Below, piece by piece: positions 1 through 64,000 of a stretch of 64,000 bases of DNA (position 1 is the first letter of the stretch; the number at the start of each line of letters is the position of its first letter). Source of the stretch: Cupriavidus taiwanensis. Its GTDB lineage: Bacteria; Pseudomonadota; Gammaproteobacteria; Burkholderiales; Burkholderiaceae. The DNA lies in assembly GCF_900249755.1 (NCBI RefSeq), contig NZ_LT976854.1, positions 1,836,927-1,900,926 on the forward strand. The letters are read 5' to 3'. Made by a program: the position numbers and the translations under genes. A model generated the notes under the pieces. The model was given only the letters and a program-made list of their open reading frames with translations. It was not told where the DNA came from and searched no databases.

Positions 1-241
1 CCACGATAAACGCGCCGGTGGGCCCGGCGATCTGCACCCGGCTGCCGCCGAACAGCGACACCGCCAGCCCGGCGACGATGGCCGTGTACAGGCCCTGCTC
101 CGGCTTGGCGCCCGAGGCAATCGCAAACGCCATCGCCAGCGGCAGTGCCACCACCCCGACGATCACGCCCGACACCAGGTTCGGCAGCCAGTTGCCGCGT
201 CGGAACAATCCGGCCAGCCAAGCTTCGCGCAGCGCAATCAT
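1..241 (-). CDS. SulP-family anion transporter, N-terminal part (cut by window edge)
   Basis: Only the first 80 codons are present; the gene runs off the left edge. The translation begins [11 protein letters not shown] and continues with a first membrane segment rich in Gly and Val ([20 protein letters not shown]), then [12 protein letters not shown] and the motif [14 protein letters not shown]. This order is typical of the N-terminus of SulP/SLC26 transporters, which carry sulfate, bicarbonate or other anions across the inner membrane. The ATG at 241 is preceded on the minus strand by a GGAAGGGA Shine-Dalgarno-like run. The substrate cannot be told from this fragment. It is divergent from the universal stress protein gene. 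Confidence 0.85.
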
Positions 242-452
242 GCGTCGGTCCCTTCCATCGGTGCGGGGCTACAGGTGCATCGGATGATAACAGGATGTTA
301 ATGCTCGCCAGCGCCGCCGGCCGGGGCCGCCGCGCTCCGGCCGCCGGGTCTCCTGTTCCTTATGCCGCGCAATTCCTATACTGGATTGGCTCGCCCGCCA
401 GTACGCGGACGCGCCCGGCTGGCGCGCATCTCTCTGCAAGCGGAGACTCATC

Positions 453-890
453 ATGTTCCGGCACCTCCTTGTACCGACCGACGGCTCCCCGCGCGCCGAT
501 GCCATGGTGGGCCGCGCCATGGCCTTCGCCAGCCGCATCGGCGCCCGCGTGACGGGGCTGCATGTGCTGCCCGAGTACCACGTGCTCACCCACCGGCTGA
601 CCAGCCTGCAAGACACCCAGGGCAACCTTGCCGCCGAGGCCGCGCGCCACGCCGACACCGTGCTGGCCGCGCTCAGCCAGGCCGCGGCGCAGGCCGGGGT
701 GCCCTGCGAGGTCATCACCGCCACCGACGACCATCCGTGGCAGGCCATCATCGACTGCGCGCAGCAGCGCGAGTGCGACCTGATCGTGATGTCGTCGCAC
801 GGCAAGCGCGGGCTGCAGGCGCTGCTGATCGGCAGCGAGACGCACAAGGTGCTGACCCACAGCACGATCCCGGTGCTGGTGTTCCGCTAG
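453..890 (+). CDS. Universal stress protein, UspA family
   Basis: This 145-residue protein has the standard single Usp domain: it starts FRHLLVPTDGSP, has the mid-protein LHVLPEYH strand, and ends with SSHGKRGLQALLIGSETHKV followed by the PVLVFR strand. The SHG-x2-G-x9-G-S/E segment is the usual ATP-binding signature, here slightly degenerate (GLQALLIGSE). Usp proteins are cytoplasmic and help cells survive starvation or energy stress; no specific partner can be read here. A GCGGAG ribosome site lies ahead of the ATG. A second, distinct Usp gene lies at 41263 before the nir cluster. Confidence 0.9.
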   Translation: MFRHLLVPTDGSPRADAMVGRAMAFASRIGARVTGLHVLPEYHVLTHRLTSLQDTQGNLAAEAARHADTVLAALSQAAAQAGVPCEVITATDDHPWQAIIDCAQQRECDLIVMSSHGKRGLQALLIGSETHKVLTHSTIPVLVFR

Positions 891-976
891 CGGGAGACGG
901 CGCCACGGCGAGATAGCGGGCCACAGTGCGCGGCGACGCGCGATTCCAAACCAAGCCAACTGCAAGGAGCGCAACC

Positions 977-1633
977 ATGGCGATTCGACTGGGCGAGCAA
1001 GCCCCTGATTTCACCGCCGAGACCACGGAAGGCCAGATCAACTTCCATGAGTGGATCGGCGACGGCTGGGCGATCCTGTTCTCGCATCCCAAGGACTTCA
1101 CGCCGGTGTGCACCACCGAGCTGGGCTACATGGCCCGGCTCAAGCCCGAATTCGACAAGCGCAATACCAAGATCATCGGCCTGAGCATCGATCCGGTGGG
1201 CGACCACCAGCGCTGGGTCAAGGACATCGAGGAAACGCAGGGCTGCACCGTCAACTACCCGATGATCGGCGATGCCGACCTGAAGGTGGCCAAGCTCTAC
1301 GACATGATCCACCCCGAGGCCAGCGGCGGTGGCCCGCGCACCGCGGTTGACAACGCCACCATCCGCTCGGTGTTCATCATCGGCCCGGACAAGAAGGTGA
1401 AGGCGATGCTGGTGTACCCGATGAGCGCGGGGCGCAATTTCGACGAGGTGCTGCGGCTGCTCGATTCGCTGCAGCTCAATGCCAAGCACACCGTGGCGAC
1501 GCCGGTGAACTGGAAGCCGGGCGAGGACGTCATCATCCCGACCTCGGTCTCGGACGAGGAAGCGAACAAGAAATACCCGCAGGGCTTCAAGACGCTGAAG
1601 CCCTACCTGCGCACGGTGGCACAACCCAAGTAG
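977..1633 (+). CDS. 1-Cys peroxiredoxin (Prx6/LsfA type)
   Basis: The 218-residue product reduces hydrogen peroxide and organic peroxides in the cytoplasm. The peroxidatic cysteine is Cys45 in the motif FTPVCTTELG, and the length, the long C-terminal arm (VNWKPGEDVIIP, KYPQGF, YLRTVAQPK) and the lack of a conserved C-terminal resolving Cys fit the Prx6 subfamily, close to LsfA of Pseudomonas. The start is set by the AAGGAG ribosome site at 963-968 before the ATG at 977; an in-frame upstream start at 926 lacks such a site. It stands as a single gene, convergent with the CheV gene. Confidence 0.95.
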   Translation: MAIRLGEQAPDFTAETTEGQINFHEWIGDGWAILFSHPKDFTPVCTTELGYMARLKPEFDKRNTKIIGLSIDPVGDHQRWVKDIEETQGCTVNYPMIGDADLKVAKLYDMIHPEASGGGPRTAVDNATIRSVFIIGPDKKVKAMLVYPMSAGRNFDEVLRLLDSLQLNAKHTVATPVNWKPGEDVIIPTSVSDEEANKKYPQGFKTLKPYLRTVAQPK

Positions 1634-1727
1634 CGCAACGGCAACGGACGGGAACAGGGAGAGCGAGGAGCGGCGGCGCCAGGGAGCGCGGCGGCGCGGA
1701 AGCCCGCGCCAGGCCGCGGTCGGGGCT

Positions 1728-1759
1728 TCCCGGCCGGCATCGCGTGATGCCGGCCGGGA
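1728..1759. terminator. Perfect 13-bp hairpin between convergent genes
   Basis: TCCCGGCCGGCAT at 1728-1740 pairs perfectly with ATGCCGGCCGGGA at 1747-1759 around a 6-base loop. There is no T run on either side, so intrinsic termination is uncertain, but the position between two converging genes suits a bidirectional terminator or 3'-end stabiliser. Confidence 0.55.
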
Positions 1760-1778
1760 GCGCACCGGCGGGCCCGAC

Positions 1779-1814
1779 TTGTCCACAGAAAATATCCACA
1801 GGATCAGTGGATAT
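1779..1814. repeat. Cluster of three DnaA-box-like 9-mers including an inverted pair
   Basis: TTGTCCACA (1779-1787) and ATATCCACA (1792-1800) each match the TTATCCACA DnaA box in 8 of 9 positions. GTGGATAT (1807-1814) is the inverted partner, so ATATCCAC and GTGGATAT flank a 7-base spacer. The same arms with the same spacer length recur at 19993-20015. Function is unknown. Confidence 0.6.
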
Positions 1815-1947
1815 CCCCCCTCTTGACAACCGCGAAGGGCGCGCCCGCGCTGGAACGCGCTGGAGTGCCCGTTTTATAGGCAACCAGCCGGCGTACGGGA
1901 ATGGTTGCGGGCGCTTGCATTTTGTGCCTGCCGCGGGACACGCGTCG

Positions 1948-2925
1948 TCAGCGCGTCAGCACCGTGCGGATGGTGTCGGCCAGCTCCTTCGCGACAAACT
2001 TGGCGACATAGGCGTCGGCGCCCACCTTGCGCACATGTTCTTCGCTGGCCTCGCCCGACAGTGATGAATGAATCACCACCGGCAGCGATTTCAGCCGGCT
2101 GTCGGCCTTGATCTTGCGGGTCAGCGTAAAGCCGTCCATCTCGGGCATTTCCAGGTCGGTCAGCACCAGCGCCACCTCGTCCTGGAGCGCGCGGCCATGG
2201 CTGGCTGCCTCGGTCGCGATGCGGTCCAGCAGTTCCCAGGCTTCCTTGCCGGACTTGGTCATCACCACCGGCGCGCCCAGCGCCTTCAGGCCCTGCTCGA
2301 TCAGGCCGCGCGCCAGCGCCGAGTCGTCGGCGGCAATCACTTTGGCGCCAGGCCGCAGTTGCAGCTGCGGCCCGACCTCGCCCGGATCCACGTCGGGCTG
2401 GCGCGTGGGCAGCACGTCGCGCAGGATCTGCTCGACGTCGAGCACCTGCACCAGGCGCGCCGCGTCGGTGCCGTCGGCGCCCTCTCCCGTGCCGCCCTCC
2501 AGCTTGGCGATGCTGGTCACATGGCCGGTGCGCACGCTGGCCTCGGCCGAATGCACCTGGTTCCATTCCAGCCGCACGATTTCCTCGACCGCCTCGACCG
2601 CGAAGCCCTGGGTCGAGCGGGCGTATTCCGTCACCAGCAGGATGCCCAGGCCGCTGCGCGGCTTGCAGCCCACCAGCCGCGGCAGGTCGATCACCGGGAT
2701 CACCTGGCCGCGGATATCGGCCATGCCCAGGATCGACGGGTCGGCACCGACCACGGTCGTCACCGGCGGCATCACCAGGATCTCGCGCACTTTGAAGACG
2801 TTGATGCCGAACAGCTCCGACTGGCCGGAATGCTCGGCCTCGCCGAGCCGGAACAGCAGCAGCTCGAACTGGTTGTTGTTGGTGAGGTTAGTCCGTTCGT
2901 CGATGTCCCTCATGGAACTGCTCAT
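1948..2925 (-). CDS. cheV: Chemotaxis coupling protein, CheW-REC (CheV type)
   Basis: This 325-residue protein joins a CheW-like domain (about residues 20-165) to a C-terminal receiver domain (about 195-320). The CheW part shows FGINVFKVREI, the GMADIRGQVIPVIDLP core and the VEAVEEIVRLEW region. The receiver part has ADDSALAR near its start, the likely phosphorylation site in LVLTDLEMPEMDGF, and SSLSGEA with the conserved Ser/Thr position. CheV proteins couple receptors to CheA and are tuned by phosphorylation. The start chosen at 2925 follows a GGGAGCG ribosome site; an upstream in-frame start at 2973 has none. No other che genes are near, although a chemoreceptor gene lies at 51325. Confidence 0.9.
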   Translation of the reverse strand: MSSSMRDIDERTNLTNNNQFELLLFRLGEAEHSGQSELFGINVFKVREILVMPPVTTVVGADPSILGMADIRGQVIPVIDLPRLVGCKPRSGLGILLVTEYARSTQGFAVEAVEEIVRLEWNQVHSAEASVRTGHVTSIAKLEGGTGEGADGTDAARLVQVLDVEQILRDVLPTRQPDVDPGEVGPQLQLRPGAKVIAADDSALARGLIEQGLKALGAPVVMTKSGKEAWELLDRIATEAASHGRALQDEVALVLTDLEMPEMDGFTLTRKIKADSRLKSLPVVIHSSLSGEASEEHVRKVGADAYVAKFVAKELADTIRTVLTR

Positions 2926-3154
2926 GCGTCGCTCCCGTGCCGTGCGTGTGGTATTTGCCGCCGTCGTTGTCATCTGGCTGCCGCCGCGGCGGATGGCGGA
3001 CGGCAGGTTTCATGACTGGATATCGGCGCGGGGCAACGGGAGTTGAGAGGCGCACGCGGCGCATGTTCGGATTTCATCCTTGCATATCCGGATTGCTTCG
3101 TTCCTGCGGCACGGCGTCGTCCATATAGTGGTTTCCAACTTGTCATAACACGCT

Positions 3155-4033
3155 ATGTCGATCCCCATGACGACCCGGACCAACGTGGTACCCGCCCCCG
3201 CCGCCGCAGCCATGCCGGCACCGATTCCGCTGCCGCTCTATACGCAAATCAAGGACGCCTTGCGCGCCAGCATCCTGGACGGCACCTATCCGCCGCACCA
3301 CCAGATGCCGTCGGAAAGCGAGCTGGGCGAGCGCTTTCGCGCCAGCCGCATCACCGTGCGCCAGGCGCTGGGCGACCTGCAGAAGGAGGGGCTGATCTTC
3401 AAGATCCATGGCAAGGGCACCTTCGTCTCCAAGCCCCGCGCCTTCCAGAACGTGACCTCGCTGCAAGGCTTTGCCGAGGCCATGTCGAGCATGGGCTACG
3501 AGATCCTGAACCAGATACGCAGCTGCAAATGCGTACCTGCCAGCCGTCACGTTGCCACGCAGCTGCGGCTGCGCGAAGGCGATCCGGTGGTGGAGATCCG
3601 GCGCGTGCGCCTGCTCAACCGCGAGCCGGTGTCGCTGGAGCTGACCTGGGTGCCCGAGGCCATCGGCCGCCGCCTGCTCACTGCCGACCTGGCCACGCGC
3701 GACATCTTCCTGATCCTGGAAAACGACTGTGGCGTGAAGCTCGGCCATGCCGACCTGAGTGTCGACGCCATCCTCGCCGACGACGACCTGACCCAGGCCC
3801 TGCGCATCCAGGAAGGCGCGCCGGTGCTGCGCATCGAACGCCTGACCCATGACGCGCAAGGCACGCCGATCGATTACGAGTTCCTCTACTTCCGCGGCGA
3901 CGCGTTCCAGTACCGGCTGCGCGCAGACCGGCGCAAGACCGCGCCAGCCCCCAGCGTCACCAGCCGCGTCACCAGCCCGGCCGGCCGCTCGCGGCCCCGC
4001 AAACCAGCCAGCAAGGGGAAGCCCTCCGCATGA
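3155..4033 (+). CDS. GntR-family regulator, HutC/UTRA subfamily
   Basis: The 292-residue product has an N-terminal winged helix (about residues 25-95; SESELGERFRASRITVRQAL is the typical recognition region) followed by a UTRA ligand-binding domain (about 110-250, ending YEFLYFRGDAFQYRLR). HutC-type GntR proteins usually repress a neighbouring catabolic or uptake operon until a small ligand binds. Its stop overlaps the ATG of the next gene by four bases (ATGA), so it is the first gene of the flavoprotein/ABC operon and probably its local regulator. The start lacks a good ribosome site; a second ATG at 3167 is possible. The last 35 residues are a basic, low-complexity tail. Confidence 0.9.
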   Translation: MSIPMTTRTNVVPAPAAAAMPAPIPLPLYTQIKDALRASILDGTYPPHHQMPSESELGERFRASRITVRQALGDLQKEGLIFKIHGKGTFVSKPRAFQNVTSLQGFAEAMSSMGYEILNQIRSCKCVPASRHVATQLRLREGDPVVEIRRVRLLNREPVSLELTWVPEAIGRRLLTADLATRDIFLILENDCGVKLGHADLSVDAILADDDLTQALRIQEGAPVLRIERLTHDAQGTPIDYEFLYFRGDAFQYRLRADRRKTAPAPSVTSRVTSPAGRSRPRKPASKGKPSA

Positions 4034-5799
4034 ATACCCTGACTCACGAATACGACATCGTTGTCGTCGGCGGCGGCACCGCCGGCCCGATGGCCGCGAT
4101 CAAGGCCAAGGAACGCAACCCCGCGCTGCGCGTGCTGCTGCTCGACAAGGCGCACGTCAAGCGCAGCGGTGCCATCTCGATGGGCATGGACGGCCTGAAC
4201 AATGCCGTGATCCCCGGCCACGCCACGCCCGAGCAGTACACCCGCGAAATCACCGTGGCCAACGACGGCATCGTCGACCAGTCCACCGTTTATGCCTACG
4301 CGCGCCACAGCTTTGCCACCATCGAGCAGCTGGATCGCTGGGGCGTCAGGTTCGAGAAGGACGAGACCGGCGACTACGCGGTGAAGAAGGTCCATCACAT
4401 GGGCTCCTATGTGCTGCCGATGCCGGAAGGACACAACGTCAAGAAGGTGCTGTACCGCCAGCTCAAGCGCGCGCGCGTAGAGATCACCAACCGCATCGTC
4501 GCCACGCGCGTGCTGACCGACGCCAGCGGCGCCGCCAGCGGCGTGATGGGCTTCGACTGCCGCACCGCGGACTTCCACGTGATCCGCGCGCGCGCCGTGA
4601 TCCTGTGCTGCGGCGCGGCCGGCCGCCTGGGCCTGCCCGCTTCCGGCTACCTGATGGGCACCTACGAGAACCCGACCAATGCCGGCGACGGCTATGCCAT
4701 GGCCTATCACGCCGGCGCGGCGCTGGCCAACCTGGAGTGCTTCCAGATCAATCCGCTGATCAAGGACTACAACGGCCCGGCCTGCGCCTACGTGACCGGC
4801 CCGCTGGGCGGCTATACCGCCAACGGCAAGGGCGAGCGCTTTATCGAATGCGACTACTGGAGCGGCCAGATGATGTGGGAGTTCTACCAGGAGCTGCAGG
4901 GCGGCGACGGCCCGGTGTTCCTGAAGCTTGACCACCTGGCGGAAGAAACCATCCAGACCATCGAGACGATCCTGCACACCAACGAACGGCCCAGCCGCGG
5001 CCAGTTCCACGCCGGGCGCGGCACCGACTACCGCAGGCAGATGGTGGAGATGCATATCTCGGAGATCGGCTTCTGCAGCGGCCACAGCGCGTCCGGCGTG
5101 CATGTGAACGAGCGCGCCGAGACGACCGTGCCGGGCCTGTACGCAGCCGGCGACATGGCCGCCGTGCCGCACAACTACATGCTGGGCGCCTTCACCTATG
5201 GCTGGTTTGCCGGGCACAACGCCGCCGACTACGTCGCCGGCCGCGGCCTGCCTGAAGCCGATGCGGCCCAGGTCGAGGCGGAGCGCGCGCGCGTGTTCGC
5301 ACCGCTGGCGCGCGCGAGTGGCCTGCCGCCCGCCCAGGTGGAATACAAGCTGCGCCGCATGGTCAACGACTACCTGCAGCCGCCCAAGGTCACGCGCAAG
5401 ATGGAAATCGGACTGCAGCGCTTTGACGCCATCGCCGACGACATCGGCCAGATCCGCGCCGCCAATCCGCACGAGCTGATGCGCGCGGTCGAGGTGATGG
5501 CGATCCGCGACTGCGCGGAGATGGCGGCACGTGCTTCCCTGTTCCGCACCGAGAGCCGCTGGGGTCTCTACCACCATCGCGTCGACTATCCGCAGCGCAA
5601 TGATGCGGACTGGTTCTGCCATACGCACCTGAGCAAGGATGAAGCCGGGCGCATGGTCAGCCACAAGCGCGCGATCGAACCGTACATCGTCCCGGTGGCA
5701 GGCGACGACGCCACCGCCTACCAGCGGCTGCGCGTCAGCCGCGGCCAGGCTGCCGCCACGGCCGCCACGGCCGAACCCGCCACCCTGGCTGCCGCCTGA
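4030..5799 (+). CDS. AprA-like FAD flavoprotein (fumarate reductase / APS reductase alpha superfamily)
   Basis: The 589-residue protein opens with a Rossmann FAD-binding loop (VVVGGGTAGPMAA, residues 11-23) and keeps the superfamily's capping region and second FAD motif (TTVPGLYAAGDMAAV). The features GFCSGHSASGVHVNE and NPTNAGDGYAMAYHAGA resemble adenylylsulfate reductase alpha subunits more than succinate dehydrogenase. It is followed 13 bases later by a two-cluster ferredoxin of AprB style, which suggests a cytoplasmic AB-type oxidoreductase with an FAD active site wired to Fe-S clusters. The absence of sat or dsr genes nearby argues against classical sulfate or sulfite metabolism. The substrate is unknown; the linked ABC importer suggests an imported organic anion, perhaps a sulfonate. 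Confidence 0.85.
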   Translation: MNTLTHEYDIVVVGGGTAGPMAAIKAKERNPALRVLLLDKAHVKRSGAISMGMDGLNNAVIPGHATPEQYTREITVANDGIVDQSTVYAYARHSFATIEQLDRWGVRFEKDETGDYAVKKVHHMGSYVLPMPEGHNVKKVLYRQLKRARVEITNRIVATRVLTDASGAASGVMGFDCRTADFHVIRARAVILCCGAAGRLGLPASGYLMGTYENPTNAGDGYAMAYHAGAALANLECFQINPLIKDYNGPACAYVTGPLGGYTANGKGERFIECDYWSGQMMWEFYQELQGGDGPVFLKLDHLAEETIQTIETILHTNERPSRGQFHAGRGTDYRRQMVEMHISEIGFCSGHSASGVHVNERAETTVPGLYAAGDMAAVPHNYMLGAFTYGWFAGHNAADYVAGRGLPEADAAQVEAERARVFAPLARASGLPPAQVEYKLRRMVNDYLQPPKVTRKMEIGLQRFDAIADDIGQIRAANPHELMRAVEVMAIRDCAEMAARASLFRTESRWGLYHHRVDYPQRNDADWFCHTHLSKDEAGRMVSHKRAIEPYIVPVAGDDATAYQRLRVSRGQAAATAATAEPATLAAA

Positions 5800-5812
5800 A
5801 GGAACCCACGCC

Positions 5813-6058
5813 ATGGCCTACACCCCGCATGAGATCGCCCAGCGCAGCAGCGCGCCGGTCACCATCGATGAAGACAAGTGCATTGCCGACAAGGGCTGCA
5901 CGGTCTGCGTCGATGTCTGCCCGATGGACCTGCTGGCCATCGACCTGACCAAAGGCAAGGCATTCATGCAGTTCGACGAGTGCTGGTACTGCATGCCCTG
6001 CGAGAAGGATTGCCCGACGGGCGCGGTCAGGGTCGAGATCCCGTACCTGCTGCGTTGA
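5813..6058 (+). CDS. Two [4Fe-4S] ferredoxin, AprB-like partner subunit
   Basis: This is an 81-residue protein with eight cysteines in two groups: Cys23, 29, 32, 36 (CIADKGCTVCVDVCP) and Cys57, 60, 63, 67 (CWYCMPCEKDCP). The wide first spacing, C-x5-C-x2-C-x3-CP, is that of the beta subunit of adenylylsulfate reductase and related proteins. It probably takes electrons from, or gives them to, the flavoprotein encoded just upstream. The ATG at 5813 is well placed, 13 bases after the flavoprotein stop. AprB proteins are longer, with an extra C-terminal tail absent here, so this is a minimal version. Confidence 0.88.
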   Translation: MAYTPHEIAQRSSAPVTIDEDKCIADKGCTVCVDVCPMDLLAIDLTKGKAFMQFDECWYCMPCEKDCPTGAVRVEIPYLLR

Positions 6059-6096
6059 TTGCCGCTTCATGACAACAGCACCACAGAGATAACCCC

Positions 6097-7518
6097 ATGA
6101 AAGCCTCCACCAGCATCCACCTGCTCCTGGCACTGGCCGCCGCCAGCCTGGCCGGCGCGGCCAGTGCCGAAACCATCCGCGTTGCCATCGGCACGCAGGA
6201 CACCACCATCAACTGCGCCACCGGCGGCCTGCTGATCCGCGAACTGAAGCTGCTCGACAAGTACCTGCCCCGCACCGGCAAGTACAAGGACGTCACCTAC
6301 GACGTGCAATGGAAGAACTTCACCTCCGGCCCGCCGCTGACCAACGAGATGGTGGCCGACAAGCTGGATATCGGCGCCATGGCGGATTTCCCCGGCTCAC
6401 TCAATGCCGCGGCCTTCCAGAAGGCCGGCAAGAAGAGCCTGTTCATCGCGCCGCTGTCGGGCAACGCGATCGGCACCGGCAACGGCATCGTGGTGCCGGC
6501 GGATTCCCCGGTCCAGTCGCTGGCGGAGCTCAGGGGCAAGACCATCTCGGTGCCGTTCGGCTCCACCGCGCACGGCATGCTGCTGCGCGCGATCAAGCGC
6601 CAGGGCTGGGACCCGGACAAGGACGTGACCCTGGTGTCGCAGTCGCCCGAGGTCGGCGGCTCGGCGCTGCAGGCGCACAAGGTGGACGGCCATGCCAACT
6701 TCGTGCCCTTCCCCGAGCTCTTTGTCTTCCGCGGCTTTGCCCGCAAGATCTATGACGGCGCCCAGGCCGAGGCCCCCACCTTCCACGGCGCGCTGGTGAA
6801 CGCGGAATACGCGCAGAAGTACCCGGAGATCGTGGTGGCCTACCTGCGCGCCGCGATCGAGGCCGACCGCCTGATGGCGGCCGAGCCCGAGAAATACAGC
6901 GAGCTGATTGCCCGGGTGACCGGCATCGACGCCGAGGTGGACTACCTGTTCCATGGCCCGCTCGGCCTGCAGAACCGCGACTACACCTGGAAGCCGGAGT
7001 ACCGCCAGGCGCTGCAGACGTCGATCGAGACGCTGAAGCTGCTCAAGCGCACCGATGCCGACCTCAGCGCCGACACCGTGATCGACGAGCGCTACATCCG
7101 CGAAGCCTTCAGGCTGGAGGGGCTGGACTATGAAGCGCGCCTGAAGTCCTACGACAAACAGCCCCTCGCGGCGAAGGACGCAGGCAGCGGCAAACCCATC
7201 GCCGAACCGAAGCTGGCCGCGCAGCTGTGGCTGCGGGGCGAGTCCAGGGTGCGCGCCTATGCCTCGCCGGCGGCAGCATTCGCCGCGCTCAGGCAGGCTG
7301 CAAAAGAGGGCAGGCAGGCGCGCGTGCTGTATGTGCATGACCGCAATACCGGCCTGAAGCTGCTGGCCAGCAAGGCGTGGTACGTGCAGGACGGCAAGGG
7401 GCAGGTGAGCGCCTTCCTGCTCAAGGGCTCAGCGGATGGCTGGGCGAAGGCCAATGGTGGCAATGTGCGGGACTTTGCCGCAGTCAGCGGCGCCGCGGTC
7501 GCCGTGGCCAGCAACTGA
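6097..7518 (+). CDS. ABC transporter substrate-binding protein (NitT/TauT type) with NosL-like C-terminal domain
   Basis: The 473-residue precursor begins with a Sec signal peptide, MKASTSIHLLLALAAASLAG, with cleavage likely after ASA at about residue 24. Residues 25 to about 350 form an SsuA/TauA-like periplasmic binding protein (FTSGPPLTNEMVADKLDIGA and VPFGSTAHGMLLRAI are typical). The remaining part is unusual: from AAQLWLRGE through YASPAAAFAALR and KAWYVQDGKGQV to KANGGNVRDF it follows the order of NosL copper-chaperone domains, minus the N-terminal CGM motif. Ordinary members of this binding-protein family end near residue 330. It lies 38 bases after the ferredoxin gene and 14 before the permease gene, so it should supply substrate to the flavoprotein system. 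Confidence 0.85.
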   Translation: MKASTSIHLLLALAAASLAGAASAETIRVAIGTQDTTINCATGGLLIRELKLLDKYLPRTGKYKDVTYDVQWKNFTSGPPLTNEMVADKLDIGAMADFPGSLNAAAFQKAGKKSLFIAPLSGNAIGTGNGIVVPADSPVQSLAELRGKTISVPFGSTAHGMLLRAIKRQGWDPDKDVTLVSQSPEVGGSALQAHKVDGHANFVPFPELFVFRGFARKIYDGAQAEAPTFHGALVNAEYAQKYPEIVVAYLRAAIEADRLMAAEPEKYSELIARVTGIDAEVDYLFHGPLGLQNRDYTWKPEYRQALQTSIETLKLLKRTDADLSADTVIDERYIREAFRLEGLDYEARLKSYDKQPLAAKDAGSGKPIAEPKLAAQLWLRGESRVRAYASPAAAFAALRQAAKEGRQARVLYVHDRNTGLKLLASKAWYVQDGKGQVSAFLLKGSADGWAKANGGNVRDFAAVSGAAVAVASN

Positions 7519-7532
7519 CGCGGAGCGCGCCC

Positions 7533-8378
7533 ATGACCTCGATCAGCCTTGAAGCGGGGGCGCCCCCGGTGGCACCGGCCGCGCCGGGCGCGGCACGCGT
7601 GCGGCTGGCACGCTGGCTGGTACGCCTGGCCGCGCTGGCCAGCTGCATCGTGCTGTGGCAGCTGGCCTCGTCCCACCGGGCCCACCTCGGCCTCGTCACC
7701 TTCGCCAACGTGCCCGCGCCCAGCGACGTGGTTCCTGCGGCCTGGCAGCTGCTGCAGTCACCCAAGCTGGTGCTGCACCTGGGCAACAGCCTGTACCGCG
7801 TGTTTGCCGGCTTTGGCGCGGCGGCCGTGGCGGGCATCGTGCTCGGCATGGCGATCGGCCGCTCGCGCTGGCTGGAAGACCTGCTGCTGCCGCCGCTGGA
7901 GGTGCTGCGCCCGATCCCCGGCGTGGCGTGGATTCCGCTGGCAATCCTGATGTTCCCGTCTTCGGAGATGAGCATGATCTTCATCACCTTCATCGGGGCG
8001 CTGTTCCCGGTCCTGCTCAACACCATCCACGGGGTGGAGCGCACCGACCCGCGCCTGGTCGCCACGGCGCGCAGCCTGGGCGCGCGCCGCTGGACCGTCT
8101 TCCCCGAGGTGCTGCTGCCCGCGGCGCTGCCGAGTATCGTCACCGGGCTGGCGATCGGCATGGGCACGTCCTGGTTCTGCCTGGTCACCGCCGAGATGAT
8201 CGCCGGCCAGTACGGCATCGGCTACTACACGTGGGAGGCCTACAACCTGCAGAACTATGCGGACATCGTCGTCGGCATGCTGCTGATCGGTGTCTTCGGC
8301 ATGGGCAGCAGCGCGCTGATCAAGCGCGTCGGCGCGTGGCTGATGCCGTGGACCCGCCTGCAGCAGGTGCGCGCATGA
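7533..8378 (+). CDS. ABC transporter permease (SsuC/TauC type)
   Basis: The 281-residue product has about six membrane segments and the BPD transporter cytoplasmic loop: IHGVERTDPRLVATARSLGA followed by RRWTVFPEVLLPAALP, which contains the EAA-like contact site for the ATPase. The motif PIPGVAWIPLAILMF is typical of NitT/TauT importers of nitrate, sulfonates and similar anions. It starts 14 bases after the binding-protein gene and its stop overlaps the ATPase start as ATGA, so all three transporter parts should be translated from one message. The inner-membrane channel function is secure; the substrate is not. Confidence 0.93.
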   Translation: MTSISLEAGAPPVAPAAPGAARVRLARWLVRLAALASCIVLWQLASSHRAHLGLVTFANVPAPSDVVPAAWQLLQSPKLVLHLGNSLYRVFAGFGAAAVAGIVLGMAIGRSRWLEDLLLPPLEVLRPIPGVAWIPLAILMFPSSEMSMIFITFIGALFPVLLNTIHGVERTDPRLVATARSLGARRWTVFPEVLLPAALPSIVTGLAIGMGTSWFCLVTAEMIAGQYGIGYYTWEAYNLQNYADIVVGMLLIGVFGMGSSALIKRVGAWLMPWTRLQQVRA

Positions 8379-9181
8379 CGAGCCAGCCGATCCGCGCGGG
8401 CCGCCTGCAGGTGCGCGGCCTGGATGTGGCGCTGGGCCAGGGCGATGCGGCCTTCACCGCCGTGCACCAGCTATCCATCGACATTCCCGCCGGGCAGTTC
8501 GTCTGCATCCTGGGGCCGTCGGGCTGCGGCAAGTCCACGCTGCTGGGCGCCATCGCCGGACACCTGCCGGCGGCGGCGGGCGAGCTGCTGCTCGACGGGG
8601 CGCCGGTGCGCGGCCCCGCGCCGGAGCGCGGGCTGGTGTTCCAGCAGCACTCGCTGTTCCCGTGGAAGCGCGTGCTCGACAACGTCGCCTTCGGCCTGAA
8701 GATGCAGGGCGTGCCCACCGCCGAGCGCAAGCGCGAGGCGCAGGCCCTGCTGGACCTGGTCGGCCTGGGCGGCTTCGCGCAGCGCTACCCCGCCCAGCTT
8801 TCCGGCGGCATGCAGCAGCGCGCGGAGATTGCGCGCGTGCTGATCAACCGGCCGCGCGTGCTGCTGATGGACGAGCCCTTCGGTGCGCTCGACGCGCAGA
8901 CCCGCGCCCATATGCAAGGCCTGCTGCTCGACGTCTGGGCGCGGATGCGCACCACCGTGGTCTTCGTCACCCATGACATCGACGAGGCGCTGTTCCTGGC
9001 CGACCGCGTGCTGGTGATGTCGCCACGGCCCGGACGCATCCTTGAAGATCTCGCCATCCCCTTCGAGCGGCCCCGCCGCGCCGAGCTGATGACCGACGAC
9101 GATTTCATCCGGCTCAAGCGCCGCTGCCGCGACCTGCTGCACGACCACACCCGGGCCAGCGCGCTCGCGACCGCCGCCTGA
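8375..9181 (+). CDS. ABC transporter ATP-binding protein (SsuB/TauB type)
   Basis: A 268-residue cytoplasmic ATPase with Walker A GPSGCGKST, Q-loop FQQHSLFPWKRV, signature LSGGMQQR, Walker B VLLMDEPF with the following GALD, and H-loop VTHDIDEA. These motifs and the LFPWK segment are standard for sulfonate/nitrate/taurine importers. It overlaps the permease gene by four bases. It energises import of the still unknown substrate captured by the NosL-tailed binding protein. Confidence 0.94.
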   Translation: MTSQPIRAGRLQVRGLDVALGQGDAAFTAVHQLSIDIPAGQFVCILGPSGCGKSTLLGAIAGHLPAAAGELLLDGAPVRGPAPERGLVFQQHSLFPWKRVLDNVAFGLKMQGVPTAERKREAQALLDLVGLGGFAQRYPAQLSGGMQQRAEIARVLINRPRVLLMDEPFGALDAQTRAHMQGLLLDVWARMRTTVVFVTHDIDEALFLADRVLVMSPRPGRILEDLAIPFERPRRAELMTDDDFIRLKRRCRDLLHDHTRASALATAA

Positions 9182-9205
9182 CCGCTATCGACCTGACTGC
9201 CATCC

Positions 9206-10204
9206 ATGCCGCAAGCTTCCGCCCTGCCTGACGAATCCCTGTCTGATCTCGATCCCGCCATCGGCGCGCTGACGCTGCGCCTGGCCGACCCCGACCCCGC
9301 GGTTCGACGCGTGGCCGTGCTGCAACTTGCCGACCTGGAGGATGAAGACGGCGTGCCGCTGCTGCTGCAGCGCCTGCAATCGGACCCCGCCGGATCCGTG
9401 CGCGCGGAAGCCGCGCGCACGCTGGCCAGCTGGGAGCAGGAAGCGGTCGTCCCGGCGCTGGCCGCGGCACTGGCCGACCCCAGCCGCGAGGTGGCCGAAG
9501 CGGCAGCACAGGGACTGTCGGAACTGAAGGAGCCCGCCTCCGGTGCCGCCCTGCTGCCGTGGGTCACGCACGGCGATCCCTTTGTCCGGGCGGCCGCGTG
9601 GCGCGGCCTGCGCGAGCTGCGCTATGCGGCAGGCTTCGATGCGGCCATGGCGGCGCTGTCCGACGCGGCCGCCCCGGTGCGCCGCGAAGCGGTGGCCGTG
9701 CTGGGCTGGCTCAGGCGCAGCGAAGCCCTGCCCGCGCTGGCACAAGCTGCGACCAGCGACGCCGATACCGACGTCAGGCGCGCCGCCGCCGGCGCGCTCG
9801 GCCTCGCTGCCGACCCGTCGGCGCGCGATGCGCTGCTGGCGGCCCTGCGCGACGGCGCCTGGCAGGTGCGGGAAGAAGCCGCGCAGACGCTGGGAAAACT
9901 GAAATTCCCTGAAGCCGTGGGCCCGTTGATCGACGCGCTGGAAGACCGCTACTGGCAGGTCCGCGTGCAGGCCGCCAGGGCTCTCGGCAAGCTGCGTGAC
10001 CGCGCGGCGCTGGTGCCGCTGACGCTGCAGCTGGCCCACGCCATCAGCAACCTGCGCAAGGAGGCCGCGCTGTCGCTGGGGAGCCTGGGGGATACGGCAG
10101 CCGTGCCGGCCCTTGCCGCGGCCGCCGACGATGCCGATCCGGAGGTACGCAAGGCCGTGCGCATTGCGCTGGCGCAGATCGGCGCGCCGGAGGGTCATGC
10201 ATGA
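9206..10204 (+). CDS. HEAT-repeat protein
   Basis: The 332-residue protein consists almost wholly of about ten HEAT/PBS-lyase-type helical pairs of around 31 residues, each with a D-x-VR-x-A-AA-x-LG-x-L pattern (for example DPDPAVRRVAVLQLADL, DTDVRRAAAGALGL, YWQVRVQAARALGKL). There is no signal peptide or membrane segment. Such solenoids are usually docking scaffolds; related ones help cofactor loading in bilin lyases and quinone or metal enzymes. Here it starts 24 bases after the ATPase gene and overlaps the DUF971 gene, so I infer a role in assembly or partner recognition for the flavoprotein/ferredoxin pair. That role is not shown by the sequence. Confidence 0.85.
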   Translation: MPQASALPDESLSDLDPAIGALTLRLADPDPAVRRVAVLQLADLEDEDGVPLLLQRLQSDPAGSVRAEAARTLASWEQEAVVPALAAALADPSREVAEAAAQGLSELKEPASGAALLPWVTHGDPFVRAAAWRGLRELRYAAGFDAAMAALSDAAAPVRREAVAVLGWLRRSEALPALAQAATSDADTDVRRAAAGALGLAADPSARDALLAALRDGAWQVREEAAQTLGKLKFPEAVGPLIDALEDRYWQVRVQAARALGKLRDRAALVPLTLQLAHAISNLRKEAALSLGSLGDTAAVPALAAAADDADPEVRKAVRIALAQIGAPEGHA

Positions 10205-10485
10205 GCGGCGGCATGGTCGTACCCACGCGCCTGGAGCTCTCCCGCGCCAACGGCGCGCTGCGCGTCTACTGGCCCGACGGCCAGTGCCAGTCGCTGGACC
10301 CGGGCCGCTTGCGCCCAGCGTGCCGTTGCGCCGCCTGCCGCAGCAAGCCTTCAGAGGCCGGGCCGGGCGACACGCAGATCGTCGCCCTCGGCGAAATGGG
10401 CTATGGCGTGCAGATCGTGTTCAGTGACGGGCACGACCGCGGCATCTACCCGTGGCCATACCTGCAGGCGCTGGCAGGCGCCTAG
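10201..10485 (+). CDS. DUF971 (GBBH-like N-terminal domain) protein
   Basis: This 94-residue protein matches the DUF971 fold: an N-terminal LRVYWPDG strand pair, then the Cys-bearing core ACRCAACRSK and the C-terminal IYPWPYLQAL motif. The domain occurs in gamma-butyrobetaine hydroxylase and is sometimes fused to Mrp/ApbC Fe-S carrier proteins, so a part in Fe-S or metal handling is plausible. The three cysteines in CRCAAC could bind metal. It overlaps the HEAT gene by ATGA and is the last gene of the operon; its TAG stop shares a CTAG with the converging MoaD-like gene. Confidence 0.88.
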   Translation: MSGGMVVPTRLELSRANGALRVYWPDGQCQSLDPGRLRPACRCAACRSKPSEAGPGDTQIVALGEMGYGVQIVFSDGHDRGIYPWPYLQALAGA

Positions 10486-10742
10486 CCGCCCGCCAGCGCC
10501 TGCAGGATATGCACCTCGTCGGTTTCCTTCAATGGCGCATCGAGCCGCATCAGCTGCGTGCGGTTGACAAACACACGGATATACGGCCGCAGCTTGCCCT
10601 GCTCATCGACGATGCGAAAACGCATGCCGGGGAACTGGCGGTCGAGGTCGTCGAGCAGTTCGGCGATGCTGGCGCCGCGGGCCTCGACGTATTCGCGCTG
10701 TCCGGTATAGGAAAACAGCGGCGTCGCGATACGGACCTGCAT
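10482..10742 (-). CDS. MoaD/ThiS-like ubiquitin-fold protein
   Basis: The 86-residue protein has the beta-grasp order of MoaD/ThiS: MQVRIATPLF, a helix SIAELLDDLDRQFPGM, the strand IRVFVNRTQLM and DEVHILQALAGG. It ends exactly in Gly-Gly, the requirement for activation and thiocarboxylation by an E1-like enzyme. No E1 (MoeB/ThiF) or MoaE gene lies nearby. A GGAGG site seven bases before the ATG supports this start. It sits 29 bases downstream of the BNR-repeat gene on the same strand. It could be a sulfur carrier or a protein modifier; function is unknown. Confidence 0.85.
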   Translation of the reverse strand: MQVRIATPLFSYTGQREYVEARGASIAELLDDLDRQFPGMRFRIVDEQGKLRPYIRVFVNRTQLMRLDAPLKETDEVHILQALAGG

Positions 10743-10771
10743 GGGAAGTCCTCCGGGTCGGCGCACGCCGT

Positions 10772-11926
10772 TCAGGCAGGGCGCGCCACGCTCACCGCAT
10801 AGATCTGCGGCAGGTTGCGGGCGATGCATTGCCAGGCATCGCCTTCGTCCGCGCTGGCCCACAACTCGCCGCCGGTGGTGCCGAAGTACACGCCCACCGG
10901 GTCGTGGCCGTCGGTGGCCATGGCCTGGCGCTTGACCGTGAACCAGCCCTGCTCGGCCGGCAGGCCGCGGTCCTGGCGCTGCCAGGTCTCGCCGCCATCG
11001 CGCGTGACATAGGCGGCGGGCCGGCCGCCGGGGCTGACGCGCGGCCACACATCGCTGCCGTCCATCGGAAACACCCACACCGTGCGCGGGTCGCGCGGGT
11101 GCGCCACGATCGGGAAGCCGATGTCGCCGACTTCCTTCGGCATCGCCTCGCCGATGCGCTTCCACACGCCTTCGCGGCGGTCCATCCGGTAGATGCCGCA
11201 ATGGTTCTGCTGGTACAGCAGGTCCGGGTTGGCGGGATGCTGCAGCATGCAGTGCGGGTCCTGGCCGTATTCCGGGTTGGGATCGGGCAGGAAGTTGGCG
11301 ATGCTGCCGCGGTTCAGCGGCTTCCAGTCGGCGCCGGCGTCGGTGCTCTCGAACACGCCGCCGCTGGACATGCCGATATACAGGTGACGCGCGTCGCGCG
11401 GATCGACCAGCACGGAATGCAGCTTGGGACCGTCGGGGGTGCCGTCCTGCTCGCCGCCGGTCCAGGCGCGCCACATCGGATGGTCGTTGAAGCCGCGCAG
11501 CGGCTCCCAGTTCGCGCCATGATCGGTACTGCGGAACAGGCCCTGCGGCGAGGTGCCGGCGTACCAGGTGCCGGGCTCGCTGGCATGGCCGGGGGTGAGC
11601 CAGAACACGTGGTCGACGACGCGGCCGGTCTCGCCCTCCGGCACCTTGTCGAAGGCGGGCGGGCGGGCCGCCTCGGTCCAGTTGCGGCCGCCGTCGCCGG
11701 AGCGGAACACGGTCGGGCCCAGATGGCCGGTGCGCGCCGCCATCAGCAGGCGCGACGGCTCGCGCGGGTCCTGCACGACATGGTGGATGGTATGGCCGAG
11801 GAAGGTCGGGCCTTCGATCTGCCAGCTGCGGCGCGCGGCGTCGCTGGTCAGGAACCAGGCGCCCTTGGTGGTGGCAACCAGCAGGCGGACCGGGCCGGCA
11901 TGTTGGGGAATGGGGGAAGTCGTCAT
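10772..11926 (-). CDS. BNR/sialidase-fold beta-propeller protein
   Basis: The 384-residue protein contains several Asp-box/BNR units (S-x-D-x-G-x-x-W): FRSGDGGRNWTEA, FRSTDHGANWEPL, FESTDAGADWKPL, VTRDGGETWQRQ and ASADEGDAWQC. These build a six- or seven-bladed propeller of the exo-alpha-sialidase/VPS10 superfamily. There is no signal peptide, so it is probably cytoplasmic, and true sialidase catalytic residues are not evident; databases often label such proteins glycosyl hydrolase without proof. The start follows an AGGAG site. It is cotranscribed with the MoaD-like gene. Confidence 0.82.
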   Translation of the reverse strand: MTTSPIPQHAGPVRLLVATTKGAWFLTSDAARRSWQIEGPTFLGHTIHHVVQDPREPSRLLMAARTGHLGPTVFRSGDGGRNWTEAARPPAFDKVPEGETGRVVDHVFWLTPGHASEPGTWYAGTSPQGLFRSTDHGANWEPLRGFNDHPMWRAWTGGEQDGTPDGPKLHSVLVDPRDARHLYIGMSSGGVFESTDAGADWKPLNRGSIANFLPDPNPEYGQDPHCMLQHPANPDLLYQQNHCGIYRMDRREGVWKRIGEAMPKEVGDIGFPIVAHPRDPRTVWVFPMDGSDVWPRVSPGGRPAAYVTRDGGETWQRQDRGLPAEQGWFTVKRQAMATDGHDPVGVYFGTTGGELWASADEGDAWQCIARNLPQIYAVSVARPA

Positions 11927-12423
11927 CTTGGCTCCTGCAAGAAGGCCGGGTGAACGATGTTTCCGAGTCTAGTACATGTAGACAGTGTTCACAATGAACG
12001 ATGACGACGACCCCTGAGAGCCAGCGCACAGGCACCGATGGGGTCATGAAGTAAAACGGAGTTCACTGCGGAAGCCGGCAACTTGGCTGGACATTGACGC
12101 TGAAGTGTGGCATAAGCAATGTTCCTTCGAACCCTTGCGCCCCGCCTCCATGCCCTGCATTGCCCGTCTCGCCACCCTGAACCGCCCGGCCCGGCCGGCG
12201 GCAGGCGTGCGCGTGCGCGCGGCGCAGCGGGGCCTTGCCCTGGACCTGCCTCCAGACCTGGCCAGGCATTTACTCGCCTGCCCCTGGGTCCGCCGCGCCG
12301 TGCTTTTCCTGGCCGTGCGGGCAGCTCGGGGCGCCACCCTCCAGCCCTGAGCTTTCCCGCACGGCCCATGTCGCGGATGCCATCCGGCACCCGCTCGATC
12401 ATGCAGCCAGGAGAAAGCCAGAC
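11927..12423. other. Intergenic region, possible short ORF only
   Basis: This 497-base gap carries the promoter-proximal palindromes described at 11967-11999 and leads into a tiny gene at 12424. A plus-strand frame at 12150-12350 has GC-rich third positions but no ribosome site and no recognised motif, so I do not call it. Nothing else stands out. Confidence 0.5.
11967..11999 (-). promoter_or_regulatory. Candidate operator palindromes upstream of the BNR-repeat gene
   Basis: GTCTA-N7-TAGAC lies at 11967-11983 and the perfect GTTCA-CAA-TGAAC at 11987-11999. Between them, GTAGACAGTGTTCAC (11978-11992) is an imperfect palindrome of the kind bound by TetR-family repressors. It lies 41-73 bases upstream of the minus-strand gene start. 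No TetR gene is adjacent, so the binding protein is unknown. Confidence 0.4.
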
Positions 12424-12498
12424 ATGTCACCGCTCTACCGCCACACCTTCTGTGCCATGGTGGCGCTCGCCGCCCTCTACCTGATCCTCAATTCCTGA
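12424..12498 (+). CDS. Putative 24-residue single-span membrane peptide
   Basis: A short frame encodes a peptide starting MSPLYRHTF and carrying one hydrophobic segment (CAMVALAALYLIL). An AGGAGA ribosome site lies about ten bases before the ATG, and the next gene starts 17 bases after the stop. Size and single hydrophobic span suit a small inner-membrane peptide or a translated leader. No homology can be claimed from sequence alone. Confidence 0.4.
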   Translation: MSPLYRHTFCAMVALAALYLILNS

Positions 12499-12515
12499 GC
12501 ACGCGGGAAACTGCC

Positions 12516-13139
12516 ATGGCGAATTTCCATGCCCTGCGCCTGCCGGCGCAGGCGTTGCCACGCGCGCTGGAACTGCGCATCGACGTAGAACTGCCGCCCG
12601 CCGAAATCGAGCGTGAACTGGACGCCCTGCACGGCCGCATCGGCCGGCCCGGCGACCGCCTCCATGCCATGCCCGCCCTGCCGGCGGGCGCACCGGGCCT
12701 GCGCCTGCGCTACCGCGAGGCCGACGGCGAGTACTACGTGTACGTGGAAGACGTGATGCAGCGCCGGCTGGCCGGTTATACCGTGTTCAACCGGCTGATC
12801 GAGGTCGGCCGCCGGGCCGACCCGTGGGTGCGGGCGCCGCATACCAAGTTTGCGCCCGCTTACCAGCGCCGCGGCCTGGCGCGGGCGCTCTATCGCTGGG
12901 CGCTGGATGGCGGGCTATGCCTGCTGAGCGGCGCGCGGCAATCGGCCGGCGCCCACGCCTTGTGGCAGGCCCTGGCCCCCGACTACGCCATGGGCTATGT
13001 CGATCTGCGCAGCAAGACGCTGACGTGGCTGGGCGCTGCGGTCGATGCCGCCACCAGCGAGGACTTGCATACGCGCATGCTGCTGCTCGGGCGCGGCTGG
13101 ACGCTGGACGCGTTCATGGCCCGCACCGGCATGTACTGA
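12516..13139 (+). CDS. GNAT-family N-acetyltransferase-like protein
   Basis: A 207-residue protein with a central GNAT-type pattern: YVYVEDVMQRRLAGYTVFNRL followed by FAPAYQRRGLARALYRWAL, in which the Q/R-x-x-G-L/A acetyl-CoA pyrophosphate loop is visible. The C-terminal half (SGARQSAGAHALWQALA) resembles the late GNAT helices. It should be a cytoplasmic acyltransferase with an unknown acceptor. It starts 17 bases after the small membrane ORF, perhaps in the same transcript. Confidence 0.75.
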   Translation: MANFHALRLPAQALPRALELRIDVELPPAEIERELDALHGRIGRPGDRLHAMPALPAGAPGLRLRYREADGEYYVYVEDVMQRRLAGYTVFNRLIEVGRRADPWVRAPHTKFAPAYQRRGLARALYRWALDGGLCLLSGARQSAGAHALWQALAPDYAMGYVDLRSKTLTWLGAAVDAATSEDLHTRMLLLGRGWTLDAFMARTGMY

Positions 13140-13155
13140 CGCAGCGCGCAGGTCT

Positions 13156-13365
13156 TTACAGCCAGCGGATCGGCGCGGCCTCGCGGGCGTTGGCCGCGTA
13201 CAGCGTCCAGCCCTGCGCAAAGTAGGCGCGTACGCGCGCGGCCAGCGACTGGCCGCCGCCCATGCGCGCGTAATAGGCAACGTCGCGTGCCGGTTGCGCG
13301 GCGGCGGGCGTCGCGGCGGTGGACTGTGCGGGCTGGCGATAGAGGGTGTCGGCGAGAGCTTGCAT
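13156..13365 (-). CDS. Small hypothetical protein (69 residues)
   Basis: The product begins MQALADTLYRQPAQ, has an Ala/Pro-rich linker, then a compact end (YYARMGGGQSLAARVRAYFA and AAPIRWL). A clear AAGGAAG ribosome site precedes the ATG at 13365, which favours this start over longer upstream ones. I do not recognise a family. No signal peptide or membrane segment is visible. It is convergent with the GNAT gene and divergent from the purine permease gene. Confidence 0.6.
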   Translation of the reverse strand: MQALADTLYRQPAQSTAATPAAAQPARDVAYYARMGGGQSLAARVRAYFAQGWTLYAANAREAAPIRWL

Positions 13366-13832
13366 GGCGATTCTTCCTTTCCGGTGGGAAACAGATTTAG
13401 TGTCTCGTGAAGCACTTGCGGCCGGGTTTCGGCCCGGATCGCGAGACGATTCAGGGTTATCCCTAGTATAGAGAAGTCGACCGTCCGGCATCCGGGTCAT
13501 TCCCTATAGGCCGTATATGCGCCGCCTGATAACGGCAGCCGCCGAAAACGCCACCTGCAGCCGTTCCACCGTTCGACGATACCCAGACATCACATTCGGT
13601 ATTCCCCGCCGCACATGCCGCGCATTGAGCGCCGGTGATGATGGCTGGCGCCGCCTCACCTAGCCTTCAGCCTTGCCCGGATCACGCCCACAGAAGGCAC
13701 CGACAAGCGGCACACCGATAACAGCGGGGTTGGCCAGGATTCCGCCTCCAGCCCAGACCAGAACCACGTGAGACACGCCTGACGACGCTCCGCACGACGG
13801 AGGTTGCAGCGCCCGCAAGGAGACAGCTCATC
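13366..13832. other. Divergent intergenic region upstream of the purine permease gene
   Basis: This 467-base gap separates the small minus-strand gene from the NCS2 permease gene. It has an AAGGAG ribosome site at 13817-13822 for the permease gene. I see no purine riboswitch-like fold, no repeat and no credible ORF; promoters for both directions are expected but I cannot place them. Confidence 0.5.
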
Positions 13833-15236
13833 ATGATCGAACAACCCTATCCGTCGCCCGCGGCGGAGGCCGATCCCGCACGCCCCCACGCCCCCCATGT
13901 CCCGGAAGTCCGGGGCCGGCTCGACGCGTTCTTCGAAATCACCGCGCGCGGCAGCACCCAGCGCCAGGAAGTGGTGGCCGGGGTCACCACCTTCATGGCG
14001 ATGGTCTACGCCGTGTTCGTCGTGCCGGGCATGCTGGGCAAGGCCGGCTTCGACACCAGCGCGGTCTTTGTCGCGGTGTGCCTGACCACGGCCTTCGGCT
14101 CGCTGCTGATGGGGCTGTGGGCCAAGCTGCCGATCGCCATCGGCTGCGCCATCTCGCTGACCGCGTTCATGGCCTTCGGCCTGGTGCTGGGGCAGGGCCT
14201 GTCGCCGGCGGTCGCGCTCGGCGCGGTGTTCCTGATGGGCCTGATCTTCACCGCGATCTCGGTCACCGGCGTGCGCAGCTGGATCCTGCGCAACCTGCCG
14301 GCCGGGGTGGCGCACGGCACCGGCATCGGCATCGGCCTGTTCCTGCTGCTGATCGCGTCGAATGAAGTCGGGCTGGTGGTCAAGAACACGCATGCCGGCC
14401 TGCCGGTGGCGCTGGGCAAGATCACCTCGTTCCCGGTGGTGATGTCGGTGCTGGGCCTGGCCGCGATCTTCGGGCTGGAGCGCCGCAAGGTGCCGGGCGG
14501 GATCCTGCTGGTGATCGTCGCCATCTCCGCGCTCGGCCTGGCCTTCGATCCGGCGGTGAAGTTCACCGGCGTGTTCGCGCTGCCGTCGCTGAGCGCGCCG
14601 GGCCAGGCATCGCTGATCGGCGCGATGGACGTGCGCGGCGCGCTGACCGCCGCCGTGCTGCCGAGCGTGCTGGCGCTGGTGATGACCGCGGTATTCGACG
14701 CCACCGGCACCATCCGCGCCGTCGCCGGGCAGGCCGGGCAGCTCAATGCCGCCGGCCATATCCACAACGGCGGGCGCGCGCTGACCGCGGATTCGGTCAG
14801 CTCGATCTTCTCGGGCCTGTTCGGCGGCGCCCCGGCCGCGGCCTATATCGAATCGACCGTCGGCGTGGCCGCCGGCGCCAAGACCGGCCTGACCGCGGTG
14901 GTGGTGGGCCTGCTGTTCGTGGCCGTGATGTTCTTCTCGCCGCTGGCCGCGCTGGTGCCGTCGTACGCCACCGCGCCCGCGCTGATGTATGTGGGCCTGC
15001 TGATGCTGTCGAGCGTCAGCCGCCTGCACATGGACGACCTGGTCGATGCACTGGCCGGCCTGGTCTGCGCCGTGTTCATCGTACTGACCTGCAATATCGT
15101 CACCGGCATCATGCTCGGCTTCTGCACCCTGGTGGTGGGCCGCGTGGTCGCCGGCGAATGGCGCAAGCTCAATGTCGGCACCGTCGCCATCGCGGTGGTG
15201 CTGGCGGCGTTCTACGCCGGCGGCTGGGCGATCTGA
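13833..15236 (+). CDS. NCS2-family purine permease (AzgA/GhxP type)
   Basis: The 467-residue inner-membrane protein has 12-14 predicted membrane segments. The N-terminal [20 protein letters not shown] and the segment [15 protein letters not shown] match the adenine/guanine/hypoxanthine permease branch (COG2252 type), as does the [16 protein letters not shown] motif. It should import a purine base by proton symport; which base is open. An AAGGAG site lies ten bases before the ATG and a strong terminator follows 85 bases after the stop, so it appears monocistronic. Confidence 0.92.
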
Positions 15237-15320
15237 CCCGAAGCTGCATGAGCGCGTCCCGGCCCTTGCCGGGACGCTGACAACCAGATGTCTCCTCCAC
15301 CGCGATCCAGGTGGATTTCA

Positions 15321-15356
15321 AGCCCGGGCTTCCTGCTTTCCCGGGCTGTTTTTTTT
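15321..15356 (+). terminator. Intrinsic terminator of the purine permease gene
   Basis: AGCCCGGG at 15321-15328 pairs with CCCGGGCT at 15340-15347 around an 11-base loop and is followed by eight T residues (15349-15356). This is a textbook rho-independent terminator for the plus strand. The converging lipoprotein gene ends 59 bases further on. Confidence 0.9.
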
Positions 15357-15414
15357 GGCGCTTGCCGCTGGCGCGCTCCGGGCGGACCGCAAGGCGCCAG
15401 CCCGGGCGGCAGCG

Positions 15415-16632
15415 TCAGTTGGGGCTGGGAAAGAGGCCCTCGACGCAGATCATGTAGGTCAGTCCATTGGGCGTGACCGAGCCGAGGTTCGGCAGCGCGA
15501 AATTGCTGGTGCCATCGCCGCCGTAGGTGTTGCCGAGCAGGCTGAACAGGGCCGTGTAGAGATTGATCGGCAGAAGCCGGCCATCGGCAGGCAAGCCCTG
15601 GCCCCAGCGGGCGGCAGTCAGCCACACCGTGCCGATGACGCAATCGACCCCGTTGCTGGAGGAGCCGGCACCACCTGGGGTGCCTAGTCCGGGCACGGTA
15701 CCGGTTGCGCCCGTAGCGCCCGTTGCGCCCGTAGCGCCCGTAGCGCCCGTAGCGCCCGTAGCGCCCGTTGCGCCCGTTGCTCCCGTTGCTCCGCTTGGCC
15801 CTGTTTCGCCCACGGGACCCACGGCTCCAGTGGCACCCGTCGCGCCCGTGGCACCAGTCGCGCCCGAGGGACCTGTGGCACCCGTTGCACCCGCCGCGCC
15901 CGTCGCCCCGGTGGGGCCTTGCGGACCCGTGGCACCTTGCGGGCCCGTAGCGCCCGTAGCGCCCGTGGGGCCGGTCGCTCCCGGCGCACCCACGTCCCCC
16001 CGTGCAAGCTGTGCCGCCACGTCAGTCAGCGTGGCGTTGGTGGCGGCCAGGCGCGCCTGCAGCGCCTCGAGCCGGTCGTCGTAGGCATCGCCATGGCGAG
16101 GCGAGAATTTCTGGGTAAGCAGGTCCAGGCTGTCCGCCTCCACGCCCAGGTTGGCCAGGCGCAGTTTGACCATGGTCTGTGCAGTCTGCAGCCGGTTGCC
16201 TGCCGCCGCCGCGGCGACAGCCGAGAAAGTCGTGAAGAACGCTTCCGTGTCCGGGTTTTCGGTAGCCGACGCCACCACCAGTTCAGTGATCGGCGTGATA
16301 TTGATGTTGCCCGGGCCCTGCACCAATGTGTGCAGCGGCAAGCCAGCCGCCGTCACGACCCGGCCGGCGCATGGCAGCGTCAGGCCAGCGCTTGAAACCG
16401 ACCAGCTGCCGTCATCGCCAGTGGTGGTGCGGGCCTGGCCGGCCACGCATTTGAGCAGGACTTCTGCGTTGACGATAGGGGCGCCGGTTGCGGCGACTCC
16501 GGAAATCGTGGCGCTCGGCAGCGTCCCCGGGGCAGCCGGCGCGCCGCCATTGCTATCGTCGCCACCGCCGCAGCCTGCGACCAGGATGGCGGTAGCCGTT
16601 GACAGGCTGGTAGCCCATTTGTGTTGATGCAT
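15415..16632 (-). CDS. Lipoprotein with collagen-like repeats and phage tail-collar domain
   Basis: The 405-residue precursor has a lipoprotein signal (lipobox LVAGC, Cys21), a Gly/Asp linker, a small beta domain (about 40-110, [20 protein letters not shown], like carboxypeptidase-regulatory or Ig-like folds), a helical stalk (about 115-210), about 32 Gly-X-Y triplets mostly Gly-Ala-Thr (about 212-308), and a C-terminal tail-collar domain ([20 protein letters not shown] then [14 protein letters not shown]). This suggests a lipid-anchored, trimeric surface fibre. The ribosome site AAGGGG before the ATG at 16632 supports the start. It is divergent from a glycosyltransferase gene that may decorate its Thr-rich triplets. 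Confidence 0.85.
15705..16000 (-). repeat. In-frame 9-base/18-base repeats encoding Gly-X-Thr triplets
   Basis: This tract repeats GCGCCCGTA/T-type 9-mers in tandem and encodes the collagen-like part of the lipoprotein. The left end (15705-15790) is nearly pure repeat and is a likely site of length change by slippage or recombination. It is coding, not a CRISPR or non-coding satellite. Confidence 0.85.
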
Positions 16633-16640
16633 GATTCTGA

Positions 16641-16822
16641 CCCCTTTTTTTTGGTTTGATGGCGCGCGTTGGCGCGCGATCGGCCTGGCACGCGGCACGG
16701 CGCGGAAAGTCCGATGGTGTTTGCGGTGAGTGCCAAGGCCCTGTGGATTGGAAATGTGGACGTCTTCCGGGCGCGTGCATGGTAGCGCCCCGATCGATTC
16801 GAAAGTCAACACTCTGGGGGGG
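16641..16822. promoter_or_regulatory. Divergent promoter region with homopolymer tracts
   Basis: The space between the collagen-like lipoprotein gene and the glycosyltransferase gene holds eight T at 16645-16652, directly beside the lipoprotein ribosome site, and seven G at 16816-16822. Such tracts near surface-protein genes can shift expression by slippage. Exact promoters are not resolved. Confidence 0.4.
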
Positions 16823-16879
16823 TGTTGTTTTTGATTCAGCGGTATGCTGTCGCCGATTTTCATCAATGGAGGCCATCTG

Positions 16880-17962
16880 GTGTCCCGCATCTGCCTGAAC
16901 ATGATCGTCAAGGACGAAGCGCCGGTGATTACGCGCTGCCTGCAGAGCGTCAAGGGATGGATCGACCATTGGGTCATCGTTGACACCGGATCCTCCGACG
17001 GCACGCAGGATCTGATCCGGCAATTCATGGCAGACGTTCCCGGCACGCTGCACGAGCGGCCCTGGCGAAACTTCGCGGAGAATCGCAACCAAGCCATGGC
17101 GCTGGCAAAACTCGAGATGCCAGGTGAAAGCGATTACCTGCTATTCATCGACGCGGACGAAACGCTGCGCCTGGATCCCGGATTCGGTTGGCCGGCGCTG
17201 CGGCAGCACGGCTATCAGTTCCGCTGCGAGCTCGACGGCTGGCATTACCTGCGCAATGCCCTGGTGCCGGCCGGCATGCCCTGGCGCTGGGAAGGCGTCA
17301 TCCACGAATACCTGACACAAGACCAGGCGCACCGCTGGGAACCCCTGCCGGGCGCGACCATCGTGGTGTCCCGCGAGGGCGCGCGGGCGCGCGCCGGCGA
17401 TACTTATCTGCGCGACATCGCGCTGCTCGAGGAAGCCGTGCGCAAGGAACCGTCCAATGCGCGCTATCGCTTCTACCTGGCCCAGAGCTATCGCGATGCA
17501 GGCAAGCTCGACGAGAGCATCCGGGTATATGGTGAACGCGCCGGCATGGGCGGGTGGGACGAGGAAGCCTGGTTCTCCCGCTTCCAGGTCGCCGTGCTGC
17601 GGGAGCGCCGCGGCGATGCCCCCGCTGCCGTGCGCGAGGGCTACCTCGACGCCTATCAAGCCCGCCCCAGCCGCGCCGAACCCTTGTGCGAGCTTGCCCG
17701 CTATCACCGCCTGCGCGGCGAGTTCGCGCTCGCGCATTTGTTTGCCCAACAGGCCGCGGCGCTGCCCAGGCCCGCGGACGCCCTGTTCGTCGACGAATCG
17801 GTCTATGCCTGGCGGGCCCTGGACGAGCTTGCCGTCAGCGCCTATTACGTGGGCGCGGTCGAGCAGGGCAAGCAAGCCCTGTCGCGGCTGCTGGCCGAGG
17901 CGCGCGTTCCAGCGCACGAGCGTGCGCGCATCGAGGGCAATCTGCGTTACTTCGGACTCTGA
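16880..17962 (+). CDS. Family 2 glycosyltransferase with TPR-like C-terminus
   Basis: The 360-residue protein starts [20 protein letters not shown], typical of the SunS/GT2 type, with the nucleotide-sugar region [16 protein letters not shown] and metal-binding [10 protein letters not shown]. After the GT-A domain (to about residue 185) come helical repeats resembling TPRs ([40 protein letters not shown]). No membrane segment is visible. The GTG at 16880 follows a GGAGG site by seven bases, so I prefer it to the ATG at 16844. It is divergent from the collagen-like lipoprotein gene, a plausible acceptor for O-glycosylation; this link is inference. Confidence 0.85.
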
Positions 17963-18065
17963 TCGCCCCCATCGCGGCAGCACCGCACGGGAACATGGTC
18001 CGCGCGGTGGCCTGCATGCTTCGAGGACCGGCATACCATGCCGGCCCGAAACGCCATGGCGTCCC

Positions 18066-18476
18066 TTACTGCCCCGCCTGCATCGCCGCCATATCCATGT
18101 ACACCAGTTCCCAGACATGGCCGTCCAGATCCTGGAAGCCATGGCCGTACATGAAGCCCAGGTCCATTGGCGGCTTGTAGGTATTGCCGCCCGCCAGCAC
18201 CGCGGCATTGACCATTTCATCAACGCGCGCGCGGGTTTCCATCGACAGGCAAACCAGCACTTCGGTGGCTTTGCGCGCATCGCAGATTTCATTGGGCGAG
18301 AAGCTGCGGAACTTGGCTTCGGTGAGCAGCATCACGAAAATGTTCTCGCCGACGATCATGCAGGTGGCGGTATCGTCGGTAAATTGCGGATTGAAGGAAA
18401 AACCGAGCTGGGTAAAGAAGGCAATCGACTTTTGCAGGTCGCGGACCGGCAAATTGACAAAGATCTGCTGATTCAT
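18066..18476 (-). CDS. VOC-family (glyoxalase/bleomycin resistance-like) protein
   Basis: The 136-residue protein has the paired beta-alpha-beta-beta-beta layout of the vicinal oxygen chelate fold: IFVNLPVRDLQKSIAFFTQL at the start and GFQDLDGHVWELVYMD at the end, the latter holding the usual metal-site Glu. It resembles the small PhnB/YaeR-like stand-alone VOC proteins whose substrates are mostly unknown. A GGAG site lies seven bases before the ATG at 18476. No partner gene is linked. Confidence 0.88.
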   Translation of the reverse strand: MNQQIFVNLPVRDLQKSIAFFTQLGFSFNPQFTDDTATCMIVGENIFVMLLTEAKFRSFSPNEICDARKATEVLVCLSMETRARVDEMVNAAVLAGGNTYKPPMDLGFMYGHGFQDLDGHVWELVYMDMAAMQAGQ

Positions 18477-18801
18477 AGGGGGCTCCGGTAGTCGTGAGGT
18501 GGCACTGCGCGGGGCGCAGACAAACAGTCTAGGCGCTAAAGCAAAGCGGCGCGCGTATTTCCATTGGCGCTAAATCAGGGAAAAAACGGAGCGCCGGGCG
18601 GTGAAACCGTGGATTGGATGGCGCGATGCCGCGGCGATGATTGCGGCAATCCATCTTGCAGTCGGCATGAGAATCGCGCCGACCAGCTTCCCGACAATCT
18701 CTCCGTGCAATTTGCGTTATTTTTTGTAAAATTTTTTCAGGTGCTCTGTCACCGGGATTTCTAGTACCATGCAGCGGCCTATTTGCAGAAAGGGGATATA
18801 A
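18477..18801. other. AT-richer divergent region upstream of the H-NS-like gene
   Basis: This 325-base gap separates the VOC gene from the H-NS-like gene. The part at about 18700-18745 is clearly richer in A and T than its surroundings (runs TTATTTTTTG and AATTTTTTC), consistent with an autoregulated hns-type promoter. The 9-mer GGCGCTAAA occurs twice (about 18532 and 18567). No ORF is convincing. Confidence 0.5.
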
Positions 18802-19110
18802 ATGGCGACATACAAGCAACTCCTGGCTGAGAAGGAAGCGCTGGAAGCCAAGCTGAATGAAGTGCGCGCAACCGAAGTGGCGGGCGTGATCGATAAAATC
18901 CGCGAACTGATGACCGAATATGGCCTGACCGCGGAAGACATCCTGCCCCGGCGCAAGCGTGGCCGTCCCGCCGGCAGCGGCCCGCGCAAGTCCGCCGCTG
19001 CCCTGCCCCCGAAATACATGGATCCCAAGACCGGCAAGACGTGGTCGGGCCGCGGCCGTGCGCCGGCCTGGCTGGGCAAGCGTCCGGAGCGCTTCCTGAT
19101 CGAGCAGTAA
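18802..19110 (+). CDS. H-NS-family nucleoid protein
   Basis: The 102-residue protein has an N-terminal coiled-coil oligomerisation part (YKQLLAEKEALEAKLNEVRA) and a C-terminal DNA-binding domain with a basic linker KRGRPAGSGPRK and the H-NS core YMDPKTGKTWSGRGRAPAWL. H-NS-type proteins bind AT-rich DNA and silence foreign genes. A GGGGAT ribosome site precedes the ATG. Two hairpins follow the stop. It stands alone, as is usual for accessory H-NS paralogues in Burkholderiales. Confidence 0.95.
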   Translation: MATYKQLLAEKEALEAKLNEVRATEVAGVIDKIRELMTEYGLTAEDILPRRKRGRPAGSGPRKSAAALPPKYMDPKTGKTWSGRGRAPAWLGKRPERFLIEQ

Positions 19111-19113
19111 CAC

Positions 19114-19140
19114 CGTTGCTGCCGCCCGACGGCAGCAACG
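19114..19140. terminator. Perfect 11-bp hairpin after the H-NS-like gene
   Basis: CGTTGCTGCCG at 19114-19124 pairs perfectly with CGGCAGCAACG at 19130-19140 across a 5-base loop, three bases after the stop codon. No T tract follows. A second hairpin lies immediately downstream. Confidence 0.65.
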
Positions 19141-19142
19141 CG

Positions 19143-19174
19143 ACCCGTCCGCAGCCGGGGGCCCGGACGGGTTT
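19143..19174. terminator. Second hairpin between convergent genes
   Basis: ACCCGTCCG at 19143-19151 pairs with CGGACGGGT at 19164-19172, followed by TTT. The stem abuts the 3' end of the converging lipoprotein gene (19174), so it probably ends transcription from both sides. Confidence 0.6.
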
Positions 19175-19758
19175 CACAACGCCTGGCAGACATAGTCCTT
19201 GCGCAGCGCCCTGAATCCCTGCTGGGTCGGCTCCGCCGTCAGGCGCGCGCCGCCGTCAGGCTGCGGCTGCAGGCGCAGAATCCGCGCGGAACACTGGCTG
19301 GCGGTCTCGTCGCGCTGGTAGCGGATTTCATATTGCCCGCCCGCGGCCGGCACGAATGACACGCCCGCGGCGCAGCGCATCTCGGGCAGCGGCGGCGCCG
19401 CGGCCGAGGTCACCGCCACATAGAGGCGCCGGCCCGCCTCGACCAGCCTTTCGCGCGTGCGCGCGGGCGGCTCGGGCGAACGCCCGGCCATGTCCAGGCC
19501 GCGCTCCCTTCCCATCGCCGACAACTGCTTGCCCATCCCCGCCAGCACCAGCGGCCGGGCCGGATCCGGGCACCTGGCCGGATCGACGATGGTGAACGAG
19601 GTGTTTTCGTCGGTGCTGGTCACCAGCCGCACGCTGGCGGACGGCGCACCGGCAGGCACGCGGTATTGCGCCACGCAGCCCGACACCGCCACGGCGGCGG
19701 CAAGCATCGGCAACACGGCAAGGCGGACAGGGACGGCGAACGACCGGGCATGGCGCAT
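19174..19758 (-). CDS. Putative lipoprotein of unknown function
   Basis: The 194-residue precursor has a basic start (MRHARSFAVPVR), a hydrophobic core and a lipobox VSGC (Cys28). The mature part is hydrophilic and contains four further Cys (PARCPDP, MRCAAG, ASQCSAR, YVCQAL), which may form disulfides in the periplasm. I recognise no family. The ATG at 19758 lacks a strong ribosome site, but it gives a correct lipoprotein signal and longer starts do not. It is convergent with the H-NS-like gene. Confidence 0.65.
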   Translation of the reverse strand: MRHARSFAVPVRLAVLPMLAAAVAVSGCVAQYRVPAGAPSASVRLVTSTDENTSFTIVDPARCPDPARPLVLAGMGKQLSAMGRERGLDMAGRSPEPPARTRERLVEAGRRLYVAVTSAAAPPLPEMRCAAGVSFVPAAGGQYEIRYQRDETASQCSARILRLQPQPDGGARLTAEPTQQGFRALRKDYVCQAL

Positions 19759-20281
19759 GGCGGCGGGCAGGTTGAGTCGCAACGGCGGGAAGCCGGCCCC
19801 GGGGCGGGGCGTCGGCGGCACGATGACGCAAAATGCGGAATGGATGCGGACCGATCGCGCTATGGCCGACCCCGCCGCGCCAGTCGTCGCAGACGCCCGG
19901 GCGACGCCGCCATGCCGCCAAACCCGCCCAGCATACCGGCTTCCAGCGCACTCCGGCAGCCCGCACAAACCCATGTTGAAAACCGCGACATGATATCCAC
20001 AGAATCTGTGGATATCCTGCCGTGCCCTGTCCGAAAACCCCGGTCTGTGCGCCAGCGCACCGGGCTGCCCAAAAATTAAGCAACGGGTTGCAGCGACCCG
20101 GCAAGCCAGCAGCGGCGCGGCCCGCGCCGCCGTCAACCCGCCATCGGAGTGCCGTAAAGCTGCCTGGCACACACTTCCTGCCGGCGCACGCCCTTGAAGG
20201 GGGCATCGTCACCGCGTAATCTGCTTCGTACCGGGGGCTGCACGGGCGCACTTGCGCCACTTTGCCAGCCAGAAAACGACG
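19759..20281. other. Divergent intergenic region with DnaA-box-like palindrome
   Basis: This 523-base gap lies between the lipoprotein gene and the AraC-type gene. Its one clear element is the 25-base palindrome at 19992-20016. Short frames on both strands are shadow-like and lack ribosome sites; I see no RNA gene. Confidence 0.5.
19992..20016. repeat. 25-base perfect palindrome built of two DnaA-box-like arms
   Basis: GATATCCACAGA and its exact complement TCTGTGGATATC flank a single central A. Each arm contains ATATCCACA, one mismatch from the TTATCCACA DnaA box. The outer arms ATATCCAC and GTGGATAT are seven bases apart, exactly as at 1792-1814, so the two sites belong to one family. Confidence 0.7.
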
Positions 20282-21316
20282 ATGCCACAACAAGAGCCTA
20301 TCCAGGCCGGGCCGTTGCCTCGTGACCTGCTGCACGCGCTGCGTGAAGGCGGTTACGACGTATCGGCACTCGCGCCTGCCCCGGAATCCGACACCGACTC
20401 CGACCCCTTCGACCATCAACCCGCCGCGCACGCGGCCGACCCGCAACAGGCCATCCACCTGCTGCTGGCTGTCTATCACGCCACTGGCGACCCCGCCATC
20501 GGCTTGTGGCTGGGCAGCCGGATGCCGCCCGACCTGCTCGGCCTGGCCGGGCTGCCCGCGATGGCCGGTCCATCCTTGGGCACGGCGCTGCGGCGCATCG
20601 CGCGCTACCAGAAGCTGCTGGCCGGCGACCGCGTCGAGCTGCGCCGACAGGGCGACGAGGCCTGGGTCTGCATCCGCCCGAGCGATCCCGAGGCGCCCGA
20701 CAGCCGCCCGCGCATCGACATGGAGCTGTGCTCGCTGCTGGCCTTCGGCCGGCGCTTCACGCGCAAGCCGCTGCATCCGCTGCGGGTGTCGCTGCGCATC
20801 GGCCGGCCCGCCTGGCACCTGCGCTATACCGAGGCCTTCGACTGCCCGGTGCGCTTCGGCGAGCCGGAAGATGCGATCGTGTTCGGCCGCCGCGACCTGG
20901 CGCTGCGGCTGATGGCGCGCGACCGCTCCAGCCCCGCGGCGCCCCCCGCCAGCCGCGACCTGCGTCCGGCCGCGGCCTCGCTGTACGACGTGCGCAGCGC
21001 GCTGCAGCAGCTGGCCGGCGACCGCGCGCTGAGCCTGGCCGCGGTGGCCCGCCACCTCGACATCAGCGAGCGCACGCTGCAGCGCCGGCTGATGGCCGCC
21101 GGCACCAGTTTCCGCACGCTGTGCGAAGACGCGCGGCGCGAGCTGGCCGGCCACTACCTGAGCGAAGGCGCGCTGTCGCTGGGGGAGATCGCGTTCCGGC
21201 TCGGCTTTGACGATGCCAACTCGTTCTTCCGCGCGTTCCGCCGCTGGACCGGCATGACGCCGGGCGACTACCGGCGCCACGCCACGCCCGCGCCGCAGCC
21301 GCAGCCGCCGGCGTAG
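20282..21316 (+). CDS. AraC-family transcriptional regulator (OruR/ArgR-like architecture)
   Basis: The 344-residue protein has an N-terminal sensing domain of the AraC_binding-2 style (about residues 20-200, AIHLLLAVYHATGDPAIGLW and AGPSLGTALRRIARYQKLL) and a C-terminal double helix-turn-helix (about 235-335; LSLAAVARHLDISERTLQRR and LSLGEIAFRLGFDDANSFFR). The ligand is unknown. I chose the ATG at 20282 over a TTG at 20252; neither has a strong ribosome site. It stands alone and has no clear target gene nearby. Confidence 0.9.
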   Translation: MPQQEPIQAGPLPRDLLHALREGGYDVSALAPAPESDTDSDPFDHQPAAHAADPQQAIHLLLAVYHATGDPAIGLWLGSRMPPDLLGLAGLPAMAGPSLGTALRRIARYQKLLAGDRVELRRQGDEAWVCIRPSDPEAPDSRPRIDMELCSLLAFGRRFTRKPLHPLRVSLRIGRPAWHLRYTEAFDCPVRFGEPEDAIVFGRRDLALRLMARDRSSPAAPPASRDLRPAAASLYDVRSALQQLAGDRALSLAAVARHLDISERTLQRRLMAAGTSFRTLCEDARRELAGHYLSEGALSLGEIAFRLGFDDANSFFRAFRRWTGMTPGDYRRHATPAPQPQPPA

Positions 21317-21329
21317 CCCGGGGCCTGGC

Positions 21330-22250
21330 TCACCCGCCGCGGCGCTGCTCCCACGGCGGGTTGTCGCCAAAGCGTTCGGCCAGGAAATCGACAAAGGCGC
21401 GCACGCGCGGCGGCACCAGCCGCCGCTGCGGCATTACCGCGTAGATGCCGGTGTCCGCCAGCGGGTAGTCGGGCAGCACCTGCACCAGCCGGCCGGCCTG
21501 CAGGTCGGCGCAGACATGCCAGGCCGAGTGCAGCGCGATGCCGAAGCCGGCCAGCGCCGCGTCCGACAGCAGCTCGCCGGTATTGGCCTCGATGCGGCCG
21601 CGCACGCGCACGGCTATCTCGCCCCCGGCGCCGTCGCCGAGCCGCCAGACATCCTGCCGCCCGTGGCTGCCCACCAGCAGCAGGCAATCGTGCCGCGCCA
21701 GGTCCTGCGGCGTGCGCGGCGTGCCGCGCCGGCGCAGGTAGTCGGGCGACGCGCACAGCAGCCGCCGGTTGTTGGCCAGCCGGCGCGCGACCAGCGCCGA
21801 GTCGTCGAGCGCGCCGATGCGGATCGCCAGGTCAAAGCCGGCGCTGACCAGGTCCAGCACGTGGTCGGACAGGTTGACGCTGAGCAATACCCCCGGGTGC
21901 CGGGCCAGGAATTCCGGCAGCAGCGGCGACACGTAGAGGCGCCCGAACGACGACGACGTCGTCACCCGCAGGGTGCCGGTAATGCCGGTGCCCGCCTGCC
22001 GCAGCGACGCCCCCAGCGCCTCCAGGTCATCCACCAGCGCGCGCCCCTGCTCGGCCAGCACGGCGCCCTCGGGCGTGGCGTGCAGCCGCCGCGTGGTGCG
22101 ATGCAGCAGGCGCACGCCGAGTTCGCGCTCGAGCCGCTGCAGGCGCTGGCTCGCCACCGCCACCGACAGGTCCAGGCTGCGCGCCGCGGCGCTGATCGAG
22201 CCCAGGTCGAGCACGCGCAGAAACAGGCCAATATCGCCGATCCGGTCCAT
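21330..22250 (-). CDS. LysR-family transcriptional regulator
   Basis: The 306-residue protein has the N-terminal LysR helix-turn-helix (LGSISAAARSLDLSVAVASQ) and a substrate-binding domain of the CrgA/DsdC-like branch (TLRVTTSSSFGRLYVSPLLP, GFDLAIRIGALDDSALVARR). The ATG at 22250 is preferred to a TTG three codons earlier. It is divergent from an MFS exporter gene, with a 15-base inverted repeat between them, so it very likely controls that exporter. Confidence 0.93.
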   Translation of the reverse strand: MDRIGDIGLFLRVLDLGSISAAARSLDLSVAVASQRLQRLERELGVRLLHRTTRRLHATPEGAVLAEQGRALVDDLEALGASLRQAGTGITGTLRVTTSSSFGRLYVSPLLPEFLARHPGVLLSVNLSDHVLDLVSAGFDLAIRIGALDDSALVARRLANNRRLLCASPDYLRRRGTPRTPQDLARHDCLLLVGSHGRQDVWRLGDGAGGEIAVRVRGRIEANTGELLSDAALAGFGIALHSAWHVCADLQAGRLVQVLPDYPLADTGIYAVMPQRRLVPPRVRAFVDFLAERFGDNPPWEQRRGG

Positions 22251-22255
22251 GATTA

Positions 22256-22270
22256 TCAATTTTTCATTGA
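22256..22270. promoter_or_regulatory. Candidate LysR binding site
   Basis: TCAAT-TTTTC-ATTGA is a perfect 5-5-5 inverted repeat of the T-N11-A kind, placed directly before the LysR start and in the 105-base divergent promoter shared with the MFS gene. Confidence 0.6.
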
Positions 22271-22355
22271 AGCTGATTATGGATCATGCCGGTTTTTACT
22301 GAATCCGAAAAGGTCCAGACTGCGGGCTTCCTCTTCCCTTGGCGCCCCTCCCCCC

Positions 22356-23585
22356 ATGGCTTCCCCTCAATCCACTCTCGCCGCCCCGGCTTCGGGCCGG
22401 CTGCCGCTGGCGCTGTACGCGCTGACCGCCGGCTCCTTCGGCATCGGCTGCGCCGAATTCGTCATCATGGGCCTGCTGCTGCAGGTGGCCGCCGACCTGC
22501 AGGTGACCATTGCCGCCGCCGGCATGCTGGTGTCCGGCTACGCGCTGGGCGTGTTCGCCGGCGCGCCGGTGCTGACGCTGCTGACGCGGCGCATGCCGCG
22601 CAAGGCGGTGCTGCTGGCGCTGATGGTGATCTATACGGTCGGCAACGCCGCCTGCGCGCTCGCCCCGGACTACACCACGCTGATGATCGCGCGCGTGCTG
22701 ACCTCGCTCACGCATGGCACCTTCTTTGGCGTCGGCGCGGTGGTCGCCACCGGGCTGGTGCCGGAACACCGCCGCGCCTCGGCGATTTCGGTGATGTTCT
22801 CGGGCCTGACCCTGGCCACGCTGCTGGGCATGCCCGCCGGCGCCTGGCTGGGCCTGCACCTGGGCTGGCGCTCGACCTTCTGGGCGATGACGCTGGTCGG
22901 GCTGCTGTCGCTGGCGGTGATCGCGCTGCTGGTACAGAAGAGCCAGGAACACGGCGCGCGCGTGGCGCTGCGCGACGAGCTGGCCACCATCGGCCGCCCG
23001 CAGGTGCTGCTGGGGCTGCTGATGACGGTGCTGCAGTCGATGGGCATCTTCGCCGTGATCACCTACGTGCAGCCGCTGCTGACGCGCGTGTCCGGCTTTG
23101 GCGAGGCCGCGGTATCGCCGATCCTGCTGCTGTTCGGCGCCGGCATGATCATCGGCAACGTGCTGGGCGGCCGCTTTGCCGACCGCACCCCGACCCGCGC
23201 GGTGCTGGCCACGCTGGCGGCGCTGACGCTGGTGCTGGCGGCGATGACGCTGGCGATCCACAGCCAGGTGCTGGTGGTGGCCTTCGTCGGCATCCTCGGT
23301 GTCGCGGCGTTTGCCACGGTGTCGCCGCTGCAGCTGCGCGTGCTGCGCCACGCCCACGGTGCCGGCGAGAACCTGGCATCGAGCTTCAATATCGCCGCGT
23401 TCAACCTGGGCAACGGCCTGGGCGCGTGGCTGGGCGGGGTGGTCGTCGATCACGGGCCGGGGCTGACGGCCCTGCCCTGGGTGGCGGCACTGGCGCCGAT
23501 GGCGGCGCTGGCGGTGGCGTGGCTGAGCGTGAAGCTGGAGCAAGGCGCGCGCGCCCGTGCGCCGATGGCGCAGGCCTGCCCCTGA
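22356..23585 (+). CDS. MFS transporter, DHA1 family (AraJ/YdhP-like exporter)
   Basis: The 409-residue inner-membrane protein has 12 membrane segments and MFS signatures: GCAEFVIMGLLLQVAADL in helix 1, the loop 2-3 motif LLTRRMPRKAV, and the DHA1 antiporter region in helix 5 (LTLATLLGMPAGAWLG). Proteins of this group export sugars, purine analogues or drugs by proton antiport. It is divergent from the LysR gene at 21330, which probably controls it. No strong ribosome site is seen; the ATG at 22356 gives the usual family length. Confidence 0.92.
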   Translation: MASPQSTLAAPASGRLPLALYALTAGSFGIGCAEFVIMGLLLQVAADLQVTIAAAGMLVSGYALGVFAGAPVLTLLTRRMPRKAVLLALMVIYTVGNAACALAPDYTTLMIARVLTSLTHGTFFGVGAVVATGLVPEHRRASAISVMFSGLTLATLLGMPAGAWLGLHLGWRSTFWAMTLVGLLSLAVIALLVQKSQEHGARVALRDELATIGRPQVLLGLLMTVLQSMGIFAVITYVQPLLTRVSGFGEAAVSPILLLFGAGMIIGNVLGGRFADRTPTRAVLATLAALTLVLAAMTLAIHSQVLVVAFVGILGVAAFATVSPLQLRVLRHAHGAGENLASSFNIAAFNLGNGLGAWLGGVVVDHGPGLTALPWVAALAPMAALAVAWLSVKLEQGARARAPMAQACP

Positions 23586-23619
23586 ATGCCCGCGCGATGT
23601 TCGTGACGCCCTGCGCGAT

Positions 23620-24846
23620 TCAACCCGGCTTGCCGTCCACGCGCGGACGTGCCAGCCGCGGCGCATAGGTCAGCGCATAGAGTCCGAACCCCGCCACCCA
23701 GCACGCCCCCGCGCCCCACACCCAATGCAGGTAGCCGGCCGGCCACGCCATCGGCCCGAACACGCGCAACACCGCCGCCGCGGCCACCAGCCAGTACGCC
23801 GCGGTCTCGGCGCGGCCGGCCACCAGCATGCGGCCGGTGTGGCCCAGCGCGGTGCGCGTGATCATGGCGATGATCGCCACGCCAAGCACACCCACGGTGA
23901 ACGCGTGCGTCGCCAGCCCGGCCATCAGCAGGCCGAGCGCGCCCAGCGCCTGCAGCAGCAGCGCCACCGGCAGCCACGCGTAGGCCAGGTGCAGCACCCA
24001 CAGGATCGGCCGGTTGCCGACCGCATAGCCGCGCCACCCCGCCACGCGCGCGCCCAGCACCAGCGCGGCCAGCAGCGACAGCGCCGCCACTAGCCATGCG
24101 GGCACCGGCAGCAACCCCGCCGGCAGCCCGAGCACGGCCGCCGGAATCGCCAGACGATCCACCTGCCGGTACTGGCGCAGCCGGAAGCCGGGAATCGCAT
24201 TGGTGGTGAACATCGGGATCACGCGCCCGCCGATCACCACCACGAACAGCGTCACCAGCGCCACGCCGGCACGGCAGGCCAGCATCGCGCCGGCGTCATG
24301 GCCGCGCGCCTGCAGCCACAGGCTGGCGATATCGGCCAGCGCCAGCAGCCATAGCGCGAGCGCCAGCGGATAGTTGCGGCGGTTGCCGCCGCGCACCAGC
24401 GTGCGCGTGAAGGCCAGCGCCGCCAGCGGCAGGAACGCGGCTTCGACCACGAAGGCCGCGCTGCCGGGCGCCAGCCACAGGCCGGCGCGACCGGCCGCCC
24501 ACAGACCGAACAGCGCCGCCAGCGCGGCGCCGGTCGGCGTCGGCTGCCCGGTCCAGGCGCGTCCGGCCGTGAACAGGAACCCCACCACGATCGCCGCGGC
24601 AAAGCCGAACACCATCTCGTGCGCATGCCAGAACATCGCCGGCATCGCCGCGGCCGGCGCGACCGCGTGCACCCCGGCGAGCATCGCCGACCATGCCGCC
24701 AGCGCCAGCGCGGCAAACACCGCACCGCCCAGATAGAACGGGCGGAACCCCAGCGCAAACAAGGCAAAACCACGCGGCGGCGGCCCCGCGGGGATCTTGC
24801 CGGAGGGCGGGGTGCGCCGCGCGGGAAGGATGGGAATGGTGTCCAT
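23620..24846 (-). CDS. nnrS: NnrS-family heme-copper membrane protein
   Basis: The 408-residue inner-membrane protein has about 12 membrane segments and the NnrS pattern: GFALFALGFRPFYLGGAVFA near the start, MFWHAHEMVFGFAAAIVVGF, GGRVIPMFTTNA and THAFTVGVLGVAIIAMITRT. Conserved His and Cys-free metal-site candidates lie in these segments. NnrS is expressed with denitrification genes and relieves nitrosative stress. Here it is divergent from narK1, next to the nitrate reductase locus, which fits. No FNR/NNR-type box was found in the 214-base divergent region. Confidence 0.93.
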   Translation of the reverse strand: MDTIPILPARRTPPSGKIPAGPPPRGFALFALGFRPFYLGGAVFAALALAAWSAMLAGVHAVAPAAAMPAMFWHAHEMVFGFAAAIVVGFLFTAGRAWTGQPTPTGAALAALFGLWAAGRAGLWLAPGSAAFVVEAAFLPLAALAFTRTLVRGGNRRNYPLALALWLLALADIASLWLQARGHDAGAMLACRAGVALVTLFVVVIGGRVIPMFTTNAIPGFRLRQYRQVDRLAIPAAVLGLPAGLLPVPAWLVAALSLLAALVLGARVAGWRGYAVGNRPILWVLHLAYAWLPVALLLQALGALGLLMAGLATHAFTVGVLGVAIIAMITRTALGHTGRMLVAGRAETAAYWLVAAAAVLRVFGPMAWPAGYLHWVWGAGACWVAGFGLYALTYAPRLARPRVDGKPG

Positions 24847-25060
24847 GACTGGCGAGAGCAATGAGGGCGCGGCGCGAAGCGATACGCCGCGGTTCGTCCC
24901 CACGATAGCACCGCCGCCGCGCCCGCGACCTCCCCCGGTAGAACTACTGCCAAAGGCAGGCGACGCCGGCGCGCGCGCTGTGCGGCCGGCGAATAGGCAG
25001 CACCAGCGCCCGCCCCTACTCTGGCATCACCCCCGCCAAAGTTGACACAGGAGCATGGCC

Positions 25061-26341
25061 ATGGCCACCCAATCCCGCGCGCCGGAGCCGATCCCGCCCG
25101 GCGCCGCAATGACGCTGGCGTCCAGTACCTTCGCCTTCACCATCTGCTTTGCCGTCTGGATGCTGTTCGCGGTCCTCGGCATTCCCCTCAAGCAACAGCT
25201 CGGCCTCAACGATACGGAATTCGGCCTGCTCGCCGCCACGCCGGTGCTGAGCGGCTCGCTGATCCGCGTGCCGCTGGGCCTGTGGACCGACCGCTTCGGC
25301 GGCCGCATCGTGTTCTTCGTGCTGATGCTGGCCACCGTGGTCCCGATCTGGCTGATCTCGTATGCGACCACGCTGTGGCAGCTGCTGGTGCTGGGGCTGT
25401 TCGTCGGCCTGGCCGGCGGCTCGTTCTCGGTGGGCACGCCCTACGTGGCGCGCTGGTTCCCGCGCTCGCGCCAGGGGCTGGCGATGGGCATCTTCGGCGC
25501 CGGCAACTCGGGCGCGGCGCTGACCAAGTTCGTCGCCCCGGCGCTGATCCTGGCGGCCGGCACCTGGACCATCGTGCCGCGCGTGTATTCGGTGGCGATG
25601 CTGGCCACCGCGCTGCTGTTCTGGGTGTTCTCGCGCAGCAACCCGGCGCATATGGTCAAGTCCAGCGCGGGCTGGCGCGAGCAGCTGGCGGTGATGCGCG
25701 ACCCGCGCGTGTGGCGCTATTCGCAGTACTACTCGGTGGTGTTCGGCGGCTATGTCGGCCTGTCGCTGTGGATGACCAAGTACTACATCGGCGAATACGG
25801 CTTCGACATCAAGGTGGCGGCCTTCCTCGCCGCCTGCTTCTCGCTGCCCGGCGGCGTGCTGCGCGCCATCGGCGGCTGGATCTCGGACCGCTACGGCGCG
25901 CACCGCACCACCTGGTGGGTGATGTGGGTGAGCTGGGTCGGCTTCTTCCTGCTGAGCTACCCGCAGACCGATTTCATCATCCAGACCACCGGCGGCCCGC
26001 AGGCCTTCCGCATCGCGCTGACGCCCACGGTCTTCACCATCCTGCTGTTCGTGGTCGGCATCGCCTTCGCCATCGGCAAGGCCTCGGTGTTCAAGTTCAT
26101 CTCCAACGACTTCACCCACAACATCGGCGCGGTCTCGGGCGTGGTGGGCCTGGCCGGCGGGCTGGGCGGCTTCGTACTGCCGATCCTGTTCGGCATGCTG
26201 GCCGACCTGACCGGCGTGCGCAGCAGCTGCTTCATGCTGATGTACGGCACCGTGTGCGTGAGCCTGGTGTGGATGCACTACAGCCACCGCGCCGAACGCC
26301 AGCGCAAGGCCCAGGCCGTCGGCCTGACGCAGGCCGCCTGA
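25061..26341 (+). CDS. narK1: Nitrate/nitrite MFS transporter, NarK1 type
   Basis: A 426-residue, 12-span inner-membrane protein of the NNP family. It shows the short-form NarK1 features: AVWMLFAVLGIPLKQQLGL, the helix 2 PVLSGSLIRVPLGLWTDRFG with the substrate-binding Arg, and two nitrate-signature segments (GLAGGSFSVGTPYVARWFP and GVVGLAGGLGGFVLPILFG). NarK1 proteins are thought to be proton/nitrate symporters. The second ATG (25061) is preferred because AGGAG lies seven bases before it; the ATG at 25055 is too close to that site. narK2 follows after a repeat-bearing 156-base gap. Confidence 0.95.
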   Translation: MATQSRAPEPIPPGAAMTLASSTFAFTICFAVWMLFAVLGIPLKQQLGLNDTEFGLLAATPVLSGSLIRVPLGLWTDRFGGRIVFFVLMLATVVPIWLISYATTLWQLLVLGLFVGLAGGSFSVGTPYVARWFPRSRQGLAMGIFGAGNSGAALTKFVAPALILAAGTWTIVPRVYSVAMLATALLFWVFSRSNPAHMVKSSAGWREQLAVMRDPRVWRYSQYYSVVFGGYVGLSLWMTKYYIGEYGFDIKVAAFLAACFSLPGGVLRAIGGWISDRYGAHRTTWWVMWVSWVGFFLLSYPQTDFIIQTTGGPQAFRIALTPTVFTILLFVVGIAFAIGKASVFKFISNDFTHNIGAVSGVVGLAGGLGGFVLPILFGMLADLTGVRSSCFMLMYGTVCVSLVWMHYSHRAERQRKAQAVGLTQAA

Positions 26342-26370
26342 ATGCCAACACCAACTGTTGACCAACACAA

Positions 26371-26438
26371 CGTCCCCGCGCAAGCGGGGACCCAGTGACT
26401 TCAAGAGACGCTGGCTCCCCGCGTGCGCGGGGGTGACG
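26371..26438 (+). repeat. REP-like double-hairpin element, copy A
   Basis: Two hairpins, GTCCCCGC/GCGGGGAC (26372-26391) and CCCCGCG/CGCGGGG (26417-26432), flank a short spacer. The same layout and most of the sequence recur at 33395-33461 in the narH-narJ gap. This looks like a dispersed intergenic repeat inserted inside the nar transcription unit. Confidence 0.75.
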
Positions 26439-26497
26439 GTTCCGACAAGCACTTGCAAGCGCGCCTTGCGCGCGCTCTCAACCAAGGCACACCAATC

Positions 26498-27883
26498 ATG
26501 ACCTCATCCGTACTCACCCGCTGGGAGCCCGAGAACGCGGCGTTCTGGCAAAGCGAGGGCGAGCGCATCGCCTACCGCAACCTGTGGATCTCGATCCCCG
26601 CGCTGATGCTGGCCTTCGTGGTCTGGATGCTGTGGAGCGTGGTCGCGGTCAACCTCGACCGCGCCGGCTTCCAGTTCACCAAGAACCAGCTGTTCTGGCT
26701 GACCGCGCTGCCGGCGCTGTCCGGCGCCACGCTGCGCATCTTCTACTCGTTCCTGGTGCCGGTGTTCGGCGGGCGCCGCTTCACCGCGATCTCGACCGCG
26801 CTGCTGCTGATCCCCGCGCTGGGCATGGGCTTCGCGCTGCGCGACCCGTCCACCGGCTACCCCACGCTGCTGGTGCTGGCGCTGCTGTGCGGGCTGGGCG
26901 GCGCCAACTTCAGCTCGTCGATGGCCAATATCAGCTTCTTCTTCCCCAAGGCGAAGAAGGGGCTGGCCACCGGCCTGAATGCCGGCATCGGCAACCTGGG
27001 CGTGTCGGTGGTGCAGTTCGTCACGCCGCTGGTGGTGTCGCTGGCGGTGTTCGGCGCGCTCGGCGGCGAGCCGCAGCAGTACCAGGCCAGCGGCGCCACG
27101 CACGACCTGTGGCTGCAGAACGCGGGCTTTATCTGGGTGCCGTTCATCGTCGTGTCGGCGCTGGCCGCGTGGTTCGGCATGCATGACATCGCCGATGCCA
27201 AGGCCTCGTTCGCCGAACAGGCCGTGATCTTCAAGCGCAAGCACAACTGGCTGATGTGCTGGCTGTACGTGGGCACCTTCGGCTCGTTCATCGGCTTCTC
27301 GGCCGGGCTGGCGCTGCTGACCAAGTCGCAGTTCCCGGGCGTGAATCCCACCGCCTATGCCTTCCTCGGGCCGCTGGTTGGCGCGCTGACGCGTCCGGTG
27401 GGCGGCTGGATTTCCGACAAGCTCGGCGGTGCGCGCGTCACGCTGTGGACCTTCGTCGGCATGATCGCGGCGGTGTTCGCCGTGCTGGCGGCGTTGCCGC
27501 ACGACGGCGCCGGCGGCAGCTTCGCCTACTTCCTCGCGGCCTTTATCGCGCTGTTCGCGCTGACCGGCATCGGCAACGGCTCGACCTTCCGCATGATCCC
27601 GGTGATCTTCCTGACCGAGCGCCAGCGCGCCGCCAGGGGCCAGGGCGACGCCGCGCAACGCCAGGCGCTGCAGGATGCCGGCAAGGAATCCGCCGCGGTG
27701 CTGGGCTTCTCCGGCGCGATCGGCGCCTATGGCGGCTTCTTCATCCCCAAGAGCTTCGGCACCTCGCTGGAGCTGACCGGCGCGCCCGACGCCGCGCTGT
27801 ATTGCTTTGTCGCCTTCTATGTCAGCTGCGTGCTGGTGACGTGGTGGTACTACGCGCGCCGCAACGCCCCCATGCCCTGCTGA
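26498..27883 (+). CDS. narK2: Nitrate/nitrite MFS transporter, NarK2 type
   Basis: The 461-residue protein has 12 membrane segments and the long-form NarK2 features: FVVWMLWSVVAVNLDRAGFQ, ALPALSGATLRIFYSFLVPV with the nitrate-binding Arg, the signatures GLGGANFSSSMANISFFFP and GFSGAIGAYGGFFIPKSFG. NarK2 types exchange nitrate for nitrite, returning the product of NarG to the periplasm for NirS. Start at 26498 gives the family length. It lies 190 bases upstream of narG. In Paracoccus the two NarK types are fused; here they are separate. Confidence 0.95.
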   Translation: MTSSVLTRWEPENAAFWQSEGERIAYRNLWISIPALMLAFVVWMLWSVVAVNLDRAGFQFTKNQLFWLTALPALSGATLRIFYSFLVPVFGGRRFTAISTALLLIPALGMGFALRDPSTGYPTLLVLALLCGLGGANFSSSMANISFFFPKAKKGLATGLNAGIGNLGVSVVQFVTPLVVSLAVFGALGGEPQQYQASGATHDLWLQNAGFIWVPFIVVSALAAWFGMHDIADAKASFAEQAVIFKRKHNWLMCWLYVGTFGSFIGFSAGLALLTKSQFPGVNPTAYAFLGPLVGALTRPVGGWISDKLGGARVTLWTFVGMIAAVFAVLAALPHDGAGGSFAYFLAAFIALFALTGIGNGSTFRMIPVIFLTERQRAARGQGDAAQRQALQDAGKESAAVLGFSGAIGAYGGFFIPKSFGTSLELTGAPDAALYCFVAFYVSCVLVTWWYYARRNAPMPC

Positions 27884-27898
27884 ACCGTCTTGCCGGCC

Positions 27899-27922
27899 GG
27901 CCTAGTTCTTCGGAACTAGGCC
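27899..27922 (+). promoter_or_regulatory. Perfect hairpin with TTCG tetraloop between narK2 and narG
   Basis: GGCCTAGTTC (27899-27908) and GAACTAGGCC (27913-27922) pair perfectly around TTCG, a very stable RNA tetraloop. No T tract follows, so it may be an RNA processing or stability element, or a weak attenuator between transporter and reductase genes, rather than a full terminator. Confidence 0.6.
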
Positions 27923-28073
27923 CGCGCCGGCCACCTCCCCCGATCGCCATCCGGCGCCAGTTCCACCAGCGAATTGGCCGCCGCCCCGCTCCCCCATAAG
28001 CTCAAGGTGTCCCTGCAAATGCTCCCGGGCAACCGTCGGAGCCCCGCAGAATAGCCTCGCGGAGAACAAGCAA

Positions 28074-31000
28074 ATGAGTCATTTCCTGGATCGACTGAAG
28101 TTCATGTCGCGCGTCAAGTCCACCTATGCGGACGGCCACGGCGCGGTGGTGAACGAAGACCGCAAGTGGGAAGACGGCTACCGCAGCCGCTGGCAGCACG
28201 ACAAGATCGTGCGCTCCACCCACGGCGTGAACTGCACCGGCTCCTGCTCCTGGAAGGTCTACGTGAAGAACGGCCTGATCACCTGGGAAACGCAGCAGAC
28301 CGACTACCCGCGCACGCGCCCGGACCTGCCCAACCATGAACCCCGCGGCTGCCCGCGCGGCGCCTCGTACAGCTGGTACGTCTACTCCGCGCAGCGCGTC
28401 AAGTACCCGATGATCCGCGGCCGGCTGATGGAGATGTGGCGCGAGGCGCGCAAGACCATGGACCCGATCGCCGCGTGGGAATCGATCAGCCAGGATCCGG
28501 AGAAGGCGGCGCGCTACAAGAGCGTGCGCGGCCAGGGCGGCTTCGTGCGCGCCGACTGGAACACCGCCACCGAGATGATCGCCGCGGCCAACGCCTTCAC
28601 CGTGAAGAAGTTCGGCCCCGACCGCGTGATCGGCTTCTCGCCGATCCCGGCGATGTCGATGGTGTCGTACGCGGCAGGCGCGCGCTACCTGAGCCTGCTG
28701 GGCGGCGCCTGCCTGTCGTTCTACGACTGGTACTGCGACCTGCCGCCGGCCAGCCCGCAGATCTGGGGCGAACAGACCGACGTGCCGGAATCGGCCGACT
28801 GGTACAACTCCACCTACCTGATGGTGTGGGGTTCCAACGTGCCGCAGACGCGCACGCCCGACGCGCACTTCTACACCGAAGTGCGCTACAAGGGCACCAA
28901 GACCGTCGCGGTGTCGTCCGACTTCGGCGAGATGGTCAAGTTCGGCGATATCTGGCTGGCGCCGAAGCAAGGCACCGATGCCGCGCTGGCGATGGCCATG
29001 GGCCACGTGGTGCTCAAGGAATTCCACGCCAGCGGCAAATCCGCGTACTTCCGCGACTATGTGAAGCAGTACACCGACATGCCGATGCTGGTGCTGCTGC
29101 GCGGGCATGGCGACACGCTGGTGCCCGACCACTTCCTGCGCGCCTCGCACCTGGCCGACAACCTTGGCGAAGCCAACCATCCGGAATGGAAGACGCTGCT
29201 GGTCGACGACGCCACCGGCGAGATCGTCGCCCCCAACGGCTCGATCGGCTTCCGCTGGGGCGAAGCCGCGCACAACGGCGGCGCGAAGGTGGGCCGCTGG
29301 AACCTGGAAATGAAGGACGGCGGCAGCGGCCGCGCGGTCGCGCCGCGGCTGTCGCTGGTCGGCCAGCATGACGAGGTCGTCGAAGTCGGCTTCCCCTACT
29401 TCGGCGGCGAACACGACGAGCTGCTGCGCCGCCGCGTGCCGGCGCGCCGGATCACGCTGGCCGACGGCAGCACCGCGCTGGTGGCGACCGTGTACGACCT
29501 GCAGATGGCCAACTACGGCGTCGATCAGGGACTCGGCGGCCCCAACGTGGCCGCAACGTATGAAGACGACGTCCCCTACACCCCCGCCTGGCAGGAAAAG
29601 CACACTTCCGTGCCCGCCCGCCTGGTGACGCAGGTCGCGCGCGAGTTCGCCGACAACGCCGACCGCACGCAGGGCAAGAGCATGGTGATCGTCGGTGCCG
29701 CGCTCAACCACTGGTACCACAACGACATGATCTACCGCGGCATCATCAACCTGCTGATGATGTGCGGCTGCATCGGCAAGAGCGGCGGCGGCTGGGCCCA
29801 CTACGTGGGACAGGAAAAGCTGCGCCCGCAGTTCGGCTGGGCGCCGCTGGCGTTCGGCCTGGACTGGTCGCGTCCGCCGCGCCAGATGAACGGCACTTCG
29901 TTCTTCTACAACCACACCAGCCAGTGGCGCCACGAGAAGCTGGGCGTCGACGAGATCCTGTCGCCGACCGCCGACCGCAAGCGCTACGACGGCCTGTCGC
30001 TGCTGGACCTGAACGCAAAGTCAGAGCGCATGGGCTGGCTGCCGTCTGCGCCGCAGCTCGGCGCCAATCCGCTCGATGTGGTCGACGCGGCCGAGCGCGC
30101 CGGGCAAGACCCGGTCGCCTACACCGTCGAGCAACTGAAGTCCGGCGCGCTGCAGTTTGCCTGCGACGACCCGGACAATCCGGCCAACTTCCCGCGCAAT
30201 ATGTTCGTGTGGCGCTCCAACATCCTGGGCAGCTCGGGCAAGGGGCATGAGTACTTCCTGAAATACCTGCTCGGCACGCAGAACGCCGTGTTCGGCGACG
30301 AGGCCGACGCCATCACGCCGAGCGAAGTCACCGTGCGCCCGGCCGCCGAAGGCAAGCTCGACCTGCTGACCGTGCTCGACTTCCGCATGAGCACCACCTG
30401 CCTCTACGGCGATATCGTGCTGCCGACGGCAACGTGGTACGAGAAGGACGACCTCAACACGTCCGACATGCACCCCTTCATCCACCCGCTGTCCGAAGCC
30501 GTGCAGCCGCTGTGGGAAAGCAAGACCGACTGGGAAATCTACAAGGCCATCGCGAAGAAGTTCAGCGAGATCGCCGGCCCCTACCTGGGCACGCGCAAGG
30601 ACCTGGTGTGCACGCCGCTGCTGCACGACACCCCGGGCGAACTGGGCCAGCCGTTCGAGCCGAAGGACTGGAAGGCAGGCGAGTGCGACCTGATTCCCGG
30701 CAAGACCGCGCCGTCGATGACCGTGGTCGAGCGCAACTACGCCGACATCTACAAGAAATTCACCTCGATCGGCCCGCTGCTCGACAAGCTCGGCAACGGC
30801 GGCAAGGGCATCAACTGGAACACCCAGCATGAGGTGAAGGAAATCGGCGACCTGAGCCATACGGTGACCGAACCGGGCGTCAGCCAGGGCCGGCCGAAGC
30901 TGGAAACCGCGATCGACGCCGCCGAGATGATCCTGACCTTCGCGCCGGAAACCAACGGCCATGTCGCCGTCAAGGCGTGGGAAGCGGTGTCGAAGATCAC

Positions 31001-31820
31001 CGGCCGCGACCACACCCATCTGGCAGAAGGCCGCGAGCACGACAAGATCCGCTTCCGCGACGTGCAGGCGCAGCCGCGCAAGATCATCTCCGCGCCGACG
31101 TGGTCGGGGCTGGAATCGGAAGAGGTCAGCTACAACGCCGGCTACACCAACGTGCACGAGCTGATCCCCTGGCGCACGCTGACCGGCCGCCAGCAGTTCT
31201 GGCAGGACCACCGCTGGATGCTGGACTTCGGCGAAGGCGCGTGCGTGTACAAGCCGGCCATCGACACCAAGACCGTGGCGCCGATGCTGGGCAAGAAGCC
31301 CAACGGCAACCCGGAGCTGGTGCTGAACTGGATCACGCCGCACCAGAAGTGGGGCATCCACTCCACGTATTCGGACAACCTGCGCATGCTGACGCTGTCG
31401 CGCGGCGGCCCGCACGTGTGGATCTCGGAAGCCGAGGCCCGCGCCAACGGCATCCGCGACAACGACTGGGTCGAGGTGTTCAACGTCAACGGCACGCTGA
31501 CCGCGCGCGTGGTGGTGTCGCAGCGCGTGCCCCAGGGCATGTGCCTGATGTACCACGCCCAGGAAAAGATCGTGAACGTGCCCGGTGCCGAGACCAGCGG
31601 CATGCGCGGCGGCATCCATAACTCGGTCACGCGCGCGGTGACCAAGCCCACCCACATGATCGGCGGCTACGCGCAGCTGGCCTACGGCTTCAACTACTAC
31701 GGCACCGTCGGCAGCAACCGCGACGAGTTCGTGATCCTGCGCAAGATGAAGAAGGTCGACTGGCTGGAAGGACCGCTCGTGGAAAAGAACGCGAAGTTGA
31801 GTGAAAAGGAAGGAGCCTGA
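28074..31820 (+). CDS. narG: Respiratory nitrate reductase alpha subunit
   Basis: The 1248-residue protein is the molybdenum catalytic subunit that reduces nitrate to nitrite on the cytoplasmic side of the membrane. It has the vestigial twin-Arg-like start (MSHFLDRLKFMSRVK), the FS0 [4Fe-4S] ligands His50, Cys54, Cys58 and Cys93 (STHGVNCTGSC and EPRGCPRG) and the SYAAGARYLSLLGGACLSFYD region around the molybdenum Asp ligand. Length equals the family norm. GGAG at 28060 precedes the ATG. narH follows after one base, and narK2 lies upstream, forming the nar unit. Confidence 0.98.
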   Translation: MSHFLDRLKFMSRVKSTYADGHGAVVNEDRKWEDGYRSRWQHDKIVRSTHGVNCTGSCSWKVYVKNGLITWETQQTDYPRTRPDLPNHEPRGCPRGASYSWYVYSAQRVKYPMIRGRLMEMWREARKTMDPIAAWESISQDPEKAARYKSVRGQGGFVRADWNTATEMIAAANAFTVKKFGPDRVIGFSPIPAMSMVSYAAGARYLSLLGGACLSFYDWYCDLPPASPQIWGEQTDVPESADWYNSTYLMVWGSNVPQTRTPDAHFYTEVRYKGTKTVAVSSDFGEMVKFGDIWLAPKQGTDAALAMAMGHVVLKEFHASGKSAYFRDYVKQYTDMPMLVLLRGHGDTLVPDHFLRASHLADNLGEANHPEWKTLLVDDATGEIVAPNGSIGFRWGEAAHNGGAKVGRWNLEMKDGGSGRAVAPRLSLVGQHDEVVEVGFPYFGGEHDELLRRRVPARRITLADGSTALVATVYDLQMANYGVDQGLGGPNVAATYEDDVPYTPAWQEKHTSVPARLVTQVAREFADNADRTQGKSMVIVGAALNHWYHNDMIYRGIINLLMMCGCIGKSGGGWAHYVGQEKLRPQFGWAPLAFGLDWSRPPRQMNGTSFFYNHTSQWRHEKLGVDEILSPTADRKRYDGLSLLDLNAKSERMGWLPSAPQLGANPLDVVDAAERAGQDPVAYTVEQLKSGALQFACDDPDNPANFPRNMFVWRSNILGSSGKGHEYFLKYLLGTQNAVFGDEADAITPSEVTVRPAAEGKLDLLTVLDFRMSTTCLYGDIVLPTATWYEKDDLNTSDMHPFIHPLSEAVQPLWESKTDWEIYKAIAKKFSEIAGPYLGTRKDLVCTPLLHDTPGELGQPFEPKDWKAGECDLIPGKTAPSMTVVERNYADIYKKFTSIGPLLDKLGNGGKGINWNTQHEVKEIGDLSHTVTEPGVSQGRPKLETAIDAAEMILTFAPETNGHVAVKAWEAVSKITGRDHTHLAEGREHDKIRFRDVQAQPRKIISAPTWSGLESEEVSYNAGYTNVHELIPWRTLTGRQQFWQDHRWMLDFGEGACVYKPAIDTKTVAPMLGKKPNGNPELVLNWITPHQKWGIHSTYSDNLRMLTLSRGGPHVWISEAEARANGIRDNDWVEVFNVNGTLTARVVVSQRVPQGMCLMYHAQEKIVNVPGAETSGMRGGIHNSVTRAVTKPTHMIGGYAQLAYGFNYYGTVGSNRDEFVILRKMKKVDWLEGPLVEKNAKLSEKEGA

Positions 31821-31821
31821 C

Positions 31822-33369
31822 ATGAAGATCCGCGCCCAGGTGGCCATGGTGCTGAACCTCGACAAGTGCATCGGCTGCCATACCTGCTCCGTGACCTGCA
31901 AGAACGTCTGGACCAGCCGCGACGGCGTCGAGTACGCGTGGTTCAACAACGTCGAGACCAAGCCCGGCATCGGCTACCCCAAGGAATGGGAGAACCAGGA
32001 CAAATGGCAGGGCGGCTGGAAGCGCAACGCCGACGGCTCGCTCGAGCCGCGCCAGGGCGGCAAGCTGAAGATCCTGGCGAACCTGTTCGCCAACCCCAAC
32101 CTGCCCGCGATCGACGAGTACTACGAGCCCTTCACCTACGACTACGAGCACCTGCAGAAGGCACCGCTGTCGCAGACCCCGCCCACCGCGCGCCCGGTGT
32201 CCGTGCTGACCGGGCGCAAGATGGAAAAGATCGAGTGGGGCCCGAACTGGGAAGACGACCTCGGCGGCGAGTTCAGCTCGCGCGGCCGCGACAAGCTCTT
32301 CGACGACGTGCAGAAGGAGATGTACTCGACCTTCGAGAACACCTTCATGATGTACCTGCCGCGCCTGTGCGAGCACTGCCTGAACCCCGCCTGCGTGGCG
32401 TCGTGCCCGTCGGGCTCGATCTACAAGCGCGAGGACGACGGCATCGTGCTGGTCGACCAGGACAAGTGCCGCGGCTGGCGCATGTGCATCTCGGGCTGCC
32501 CGTACAAGAAGATCTATTTCAACTGGCAGAGCGGCAAGGCCGAGAAATGCCTGTTCTGCTATCCGCGCATCGAGGCCGGCCAGCCCACGGTCTGCTCCGA
32601 GACCTGCGTCGGCCGCATCCGCTACCTCGGCGTGATGCTGTACGACGCCGACCGCATCGAGCAGGCCGCGTCGGTGGCCGACGAGCGCGACCTGTACCAG
32701 TCGCAGCTGGACGTGTTCCTCGATCCGCACGACCCCAAGGTCCAGGCCGAGGCGCTGCGCCAGGGCATTCCGCAAGGCTGGCTCGATGCCGCGCGCAAGT
32801 CGCCGGTCTACAAGATGGCGTGCGAATGGAAGGTCGCCTTCCCGCTGCACCCGGAATACCGCACGCTGCCGATGGTCTGGTACATCCCGCCGCTGTCGCC
32901 GATCCAGTCGGCCGCGGAAGCCGGCCACATGGGCATGAACGGCATCATCCCCGACGTCAAGAGCCTGCGCATCCCGGTCAAGTACCTGGCCAACCTGCTG
33001 ACCGCGGGCGACGTGATGCCGGTGCTGTCGGCGCTGGACCGCATGCTGGCGATGCGCGCGTTCAAGCGCTCGCAGGTGGTCGACGGCCTGCAGGACCTGG
33101 CCGTGCTGAAGCAGGTCGGCCTGACGCCCGCGCAGGTCGAGGACATGTACCAGACCATGGCCATCGCCAACTACGAGGACCGCTTCGTGATCCCGTCCTC
33201 GCACAAGGAGATGGTCGAGGACAGCTTCAACGACAAGGCCAGCTGCGGCTTCACCTTCGGCAACGGCTGCTCGGGCGGCACCTCGGACGGTGCGCTGTTC
33301 GGCAAGAAGCCGCAGGGCAGCGTGCATTTCGCGGACATGCCCAGGTCACGCAAGAAGGCCGTGGCATGA
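31822..33369 (+). CDS. narH: Respiratory nitrate reductase beta subunit
   Basis: The 515-residue iron-sulfur subunit carries electrons from NarI heme b to NarG. Four Cys groups are visible: CIGCHTCSVTC, CEHCLNPACVASCP, CRGWRMCISGCP (with Trp in place of one Cys, giving the [3Fe-4S] cluster) and CLFCYPRIEAGQPTVCSETC. Length is typical. It begins immediately after narG with AAGGAAGGAG before the ATG. A repeat-filled gap of 132 bases separates it from narJ. Confidence 0.98.
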   Translation: MKIRAQVAMVLNLDKCIGCHTCSVTCKNVWTSRDGVEYAWFNNVETKPGIGYPKEWENQDKWQGGWKRNADGSLEPRQGGKLKILANLFANPNLPAIDEYYEPFTYDYEHLQKAPLSQTPPTARPVSVLTGRKMEKIEWGPNWEDDLGGEFSSRGRDKLFDDVQKEMYSTFENTFMMYLPRLCEHCLNPACVASCPSGSIYKREDDGIVLVDQDKCRGWRMCISGCPYKKIYFNWQSGKAEKCLFCYPRIEAGQPTVCSETCVGRIRYLGVMLYDADRIEQAASVADERDLYQSQLDVFLDPHDPKVQAEALRQGIPQGWLDAARKSPVYKMACEWKVAFPLHPEYRTLPMVWYIPPLSPIQSAAEAGHMGMNGIIPDVKSLRIPVKYLANLLTAGDVMPVLSALDRMLAMRAFKRSQVVDGLQDLAVLKQVGLTPAQVEDMYQTMAIANYEDRFVIPSSHKEMVEDSFNDKASCGFTFGNGCSGGTSDGALFGKKPQGSVHFADMPRSRKKAVA

Positions 33370-33394
33370 AACACCGTTAGCCGCAGTCCACCGT

Positions 33395-33461
33395 CGTCCC
33401 CGCGCAAGCGGGAACCCAGCGGCTTTAAAGACGCTGGATTCCCGCCTGCGCGGGAATGACG
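33395..33461 (+). repeat. REP-like double-hairpin element, copy B
   Basis: The element matches copy A at 26371-26438: a first hairpin CCCGC/GCGGG (33399-33412), a spacer with AGACGCTGG, and a second perfect hairpin ATTCCCGC/GCGGGAAT (33438-33457) followed by GACG. It fills most of the narH-narJ gap. Confidence 0.75.
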
Positions 33462-33501
33462 GCGGGATCTGTGGCTACAGACAACGCACAAAGGAAAGAT
33501 C

Positions 33502-34167
33502 ATGCCCCTCTATCCCATCCTCAGCGCGCTGCTCGGCTATCCCGAGCAGGAACTGCTCGACGCGCTGCCCGAGATCGATGCCGCGCTGGCCGAATGGCCG
33601 CAGGCGCGCGCGCTGCTGGCGCCGGTCACCGCGATGTTTGGCGGCGAGACGCTGATCACGCTGCAGGAAAACTACGTCGCCACCTTCGACCGCAACCCTT
33701 CGCACTCGCTGCACCTGTTCGAGCACGTGCACGGCGAAAGCCGCGACCGTGGCCAGGCCATGGTCGACCTGATCGACGAGTACCGGCGCGACGGTTTCGA
33801 GCCGGCCGCGTCGGAACTGCCCGACTACGTGCCGCTGTTCCTGGAATTCCTCGGCGCGCTGGTCGCCGACGACAAGGAGGCCCGCGCCGAACACCTGCTG
33901 GGCGAGGCCATCCACGTGCTGGCCGCGATCGGCGACCGGCTCGCGCGCAACCAGAGTCCCTACGCCGGCGTATTCGCGGTGCTGCGCACGCTGACCGACG
34001 TGCAGCCGCAGCCGCAGCAGGAGCCGCCGGTGCGGGACATGGACGAGGCTCTTGAGACCTTCGGCCCCGGCGCCGATGGCGTGGAACCGCTGCTGGCGCC
34101 GCAGGCCGGCCCGCAGGCGGTGAAGTTCTATCCGCGCGGCACGGCGCCGGCGCCATTGCCTTGCTGA
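33502..34167 (+). CDS. narJ: Nitrate reductase molybdenum cofactor assembly chaperone
   Basis: The 221-residue cytoplasmic chaperone binds NarG until molybdenum cofactor and FS0 cluster are inserted; it is not part of the final enzyme. Family features are visible: the start YPILSALLGYPEQELLDAL, the YVATFDRNPSHSLHLFEHVHGESRDRGQAMVDL block and PDYVPLFLEFLG. The ATG at 33502 follows AAGGAAAG. It lies between narH and narI, each time separated by a repeat element. Confidence 0.97.
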   Translation: MPLYPILSALLGYPEQELLDALPEIDAALAEWPQARALLAPVTAMFGGETLITLQENYVATFDRNPSHSLHLFEHVHGESRDRGQAMVDLIDEYRRDGFEPAASELPDYVPLFLEFLGALVADDKEARAEHLLGEAIHVLAAIGDRLARNQSPYAGVFAVLRTLTDVQPQPQQEPPVRDMDEALETFGPGADGVEPLLAPQAGPQAVKFYPRGTAPAPLPC

Positions 34168-34202
34168 AATGCCTACGCGGCTTACGCGCGCCGACTGTTT
34201 GC

Positions 34203-34316
34203 TCCCCTCCTCCCGCGTGCGGGAGAGGGGCGGGGGTGAGGGCAGGAGCTTCGATGAAGCGCCGGTGCTTAAACCACCCCTCACCCTGCCCTCTCCCCTG
34301 AGGGGAGAGGGGAACA
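34203..34316. repeat. BIME-like inverted pair of GC-rich hairpins in the narJ-narI gap
   Basis: A hairpin CTCCCGC/GCGGGAG (34210-34225) with GGGGTGAGGG downstream is followed, in mirror orientation, by CCCTCACCC and a second hairpin CCTCTCCCCT/AGGGGAGAGG (about 34290-34311). The two halves are approximate reverse complements of one another. It fills most of the 207-base gap and differs in sequence from the repeats at 26371 and 33395. Confidence 0.65.
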
Positions 34317-34374
34317 CAGTCGGCAGAGACACACACGCACGTCCTTGCTGGCCCACTTACCGAGCTAAGACACC

Positions 34375-35058
34375 ATGGCAACCCTCCACCAATTCCTCTT
34401 CGGCATCTACCCGTACATCGCGCTCGCCATCTTCCTGTTCGGCAGCCTGGCCCGCTTCGAGCGCGAGCAATACACCTGGAAGAGCGACAGCTCGCAGGTG
34501 CTGTACCGCGGCAACCTGCGCACGGGCAACATCCTGTTCCATGTCGGCATCCTCGGCCTGTTCTTCGGCCACCTGGTGGGCCTGCTGACGCCGGTGGCGG
34601 TGTGGGACGCGCTGGGGGTCTCGCACGGCTTCAAGCAGGGCGTCGCGATGGCCGCCGGCGGCGTGATGGGCACCATGTGCCTGGCCGGGCTGCTGATCCT
34701 GCTGCACCGCCGCCTGACCAACGCCCGCGTGTCCGCCGTGACCCGCACCGGCGACAAGGTGCTGCTGCTGTGGCTGCTGGTGACGCTGCTGCTGGGCCTG
34801 TCCACCATCTTCGAGTCGGCCGGGCATATGGACGGCCACATGATGGTGCAGCTGATGAACTGGGCCCAGCACATCGTCACGCTGCGCGGCGACGCCGCCG
34901 GCTTTATCGCCGACGCACCGCTGCTGTTCAAGGCTCACCTGTTCATGGGCATGACCCTGTTCGTGATCTTCCCGTTCACGCGGCTGGTGCATGTATGGAG
35001 CGGCTTTGCCTCGCTCGGCTACCTGGGCCGCGCCTGGCAACTGGTGCGCAGCCGCTGA
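34375..35058 (+). CDS. narI: Respiratory nitrate reductase gamma subunit (cytochrome b)
   Basis: The 227-residue inner-membrane protein has five membrane helices and two heme b groups that take electrons from quinol. Likely heme ligands lie in FHVGILGLFFGHLVGLL (helix 2) and in AHLFMGMTLFVIFPFTRLVH (helix 5), the usual four His. Start HQFLFGIYPYIALAIFLFGS and the end YLGRAWQLVRSR match the family. It completes NarGHI. The parvulin gene starts 27 bases later with an AAGGAG site. Confidence 0.97.
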   Translation: MATLHQFLFGIYPYIALAIFLFGSLARFEREQYTWKSDSSQVLYRGNLRTGNILFHVGILGLFFGHLVGLLTPVAVWDALGVSHGFKQGVAMAAGGVMGTMCLAGLLILLHRRLTNARVSAVTRTGDKVLLLWLLVTLLLGLSTIFESAGHMDGHMMVQLMNWAQHIVTLRGDAAGFIADAPLLFKAHLFMGMTLFVIFPFTRLVHVWSGFASLGYLGRAWQLVRSR

Positions 35059-35085
35059 GCGCCGCAACCGCACAAGGAGAACGCT

Positions 35086-35838
35086 ATGCCTGTCACCGTC
35101 AACGGCGTGGAACTGCGCGACGCCGATATCGAACGCGAACTGGACCACCATCACGACGCCGCCAACCCGGCGCGGCTGGCCACCATCTCGGCGATCCTGC
35201 GGCTGCTGATGCGCGCCGAAGCCACGCGCATCGGCCTGGACGCAGATGCCATGGACGACGACGCGCTGGCGCAGGCGCTGCTGTCGCGCGAGGCCGCCAC
35301 GCCCGTGGCCGACGAAGCCAGCTGCCGCCGCCACTACGACAGCCACCCCGAGCGCTTCCGCGACGGCGAGTGGGTGGAAGCCGACCACATCCTGTTCCAG
35401 GTCACGCCGCGCGTGCCGCTGGACGCGCTGCGCGAGGTCGCGGCGCAGACGCTGGCGCTGGTGCGCGGCGACCCCTCCAGCTTTGCGCAGCATGCCCGCG
35501 CGCTGTCCAACTGCCCCAGCGGCGCCAACGGCGGGCGACTCGGCCGCGTGTTCCGCGGCGAAACCGCGCCCGAGTTCGAGCGCGCACTGTTCGCCGCGCA
35601 GCAGGACGGCGTGCTGCCGCAGTTGCTTGAGACCCGTTATGGCCTCCATATCGTGCGCATCCTCGAGCGTTGCCCCGGCACGCGGCTGCCGTTCGAGGCG
35701 GTGCGCGGCGAGATTGCGCGCGCGCTCGGCGCCGCCGCGCGCGACCGCGCCTGGAAGCAGTACGCCAGCCTGCTGATCGGCCGCGCACGCATCGAAGGCA
35801 TCGAGCTGGAGGGCGCCGACAGCCCGCTGGTGCAGTAA
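35086..35838 (+). CDS. Parvulin-type peptidyl-prolyl isomerase (PpiC/NifM-like)
   Basis: The 250-residue protein has an N-terminal helical part and a parvulin domain (about 110-215): [44 protein letters not shown] and [13 protein letters not shown]. No signal peptide is present, so it should act in the cytoplasm, like NifM, which folds nitrogenase. Its place directly after narI suggests help in folding or assembling nitrate reductase, a pairing seen in other nar operons. The substrate is inferred from position only. Confidence 0.92.
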
Positions 35839-35853
35839 CGCGCGGAGGCCGCC

Positions 35854-36552
35854 GTGCATCACATCGAACACTTGCTCAAAGGCTTCGAACGCTTCCAGCA
35901 ACGCTATTTCGACGACGAACCCGGGCTGTTCGACACCCTGCGCGCGGGCCAGCGCCCGCCGACGCTGCTGATCGGCTGCAGCGACTCGCGCGTCGACCCC
36001 GGCCTGCTGCTCGGCTGCGATCCGGGCGAGCTGTTTACCGTGCGCAATATCGGCAACCTGGTGCCGCCCTGCACCGGCCGCCACGAAGGCAGCCTGCATG
36101 GCGTCTCTGCCGCGATCCAGTTCGCGGTGCAGCAGCTGCGCGTGGCCCGCATCATCGTGATGGGCCACGGCGGCTGCGGCGGCATCCGCGCGCTGCTGGC
36201 GCAGCCGGCCGACGCCGGCGACGATCCGCCCGACGACGGCCAGGATCCGGACTACCTCGGCGCCTGGGTGCGCATCGCCGCGCCGGCGCGGCGGCAGGTG
36301 GAGGACACCCTCGCTTCGGCCAGCGCCGCGCAGCGCCAGCGCGCCTGCGAGCAGGCGGCGATCCTGGTGTCGCTGCGCAACCTGCAGACCTTCCCGTTCG
36401 TGCGGCGCGCGCTGGAAGGCGGCGCGCTGACGCTGCACGGCTGGTATTTCGATCTCCAGGCCGGTGCGCTGCTGGCCTATTCGCAGCGCGCCGATGCCTT
36501 CCTGCCGCTGGTATGCCCGTTGCCTGCGGCAACCGAACCCGTCACACCATGA
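35854..36552 (+). CDS. Beta-class carbonic anhydrase
   Basis: The 232-residue enzyme interconverts CO2 and bicarbonate. Zinc ligands and catalytic pair are visible: Cys42-x-Asp44-x-Arg46 in [10 protein letters not shown], and His105 with Cys108 in [11 protein letters not shown] is the start, eight bases after a GGAGG site. It lies 15 bases after the parvulin gene and its stop overlaps mobB, so it is cotranscribed with the nar genes. A tie between nitrate respiration and CO2/bicarbonate balance or pH is suggested but not known. Confidence 0.95.
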
Positions 36553-37103
36553 ATCCCTTTATCTTCGGCATCGCCGGCACCTCCGGCAGCGGCAAGACCA
36601 CGCTGATCACGGCGTTGCTGCCGTGGTTCCGCGCGCAAGGCCTGCGCGTCAACGTGATCAAGCACAGCCACCATCCGCTCGAACTGGAGCCGCCGGGCAA
36701 GGACAGCGCGCGCTTTCGCGCGGCCGGCGCGGCCGAGGTGATGGTGGCCTCGCCCTACCGCTACGCCATCGTGCGCGAACTGGCCGGCGAGGATGAGCCG
36801 ACGCTGGCCGAACAGGTGGCGCGGCTGCGCCCGGCCGATATCACGCTGGTCGAAGGCTTCCGCCAGGAGGATATTGCGCGCCTCGAGGTGTATCGCCCGG
36901 CGCATGGCCGTGCGCCCTACTATCCCTGCGATCCTTCGATCGTCGCCGTGGCCACAGATGCGCGGCTCGACACCTTGCTGCCGTGCCTGCCGCTGGACGA
37001 CATCGCGCAGGTGGGGCGGTTCATTCTCGCCATGCGCGGGCGGAACCACCGCGATGCGCTCGGTGGCGCTCTCCCCGCAACGATGGACCGGGTCGCCGCC
37101 TGA
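36549..37103 (+). CDS. mobB: Molybdopterin-guanine dinucleotide biosynthesis adaptor protein
   Basis: The 184-residue GTP-binding protein has a P-loop ([13 protein letters not shown], residues 7-19), the [18 protein letters not shown] block and the switch-like [19 protein letters not shown], all typical of MobB. It assists MobA in making the bis-MGD cofactor that NarG needs. It overlaps the carbonic anhydrase gene by four bases (ATGA), so it is the last gene of the nar unit and couples cofactor supply to reductase synthesis. No mobA is in this window. Confidence 0.95.
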
Positions 37104-37304
37104 CAAGAACGCCGGCATCATGTGCGCGATGCGGCGTGCGTGCGCCGGCAGAACACCTGCACCGGTGCCCGCGCCGCCACCCGCCTCGACAATTTCGCCA
37201 GGCCGGCTATCTTAAGGGTGTCAGTACCGTCGCCATCGGTGCTGCCGCCTTCGCTGACGCGACAGGCGGCCGCCGCCGTATTGCCGGGACACAGCACCAA
37301 GCGA

Positions 37305-40187
<2,883 letters not shown>

Positions 40188-40238
40188 TCCCTGCTGGCCG
40201 GCGCGTGCGCTAGCCGCCGGCCGCCACACCCTCAAGGC

Positions 40239-41252
40239 ATGGACACCTTTGCCACCGCCCCGATGTGGGCCGGCTTCTTCCTCCTGGTGATGGGCACGCT
40301 GTTCGTCGACATCTTTGTCCTCGGCGGGCGGCATGCGCACCGGGTTTCCTCGCGCGAGGCGCTGGCATGGACGCTCACCTGGATGACCCTGGCCGCGCTG
40401 TTCGGCGTTGCGCTGTGGTGGGTGGTGGCCGAAGATGCGGGCCACGACGCCGCCTATCGCAAGGTGCTCGAGTTCTACACCGGCTACCTGATCGAGCTGT
40501 CGCTGTCGGTCGACAACATGTTCGTGTTCGCGATGATCTTCAGCTATTTTGCCGTGCCGCCGGAGCTGCAGCGCAGGGTGCTGCTGCTCGGCGTGCTCGG
40601 CGCGATCCTGATGCGCGCGCTCATGATCCTGGTGGGGATATGGCTGATCAGCCAGTTCTCCTGGATTCTTTACGTCTTCGGCGTGTTCCTCGTCATTACC
40701 GGCATCAAGATGCTGTTCATGTCGAGGCATTCCCCCGACCTCGCGCGCAACCCCATCGTGCGCTTCCTGTGCGCGCATATGCGGATCACCTCCGACTATC
40801 ACGGCGAACACTTCTTCGTGCGCATCGGCGGCCTGCGCCATGCCACGCCGATGTTCGTGGTGGTGCTGCTGGTCGAGGCCACCGACCTGGTCTTTGCCGT
40901 CGACAGCATTCCGGCGATCTTTGCCGTGACCACCGACCCGTTCATCGTCTTCACCTCGAACATCTTCGCCATCATGGGCCTGCGGGCCCTGTATTTCCTG
41001 CTCGCCAACCTGGCGTCGCATTTCCATTACCTGAAATACGGCCTGGCCATCGTGCTTGCCTTCATCGGCGCCAAGATGCTGGCCGAGCCGTGGTTCCACG
41101 TACCGGTGCACTGGTCGCTCGGCGCGGTGGCGATGACGCTGTTCGTCGCCGTGCTGTTCAGCCAGGCCAGGACCCGGCGCGCCGCCGCCAGCGATGACCC
41201 GGGTTGCAGCGGTGCGCCGCGCGGACGCGGCGCCGGGGACCGGCGCACATGA
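40239..41252 (+). CDS. TerC-family membrane protein
   Basis: The 337-residue protein has about nine membrane segments and the TerC/Alx motifs: FYTGYLIELSLSVDNMFVFA and EATDLVFAVDSIPAIFAVT, whose Asp residues are conserved and likely bind metal. Family members act in tellurite resistance and manganese efflux, and Alx responds to alkaline pH. The C-terminal tail is hydrophilic and low in complexity. It lies 51 bases after the three-domain acyltransferase gene and 10 before a Usp gene. Confidence 0.93.
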   Translation: MDTFATAPMWAGFFLLVMGTLFVDIFVLGGRHAHRVSSREALAWTLTWMTLAALFGVALWWVVAEDAGHDAAYRKVLEFYTGYLIELSLSVDNMFVFAMIFSYFAVPPELQRRVLLLGVLGAILMRALMILVGIWLISQFSWILYVFGVFLVITGIKMLFMSRHSPDLARNPIVRFLCAHMRITSDYHGEHFFVRIGGLRHATPMFVVVLLVEATDLVFAVDSIPAIFAVTTDPFIVFTSNIFAIMGLRALYFLLANLASHFHYLKYGLAIVLAFIGAKMLAEPWFHVPVHWSLGAVAMTLFVAVLFSQARTRRAAASDDPGCSGAPRGRGAGDRRT

Positions 41253-41262
41253 GGAGCTAGCC

Positions 41263-41688
41263 ATGAACAAGATCCTGCTGGCGACCGACGGGTCGCCCTA
41301 TAGCGATGCGGCGGCGCGCTACCTGGCGCGAAGCCCGCTGCTGAGCCGCGATTTCGTCGTCCACGTGGTGCACTGCGAGCCCGACGTGCCCGGCGACATC
41401 AAGACCTTTATCGACCGCGCCACGCTCGATGACTGGCATCGCGAGCAGAACGACAAGGCGATGGGTTCGGTCGCGGCCATCCTGGACGAGGCCGGCATCG
41501 CGTTCGAGCGCCACGGCTTCACCGGATTTGCGCCGGCGCGCATCGTCGAGTATGCGAACCAGATCGGCGCCGGCCTGATCGTGATGGGCTCGCATGGGCG
41601 CGGCGGCTTCCTGGACGCCATCGTGGGCTCGGTGGCGAGACGGGTCCTGGCGCACGCGCAGTGCCCGGTGCTGCTGGTCAGGAAATAG
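41263..41688 (+). CDS. Universal stress protein, UspA family
   Basis: The 141-residue protein begins NKILLATDGSPYSDAAARYL and has the complete ATP-binding signature MGSHGRGGFLDAIVGSVARRVL before the PVLLVRK strand. It differs clearly from the Usp at 453. A GAGGAG site precedes the ATG at 41263. It lies 10 bases after the terC-like gene and 168 upstream of nirS; Usp genes are often induced with anaerobic respiration in Proteobacteria, but no FNR-type box precedes this one. Confidence 0.93.
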   Translation: MNKILLATDGSPYSDAAARYLARSPLLSRDFVVHVVHCEPDVPGDIKTFIDRATLDDWHREQNDKAMGSVAAILDEAGIAFERHGFTGFAPARIVEYANQIGAGLIVMGSHGRGGFLDAIVGSVARRVLAHAQCPVLLVRK

Positions 41689-41735
41689 CGCGCCGCGAGC
41701 GCTGTTCCGGATGCGTTGCCGGCATCCTGTTTCGT

Positions 41736-41749
41736 TTGATGCCAGTCAA
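41736..41749 (+). promoter_or_regulatory. FNR/DNR-type box upstream of nirS
   Basis: TTGAT-GCCA-GTCAA matches the TTGAT-N4-ATCAA consensus in nine of ten arm positions. It is centred about 114 bases before the nirS ATG; a CATGAT hexamer at 41772-41777 would fit a -10 element for a class II site. It should switch the nir operon on with low oxygen and NO. Confidence 0.8.
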
Positions 41750-41787
41750 TCCCATGTCGCCAGTGTGTGCGCATGATCGCCACATGA

Positions 41788-43533
<1,746 letters not shown>

Positions 43534-43605
43534 GCCCGCGCCCACGCCGCGCCGCGGCGCGGCGTGGGCCCGCGTCCCCCGCGTTCCTTCCACGGAGATT
43601 GCATC

Positions 43606-43929
43606 ATGCGAACCCAACACGCGCTGGCCGCGCTGCTGGCAGCATCCGGCTGCCTGCTGACACTCGGCGCAGCCATGCCGGCACACGCCAGCCAGGCGCT
43701 GGCATCGAGCAAGGCCTGCCTGGCGTGCCATGCCATCGACAAGAAGCTGGTCGGCCCCGCCTTCCAGGACATCAAGGGCAAATACAGCGGGCGCAAGGAC
43801 GCGCAGGCGCAGATGGTCCAGTCCATCCTGAAAGGCAGCAGCGGCCGCTGGGGCCCGGTGCCGATGCCGGCCAACGCGGTCAGCGAGGCCGACGCCAACA
43901 CGCTGGCCAAATGGATTCTTTCCCTCTGA
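43606..43929 (+). CDS. nirM: Cytochrome c551, electron donor to NirS
   Basis: The 107-residue precursor has a signal peptide (to about ASQ at 30), one heme site CLACH (Cys38, Cys41, His42), and the c551 pattern AIDKKLVGPAFQDIKGKYSG with axial Met in WGPVPMPANAVSE. It matches Pseudomonas NirM along its whole length. Periplasmic, it passes electrons from the bc1 complex to NirS. The 3' end overlaps nirC by 19 bases in another frame. Confidence 0.96.
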   Translation: MRTQHALAALLAASGCLLTLGAAMPAHASQALASSKACLACHAIDKKLVGPAFQDIKGKYSGRKDAQAQMVQSILKGSSGRWGPVPMPANAVSEADANTLAKWILSL

Positions 43930-44291
43930 GCGGTGCTGCATGGCGCCGCGCGGCGGCTGGAACGCTGGTTGCCGCGCTGGTTGCCGCACCGGCCGCGGGC
44001 ATCGCGGCCGATGCGCCCGCGCCGGCGCGGCAGGCGCAGCTGGCGCACTGGCTGCGCGACGACTGCGGCGCCTGCCACGGCATGACCTTGCGCGGCGGGC
44101 TGGGCCCGCCGCTGACGCGCGCCAGCCTGGCCGGCAAGCCGCCTGACGGTCTGGTGGCCACCGTGCTGTACGGCCGGCCCGGCACGGCGATGCCGCCCTG
44201 GCAACCTTTCATGACGCAGGATGAAGCCCGATGGCTGATCGATCGACTGCAGGCCGGCCAGCCGCCGGCCGTGATGCCGCAAGGCAACTGA
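43911..44291 (+). CDS. nirC: Cytochrome c of the heme d1 pathway
   Basis: The 126-residue protein has a hydrophobic export signal (AAAGTLVAALVAAPAAGIA) and one heme site CGACH (Cys52, Cys55, His56), with axial Met in GTAMPPWQPF. NirC is a small periplasmic cytochrome that supports maturation of NirS and can donate electrons to it. The only in-frame start is the ATG at 43911 inside nirM, so translation is likely coupled. Its TGA overlaps the nirF ATG by one base. Confidence 0.93.
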   Translation: MDSFPLSGAAWRRAAAGTLVAALVAAPAAGIAADAPAPARQAQLAHWLRDDCGACHGMTLRGGLGPPLTRASLAGKPPDGLVATVLYGRPGTAMPPWQPFMTQDEARWLIDRLQAGQPPAVMPQGN

Positions 44292-45466
44292 TGCGCGGCC
44301 TGGCCGCGGCGGCGTGCGCCGGGATCGTGGCGGCGCTGGCCGCTGGTTGCGCCGGCACCGTGCGCGGCACCGGCGACCTCGGCGTGGTGGTCGAGCGCGC
44401 CGCGGGCCGGCTGCAGATCGTCGAGACCACCGGCATGACCCGGCTGGCCACGGTCGAAGGGCTGGGCGACCTGTCGCATGCCAGCGTGGTGTTCTCGCGC
44501 GATGCGCGCTACGCCTATGTGTTCGGCCGCGACGGCGGGCTGACGCGCGTCGACCTGCTCGGCGCGCGCATCACCCACCGCGTGCTGCAGGCTGGCAACA
44601 GCATCGGCGGCGCGATCTCGCAGGACGGCCGCGTGGTCGCCGCGCAGAACTATGCGCCGGGCGGCATCCGGCTGTTCGACGCACAGACGCTGGCGCCGCT
44701 GGCGGAGCTGCCGGCGCTCGGCAGCGACGGGCGCCGCGCCAAGGTGGTCGGGCTGGCCGACCTGCCCGGCCGGCGCTTCGCCGCCAGCCTGTTCGAGTCC
44801 GGCGAGATCTGGATCATCGACGCCAGCGACCCGCGCCACCCGCAGGTGACCCGCCTGCCCGCCGGGCGCGAGCCTTACGACGGGCTGGTCACGCCCGACG
44901 GGCGCTGGTACCTGGCCGGCCTGTTCGGCGAAGACGGCCTGGCGCTGGTCGACCTGTGGCAGGCACCGCCGCAGGCGCGCCGCATCCTGTCCGGCTACGG
45001 CCGCGGCAATGCCCCGCTGCCGGTCTACAAGATGCCGCACCTGCGCGGCTGGGCCATGGCGCAGGGCATGGCGTGGCTGCCGGCGGTCGGGCGCCATGAA
45101 GTGCTGGTGGCAGACCCCGCCAACGGCTGGCGCGAAGCGGCGCGCGTGGCGCTGGCGGGCCAGCCGGTATTCGCCATGGCGCGGCCTGACGGGCGCCAGG
45201 TGTGGGTCAATTTCGCCTTCCCGCACAACGACACGGTGCAGGTGATCGACACCGCCACGCGCCAGGTGTTGCGCACGCTGCGCCCCTGCCGCGGCGTGCT
45301 GCACATGGAATTCACGCCCAAGGGCGAGGCGCTGTGGCTGTCCTGCCGCGACGACAACCGCGTCGAGGTCTACGACACCGCCACGCTGGAACGCGTGGCC
45401 ACGCTGCCCGCCGACAACCCCAGCGGCATCTTCTTCACCGCGCGCGCGCAGCGCTTCGGCATGTAG
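44291..45466 (+). CDS. nirF: Heme d1 biosynthesis protein NirF, lipoprotein
   Basis: The 391-residue precursor has a lipoprotein signal with lipobox LAAGC (Cys20) and an eight-bladed propeller like the d1 domain of NirS (VVFSRDARYAYVFGRDGGLT, NAPLPVYKMPHLRGWAMAQG, AFPHNDTVQVIDT). NirF acts in the periplasm late in heme d1 synthesis, as a dehydrogenase converting dihydro-heme d1 to heme d1. The start follows nirC as TGATG, which suggests coupled translation. Confidence 0.96.
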   Translation: MRGLAAAACAGIVAALAAGCAGTVRGTGDLGVVVERAAGRLQIVETTGMTRLATVEGLGDLSHASVVFSRDARYAYVFGRDGGLTRVDLLGARITHRVLQAGNSIGGAISQDGRVVAAQNYAPGGIRLFDAQTLAPLAELPALGSDGRRAKVVGLADLPGRRFAASLFESGEIWIIDASDPRHPQVTRLPAGREPYDGLVTPDGRWYLAGLFGEDGLALVDLWQAPPQARRILSGYGRGNAPLPVYKMPHLRGWAMAQGMAWLPAVGRHEVLVADPANGWREAARVALAGQPVFAMARPDGRQVWVNFAFPHNDTVQVIDTATRQVLRTLRPCRGVLHMEFTPKGEALWLSCRDDNRVEVYDTATLERVATLPADNPSGIFFTARAQRFGM

Positions 45467-45474
45467 GGCGCGCC

Positions 45475-46464
45475 ATGATCGACGAGCAACACCTCTATGA
45501 CCAGCTGCAGCGCGGCTTCCCGCTGCAGCCGCGGCCCTACCAGGCGCTGGCCGCGAAAGCCGGACTGTGCGAGCACGCCTTGCTGACCTTGCTGGCGCGC
45601 GATCTCGGCACCGGACGCATCAGCCGCGTCGGCGCCGTGTTCGCCCCCAATGTGATCGGCGTCAGCACGCTGGGCGCCCTGCCGGTGCCGCCGGCGCAGC
45701 TCGACCGGGTGGCGGCGCGCGTCAGCGCCTGCGCCGCGGTCAGCCACAACTACGCACGCAGCGGCCACCGGTACAACCTGTGGTTTGTCGCGGGCGCGCG
45801 CGAGCGCGGCATGCTCGATGCCACGCTGGCGTCGATCGGCAACCTGACCGGCCTGGCGCCGCTGGACCTGCCGATGGCGCGCGAGTACCACATCGGCCTG
45901 GGCTTTCCGCTGGCGCGCCAGCAAGGCAACCGCCGGCGCCGTCCGGCCGGGCTGGCGGCGCCGGCCGCCGCGGTGGCGCTGGACGACGATGACTGGCGCC
46001 TGGTCGCCGCGCTGGAAGCGGGGCTGCCGCTGACGCCGCGACCGTTCGATGCGCTGGCCAGGCAGGCGCGGCTGGCCGTGCCGCAGGTGCTGGAGCGGCT
46101 GGCGCAATGGTCCGCGCAGGGCGTGATCCGGCGCCTGGGGGTGGTGCTGCGCCACGGGCGCTTCGGCTACCGCCACAACGCCATGTGCGTGTGGGACGTG
46201 CCGGACGGCCGCGTCGACGCCATCGGCATGCGGCTGGCGCGGCAGCCGCGCGTGACGCTGTGCTACCGCCGCGAACGCCGGCTGCCGGACTGGCCCTACA
46301 ACCTGTTCGCGATGATCCACGCGCGCAGCGCCCAGGACCTGCAGCCCGCGCTGGCCCAGGTCCGCGCCGCCGCCGGACTGGAGCGCATGCCCGGCGCGGT
46401 GCTGGTCGGCACGCATTGCTACAAGCAGCGCGGCACGCGCTACGCCACGCAGGTGCCGGCATGA
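45475..46464 (+). CDS. nirDL: Siroheme decarboxylase subunits NirD and NirL fused
   Basis: The 329-residue protein contains two AsnC/Lrp-like halves. The first (about 1-160) is NirD-like, with VSHNYARSGHRYNLWFVAGA; the second (about 170-325) is NirL-like, with CYRRERRLPDWPYNLFAMIH. With NirG and NirH it decarboxylates siroheme to didecarboxysiroheme. Pseudomonas aeruginosa has separate nirD and nirL genes, while several denitrifiers have this fusion. It starts eight bases after nirF; its stop overlaps nirG as ATGA. Confidence 0.96.
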   Translation: MIDEQHLYDQLQRGFPLQPRPYQALAAKAGLCEHALLTLLARDLGTGRISRVGAVFAPNVIGVSTLGALPVPPAQLDRVAARVSACAAVSHNYARSGHRYNLWFVAGARERGMLDATLASIGNLTGLAPLDLPMAREYHIGLGFPLARQQGNRRRRPAGLAAPAAAVALDDDDWRLVAALEAGLPLTPRPFDALARQARLAVPQVLERLAQWSAQGVIRRLGVVLRHGRFGYRHNAMCVWDVPDGRVDAIGMRLARQPRVTLCYRRERRLPDWPYNLFAMIHARSAQDLQPALAQVRAAAGLERMPGAVLVGTHCYKQRGTRYATQVPA

Positions 46465-46952
46465 ACGGCGCCGGCGCGTCTGGCGATGCCATCGCCCCGC
46501 TCGATCCGCTCGATCCGCTCGATCGCCGCATCATCAACGCGCTGCAACGCGGCCTGCCGCTGGTGCCGCGCCCGTATGCCGCGGCCGCCGCGGCGCTCGG
46601 CATCACCGAGGCCATGCTGCTGGCGCGGCTGCGCGCACTGCTCGACGCGGGCGTGCTGACGCGCTTCGGCCCGCTGTACCAGGTGGAGCGCGCGGGCGGG
46701 CGCTTCGTGCTGTGCGCCTGCCATGCGCCGGCGGCGCGGCTGGAAGCCGTCATCGCCGCCATCAACGCCCACCCCGAAGTTGCGCACCACTACGCGCGCA
46801 CCCACCACCTGAACCTGTGGTTCGTGCTGGCGGTGGCGCGGCCGGAGCAGGTCGCGCCGGTGCTCGCGCGCATCGCCGCGGCGGCCGGCGTCGAGGTGTT
46901 GCCGTTTCCGAAGGAACGCGAGTTCTTCGTCAACCTCTACCTGCCCGCCTGA
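46461..46952 (+). CDS. nirG: Siroheme decarboxylase subunit NirG
   Basis: The 163-residue protein is a single AsnC/Lrp-like unit with the helix-turn-helix relic DRRIINALQRGLPLVPRPYA and the active-site-region motif HHYARTHHLNLWFVLAV, which matches the NirD half of NirDL. The N-terminus has an unusual tandem PLDPLD. It overlaps nirDL by four bases and the nirH start by one base. Confidence 0.95.
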   Translation: MNGAGASGDAIAPLDPLDPLDRRIINALQRGLPLVPRPYAAAAAALGITEAMLLARLRALLDAGVLTRFGPLYQVERAGGRFVLCACHAPAARLEAVIAAINAHPEVAHHYARTHHLNLWFVLAVARPEQVAPVLARIAAAAGVEVLPFPKEREFFVNLYLPA

Positions 46953-47494
46953 TGCCGAACCCTCCCGACGCTGCCGATCCCACCGACCTGGCGCTGATCC
47001 GCGCCACCCAGGCCGGCCTGCCGCTGGTATCGGCCCCGTACGCCGCGGTCGCCGCGGAACTGGGCCTGACTGAGAGCGAAGTCATCGCGCGGCTGGCGGC
47101 GATGCAGGCGCGCGGCGTGCTGCGCCGCATCGCCGCCGTGCCGAACCACTACCGGCTCGGCTGGCGCGCCAACGGCATGACGGTGTGGGATGTGGACGAT
47201 GCCTGCGTCGAAGCGCTGGGTGCGCGCATCGGCGCCTTGCCCTTCGTCAGCCATTGCTATCGCCGCCCGCGCCGCCTGCCGCACTGGCCCTACAACCTGT
47301 TCGCGATGGTCCACGCCCGCTCGCGCGAAGACGCCGCGCCGCAGGTCGCCGTGATCGCCGCACTGCTGGGCGACGCCTGCCGCGCGCACGACGTGCTGTG
47401 GTCCACCCGCGTGCTGAAGAAGACCGGGCTGCGGCTGCCGCCAGCCGGTGCGGCACCCGGTCCAGACCCCACACCCGACCAAGAAAACCGATAG
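46952..47494 (+). CDS. nirH: Siroheme decarboxylase subunit NirH
   Basis: The 180-residue protein is AsnC/Lrp-like and carries CYRRPRRLPHWPYNLFAMVH, closely matching the NirL half of NirDL. It probably pairs with NirG as a second decarboxylase unit. The C-terminal 25 residues are Pro-rich and look disordered. Its ATG overlaps the nirG stop (TGATG). Confidence 0.95.
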   Translation: MPNPPDAADPTDLALIRATQAGLPLVSAPYAAVAAELGLTESEVIARLAAMQARGVLRRIAAVPNHYRLGWRANGMTVWDVDDACVEALGARIGALPFVSHCYRRPRRLPHWPYNLFAMVHARSREDAAPQVAVIAALLGDACRAHDVLWSTRVLKKTGLRLPPAGAAPGPDPTPDQENR

Positions 47495-47506
47495 GAAGCC
47501 CCACCC

Positions 47507-48670
47507 ATGTTCCGCCTGTCCCGCTTCATGGAAGCCCTGCGCGATGACGGCCCGCTGCCGCCGCCGCGCCCGCCCGCCGGCCCGGTGGTGATCTGGAACC
47601 TGATCCGCCGCTGCAACCTGAACTGCCGGCATTGCTACGCCACCTCCGCCGACACCGATTTCAAGGGCGAGCTCGATACCGCCGAAGCGCTGGATGTACT
47701 GGCCCAGCTGCATGACGCGCGCGTGCCGGCGCTGATCCTGTCCGGCGGCGAACCGCTGCTGCGCCCGGACCTTTACCAGATTGCCGCGCATGCGCGCGCG
47801 CTCGGCTTCCACCTGTCGCTGTCGTCCAACGGCACGCTGCTCGATGCCGGCCACGCGGCGCGGCTGGCGGCGGCGGGCTTCGACTACGTCGGCGTCAGCC
47901 TCGACGGCCTGCCCGCCACGCACGACCGCTTCCGCCGCAGCGACGGCGCCTTCGCGCAAGCGCTGGCGGGCCTGCGCACGGCGCGCGCGGCGGGCCTGCG
48001 CGTGGGCGTGCGCATGACGCTGACCGAAGCCAACGCGGCGCAGCTGCCCGAGCTGGTGGCGCTGGCCGAGCGCGAAGGCATCGACAAGTTCTACCTGTCG
48101 CACTTCAACTATGCCGGCCGCGCGCGCAGCCACCGCGCCGACGACGCGCGCCATGCCCGCACCCGCGCCGCGCTCGACTGGCTGTTCGACCACGTCTGGC
48201 AGCGCGCGCGGCAAGGGAGCGCGGGCGATTTCGTCACCGGCAACAACGATGCCGACGGCGTGTACCTGCTGTACTGGATCGCCAGCCGCTTTCCGCACCG
48301 CGTCGCCGACATGCGCCGGCGGCTGGAGCGCTGGGGCGGCAACGCCACCGGCGTCGGCGTGGCCAATATCGACAACCTCGGCAATGTCCACCCCGATACG
48401 ATGTGGTGGCACGTGACGCTTGGCAACGTGCGCCAGCGCCCGTTCGGCGCGATCTGGGCCGACCGCGCCGATCCGCTGATGGCGGGGCTGGCCAGCACGC
48501 CGCGTCCGCTGCAGGGGCGCTGCGCGGGCTGCGCGCATCGCGCCATCTGCAACGGCAATACGCGCGTGCGCGCCTTTGCGCTGACGGGAAACCCGTGGGC
48601 GGAGGACCCGGGCTGCTACCTGAGCGATGCCGAGATCGCGCACGTGCCGGACGCGGAGGTTTCGGCATGA
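47507..48670 (+). CDS. nirJ: Heme d1 biosynthesis radical SAM protein NirJ
   Basis: The 387-residue cytoplasmic enzyme has the radical SAM cluster motif CNLNCRHC (Cys36, 40, 43), the SAM-binding LILSGGEPLLRPD and a SPASM-like C-terminal Cys group (CAGCAHRAICNGN and DPGCYL) for a second Fe-S cluster. It removes the two propionate side chains of didecarboxysiroheme, leaving the oxo groups of heme d1. It starts 12 bases after nirH and overlaps nirN as ATGA. Confidence 0.96.
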   Translation: MFRLSRFMEALRDDGPLPPPRPPAGPVVIWNLIRRCNLNCRHCYATSADTDFKGELDTAEALDVLAQLHDARVPALILSGGEPLLRPDLYQIAAHARALGFHLSLSSNGTLLDAGHAARLAAAGFDYVGVSLDGLPATHDRFRRSDGAFAQALAGLRTARAAGLRVGVRMTLTEANAAQLPELVALAEREGIDKFYLSHFNYAGRARSHRADDARHARTRAALDWLFDHVWQRARQGSAGDFVTGNNDADGVYLLYWIASRFPHRVADMRRRLERWGGNATGVGVANIDNLGNVHPDTMWWHVTLGNVRQRPFGAIWADRADPLMAGLASTPRPLQGRCAGCAHRAICNGNTRVRAFALTGNPWAEDPGCYLSDAEIAHVPDAEVSA

Positions 48671-50202
48671 CAGCGCTGATCCGTTGGCTGGGCGCGCTGG
48701 CGCTCGCCTGCATCGCACCCGCTGCAACGGCTGCCGCGACTGCCGCGAATGCCACGGCTGCCGACCCCGCCGCGCTCTACGGCCAGCATTGTGCCGCCTG
48801 CCATGGCGCCGACCGCCTCGGGGCGATGGGCCCGGCGCTGCTGCCGGAAAGCCTGGAGCGCCTGCGCGCCGGCGAGCTCGACACCGTGCTGCGCGACGGC
48901 CGCGCCGCCACGCAGATGCCGGCGTTCGGCGGCACGCTGGACGCGGCCGGACTGCAGGCGCTGGCACGCTGGCTGCGCACCGCGCCCGCCGCCACCCCGC
49001 AATGGGACGCCGATGCGATCCGCGCCAGCCATGTCATCCACCACGCCCCCGGCACCCTGCCGGCGCGGCCGGTGTTCAGCGCCGACCCGCAGAACCTGTT
49101 CGTCGTGGTCGAGGCCGGCAGCCATCACATGAGGGTGCTCGACGGCGACCGGCTGGCGCCGATCCATCGCTTTGCCACGCGCTTCGCGCTGCATGGCGGG
49201 CCCAAGTTCAGCCGCGACGGCCGCTTTGTCTACATGGCCAGCCGCGACGGCTGGGTCAGCAAGTATGACCTGTGGAACCTGCAATACGTGGCCGAGATCC
49301 GGGTCGGCGTGAACACGCGCAACGTGGCCGTCAGCGACGACGGCCGCTGGGTGCTGGCCGGCAACACGCTGCCGCGCACGCTGGTGCTGCTGCATGCCGA
49401 CGACCTGTCGCTGGCGCGGGTGATCGACGTCGCCGGGCGCAACGGCGAGCATTCGCGCGTCTCGGCGGTCTATGATGCCGCGCCGCGCCACAGCTTTATC
49501 GCCGCGCTGAAGGATATTCCCGAGGTCTGGGAGCTTCCGTATGCCAGCGCCGCGGGCGCGCCGCTGCCGCCCTCGGCCCTGCTGAAGCCGCGCGCGGTCG
49601 TGCTGGACGAGGTGCTCGACGATTTCTTCTTCGACCAGCCGTACCGACATATCCTGGGCGCGTCGCGCCACGGCGGCGGGCAGGTGATCGACCTGCGGCA
49701 GGGCCGCAAGGTGGCGTCGCTGGCGCTGGGCGGGATGCCGCACCTGGGCAGCGGCATCACCTGGCAGCGCAATGGCCGTGAAGTGATGGCCTCGCCCGAC
49801 CTGGGGCAAGGACGCATCACGGTGATCGACATGCAGGACTGGCACACCGTCGCCACCGTGCCGACCAACGGCCCGGGCTTCTTCCTGCGCAGCCATGAAC
49901 GCACGCCCTACGCGTGGGCCGACGCCATGATGAGCCCGCGGCGCGACACCCTGCAGGTGATCGACAAGCAAAGCCTGCAGGTAGTCGGCAGCGTCACGCC
50001 CAGCCCGGGGCGCACCGCCGCGCATGTCGAGTTCACGCGCGACGGACGCTATGCGCTGGTCAGCCTGATGGAGCGCGACGGCGCCATCGTGGTGTATGAC
50101 GCCGCCACCTTGCAGGAAGTCAGGCGCCTGCCGATGGACAAGCCCATCGGCAAGTACAACGTCTTCAACAAGACCACGCGCTCGGCCGGCACCAGCCACT
50201 GA
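48667..50202 (+). CDS. nirN: NirN, cd1-type dihydro-heme d1 dehydrogenase
   Basis: The 511-residue periplasmic protein has a Sec signal (about 1-22), a cytochrome c domain with CAACHG (Cys42, Cys45, His46) and a d1-binding propeller similar to NirS (RFALHGGPKFSRDGRFVYMA, GMPHLGSGITWQRNGREVM). NirN introduces the last double bond of heme d1 and hands it to NirS. It lacks the NirS C-terminal signature. It overlaps nirJ by four bases. Here nirN precedes nirE, the reverse of Pseudomonas aeruginosa. Confidence 0.95.
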   Translation: MTALIRWLGALALACIAPAATAAATAANATAADPAALYGQHCAACHGADRLGAMGPALLPESLERLRAGELDTVLRDGRAATQMPAFGGTLDAAGLQALARWLRTAPAATPQWDADAIRASHVIHHAPGTLPARPVFSADPQNLFVVVEAGSHHMRVLDGDRLAPIHRFATRFALHGGPKFSRDGRFVYMASRDGWVSKYDLWNLQYVAEIRVGVNTRNVAVSDDGRWVLAGNTLPRTLVLLHADDLSLARVIDVAGRNGEHSRVSAVYDAAPRHSFIAALKDIPEVWELPYASAAGAPLPPSALLKPRAVVLDEVLDDFFFDQPYRHILGASRHGGGQVIDLRQGRKVASLALGGMPHLGSGITWQRNGREVMASPDLGQGRITVIDMQDWHTVATVPTNGPGFFLRSHERTPYAWADAMMSPRRDTLQVIDKQSLQVVGSVTPSPGRTAAHVEFTRDGRYALVSLMERDGAIVVYDAATLQEVRRLPMDKPIGKYNVFNKTTRSAGTSH

Positions 50203-50232
50203 GCGCGCGGCCAGATCCCATTGGAGTCCAAC

Positions 50233-51042
50233 ATGCATCCACCGCTGAAGCCCGGCAAGGTCTGGCTGGTCGGCGTCGGTCCCGGCAGCGCGGACCTGGT
50301 CACGGTACGCGCCATGCGCGCGCTGGCCGCGGCAGAGGTCTGGCTGGTCGATGACCTGGTCGCGCCGGAGATGGCCGGCTATGCCAGCCCCGGCACCCAT
50401 GTGGAATGGGTTGGCAAGCGCGGCGGGCGCTGCTCGGTGAGCCAGCAGCGCATCCAGCAGCTGACGCTGCAGCACGCGCTGGCCGGCCGCACGGTGGCGC
50501 GCGTCAAGGGTGGTGATCCGCTGCTGTTCGGGCGCGGCGGCGAGGAAGCCGCGTTCCTGCGCAGCCACGGGATCGAGGTCGAGATCGTCAACGGCATCAG
50601 CAGCGGCATGGCCGCCGCGCAGGCGCTGGGCATTGCGCTGACGCATCGCGCGCACTGCCACGGCGTGACCTTCGTCACCGGCCACACCAGCGCCCACGGC
50701 TCGCCCGACTGGCAGGCGCTGGTGCGCGGCGGCACCACCCTGGTGATCTACATGGGCATGAGCCGCATCGCCGCGATCCGCGATGGCCTGCTGGCCGCCG
50801 GCATGCCGGCCGTCACGCCGGCGGCGGTGGTGATGCACGCCGGCAGCGCGCACGCGCGCAGCTGGACCGGCTCGCTCGGCACGCTGGCGCAAGCGCCGGC
50901 GGCCGGACTGGGCAGCCCGGCGGTGATCGTGGTGGGCGCGGTGGTCGGCGACGCGCAAGCGCTGCCGGAGCTGGCCTGCGGCCATGTCGCATTGGCCGAA
51001 CCCGCCACGCTGTGCATCGCGACGCACCAGGCGACGGCATGA
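50233..51042 (+). CDS. nirE: Uroporphyrinogen-III C-methyltransferase of heme d1 synthesis
   Basis: The 269-residue SUMT-type enzyme methylates uroporphyrinogen III to precorrin-2, the first step towards siroheme and heme d1. Motifs: VWLVGVGPGSADLVTVRAMR near the start, ARVKGGDPLLFGRGGEEA, and GISSGMAAAQALGIALTHR. A GGAG site precedes the ATG at 50233. As the last gene of the nir cluster it adds dedicated tetrapyrrole flow for NirS beyond cellular CobA/CysG. Confidence 0.94.
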   Translation: MHPPLKPGKVWLVGVGPGSADLVTVRAMRALAAAEVWLVDDLVAPEMAGYASPGTHVEWVGKRGGRCSVSQQRIQQLTLQHALAGRTVARVKGGDPLLFGRGGEEAAFLRSHGIEVEIVNGISSGMAAAQALGIALTHRAHCHGVTFVTGHTSAHGSPDWQALVRGGTTLVIYMGMSRIAAIRDGLLAAGMPAVTPAAVVMHAGSAHARSWTGSLGTLAQAPAAGLGSPAVIVVGAVVGDAQALPELACGHVALAEPATLCIATHQATA

Positions 51043-51127
51043 GAAAGCGCGAGTCGCCGAGGAATCCCGCGGACCGATCGCGGTCCAACGCATCAGGACC
51101 GCAACCGCTCACGCGCCATCGCTCATC

Positions 51128-51328
51128 ATGCAACGCCTGCTTATCATCCTGGGCTGCCTGCTACTGGCAGCCGGCGCCGCCTGGCCCTGGTTGTCCAGGC
51201 TGCCGCTGGGGCGGCTGCCCGGCGACATCCATGTGGTGCGCGACGGCTTCAGCTTCTATTTTCCGATCACCACCTGCATCGTGGTGTCGGTGCTCGTCTC
51301 CGTCGTGATCTGGTTGCTGCGGCGCTAG
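51128..51328 (+). CDS. DUF2905 small membrane protein
   Basis: The 66-residue protein has two hydrophobic segments ([16 protein letters not shown] and [17 protein letters not shown]) separated by [20 protein letters not shown], the typical centre of DUF2905 proteins. Its function is unknown. It sits 85 bases after nirE on the same strand, perhaps by chance. Its TAG stop shares a CTAG with the converging chemoreceptor gene. Confidence 0.88.
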
Positions 51329-53283
51329 GCGCCCGCCGGCGCCGCCTCGGTGCGGAACACCGCCACCGCGCGCTGCATCTGCAGCGCCTGTTCCCGCAAT
51401 GACTGCGCCGCGGCCGCGGCCTGCTCCACCAGCGCGGCGTTCTGCTGCGTGACCTGGTCCATCTGCGCCACCGCCTGGTTGACCTGGCCGATGCCGGTGC
51501 TCTGCTCGCGCGAGGCCTGGCTGATCTCATCCATCATCGCCGTCACGCGGCCGATGGCGGTAACGGTGCCCGCCATGGTCGCGGCAACGTCCAGCGCCAG
51601 CGCATTGCCCGCCGCCACGCGCTCGCCGGATTGCGAGATCAGCATGCGGATTTCCTTGGCCGAGGCGCCGGCGCGCTGCGCCAGTCCGCGCACTTCGCTG
51701 GCCACCACCGCAAAGCCGCGGCCGGCCTCGCCGGCGCGCGCGGCTTCCACCGCGGCGTTCAGCGCCAGGATATTAGTCTGGAAGGCAATGCCGTCGATCA
51801 CCGTGATGATGTCGGCGATGCGCCGGGAGTCGACGTCGATCGCCTGCATGGTCTGCTGCATGCGGCCGACCGCGTCGCCGCCGGCGCGCGCCGCGGCGGA
51901 CGCCTCGCGCGCCAGGGCGCTGGCCTGGCCGGCGTTGCCGGCATTCTGCTGCACGGTGGCGGTCAGCTGCTCCATGCTGGCCGCGGTCTGCTCCAGCGAC
52001 GACGCCTGCTGCTCGGTGCGCTGCGACAGGTCGATATTGCCCTGCGCGATCTCGCCCGCGGCGGCCAGCACGTTGTGCGCGCCGGCCTTGGTGTCGCCGA
52101 TCAGCGTGCGCCAGCCTGCGGCCAGCGCCAGCAGGTGCCGCCTGATCTCGCTCAGCTCGTCGCGCCCGCGCACCGCATGGCTCACGCTCAGGTCGCCCGC
52201 CTGGATGCGCGCGACCATCGCGGCGACCTCGCGCACGTCGGCACGCATGCCGCGGCTGAAGCCGATAAACAGGTAGAACGCGGCGCCCACCGTCAGCAGC
52301 GCAATGCCGGCCAGCCACGCGAATTGCCGGGCCTGCGCCGCGGCGCGCTGCGCCAGCATCTCGGCGGCGATCGCGGCGAAGGCCTGGCTGGCGTGCGCCA
52401 CGCCTTCGATCGCGGCGGTGGCTTCGTCGAAGTAGGCCCGCGCATCGATGTCGATGCCGGCGGAGCCCAGCATGCGCACCTGCAGCGTGCGGTGGAAGCG
52501 GTCCATCGCGTCCAGCCGCGCCAGCGCGGCGTCGATGCGCGCGCGGTAACCCGGCGCTGCCTTGCCGACGCGCGCGATATCGCGCCGCATCGCGTCCAGC
52601 CCTTCGCGGATCTCCTCGGCCAGCGCGCCCAGTCCGGCCTGCTGCGCGGCATCGGCATAGCCGCCCTGCGCGATGATGCCGGCGCCGCGCCCGCGCGCCA
52701 GCGCGCTTTGCTCGGCCAGGCGCGGCATCGGGCCCGACAGCAGGCTGACCAGGTAGTACGAGCCCGCCTCGCCGTCCAGCGCCAGTTGCGAGCGCTCGGC
52801 GACGTCGGCGATATACGCCTGCGTTCGGCGCACCAGCGCGCTGTGGCGCTCGAACAGCGGCCCCGCCGGGGTATCGAGGCCGAGCCCGCGCAAATGCTGC
52901 CAGTCCTGCTCCAGCTGGCGCATGCCGGGCGCAAGTTCAAACCCGGGATTCTGCGCCACGCTGCGCGCCAGCGCGGCCAGGCTGGCCGCGGCCTGCTGGT
53001 CGGCCTGGTCGAAGGTGGCGCGGAACGCGGCGTTGCCCGACAGCACCGCATGCGCGGCGCCACGCCGGACCTGGGTCGCGCGCATGAAGTCGAGCGCGTG
53101 CCCCACCACTGCCAGCCCGCGGATTTCGTCGCTGGTGGTGCGCCGCGCTTGCGCCGCATCGCGCAGCACCACTGACAGCGCGCCGGCCAATGGCACCAGG
53201 AACAGCACGGCGATCAGCGCGAGCTTGCGGCGGATATTGAGGCGCGCCATCAGGCGCTCGGCGGGAAGGAACAGAGAGGGCAT
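51325..53283 (-). CDS. Methyl-accepting chemotaxis protein, possibly with NIT-like sensor domain
   Basis: The 652-residue inner-membrane receptor has a first membrane helix ([20 protein letters not shown]), a periplasmic helical region of about 290 residues, a second helix ([20 protein letters not shown]), a HAMP linker and a signalling domain with the conserved tip [20 protein letters not shown]. Part of the sensor ([20 protein letters not shown]) loosely resembles the nitrate/nitrite-sensing NIT domain, which would suit the neighbouring nir genes, but this is weak. No C-terminal CheR/CheB pentapeptide is present. The ATG at 53283 is chosen; 53250 is possible. Confidence 0.9.
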
Positions 53284-53450
53284 GGGTCGTCGCAGAAGGG
53301 CTTGGTTTCCCCCTGCTATCGGCCCGGTTTGGTGGTGCTGAAGCGCAGATTTCCGGGTTTTTGACGATGCGCAAATGCGGTGCGACAAAAGCGCTGATGT
53401 GGGGCAACCGGCGCGCCAGTCAGGGGCACGGTGCCCCGCTGGCGGGCCGT

Positions 53451-54764
53451 TCACAGCTGCGCGCCGATCAGCGATGCCAGGCGGTCGCGCAATCGTTCCT
53501 GCCACGGACGCTCGAGCCACGCCGCATAGCTCATGGGGCGCGACAGCTTCAGGTCTTCCTCGAAGATCCGGGTCTGCTGCGCGGCAAACGCCGCATCCAG
53601 GATATTGAGCGTGGCCTCGTCGTTGAGCCGGAACGAGCGGTTGTCGAAATTGGTCGATCCCACCGAGACCAGCAGGTCATCGACGATCAGCACCTTGCAG
53701 TGGTACATGGTCGGCGCGTATTCGGCGATCAGCGCGCCGGCCTTCAGCAGCTGGCCCCAGCGCGCGCGCGACGCGGAGCGCACGGTTTCCGAGTCGATAT
53801 GCTCGCCCGGCACGATCACCCGCACCCGCACGCCTCTGGCCAGCGCCGCCAGCAAGGCCTTCTCGGTGAGTTCGTCGGGCACGAAATACGCCGCCGACAG
53901 GTCGATGGTGCGCGCCGCCGCGGTGATCGCCAGGTGGTACATCAGCGCCATGCTCTCGCTGCCGCCGGTCGGCGAGCTGCTGAACATCTGCGCCCGGCCG
54001 TTGCCTACCGGCGGCAGTTCGGGGAAGTAGTCGGGGCCATGCGGCACCGCGCCGCTGACCTTGATCCAGTTGTCCAGGAACACCGACTGCATCTGGCCGA
54101 CCACCGGGCCTTCCACCTCGAAATGCGTATCGCGCCAGTGATCGGGATCCTGCGCATGGCCGGTCCACTCCGGGGCGATGCCGACGCCGCCGGTAAAGCC
54201 GATCCTGCCGTCGACCACCAGCACCTTGCGGTGGGTGCGGTTGTTCAGCTTGCCGATGGTGTACCAGCGCACCGGGTGGTAGCGGCGCACGTCCACGCCG
54301 GCACGCGTCATCAGCTCGAGCGCGCCCTTGTCGATCTTGGAACTGCCCACCGCGTCCAGCAGCACCTTGACGCTGACGCCAGCCCGGGCGCGCTCGGCCA
54401 GGGCCTGCGCGAATTCATGGCCGATGGCGCCCGACCAGTAGATGTACGACTCGAAATTGATGGTCTTCTGCGCGGCGCGGATCGCGGCCAGCATCGCCGG
54501 GAAGATCTCGTCGCCGTTGCGCAGCACGCGGTAGCGGTTGCCGTCGACCACCGGCGGGCCGAGCAGCACCCCGAGTTCGCGCGCGAACTGCGGGTCTTCG
54601 ACGCTGTAGAGGCGGTCGAGGCGGCGCTCGATGCGCTTCTCGCCGCCGGCCAGGTTGTAGGCGACGATGCCCGCCAGGGCCAGCAGCACGATGGCGGCGG
54701 CCAGCACGAGGATACGGCTTCGGGGACGAAGCCGGCGAAACCTGGGAAAGACGCGGCGGGTCAC
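53451..54764 (-). CDS. Cardiolipin synthase-like phospholipase D family protein
   Basis: The 437-residue protein has an N-terminal membrane anchor ([20 protein letters not shown]) and two HKD phosphatidyltransfer motifs, [19 protein letters not shown] and [20 protein letters not shown]. It is of the ClsB/ClsC type: it joins lipid head groups to make cardiolipin at the inner membrane. The GTG at 54764 follows GGGGGC; other starts upstream are possible, so the N-terminus is uncertain. It lies downstream of the two-component genes on the same strand. Confidence 0.92.
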
Positions 54765-54882
54765 GCAGCCCCCGGTGGAAGTTGTGACCGATACAGGATA
54801 TGCGTTATCGGCAGCGTTGTGGCATCCCGCATGGGCCGGCATGGTTCCGCTGCGGCCGCAGGCATGCCGACGCGGCCTGGGC

Positions 54883-56763
54883 CTACGCCGCGGGCGCGGC
54901 CCCCGCCCTAGGCGTGTCAACCTCATCGCCCTGCGCCGGCGCCAGCGGCACCTCCACCGTCAGCGCCGTGCCCCCTGGCGCCGAACGGATCCGCAACTGG
55001 CCGCCGAACGCCGCGGCGCGCACCTGCATGTTGCGCAGCCCGCGCCCGCCGCGCGGGGCTTCGGCATCGAACCCGCGGCCGTCGTCGGCCAGCGTGATGC
55101 GGATCGCCTGCGCGGCCGGGTCGGCCCGGGCGGTCACGGTCAGCGTGCGCGCCGCCGCGTGCTGCAGCACGTTGGTAATGCCCTCCAGCAGCAGGTATTG
55201 CAGCTCCTGCACCTTGTGCGCGGAAAAATGCGGCAGCGCGGGCAGGCGTTCGACCTCCCAGCGGATCTCCAGCCCGGCATCGGCAATGCGCGGCCCCAGC
55301 CGGTAGCGCAGGTTGCCCAGCACCGCGGCCAGGTCGCCCCCGGTGTCCTGCATGGCGTCGATCGACAGTTTCAGCGAATCGAGAGCCTGCCGCACCTGCG
55401 TGGCGACCTCCGGGGCGCTGGCCTTGCCGGATTCCAGCATCGACAGGGTCGCCACCAGCTGGCTGCCCAGGCCGTCGTGCATGTCGCGCAGGATGCGCCC
55501 GCGCTCGCGCAGCGTGGTTTCCTCGGCGGCAATCTTCTGCGTGCGCGCAAAGGCCGCGCGCAGCTGCGCCTCGCGCTGCGCGACGCGCTCGGTCAGCACC
55601 TGGTTGGCGTTCTGCAGGCTCTGCACCGCGCTGGTGTAGCGCTCCACCAGCATCCATGCCATCACCACGCTGAACGGCACCGAGACATAGCGGGTCATGG
55701 AATGGACCCAGTAATAGTCGCCGGTCAGCCAGACCTTGATCCAGTCCGCCAGGAACAGCACCGCCGACACGCCCACGGTGACGGCGAGCAGCGTCGCCTC
55801 GCGGCTGGGCCGGCGCAACGCGCCCCACACCATCGCGCCGGCCACGGTCAGGATGATGCCGACCTTGGCCAGCCAGCTCAGCGGAAACACCAGCGGATGG
55901 CTGGAGAGGGCCGCCAGCGGCGCGAGCACCGGCAGCGCCAGCCACAGGTAGGCGTTGAGCGTGCGATGCAGCCAGCGCCAGGGCACGCGGATCACCAGCA
56001 GGCAGAACCTGGCGATGGCGCCCAGGAACACCTCGCGCGCGGCGGCGACGATATAGCCGCGCAATTCCGCGGGAATCGCCAGGTCATCGACGAAGTAGTC
56101 AAGCAGGCGCACGCTCCAGGCGACCTCGGCCAGCCCGTACAGGCCGAACAGGGGATCGCGCTGGCGCCACCAGATCAGCAGCGCCAGGCCGCCCAGCACG
56201 ACGCTGAGCACCGCCGCGATCAGCGGGCCGGCCACGCGCAGCAGGAAGGCCCGCTCGTACTGCGCGCGCACCTCGGCGGCCGGGCCCACCGTCACGGGCA
56301 GCAGGCCCGAGCGCGCATAGGCGCGCGCGGCCACGGTGATGCGCAGCAGGTTGCCGTGCGCGTTCGCCAGCTCGGGCGGCACGGCCACGTAATAGGGGCG
56401 CTTGGCCAGCGCCGACGCGGGCGCGTCCAGGCGCCCGCCGGCGGCGAGCAGCACCCCGTTGAGGCGCACCTCGTAGCTGCCGCCCGCCCACGGCACGAAC
56501 AGCCCGCCGGGCGCCGCCGCGGGCCAGTTGCGGTCGAAGCGCAGCTCATAGACCAGCGTGCCGGACTTGCCCGGCATCACCCGGTCCCAGTAATCGGGCA
56601 GCGCCAGCGGCTGCGCCGGCAGCACGGTGCCGTCGGTCAGCGTGGCCGAGCGCGTGGCCGTGGCCAGCGCCATGGTGTCCGCGGCCGCCATGCCGGGCAG
56701 CAACATGGCCCATGCCAGCAGCATGGCAAGCACGGTGCGCAGTGCACATGGCCAGGAGCGCAT
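54883..56763 (-). CDS. Sensor histidine kinase, NarX/LiaS-type with extracytoplasmic jelly-roll domain
   Basis: The 626-residue protein has a signal/anchor start, a periplasmic beta-rich domain (about 30-160, YELRFDRNWP, GSYEVRLNGVLLAAGG), about seven membrane helices (7TMR-DISM-like, about 170-375) and a kinase core with HisKA_3 box LRDMHDGLGSQLVATL (phosphorylated His) and an ATPase domain (ADDGRGFD, GGRGLRNMQVRA). The next gene downstream of its promoter side, the LuxR-type regulator, ends... at 56771, only seven bases before this gene's start, so the two form a pair. The signal sensed is unknown. Confidence 0.9.
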   Translation of the reverse strand: MRSWPCALRTVLAMLLAWAMLLPGMAAADTMALATATRSATLTDGTVLPAQPLALPDYWDRVMPGKSGTLVYELRFDRNWPAAAPGGLFVPWAGGSYEVRLNGVLLAAGGRLDAPASALAKRPYYVAVPPELANAHGNLLRITVAARAYARSGLLPVTVGPAAEVRAQYERAFLLRVAGPLIAAVLSVVLGGLALLIWWRQRDPLFGLYGLAEVAWSVRLLDYFVDDLAIPAELRGYIVAAAREVFLGAIARFCLLVIRVPWRWLHRTLNAYLWLALPVLAPLAALSSHPLVFPLSWLAKVGIILTVAGAMVWGALRRPSREATLLAVTVGVSAVLFLADWIKVWLTGDYYWVHSMTRYVSVPFSVVMAWMLVERYTSAVQSLQNANQVLTERVAQREAQLRAAFARTQKIAAEETTLRERGRILRDMHDGLGSQLVATLSMLESGKASAPEVATQVRQALDSLKLSIDAMQDTGGDLAAVLGNLRYRLGPRIADAGLEIRWEVERLPALPHFSAHKVQELQYLLLEGITNVLQHAAARTLTVTARADPAAQAIRITLADDGRGFDAEAPRGGRGLRNMQVRAAAFGGQLRIRSAPGGTALTVEVPLAPAQGDEVDTPRAGAAPAA

Positions 56764-56770
56764 GGCGCGC

Positions 56771-57442
56771 TTACAGGGACTTGAGCAGGCCGAGCTTGGC
56801 CGCCTCGAACACGGCCTCGCCGCGCGAGCGCACCGCCAGCTTGCCGTAGATGTTCTTGATGTGCGATTGCACGGTATGCACGCTCAGCCCCAGGTAGCGC
56901 GCGGTTTCGGCGTAGGTGTAGCCGCGCGAGATCAGGTCCAGGATCTCGTTCTCGCGCACCGACAGCACCACCGCGCCAGGGCCCGCATTGCGCGCGGCCG
57001 CCTCCGCCGGCGCACCGCGCAGCCGGTTCACCACCTGCCGCGCGATCAGCGGGCTCATCGGCGAGCCGCCCGCGCGCAGTTCGCCGATGGAGGCGGCGAT
57101 GCGATCGGTGGTCTCATCCTTGAGCAGGTAGCCGATGGCGCCGGCCTCGATGCTGGCCAGCACATGCTGGTCGTCGCCGAACACGGTCACCACCATGCAG
57201 TCGCAGGCGGGATGGCGCTGGCGCGTGGCGCGGATCACGTCGATGCCGCTGCCGTCGGGCAAGCCGAGGTCGCACAGCAGCACGTCGGGCTGTTGCTGCG
57301 CCAGCCACGCCAGCGCCTCGGCCACGGTCGCTGCGCTGCCCGACACCGCCGCGTCCGGCGCGTGCAGGTCGACGGCCTGCACCAGCCGGCGCAGCGCCAG
57401 CGGGTCGTCTTCGACGATGAGGACTCTTGTTGTGCTTGCCAT
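56771..57442 (-). CDS. NarL/FixJ-type response regulator
   Basis: The 223-residue protein has a receiver domain (about 1-125; phosphorylation Asp in LLCDLGLPDGSG; Lys in YLLKDET) and a C-terminal LuxR helix-turn-helix (LSVRENEILDLISRGYTYAE, GLSVHTVQSHIKNIYGKLAV). It is transcribed first, with the histidine kinase gene following after seven bases, so it forms a standard two-component operon. Target genes cannot be read from the sequence. Confidence 0.94.
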   Translation of the reverse strand: MASTTRVLIVEDDPLALRRLVQAVDLHAPDAAVSGSAATVAEALAWLAQQQPDVLLCDLGLPDGSGIDVIRATRQRHPACDCMVVTVFGDDQHVLASIEAGAIGYLLKDETTDRIAASIGELRAGGSPMSPLIARQVVNRLRGAPAEAAARNAGPGAVVLSVRENEILDLISRGYTYAETARYLGLSVHTVQSHIKNIYGKLAVRSRGEAVFEAAKLGLLKSL

Positions 57443-57972
57443 GCCTGTCTTCCCGAGCCGCGCCGCGGTGCGCCTGTGTTGCCGCGCTGTGCGCGGGTTG
57501 CGCCGGCACGACCGCGGATTCTGACATATCCCGTCCGCGCGCGGACGGCCCGGCGGCCCCCTTCAGGGTAAACGCCGCCGCCCGTACCGATCGCACGGCG
57601 GCACGCCGTTGCCCATCCCATATTCTGGGGAGGCGGCGCGGGCAACGAAGCCAAGACGGGAATACGCGGAGCATGGCCGTGACGGACAAGACCGCCGGCA
57701 CACCGGCCGCACGGGCCGCGGTTCACGCCCTCGCCTTTAGCCCCGTTCGGCGCGGCGTGGAGACCGCGCCACACCTTGCAGCCCAGGGTGCATCCCTTAC
57801 ACGCTCTGAAACCGTTGCACGGATGCCCGTCCCCACGGTCCCCGGCCGGCCGCGGCCGCCGCGCCAACGGCCGCACGGTACGAATCTTGCCCCTCCTTGG
57901 GTATCCGCCCGCGGTGCCGGCGCATTGTTGCGCCGGTTTCCGCACATGGCGTTACCTTGTCAGGAAATCAGC
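57443..57972. other. Divergent intergenic region, no confident gene
   Basis: This 530-base gap separates the response regulator gene from the BON-domain gene. It has several GC-rich self-complementary runs, for example CCGGCGCA/TGCGCCGG near 57915, but no T-tract terminator, RNA gene or ORF with a ribosome site. Promoters for both genes must lie here; I cannot place them. Confidence 0.5.
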
Positions 57973-59070
57973 ATGGGCTACTACTACGATGAGCGTGAAG
58001 CGCGCGACCCGCGTGAACGCCGCCAGGCATGGGAAGACGATGACTGGCAGCCGGAATCGGAACGCGAGCGCTGGCAGGCGCAACGCAGGCGCCAGCAAAT
58101 GACCCCGGGCCAGACCAGCTACGGCGGCCCCGCACGTCCCGCCCGGGACTTCAACGAGCAGTACGGCGCCGGCCGCTACCCCGACCATCCCCGCGACGCG
58201 CGCTACGGTAGCGACCTGCGCTATGGCCTGAACGGCGGCTACGGCTGGGAACGCGCCGGCGAATGGCGCGATCCGCAGGCCTGGGAGCGCGACGACGAAT
58301 ACGCCGAGCAGCAGTGGCGCCAGAGCGCCGAACGCGCCCGCGAGCCGCGCGAGCACTACCGGGGGCGCGAGCGGGGGCGCGAGAGCTATGAGCCGCGCGG
58401 ATCGTCCCGCGACGAAGGCCGCGAGCGCTACTTCAGCGACCTGCGCAGCGACCGCCGCTACTGGACCGACCCGGACGACGACGAAGAGCAGGAGCACCGC
58501 TACATGGTGCAGAGCCACAGCCCGGGCTATCGCCAATACGCGCAGCGGCGCGGCTGGGAAACCGATGAAGACCGGGACGAAGACCGCGACGGCGACCGCG
58601 AGCACGGCATGCTCTACAACCTGGGCCGCCGCATCGGCGAAGTGGTCGGCGACTGGTTCGGCACGCCCGACGAGCGCGAGCAGCGCGCCGGCCCGCGCGG
58701 CTACCAGCGCAGCGACGAGCGCATCCGCGACCAGATCTGCGAGCGGCTCAGCTATGCGCGTGGCGTAGACGTCAGCGATGTCAGCGTCGAGGTCAACGAC
58801 GGCGTGGTGTCCTTGACCGGCACCGTGCGTGACCGCGGCCAGAAGTACTACATCGAGGACATGGCCGACGGCACCTACGGCGTCAAGGACGTCAACAACG
58901 ACATCCGCGTGCGCCGCGACAGCGAACGCCCGGGCCAGTCGTCGTCCAGCGGCACCAGCAGCGCGGGCAGCACGACCGGAACGACCGGCACGACGGGCAT
59001 GACCGGTGCAAGCAGCACCACCGGCAGCAGCGCCAGCAGCGCCACCACCGGCAGCACCTGGCGCGCCTAA
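57973..59070 (+). CDS. Hydrophilic BON-domain protein
   Basis: The 365-residue protein has a long N-terminal part (about 1-240) extremely rich in Arg, Asp, Glu, Tyr and Gly (for example REPREHYRGRERGRESYEPR), then a single BON domain (about 252-316; SDERIRDQICERLSYARGVD, VEVNDGVVSLTGTVRDRGQ), and a Ser/Thr/Gly tail with repeated TGTTG units. BON domains bind phospholipid or form ring oligomers, usually in periplasmic proteins such as OsmY, yet no signal peptide is visible. CAGGAAA precedes the ATG, and a strong terminator follows, so it is a single gene. It is likely a stress or envelope-associated protein. Confidence 0.85.
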   Translation: MGYYYDEREARDPRERRQAWEDDDWQPESERERWQAQRRRQQMTPGQTSYGGPARPARDFNEQYGAGRYPDHPRDARYGSDLRYGLNGGYGWERAGEWRDPQAWERDDEYAEQQWRQSAERAREPREHYRGRERGRESYEPRGSSRDEGRERYFSDLRSDRRYWTDPDDDEEQEHRYMVQSHSPGYRQYAQRRGWETDEDRDEDRDGDREHGMLYNLGRRIGEVVGDWFGTPDEREQRAGPRGYQRSDERIRDQICERLSYARGVDVSDVSVEVNDGVVSLTGTVRDRGQKYYIEDMADGTYGVKDVNNDIRVRRDSERPGQSSSSGTSSAGSTTGTTGTTGMTGASSTTGSSASSATTGSTWRA

Positions 59071-59078
59071 GGCCGGCA

Positions 59079-59106
59079 GCCGGCGGAGAATTCCGCCGGC
59101 TTTTTT
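59079..59106 (+). terminator. Intrinsic terminator of the BON-domain gene
   Basis: GCCGGCGGA (59079-59087) pairs perfectly with TCCGCCGGC (59092-59100) around a GAAT loop and is followed by six T residues. Confidence 0.92.
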
Positions 59107-59132
59107 GTCGATCGCGCCACCGCCCGCACCGC

Positions 59133-59945
59133 ATGCCCGCATCCGCACTGAAGATCGCCACCTTCAACATCAACGGCATCCGCAGCCGCGTGGGCGCGCT
59201 GTGCCACTGGCTCGCGCGCGAAGCGCCCGACATCGTCTGCCTGCAGGAACTGAAGACCGCCGACGAGAGCTTTCCCGCGCGCGAGATCCGCGACGCCGGC
59301 TATGGCGCTATCTGGCACGGCCAGAAGTCATGGAACGGCGTGGCCATCCTGGCGCGCGGGGCGGAACCGGTGGAAGTACGCCGCGGCCTGCCCGGCGACC
59401 CCGACGACAGCCACAGCCGCTACCTGGAAGCGGCGGTCTCGGGCATGCTGATCGGCTGCCTCTACCTGCCGAACGGCAACCCGCAGCCGGGCCCCAAGTT
59501 CGACTACAAGCTGGCGTGGTTCGAACGGCTGATCGCCCACGCGCAGGAACTGTTCGACAGCGGCCACCCGGTGGTGCTGGCCGGCGACTACAACGTGGTG
59601 CCGACCGACCACGACATCTACAACCCGCGCTCGTGGCGCAAGGACGCGCTGCTGCAGCCGGAAAGCCGCGACGCGTACGCGCGGCTGCTGGCGCAGGGCT
59701 GGACCGATGCGTTGCGCCAGCGCCATTCCGATGCGCCCATCTACACCTTCTGGGACTACTTCCGCCAGCACTGGCAGACCAACTCCGGCCTGCGCATCGA
59801 CCACCTGCTGCTGAGCGCCGACCTGGTGCCGCGGCTGCGCGACGCCGGCGTCGATCGCTGGGTGCGCGGCGAAGACCATCCCAGCGACCATGCGCCGGCA
59901 TGGGTGGTGCTGGGTCCGCCGGCGCGGCGCAAGCGGGCGGGTTGA
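59133..59945 (+). CDS. xthA: Exodeoxyribonuclease III (AP endonuclease family)
   Basis: The 270-residue enzyme repairs abasic sites and acts as a 3'-5' exonuclease. Motifs run in family order: KIATFNINGIRSR, CLQELKTADESFP with the metal-binding Glu, GDYNVVPTDHDIYNP with the active-site Asp and Asn, and the end EDHPSDHAPAWVVL with the catalytic Asp-His pair. Length is normal. It lies after the BON terminator and stands alone. No strong ribosome site is visible before the ATG. Confidence 0.96.
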   Translation: MPASALKIATFNINGIRSRVGALCHWLAREAPDIVCLQELKTADESFPAREIRDAGYGAIWHGQKSWNGVAILARGAEPVEVRRGLPGDPDDSHSRYLEAAVSGMLIGCLYLPNGNPQPGPKFDYKLAWFERLIAHAQELFDSGHPVVLAGDYNVVPTDHDIYNPRSWRKDALLQPESRDAYARLLAQGWTDALRQRHSDAPIYTFWDYFRQHWQTNSGLRIDHLLLSADLVPRLRDAGVDRWVRGEDHPSDHAPAWVVLGPPARRKRAG

Positions 59946-59965
59946 GCGTCGCCGGCGACGCCGGG

Positions 59966-60883
59966 CTAGCCCGCGGCCTCGGCCACCAGCTTGTCGCGGA
60001 TAAACCCCAGGAAGGCGCGCACCCCCTCCGGCAGCGTGCGCCCCGCCAGCGTCTGCAGTTCGATCGCGCGGCCGCGCATGCCGCGTTCGCGGAGGGTCGC
60101 GGCATGCAGCTCGCCGCGGCGCAAGCGGTCGCCCACGGTGACCGTGCCAGAGATCGACAGGCCACCGCCATGCAGCACGAAGCTGGTCAGGGTCTCGAAG
60201 TGGTTCGTCACCAGCACCGGCTCGAACACCATGCCGCGCTCGCCGCAGGCCAGGTCGAACAGCTGGCGCACGGTGTTGTCGCCCTCGGGCAGCGCCAGCG
60301 GATACGGCTGCATCTGCGCCAGCGTGACGCTGCGAAAGCGCGCCAGCGGATGGTCCGGGCGCATGATGGCGATCACCGGCGCGGCCTGCCGGTGCGCGAC
60401 GCGGATGCCCTGCTCGGCGGCGCGGCTGTAGGTGATGCCGATATCCGCATCGCCATGCAGCACGATGCCGGTGACCTCCGCCGGCGGCGCGACGCGCACG
60501 TGGAACTGCAAGCCCGGATAGCGCTGGCGGAACTCGGCAATGATGCGCGGCAGGAACTCGATCGCAAACCCGGCGGAACTCGCCACCCGCACCCGGCCGC
60601 GGCGCAGGCCCTGCAGCGCGGCGATCTCCGACACCACGCGGTCGGCTTCCAGCGCGCCGCGCAGCGCGTAGGCCGCCAGCAGCTCGCCGGCGGCGCTGGC
60701 CACCATGCCGCGCGGGTGGCGGTCGAACAACGGCACGCCGAGGCGGGCCTCGAGCGCGCCCACCTGCCGGCTCACCGCCGACACGGTCACATTGAGCCGC
60801 TGCGCCGCCTCGGTCAGCGAGCCGCTGCGGACCACTTCCAGGAAATAGCGCAGCGAGGTGTCCTGCAGGCGATGCGACAGCAT
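59966..60883 (-). CDS. LysR-family transcriptional regulator
   Basis: The 305-residue protein has the LysR helix-turn-helix (SGSLTEAAQRLNVTVSAVSR) and a substrate-binding domain of the CynR/GltC-like type (VRVASSAGFAIEFLPRIIAE, DADIGITYSRAAEQGIRVAH). The ATG at 60883 gives the usual N-terminus LSHRLQDTSLRYFLEVVRSG; an in-frame start at 60922 adds 13 residues. It is divergent from the amidase gene, with a perfect inverted repeat between them, so it probably controls the amidase-Bug operon. Confidence 0.93.
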   Translation of the reverse strand: MLSHRLQDTSLRYFLEVVRSGSLTEAAQRLNVTVSAVSRQVGALEARLGVPLFDRHPRGMVASAAGELLAAYALRGALEADRVVSEIAALQGLRRGRVRVASSAGFAIEFLPRIIAEFRQRYPGLQFHVRVAPPAEVTGIVLHGDADIGITYSRAAEQGIRVAHRQAAPVIAIMRPDHPLARFRSVTLAQMQPYPLALPEGDNTVRQLFDLACGERGMVFEPVLVTNHFETLTSFVLHGGGLSISGTVTVGDRLRRGELHAATLRERGMRGRAIELQTLAGRTLPEGVRAFLGFIRDKLVAEAAG

Positions 60884-60907
60884 GGGTGTTGAGGGCTCCG
60901 GCCTGGT

Positions 60908-60922
60908 TTGCGTTTTACGCAA
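60908..60922. promoter_or_regulatory. Candidate LysR binding site
   Basis: TTGCG-TTTTA-CGCAA is a perfect 5-5-5 inverted repeat in the divergent region between the LysR and amidase genes, with the same geometry as the site at 22256-22270 but a different sequence. Confidence 0.6.
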
Positions 60923-61004
60923 GGATATTTGAAAAAATCGTCGATTGCGGGAAACCGTGCGGCGCCCGTATGCTTTTCCCCGACATCACCGGAGACACCC
61001 CGCC

Positions 61005-62495
61005 ATGGCGACTGCCCAGACCCCTGCTGACTCGACTGACCCGATCACCGCCGCGGTCACCGACCCGATCACCGACCTCGATGCCGTCGCGCTGTCGCGC
61101 GCCATCCATGCGCGCGAGGTCTCCTGCGTGGAAGTGCTCGACGCCTTTCTCGGCCAGATCGACCGCCACAACCCGCGCGTCAACGCCATCGTCGCCCCGG
61201 TGGAGCGCGACACGCTGCGCCGGCAGGCGCGCGAACTCGACGACGAACTGGCGCGCGGCGCCAGCCGCGGCCCGCTGCACGGGTTCCCGCAGGCGCCCAA
61301 GGACATCAGCCCGGCCGCGGGCATGGTCACCACCAAGGGCTCGCCGATCTTCGCCGGCCAGGTCAGCGACACCGATGCCGTGATCTTCGAGCGCATGCGC
61401 GCCGGCGGCGCAGTCTTTGTCGGGCGCACCAACTCGCCCGAATTCGGCCTCGGCGGCCACACCTACAACCCCGTCTACGGCACCACCCGCAATGCCTTCG
61501 ATCCCGCCCGCTCCGCCGGCGGCAGCAGCGGCGGCGCCGCGGTGGCCGTGGCGCTGCGCATGCTGCCGGTGGCCGACGGCTCGGACATGATGGGCTCGCT
61601 GCGCACGCCCGCGGCGTTCAACCATGTGTATGGGCTGCGCACCTCGGTCGGCTGCGTGCCGCACGGCCCGGGCGACGAAGTGTTCTTCCAGCAGTTCAGC
61701 GTGGCCGGGCCGATGGCGCGCAACGTGCCGGACCTGGCGCTGCTGCTGTCGGTGCAGGCCGGCTTCGATGCGCGCCTGCCGCTGACCCGCCGCACCGAGC
61801 CGCCCGGCAGCTTCGCGCTGCCGCCCGAACGCGACTGGAGCGGCGTGCGCATCGGCTGGCTCGGCGACCTGGACGGGCACCTGCCGACCGAAGCGGGCCT
61901 GCTCGACACCTGCGTGCAGGCGCTGGCCCACCTGCGCACGCTCGGCTGCACCATCGACGCGGCGCTGCCTGAGTTCGACCTGGAACGCCTGTGGCGCGCC
62001 TGGATCGACCTGCGCAGCTTCTCGGTGGCGGGCGCCAACGCGGCGCTGTACCGCGACCCCGCCAGGCGCGCGCTGCTCAAGCCCGAAGCCGTCTGGGAAA
62101 TCGAACGCGGGCTGGCGCTGCCAGGCACGCGCGTGTACGAGGCCATGGCCGAACGCAGCGCGTGGTACCAGGCGCTGCGCGCGCTGTTCGAGCGCTTCGA
62201 TTACCTGGTGCTGCCCGCCGCCCAGGTATTCCCGTTCGACGCGGACTGGGACTGGCCGCACGCCATCGACGGCCGCGACGTGGACACCTACCACCGCTGG
62301 ATGCAGGCGGTAGTGCCGGCCACCATGGCCGGGCTGCCGGCGCTGGCCGCGCCCGCCGGTTTCGGCCCGCAGGGCCTGCCCGCCGGCCTGCAGCTCATCG
62401 GCCCGGCGCAGGCCGACGCCGCCGTGCTGCAGCTTGGCCACGCCTACGACCAGGCCGGCGGCTTCTCGCGCGTGCGCAGCCCCTGGCTGGGCTGA
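61005..62495 (+). CDS. Amidase, amidase-signature (AS) family
   Basis: The 496-residue cytoplasmic enzyme has the Ser-cisSer-Lys triad region: catalytic Lys99 in GFPQAPKDISPAAG and the serines in SAGGSSGGAAVAVALRMLPV. The order VFVGRTNSPEFGLGGHTYNP then the signature fits AS amidases that hydrolyse aliphatic or aryl amides, similar to AtzF/GatA relatives. It is divergent from a LysR gene and followed 62 bases later by a Bug-type binding-protein gene, which suggests uptake and hydrolysis of one organic compound. The true substrate is unknown. Confidence 0.93.
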   Translation: MATAQTPADSTDPITAAVTDPITDLDAVALSRAIHAREVSCVEVLDAFLGQIDRHNPRVNAIVAPVERDTLRRQARELDDELARGASRGPLHGFPQAPKDISPAAGMVTTKGSPIFAGQVSDTDAVIFERMRAGGAVFVGRTNSPEFGLGGHTYNPVYGTTRNAFDPARSAGGSSGGAAVAVALRMLPVADGSDMMGSLRTPAAFNHVYGLRTSVGCVPHGPGDEVFFQQFSVAGPMARNVPDLALLLSVQAGFDARLPLTRRTEPPGSFALPPERDWSGVRIGWLGDLDGHLPTEAGLLDTCVQALAHLRTLGCTIDAALPEFDLERLWRAWIDLRSFSVAGANAALYRDPARRALLKPEAVWEIERGLALPGTRVYEAMAERSAWYQALRALFERFDYLVLPAAQVFPFDADWDWPHAIDGRDVDTYHRWMQAVVPATMAGLPALAAPAGFGPQGLPAGLQLIGPAQADAAVLQLGHAYDQAGGFSRVRSPWLG

Positions 62496-62557
62496 GACCG
62501 CCCGCACATCGCTTCCGCTTGCCTTCCATTCCGATAACTGCCGCAGGAGTGCCCACG

Positions 62558-63541
62558 ATGACTGCAATGCCCCCGAAGCTGTTTCTCGCCTGCGCCACCG
62601 CCGTGGCCGCGCTGACCACTGCACCCGCCGCGCACGCGCAAACCTGGCCGGAGCGCCCGCTGCGCCTGGTGGTGCCGTTCGCCGCGGGCGGCGCCACCGA
62701 CGTGCTGGGCCGCCTGCTGGCGGTCGGCCTGGGCGAAAAGCTCGGCCAGTCGGTGGTGGTCGAGAACAAGCCCGGCGCCAGCACCGTGATCGGCGCCAAC
62801 CAGGTGGCCAAGGCCGCGCCGGATGGCTACACGCTGCTGCTGGCGGCCAGCACCACGCTGACGCTGAACCCGGCAATCCGCCAGCAGCTCGGCTACGACC
62901 CCATCAAGAGCTTCACCCCGCTGGGGCTGGTGGCGGACATGAGCCTGGTGCTGGTGGCCAACCCGGACACGCAGATCGCCTCGCTCAAGGATCTGGTGAC
63001 GCAGGCCAAGGCCCACCCCGACAAGTTCTCCTACGGCTCGTTCGGCGCCGGCTCCTCGGTCCATTTCGGCGCGGAGATGCTCAAGGCCGCCACGGGCATC
63101 CGCATGGTCCATGTGCCCTTCAACGGCAGCGCCCCCAGCCTGACCGCGCTCGCGGGCGGACAGGTGCCGGTGGCCGTCGATACCGTGGTGGCCAGCCTGC
63201 CGCTGATCAAGGGCGGCAAGATCCGGCCGGTGGCAGTGCTGTCGCCGCAGCGCCTGCCCGCGCTGCCGCAGGTGCCGACCGTCGCCGAAAGCGGTTACCC
63301 CGGATTCCAGATGGGCACCTGGTTCGCGCTGCTGGCACCCGCCGGTCTGCCCGCGCCGGTGCAGCAGAAGCTGGAGAAGGCGCTGGCCGACGTGGCCAAC
63401 GCGCCGGCCACGAAGGCGCGCATGGTCGAGCTGGCGCTGACGCCGGCTTATGGCAATGGGGCGGCGGTGAAGGCGCGGGTGGAGAAGGAATTGCCGGAGA
63501 TGCGGGCAGTGGCGGCGCGGGCGGATATTCGCGCCGAATAA
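62558..63541 (+). CDS. Bug-family periplasmic substrate-binding protein (TctC type)
   Basis: The 327-residue precursor has a Sec signal (LFLACATAVAALTTAPAAHA, cleavage after AHA) and the Bug/TctC fold: WPERPLRLVVPFAAGGATDV, ENKPGASTVIGANQVAKAAP, FGSGSSV-like FGAGSSVHFGAEMLKAATG. Burkholderiales have many such proteins that bind carboxylates or amides, often without a linked permease, as here. GCAGGAG lies before the ATG at 62558. It follows the amidase gene and probably binds its substrate. Confidence 0.95.
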   Translation: MTAMPPKLFLACATAVAALTTAPAAHAQTWPERPLRLVVPFAAGGATDVLGRLLAVGLGEKLGQSVVVENKPGASTVIGANQVAKAAPDGYTLLLAASTTLTLNPAIRQQLGYDPIKSFTPLGLVADMSLVLVANPDTQIASLKDLVTQAKAHPDKFSYGSFGAGSSVHFGAEMLKAATGIRMVHVPFNGSAPSLTALAGGQVPVAVDTVVASLPLIKGGKIRPVAVLSPQRLPALPQVPTVAESGYPGFQMGTWFALLAPAGLPAPVQQKLEKALADVANAPATKARMVELALTPAYGNGAAVKARVEKELPEMRAVAARADIRAE

Positions 63542-63634
63542 CGCCGCCTCGCGCGCAGTCAGGGCCGCGCGGCCTCCACACGCGCCGCGAATTCTCACGG
63601 TTTGCGGCCCCACCTTTTGCATACAAAACTGGAA

Positions 63635-63640
63635 TACAAT
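63635..63640 (+). promoter_or_regulatory. Candidate -10 element and ATACAA repeats upstream of the NTF2-like gene
   Basis: TACAAT at 63635-63640 matches TATAAT in five of six positions. ATACAA occurs twice, at 63621-63626 and 63634-63639, 13 bases apart, and may be a regulator site overlapping the promoter. No clear -35 element is seen. Confidence 0.4.
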
Positions 63641-63656
63641 CAGAGCTTTCAACATT

Positions 63657-63681
63657 GCGGCAAGGGCAAGCCCCTTGCCGC
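63657..63681 (+). promoter_or_regulatory. Perfect 10-bp leader hairpin before the NTF2-like gene
   Basis: GCGGCAAGGG (63657-63666) pairs exactly with CCCTTGCCGC (63672-63681) around CAAGC. It ends ten bases before the GGAGGAG ribosome site and lacks a T run of terminator type (GTTTTGG follows), so it may stabilise the mRNA or be an attenuator or regulator target. Confidence 0.55.
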
Positions 63682-63700
63682 CCCAGTTTTGGAGGAGCTC

Positions 63701-64000
63701 ATGACGTATTCAGAAACGGGCCTGACGTCCCGCCATGTGGCCGCGCTCGCGCCGATCGAGGACTACCTGCAAGGCCATATCACCGGCAAGGCAGAGTTCA
63801 TGTACAAGGCCTTCGCCGCCGACGCGCGCATCGTCTCGTTCCGCGACGGCAAGCTGCATTCGCTGACGGTCGAGGAATTCGCCTCGGCGCGCTGCCCCGG
63901 CCATCCGGCGGCGGATGAAGCGCAGCGCAAGCGCTTCATCACGCAGTTCGACGTGGTCGGCAACGCCGGCGTGGCCAAGGTGGTGCTGGAATACCCGGGC
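63701..64000 (+). CDS. NTF2/SnoaL-like protein, N-terminal part (cut by window edge)
   Basis: The first 100 codons are present; the gene runs off the right edge. The translation starts MTYSETGLTSRHVAALAPIE and continues DYLQGHITGKAEFMYKAFAA, typical of the putative lumazine-binding / NTF2-like cone fold (PF12893 type), then SFRDGKLHSLTVEEFA and an ITQFDVVGNAGVAKVVLEY strand pair. GGAGGAG precedes the ATG by three to five bases. It follows the amidase-Bug genes, but a promoter and hairpin lie between, so it may be a separate transcript. Function is unknown. Confidence 0.8.
   Translation, partial: MTYSETGLTSRHVAALAPIEDYLQGHITGKAEFMYKAFAADARIVSFRDGKLHSLTVEEFASARCPGHPAADEAQRKRFITQFDVVGNAGVAKVVLEYPG

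Follow-up and report, generated by a model that had tools for sequence, protein, structure and literature searches.

An operon of eight genes in Cupriavidus taiwanensis, built around an AprA-like flavoprotein and a small ferredoxin, is real and widespread, being carried by many soil and water bacteria. On balance we think it probable that this operon is a sulfonate-scavenging module, the best candidate being an asf-type system for aromatic sulfonates. The DNA analysed, here called the window, is a stretch of 64,000 nucleotides in which the operon occupies positions 3155–10485. To an earlier note made from the sequence, the present analysis adds a second gene architecture with a dedicated electron supply, an operator, a sulfur context and active-site differences.

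Gene content and conservation of the operon

The tight packing with ATGA overlaps that the earlier note described is borne out by the list of open reading frames (Table 1). All eight genes lie on one strand, with three such overlaps (at 4030, 8375 and 10201) and gaps of 13, 38, 14 and 24 nt between the remaining genes.

Table 1. The eight genes and the predicted operator, with positions in the window
Feature	Position	Strand	Evidence
R, GntR/UTRA regulator	3155..4033	+	Pfam GntR 69.7 bits, UTRA 133.2 bits; in 74/75 loci
A, AprA-like FAD flavoprotein	4030..5799	+	NF006131 1143.7 bits; 8a8o E=8e-57; tree
B, small two-cluster [4Fe-4S] ferredoxin	5813..6058	+	Fer4_7; aprB model 39.2 bits; CWxC motif
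S, SsuA/TauA/NrtA-type substrate-binding protein, degenerate NosL-like tail	6097..7518	+	SsuA_fam 122.1 bits
P, ABC permease, nitrate/sulfonate/taurine type	7533..8378	+	BPD_transp_1
T, ABC ATPase	8375..9181	+	ABC_tran; closest to taurine/Sao/nitrate ATPases, below their cut-offs
H, HEAT-repeat protein	9206..10204	+	HEAT_2 203 bits; PRK13800 HEAT end 83.7 bits
D, GBBH-like_N (DUF971) protein	10201..10485	+	72 bits
Predicted palindromic operator	3138..3153	+	Immediately upstream of R gene

The co-occurrence analysis started from the 80 top-ranking of at least 592 relatives of A in named genomes and dropped 5 of them for being too short. At the 75 testable loci, the closest matches of A, the genes for A, B and H were each always present, R was found at 74, D at 65 and the ABC importer at 43 (missing from 32), and 35 loci carried all eight genes. 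The grouping is therefore not due to chance, and the neighbourhood that the earlier note had treated as a unit is conserved. No oxygenase was recognised among the families of open reading frames common to at least 3 of 32 loci. By eye, and not by family search, the recurring families without a name looked like known genes read on the opposite strand or in another frame, apart from a PAS-like protein at 3 loci. A plasmid of Acidithiobacillus caldus also carries the system, in a setting where sulfur starvation is implausible.

The asfRABC genes reportedly follow the order regulator, reductase (asfA), ferredoxin (asfB) and substrate-binding protein (asfC), accompanied by ABC transport, and asfR is said to be of the LysR type. 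They are reportedly known from Variovorax, Cupriavidus, Burkholderia, Pseudomonas and Rhodococcus, and Vermeij et al. 1999 are said to have described them in Pseudomonas putida S-313 as genes for aromatic sulfonate desulfurization. Like these, the present operon has a flavoprotein gene next to a ferredoxin gene, and the gene of a substrate-binding protein comes after the pair; the system is carried by Variovorax, Cupriavidus, Burkholderia, Pseudomonas and another actinobacterium. It differs in that its regulator is GntR/UTRA and not LysR, and in that HEAT and DUF971 genes belong to the unit. The name AsfA did not appear among the 120 protein matches listed. A is probably AsfA and B probably AsfB, and from gene composition and order the operon is probably the asfRABC arylsulfonate system; ‘undescribed’, as the earlier note called it, is consequently probably wrong.

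The flavoprotein, its ferredoxin and their accompanying proteins

A consists of the Pfam domains FAD_binding_2 and Succ_DH_flav_C and belongs to the PRK08275 family (NF006131), its score exceeding the cut-off of 587. The closest solved structure is the alpha subunit of the Methanothermococcus PAPS reductase (8a8o), which aligns over nearly the full length at 29% identity; identity to APS/PAPS reductases ranges from 25 to 29%, and the aprA model gives 176.7 bits, below its cut-off of 641.75. In a midpoint-rooted tree, a check that the earlier note had proposed, A forms a clade of its own outside AprA, sister to AprA plus PAPS reductase, with full support for the A/AprA split. Members of this clade, from Proteobacteria, Cyanobacteria and one actinobacterium, are 57–96% identical to A of the window. 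A Pyr_redox_2 profile matches A at residues 8–39 only, the start of the FAD Rossmann fold, and reveals no NAD(P)H-binding half. Invariant residues number 189 of 589, with peaks at 194–281, 46–80, 120–140 and 318–358, and the putative substrate-site region is strongly conserved. The AlphaFold model of A is poor (pLDDT 60).

The residues at the active site bear on two alternative identities of A. Arg265, Arg317 and Trp234 of AprA belong to the sulfonucleotide site. The first position is Leu in 29/29 A members, where 8a8o keeps the Arg of its LRVKD motif; Arg317, the arginine of CLRNH, is absent, and Trp234 is replaced by Tyr. Likewise, two residues taken to be catalytic in SdhA/FrdA, the PRD-motif Arg and the FHPT His, are replaced in A (WSGQM and INP). 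On the basis of active-site residues and the tree, A was rejected both as an APS/PAPS reductase and as an ordinary succinate dehydrogenase, fumarate reductase or aspartate oxidase (NadB). That A-B reduces APS or PAPS for sulfate assimilation would agree with the closeness of the 8a8o match, but is very improbable given the low identity, the lost arginines, the separation in the tree and the sulfonate-type importer that accompanies the pair. Automatic names and shared Pfam domains point to an ordinary dehydrogenase, reductase or oxidase of the second kind; this identity is scarcely credible in view of the replaced residues, the 23% identity to the host genome's own two paralogues and an operon lacking a membrane or SdhB partner.

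B is a dicluster protein of 81 aa with two 4Fe-4S motifs, including a CWxC as in AprB. The pair resembles AprAB in flavoprotein family, FAD motif and ferredoxin subunit. Unlike AprB, B lacks the long C-terminal tail and scores below the aprB cut-off of 135.65, and the operon contains no sat, qmo or dsr gene.

H resembles the HEAT end of PRK13800, in which flavoprotein and HEAT repeats share a single chain. Such a fusion of HEAT to A was found in one actinobacterium, Tsukamurella (L102), whereas the window has separate genes. At three cyanobacterial plasmid clusters, an Mrp/NBP35 Fe-S-carrier ATPase follows the HEAT gene, and no DUF971 gene was found there. H probably serves A/B as an assembly or docking partner, and D, whose domain is now named GBBH-like_N, is probably a helper of Fe-S maturation; from these arrangements we infer the maturation roles of H and of D or Mrp. 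The module of import, redox and helper proteins that the earlier note proposed, apart from its novelty, gains from the AprA/AprB-like pair, the strong gene co-occurrence, the A-HEAT fusion and the Mrp gene after HEAT.

S is of the NMT1/SsuA type, although below the SsuA_fam cut-off of 163.5. The NosL tail that had been ascribed to it scores weakly in the window protein, with 20.2 bits against a cut-off of 24; a NosL match was nevertheless obtained in 8/12 S orthologues (E<=0.01). By family resemblance S-P-T appears to be a sulfonate-type importer, the family being broad (nitrate, taurine, sulfonate). Importer type and sulfonate as sulfur source are shared with SsuEADCB, whose cleaving enzyme is an FMNH2 monooxygenase, and with TauABCD, which uses an Fe(II)/2-oxoglutarate dioxygenase. 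Neither cleaving enzyme is encoded in the present operon.

Regulation, electron supply and sulfur context

The predicted operator reads ACTTGTCATAACACGC, with the consensus WCTTGTYATRACAAGW. A site with at most 2 mismatches to ACTTGTNATNACAAGT, a pattern derived from the same loci as were later scored, was found at 88/101 GntR-bearing loci, compared with a mean best of 5.8 mismatches in shuffles. The window's own genome has 2 sites within 2 mismatches, against 1 for the reversed-pattern control, and the second adjoins another GntR gene. Across 40 relatives, 3 of the 5 strong sites lie before R or A and 2 elsewhere. R is probably a local repressor. Regulators vary within the family: in two cyanobacterial clusters A adjoins a LysR-type gene, in one case with an NMT1 domain, and Crp-type genes are found at other loci.

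A second architecture adds FdxA and an NAD(P)H module, either FNR or a PRK06567-like protein, and sometimes YeiH. On inspection of 29 loci, FNR or the PRK06567-like protein was present at 16/17 second-type loci versus 0/12 others, the NAD(P)H oxidoreductase being a separate gene. YeiH occurred at 5/29 of these loci, a set separate from the 80 probed below.

Sulfite/sulfate exporters of the TauE and YeiH types are linked to the cluster in Leptolyngbya and Pseudanabaena, and TauE in Aquabacterium. Neighbours include metX and O-acetylhomoserine sulfhydrylase in Nostoc, SfnB-like (below cut-off) and NtaA/DmoA-type proteins in C. pinatubonensis, and LLM monooxygenases in S. fredii. Eleven probes picked from the family's neighbours were applied to the 80 best relatives. 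At least one of these sulfur genes was detected at 22/80 loci (21 without L014, the source of its own probe) compared with 0/20 stretches of the own genome, and 58/80 loci had none of the 11; the TauE, YeiH and MetX probes matched at 0/80. Oxygenases near clusters comprised NtaA/DmoA-type (7/80) and MsnO8-type (4/80) enzymes, LLM enzymes as in S. fredii and C. pinatubonensis, and a Rieske protein adjoining D in P. sprentiae.

No SsuD-family match (E<=1e-30) was detected in 15/34 A-carrying genomes, and SsuD was accordingly rejected as an obligatory partner. SsuD exceeded its cut-off in every one of the 11 inspected genomes that have the window-type importer, including that of the window, in two without a linked importer (G564 and G028), and in 4/6 second-type genomes outside Burkholderiales. 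A Fisher comparison with second-type Burkholderiales (11, region inspected) gave 7/7 versus 0/11, p = 1/31824 (~3e-5), a value that is not a true probability as the genomes are related. Given the 4/6, absence of SsuD is a pattern of the Burkholderiales rather than a rule.

Proposed function and alternatives

A sulfonate-scavenging role is supported by the importer type, the kinship of A with AprA and PAPS reductase, the CWxC ferredoxin, the linked exporters and the sulfur-scavenging neighbours. It is weakened by the many loci without a probed sulfur gene, the oxygenases beside some clusters, the A. caldus plasmid, a GntR/UTRA regulator where asfR is of the LysR type, the loci without importer and the SsuD genes of second-type genomes outside Burkholderiales. 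A-B might act on another imported anion, such as a nitro compound, an aromatic acid or a phosphonate-like or thiocyanate-like compound, the sulfur neighbours being incidental. The breadth of the importer family, the 58 loci and the varied ligands of UTRA regulators would permit this, but we consider it quite improbable, as the closest relatives of A are AprA and PAPS reductase and YeiH/TauE is linked in two cyanobacteria and several Pseudomonadota.

Within a sulfonate module, A-B could merely transfer electrons to a separate monooxygenase such as SsuD, and asfAB are reportedly read in this way, as a reductase and ferredoxin. SsuD in the genomes with the window-type importer and in G564 and G028, the ferredoxin nature of B, the flavin monooxygenases close to some clusters and the O2 dependence reported for S-313 agree with such a role. 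We nevertheless regard it as unlikely, since A lacks an NAD(P)H-binding half and has a conserved putative substrate site, many carriers have no SsuD-like match, no oxygenase recurs and the second type has its own NAD(P)H oxidoreductase gene. The second architecture, the missing recurring oxygenase and the 15 genomes without SsuD match instead led us to interpret A-B as an enzyme that would use supplied electrons to cleave a sulfonate and release sulfite. Tentatively, and with more doubt than confidence, we propose that A-B represents a desulfonating enzyme of a new class: a ferredoxin-fed flavin/[4Fe-4S] pair of the AprAB type that itself breaks the sulfonate C-S bond, independently of SsuD-type monooxygenases, by a step resembling a flavin-N5-sulfite adduct, with or without O2. 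AsfA would then be the desulfonase, and HEAT plus DUF971/Mrp a dedicated maturation machinery. Desulfonation in S-313 is said to incorporate O2 and to need ssu, which purely reductive cleavage by A leaves unexplained.

In the proposed mechanism, S-P-T would import an organic sulfonate, and R would repress its own operon through the palindrome at the operon start until a substrate-related ligand binds. Electrons would pass from NAD(P)H via a ferredoxin, a housekeeping one in the window type or FdxA with FNR or the PRK06567-like protein in the second type, to B, whose two [4Fe-4S] clusters would hand them on to the FAD of A. The sulfonate would be bound by A between the FAD domain and the capping domain and cleaved there. 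The sulfite presumably freed would enter assimilation or, at loci with a linked YeiH/TauE, be exported by it. H and D (or Mrp) may aid Fe-S cluster insertion or docking of B on A.

Much of the organic sulfur in soil is present as sulfonates, and asfA serves as a marker gene for bacteria that make this sulfur available to plants. The second-type Burkholderiales, with no SsuD match and their own NAD(P)H-ferredoxin feed, are natural systems for a direct test. If A-B is the cleaving enzyme and not an electron shuttle, the assumed mechanism of aromatic desulfonation would change and the AprAB-type flavoenzyme would gain a new reaction; the central enzyme of asf may have passed for a mere electron carrier.

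Gene content and distribution

Inspection of the open reading frames confirmed the eight-gene set on a single strand, with three ATGA overlaps, where the earlier note had placed it. Its family guesses agree with the assignments from family-model searches: a GntR/UTRA regulator (R), an AprA-like FAD flavoprotein (A), a 4Fe-4S ferredoxin (B), an importer's binding protein, permease and ATPase (S, P and T), a HEAT-repeat protein (H) and a DUF971 protein (D). The window sits on a 2.36-Mb contig, second in size in a genome totalling 5.95 Mb. This genome holds one full A-family member; its other two matches to A are distant paralogues (25 and 29% identity in the search, 23% in the alignment). The closest named relatives are from Cupriavidus.

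The co-occurrence that the note had presumed was also borne out, most firmly for part of the set. Among the best 80 of at least 592 relatives of A, each with at least 81% identity in its best segment, 75 loci had sufficient flank; scored by tblastn, A, B and H were present in 75/75, R in 74, D in 65, S/P/T in 43 and the complete eight in 35. These counts define a core of R-A-B-H-D, which some loci extend by an importer placed between B and H. The family is patchy in Pseudomonadota, with A in 15 of 299 genomes of a phylum-level sample and over the cut-off in 21 of 399 of an order-level sample. Plasmid records contain A (53) and B (48). Three Acinetobacter baumannii 'plasmid' records (NZ_CP104448, NZ_CP077849 and NZ_CP064203) are chromosome-sized (3.7-4.1 Mb), so a plasmid location there is doubtful.

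Features of the operon and of related loci
Feature	Position	Strand	Context
Palindrome WCTTGTYATRACAAGW, consensus match	window 3138-3153		directly upstream of R
ThiS/MoaD-like small protein and BNR/sortilin-repeat-like protein (by eye)	window 10482-11926	-	convergent with operon end; stop codons of D and MoaD-like gene overlap
Second GntR/UTRA-like gene, 35% to R	G000:C2 about 1226400-1234300 (L181:4424-12256)		similar perfect palindrome
Methanethiol-oxidase-like gene (SBP56 family, by eye)	L014:14016-15422	-	adjoins operon, Paraburkholderia
LysR-type regulator, ~670 aa	L099:9379-11415	-	adjoins cyanobacterial cluster
LysR-type regulator, ~670 aa	L101:9676-11676	-	adjoins cyanobacterial cluster

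Flavoprotein, ferredoxin and putative helper proteins

We aligned 29 A proteins, the window's and 28 picked from 110, from an actinobacterium, Cyanobacteria, Alpha-, Beta- and Gammaproteobacteria and Acidithiobacillus. Although identity to the window's A falls as low as 57%, 189 of 589 residues are invariant. They are densest at 194-281 (55/88), 46-80 (19/35), 120-140 (11/21) and 318-358 (21/41); other segments are mostly 0-28% invariant, with 359-400 and 491-532 at 40-45%. The substrate-site loops of AprA and SdhA presumably fall, by homology, within the dense segments, some of which touch FAD too. We infer that such invariance is the pattern of an enzyme with one fixed substrate, beyond the needs of an electron carrier. 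In a midpoint-rooted tree with long outgroup branches, one clade holds all 29, neighbour to AprA and PAPS reductase, and the SdhA- and NadB-like paralogues of the window's genome fall apart from it. In the alignment AprA Arg265, Arg317 and Trp234, which we take to be sulfonucleotide-binding sites, correspond in A to Leu, a missing residue and Tyr; the equivalent of AprA His398 is retained (H352, within GHSASG). The catalytic Arg and FHPT His of SdhA are both missing. B has two 4Fe-4S motifs and, like AprB (taken from a motif scan that found it in 5 of 10 AprA loci), carries GCxxC...CP and CWxC, but it ends where the AprB tail starts.

The PRK13800 fusion model matches H over its HEAT half, and in Tsukamurella flavoprotein and HEAT form a single chain of 893 residues. 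Three cyanobacterial plasmids encode, after HEAT, an Mrp/NBP35 ATPase bearing an FeS_assembly_P domain; tblastn found no DUF971 in these three clusters. Plant HCF101 unites Mrp and DUF971 domains. By association, the fusion, the ATPase and this domain pairing support a role of H and D in Fe-S maturation.

Electron supply, operator and sulfur neighbours

Thirty-two further regions were inspected. Three (L164-L166) have only a distant flavoprotein relative, 31-32% identical to A and scoring ~340-355 bits, below cut-off, with NF006131, the A-family model; no B, H or importer was found near it, and this subfamily could be a bridge from A to AprA. The remaining 29 have B (29), H (28), importer (27) and D (23), and also FdxA (14), PRK06567-like protein (9), FNR (7) and YeiH (5). 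PRK06567-like protein or FNR occurs in 16 of 17 loci whose S is nearest the Methylobacterium type and in none of the other 12; L162, the one locus of the 17 with neither, has a mixed importer. The A. caldus PRK06567-like protein, at 607 bits, stays below the model's cut-off of 1072. This dedicated NAD(P)H-to-ferredoxin feed in the second type of operon argues that A-B receives electrons.

A palindrome within two mismatches of ACTTGTNATNACAAGT occurs in 88 of 101 loci (mean best in shuffles, 5.8 mismatches), a descriptive count since the pattern was derived from these loci. The window's genome has one further site within two mismatches, adjoining another GntR/UTRA-like gene, and of 40 relatives five carry a site with at most one mismatch, which in three of them lies before R/A. 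R thus probably acts locally. By eye, the second GntR/UTRA-like gene in G000 has a sulfatase-like gene on one side and a GMC oxidoreductase, TauD-like dioxygenase and aldehyde dehydrogenase on the other, perhaps another organosulfur cluster. The L099 LysR-type regulator carries an NMT1-type substrate-binding domain (Pfam) behind its LysR domains, a fusion to an ABC-binding-protein fold.

At least one of 11 probed sulfur genes occurs in 22 of 80 loci (21 without the L014 self-match) and in 0 of 20 own-genome stretches, the probes coming mostly from A-family neighbourhoods and the background from one genome. Probes for TauE, YeiH and MetX matched none of these best 80 of at least 592 loci. Individual clusters have TauE- and YeiH-type exporters (Leptolyngbya, Pseudanabaena), TauE (Aquabacterium), metX and O-acetylhomoserine sulfhydrylase (Nostoc), SfnB-like and NtaA/DmoA-type enzymes (C. 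pinatubonensis) or LLM monooxygenases (S. fredii) nearby. By eye, no oxygenase was recognised among ORF families common to at least three of the 32 loci; single clusters have one nearby.

The sulfonate monooxygenase family SsuD is over cut-off in 18 of 34 A-carrying genomes and matches at E<=1e-30 in 19; the 15 with none include all five of the 34 genomes that are 66%-97% complete, the other ten being >=98%. SsuD is thus not obligatory. It is present in all 11 inspected genomes whose importer is of the window type (the window's genome is one of them), in 0/11 inspected second-type Burkholderiales genomes (E<=1e-30) and, over cut-off, in 4/6 second-type genomes of other classes (alphaproteobacterial by similarity), a contrast that may be phylogenetic.

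Relation to asfRABC

In Pseudomonas putida S-313, asfRABC reportedly encodes a regulator, the reductase AsfA, the ferredoxin AsfB and the binding protein AsfC, and is said to be required for aromatic sulfonates but not for aliphatic ones. Soil studies employ asfA as a marker gene, and asfA-asfB amplicons come from Variovorax, Cupriavidus, Burkholderia, Pseudomonas and Rhodococcus. Our operon fits this description in gene order, adjacency and taxa, and we consider it likely to be a system of this type. If it is, the operon is not undescribed, contrary to the earlier note. What would then be new, we believe, is the case made for AprAB-type catalysis by AsfA, the second architecture, which brings its own supply of electrons, and the HEAT/DUF971/Mrp helpers and the operator.
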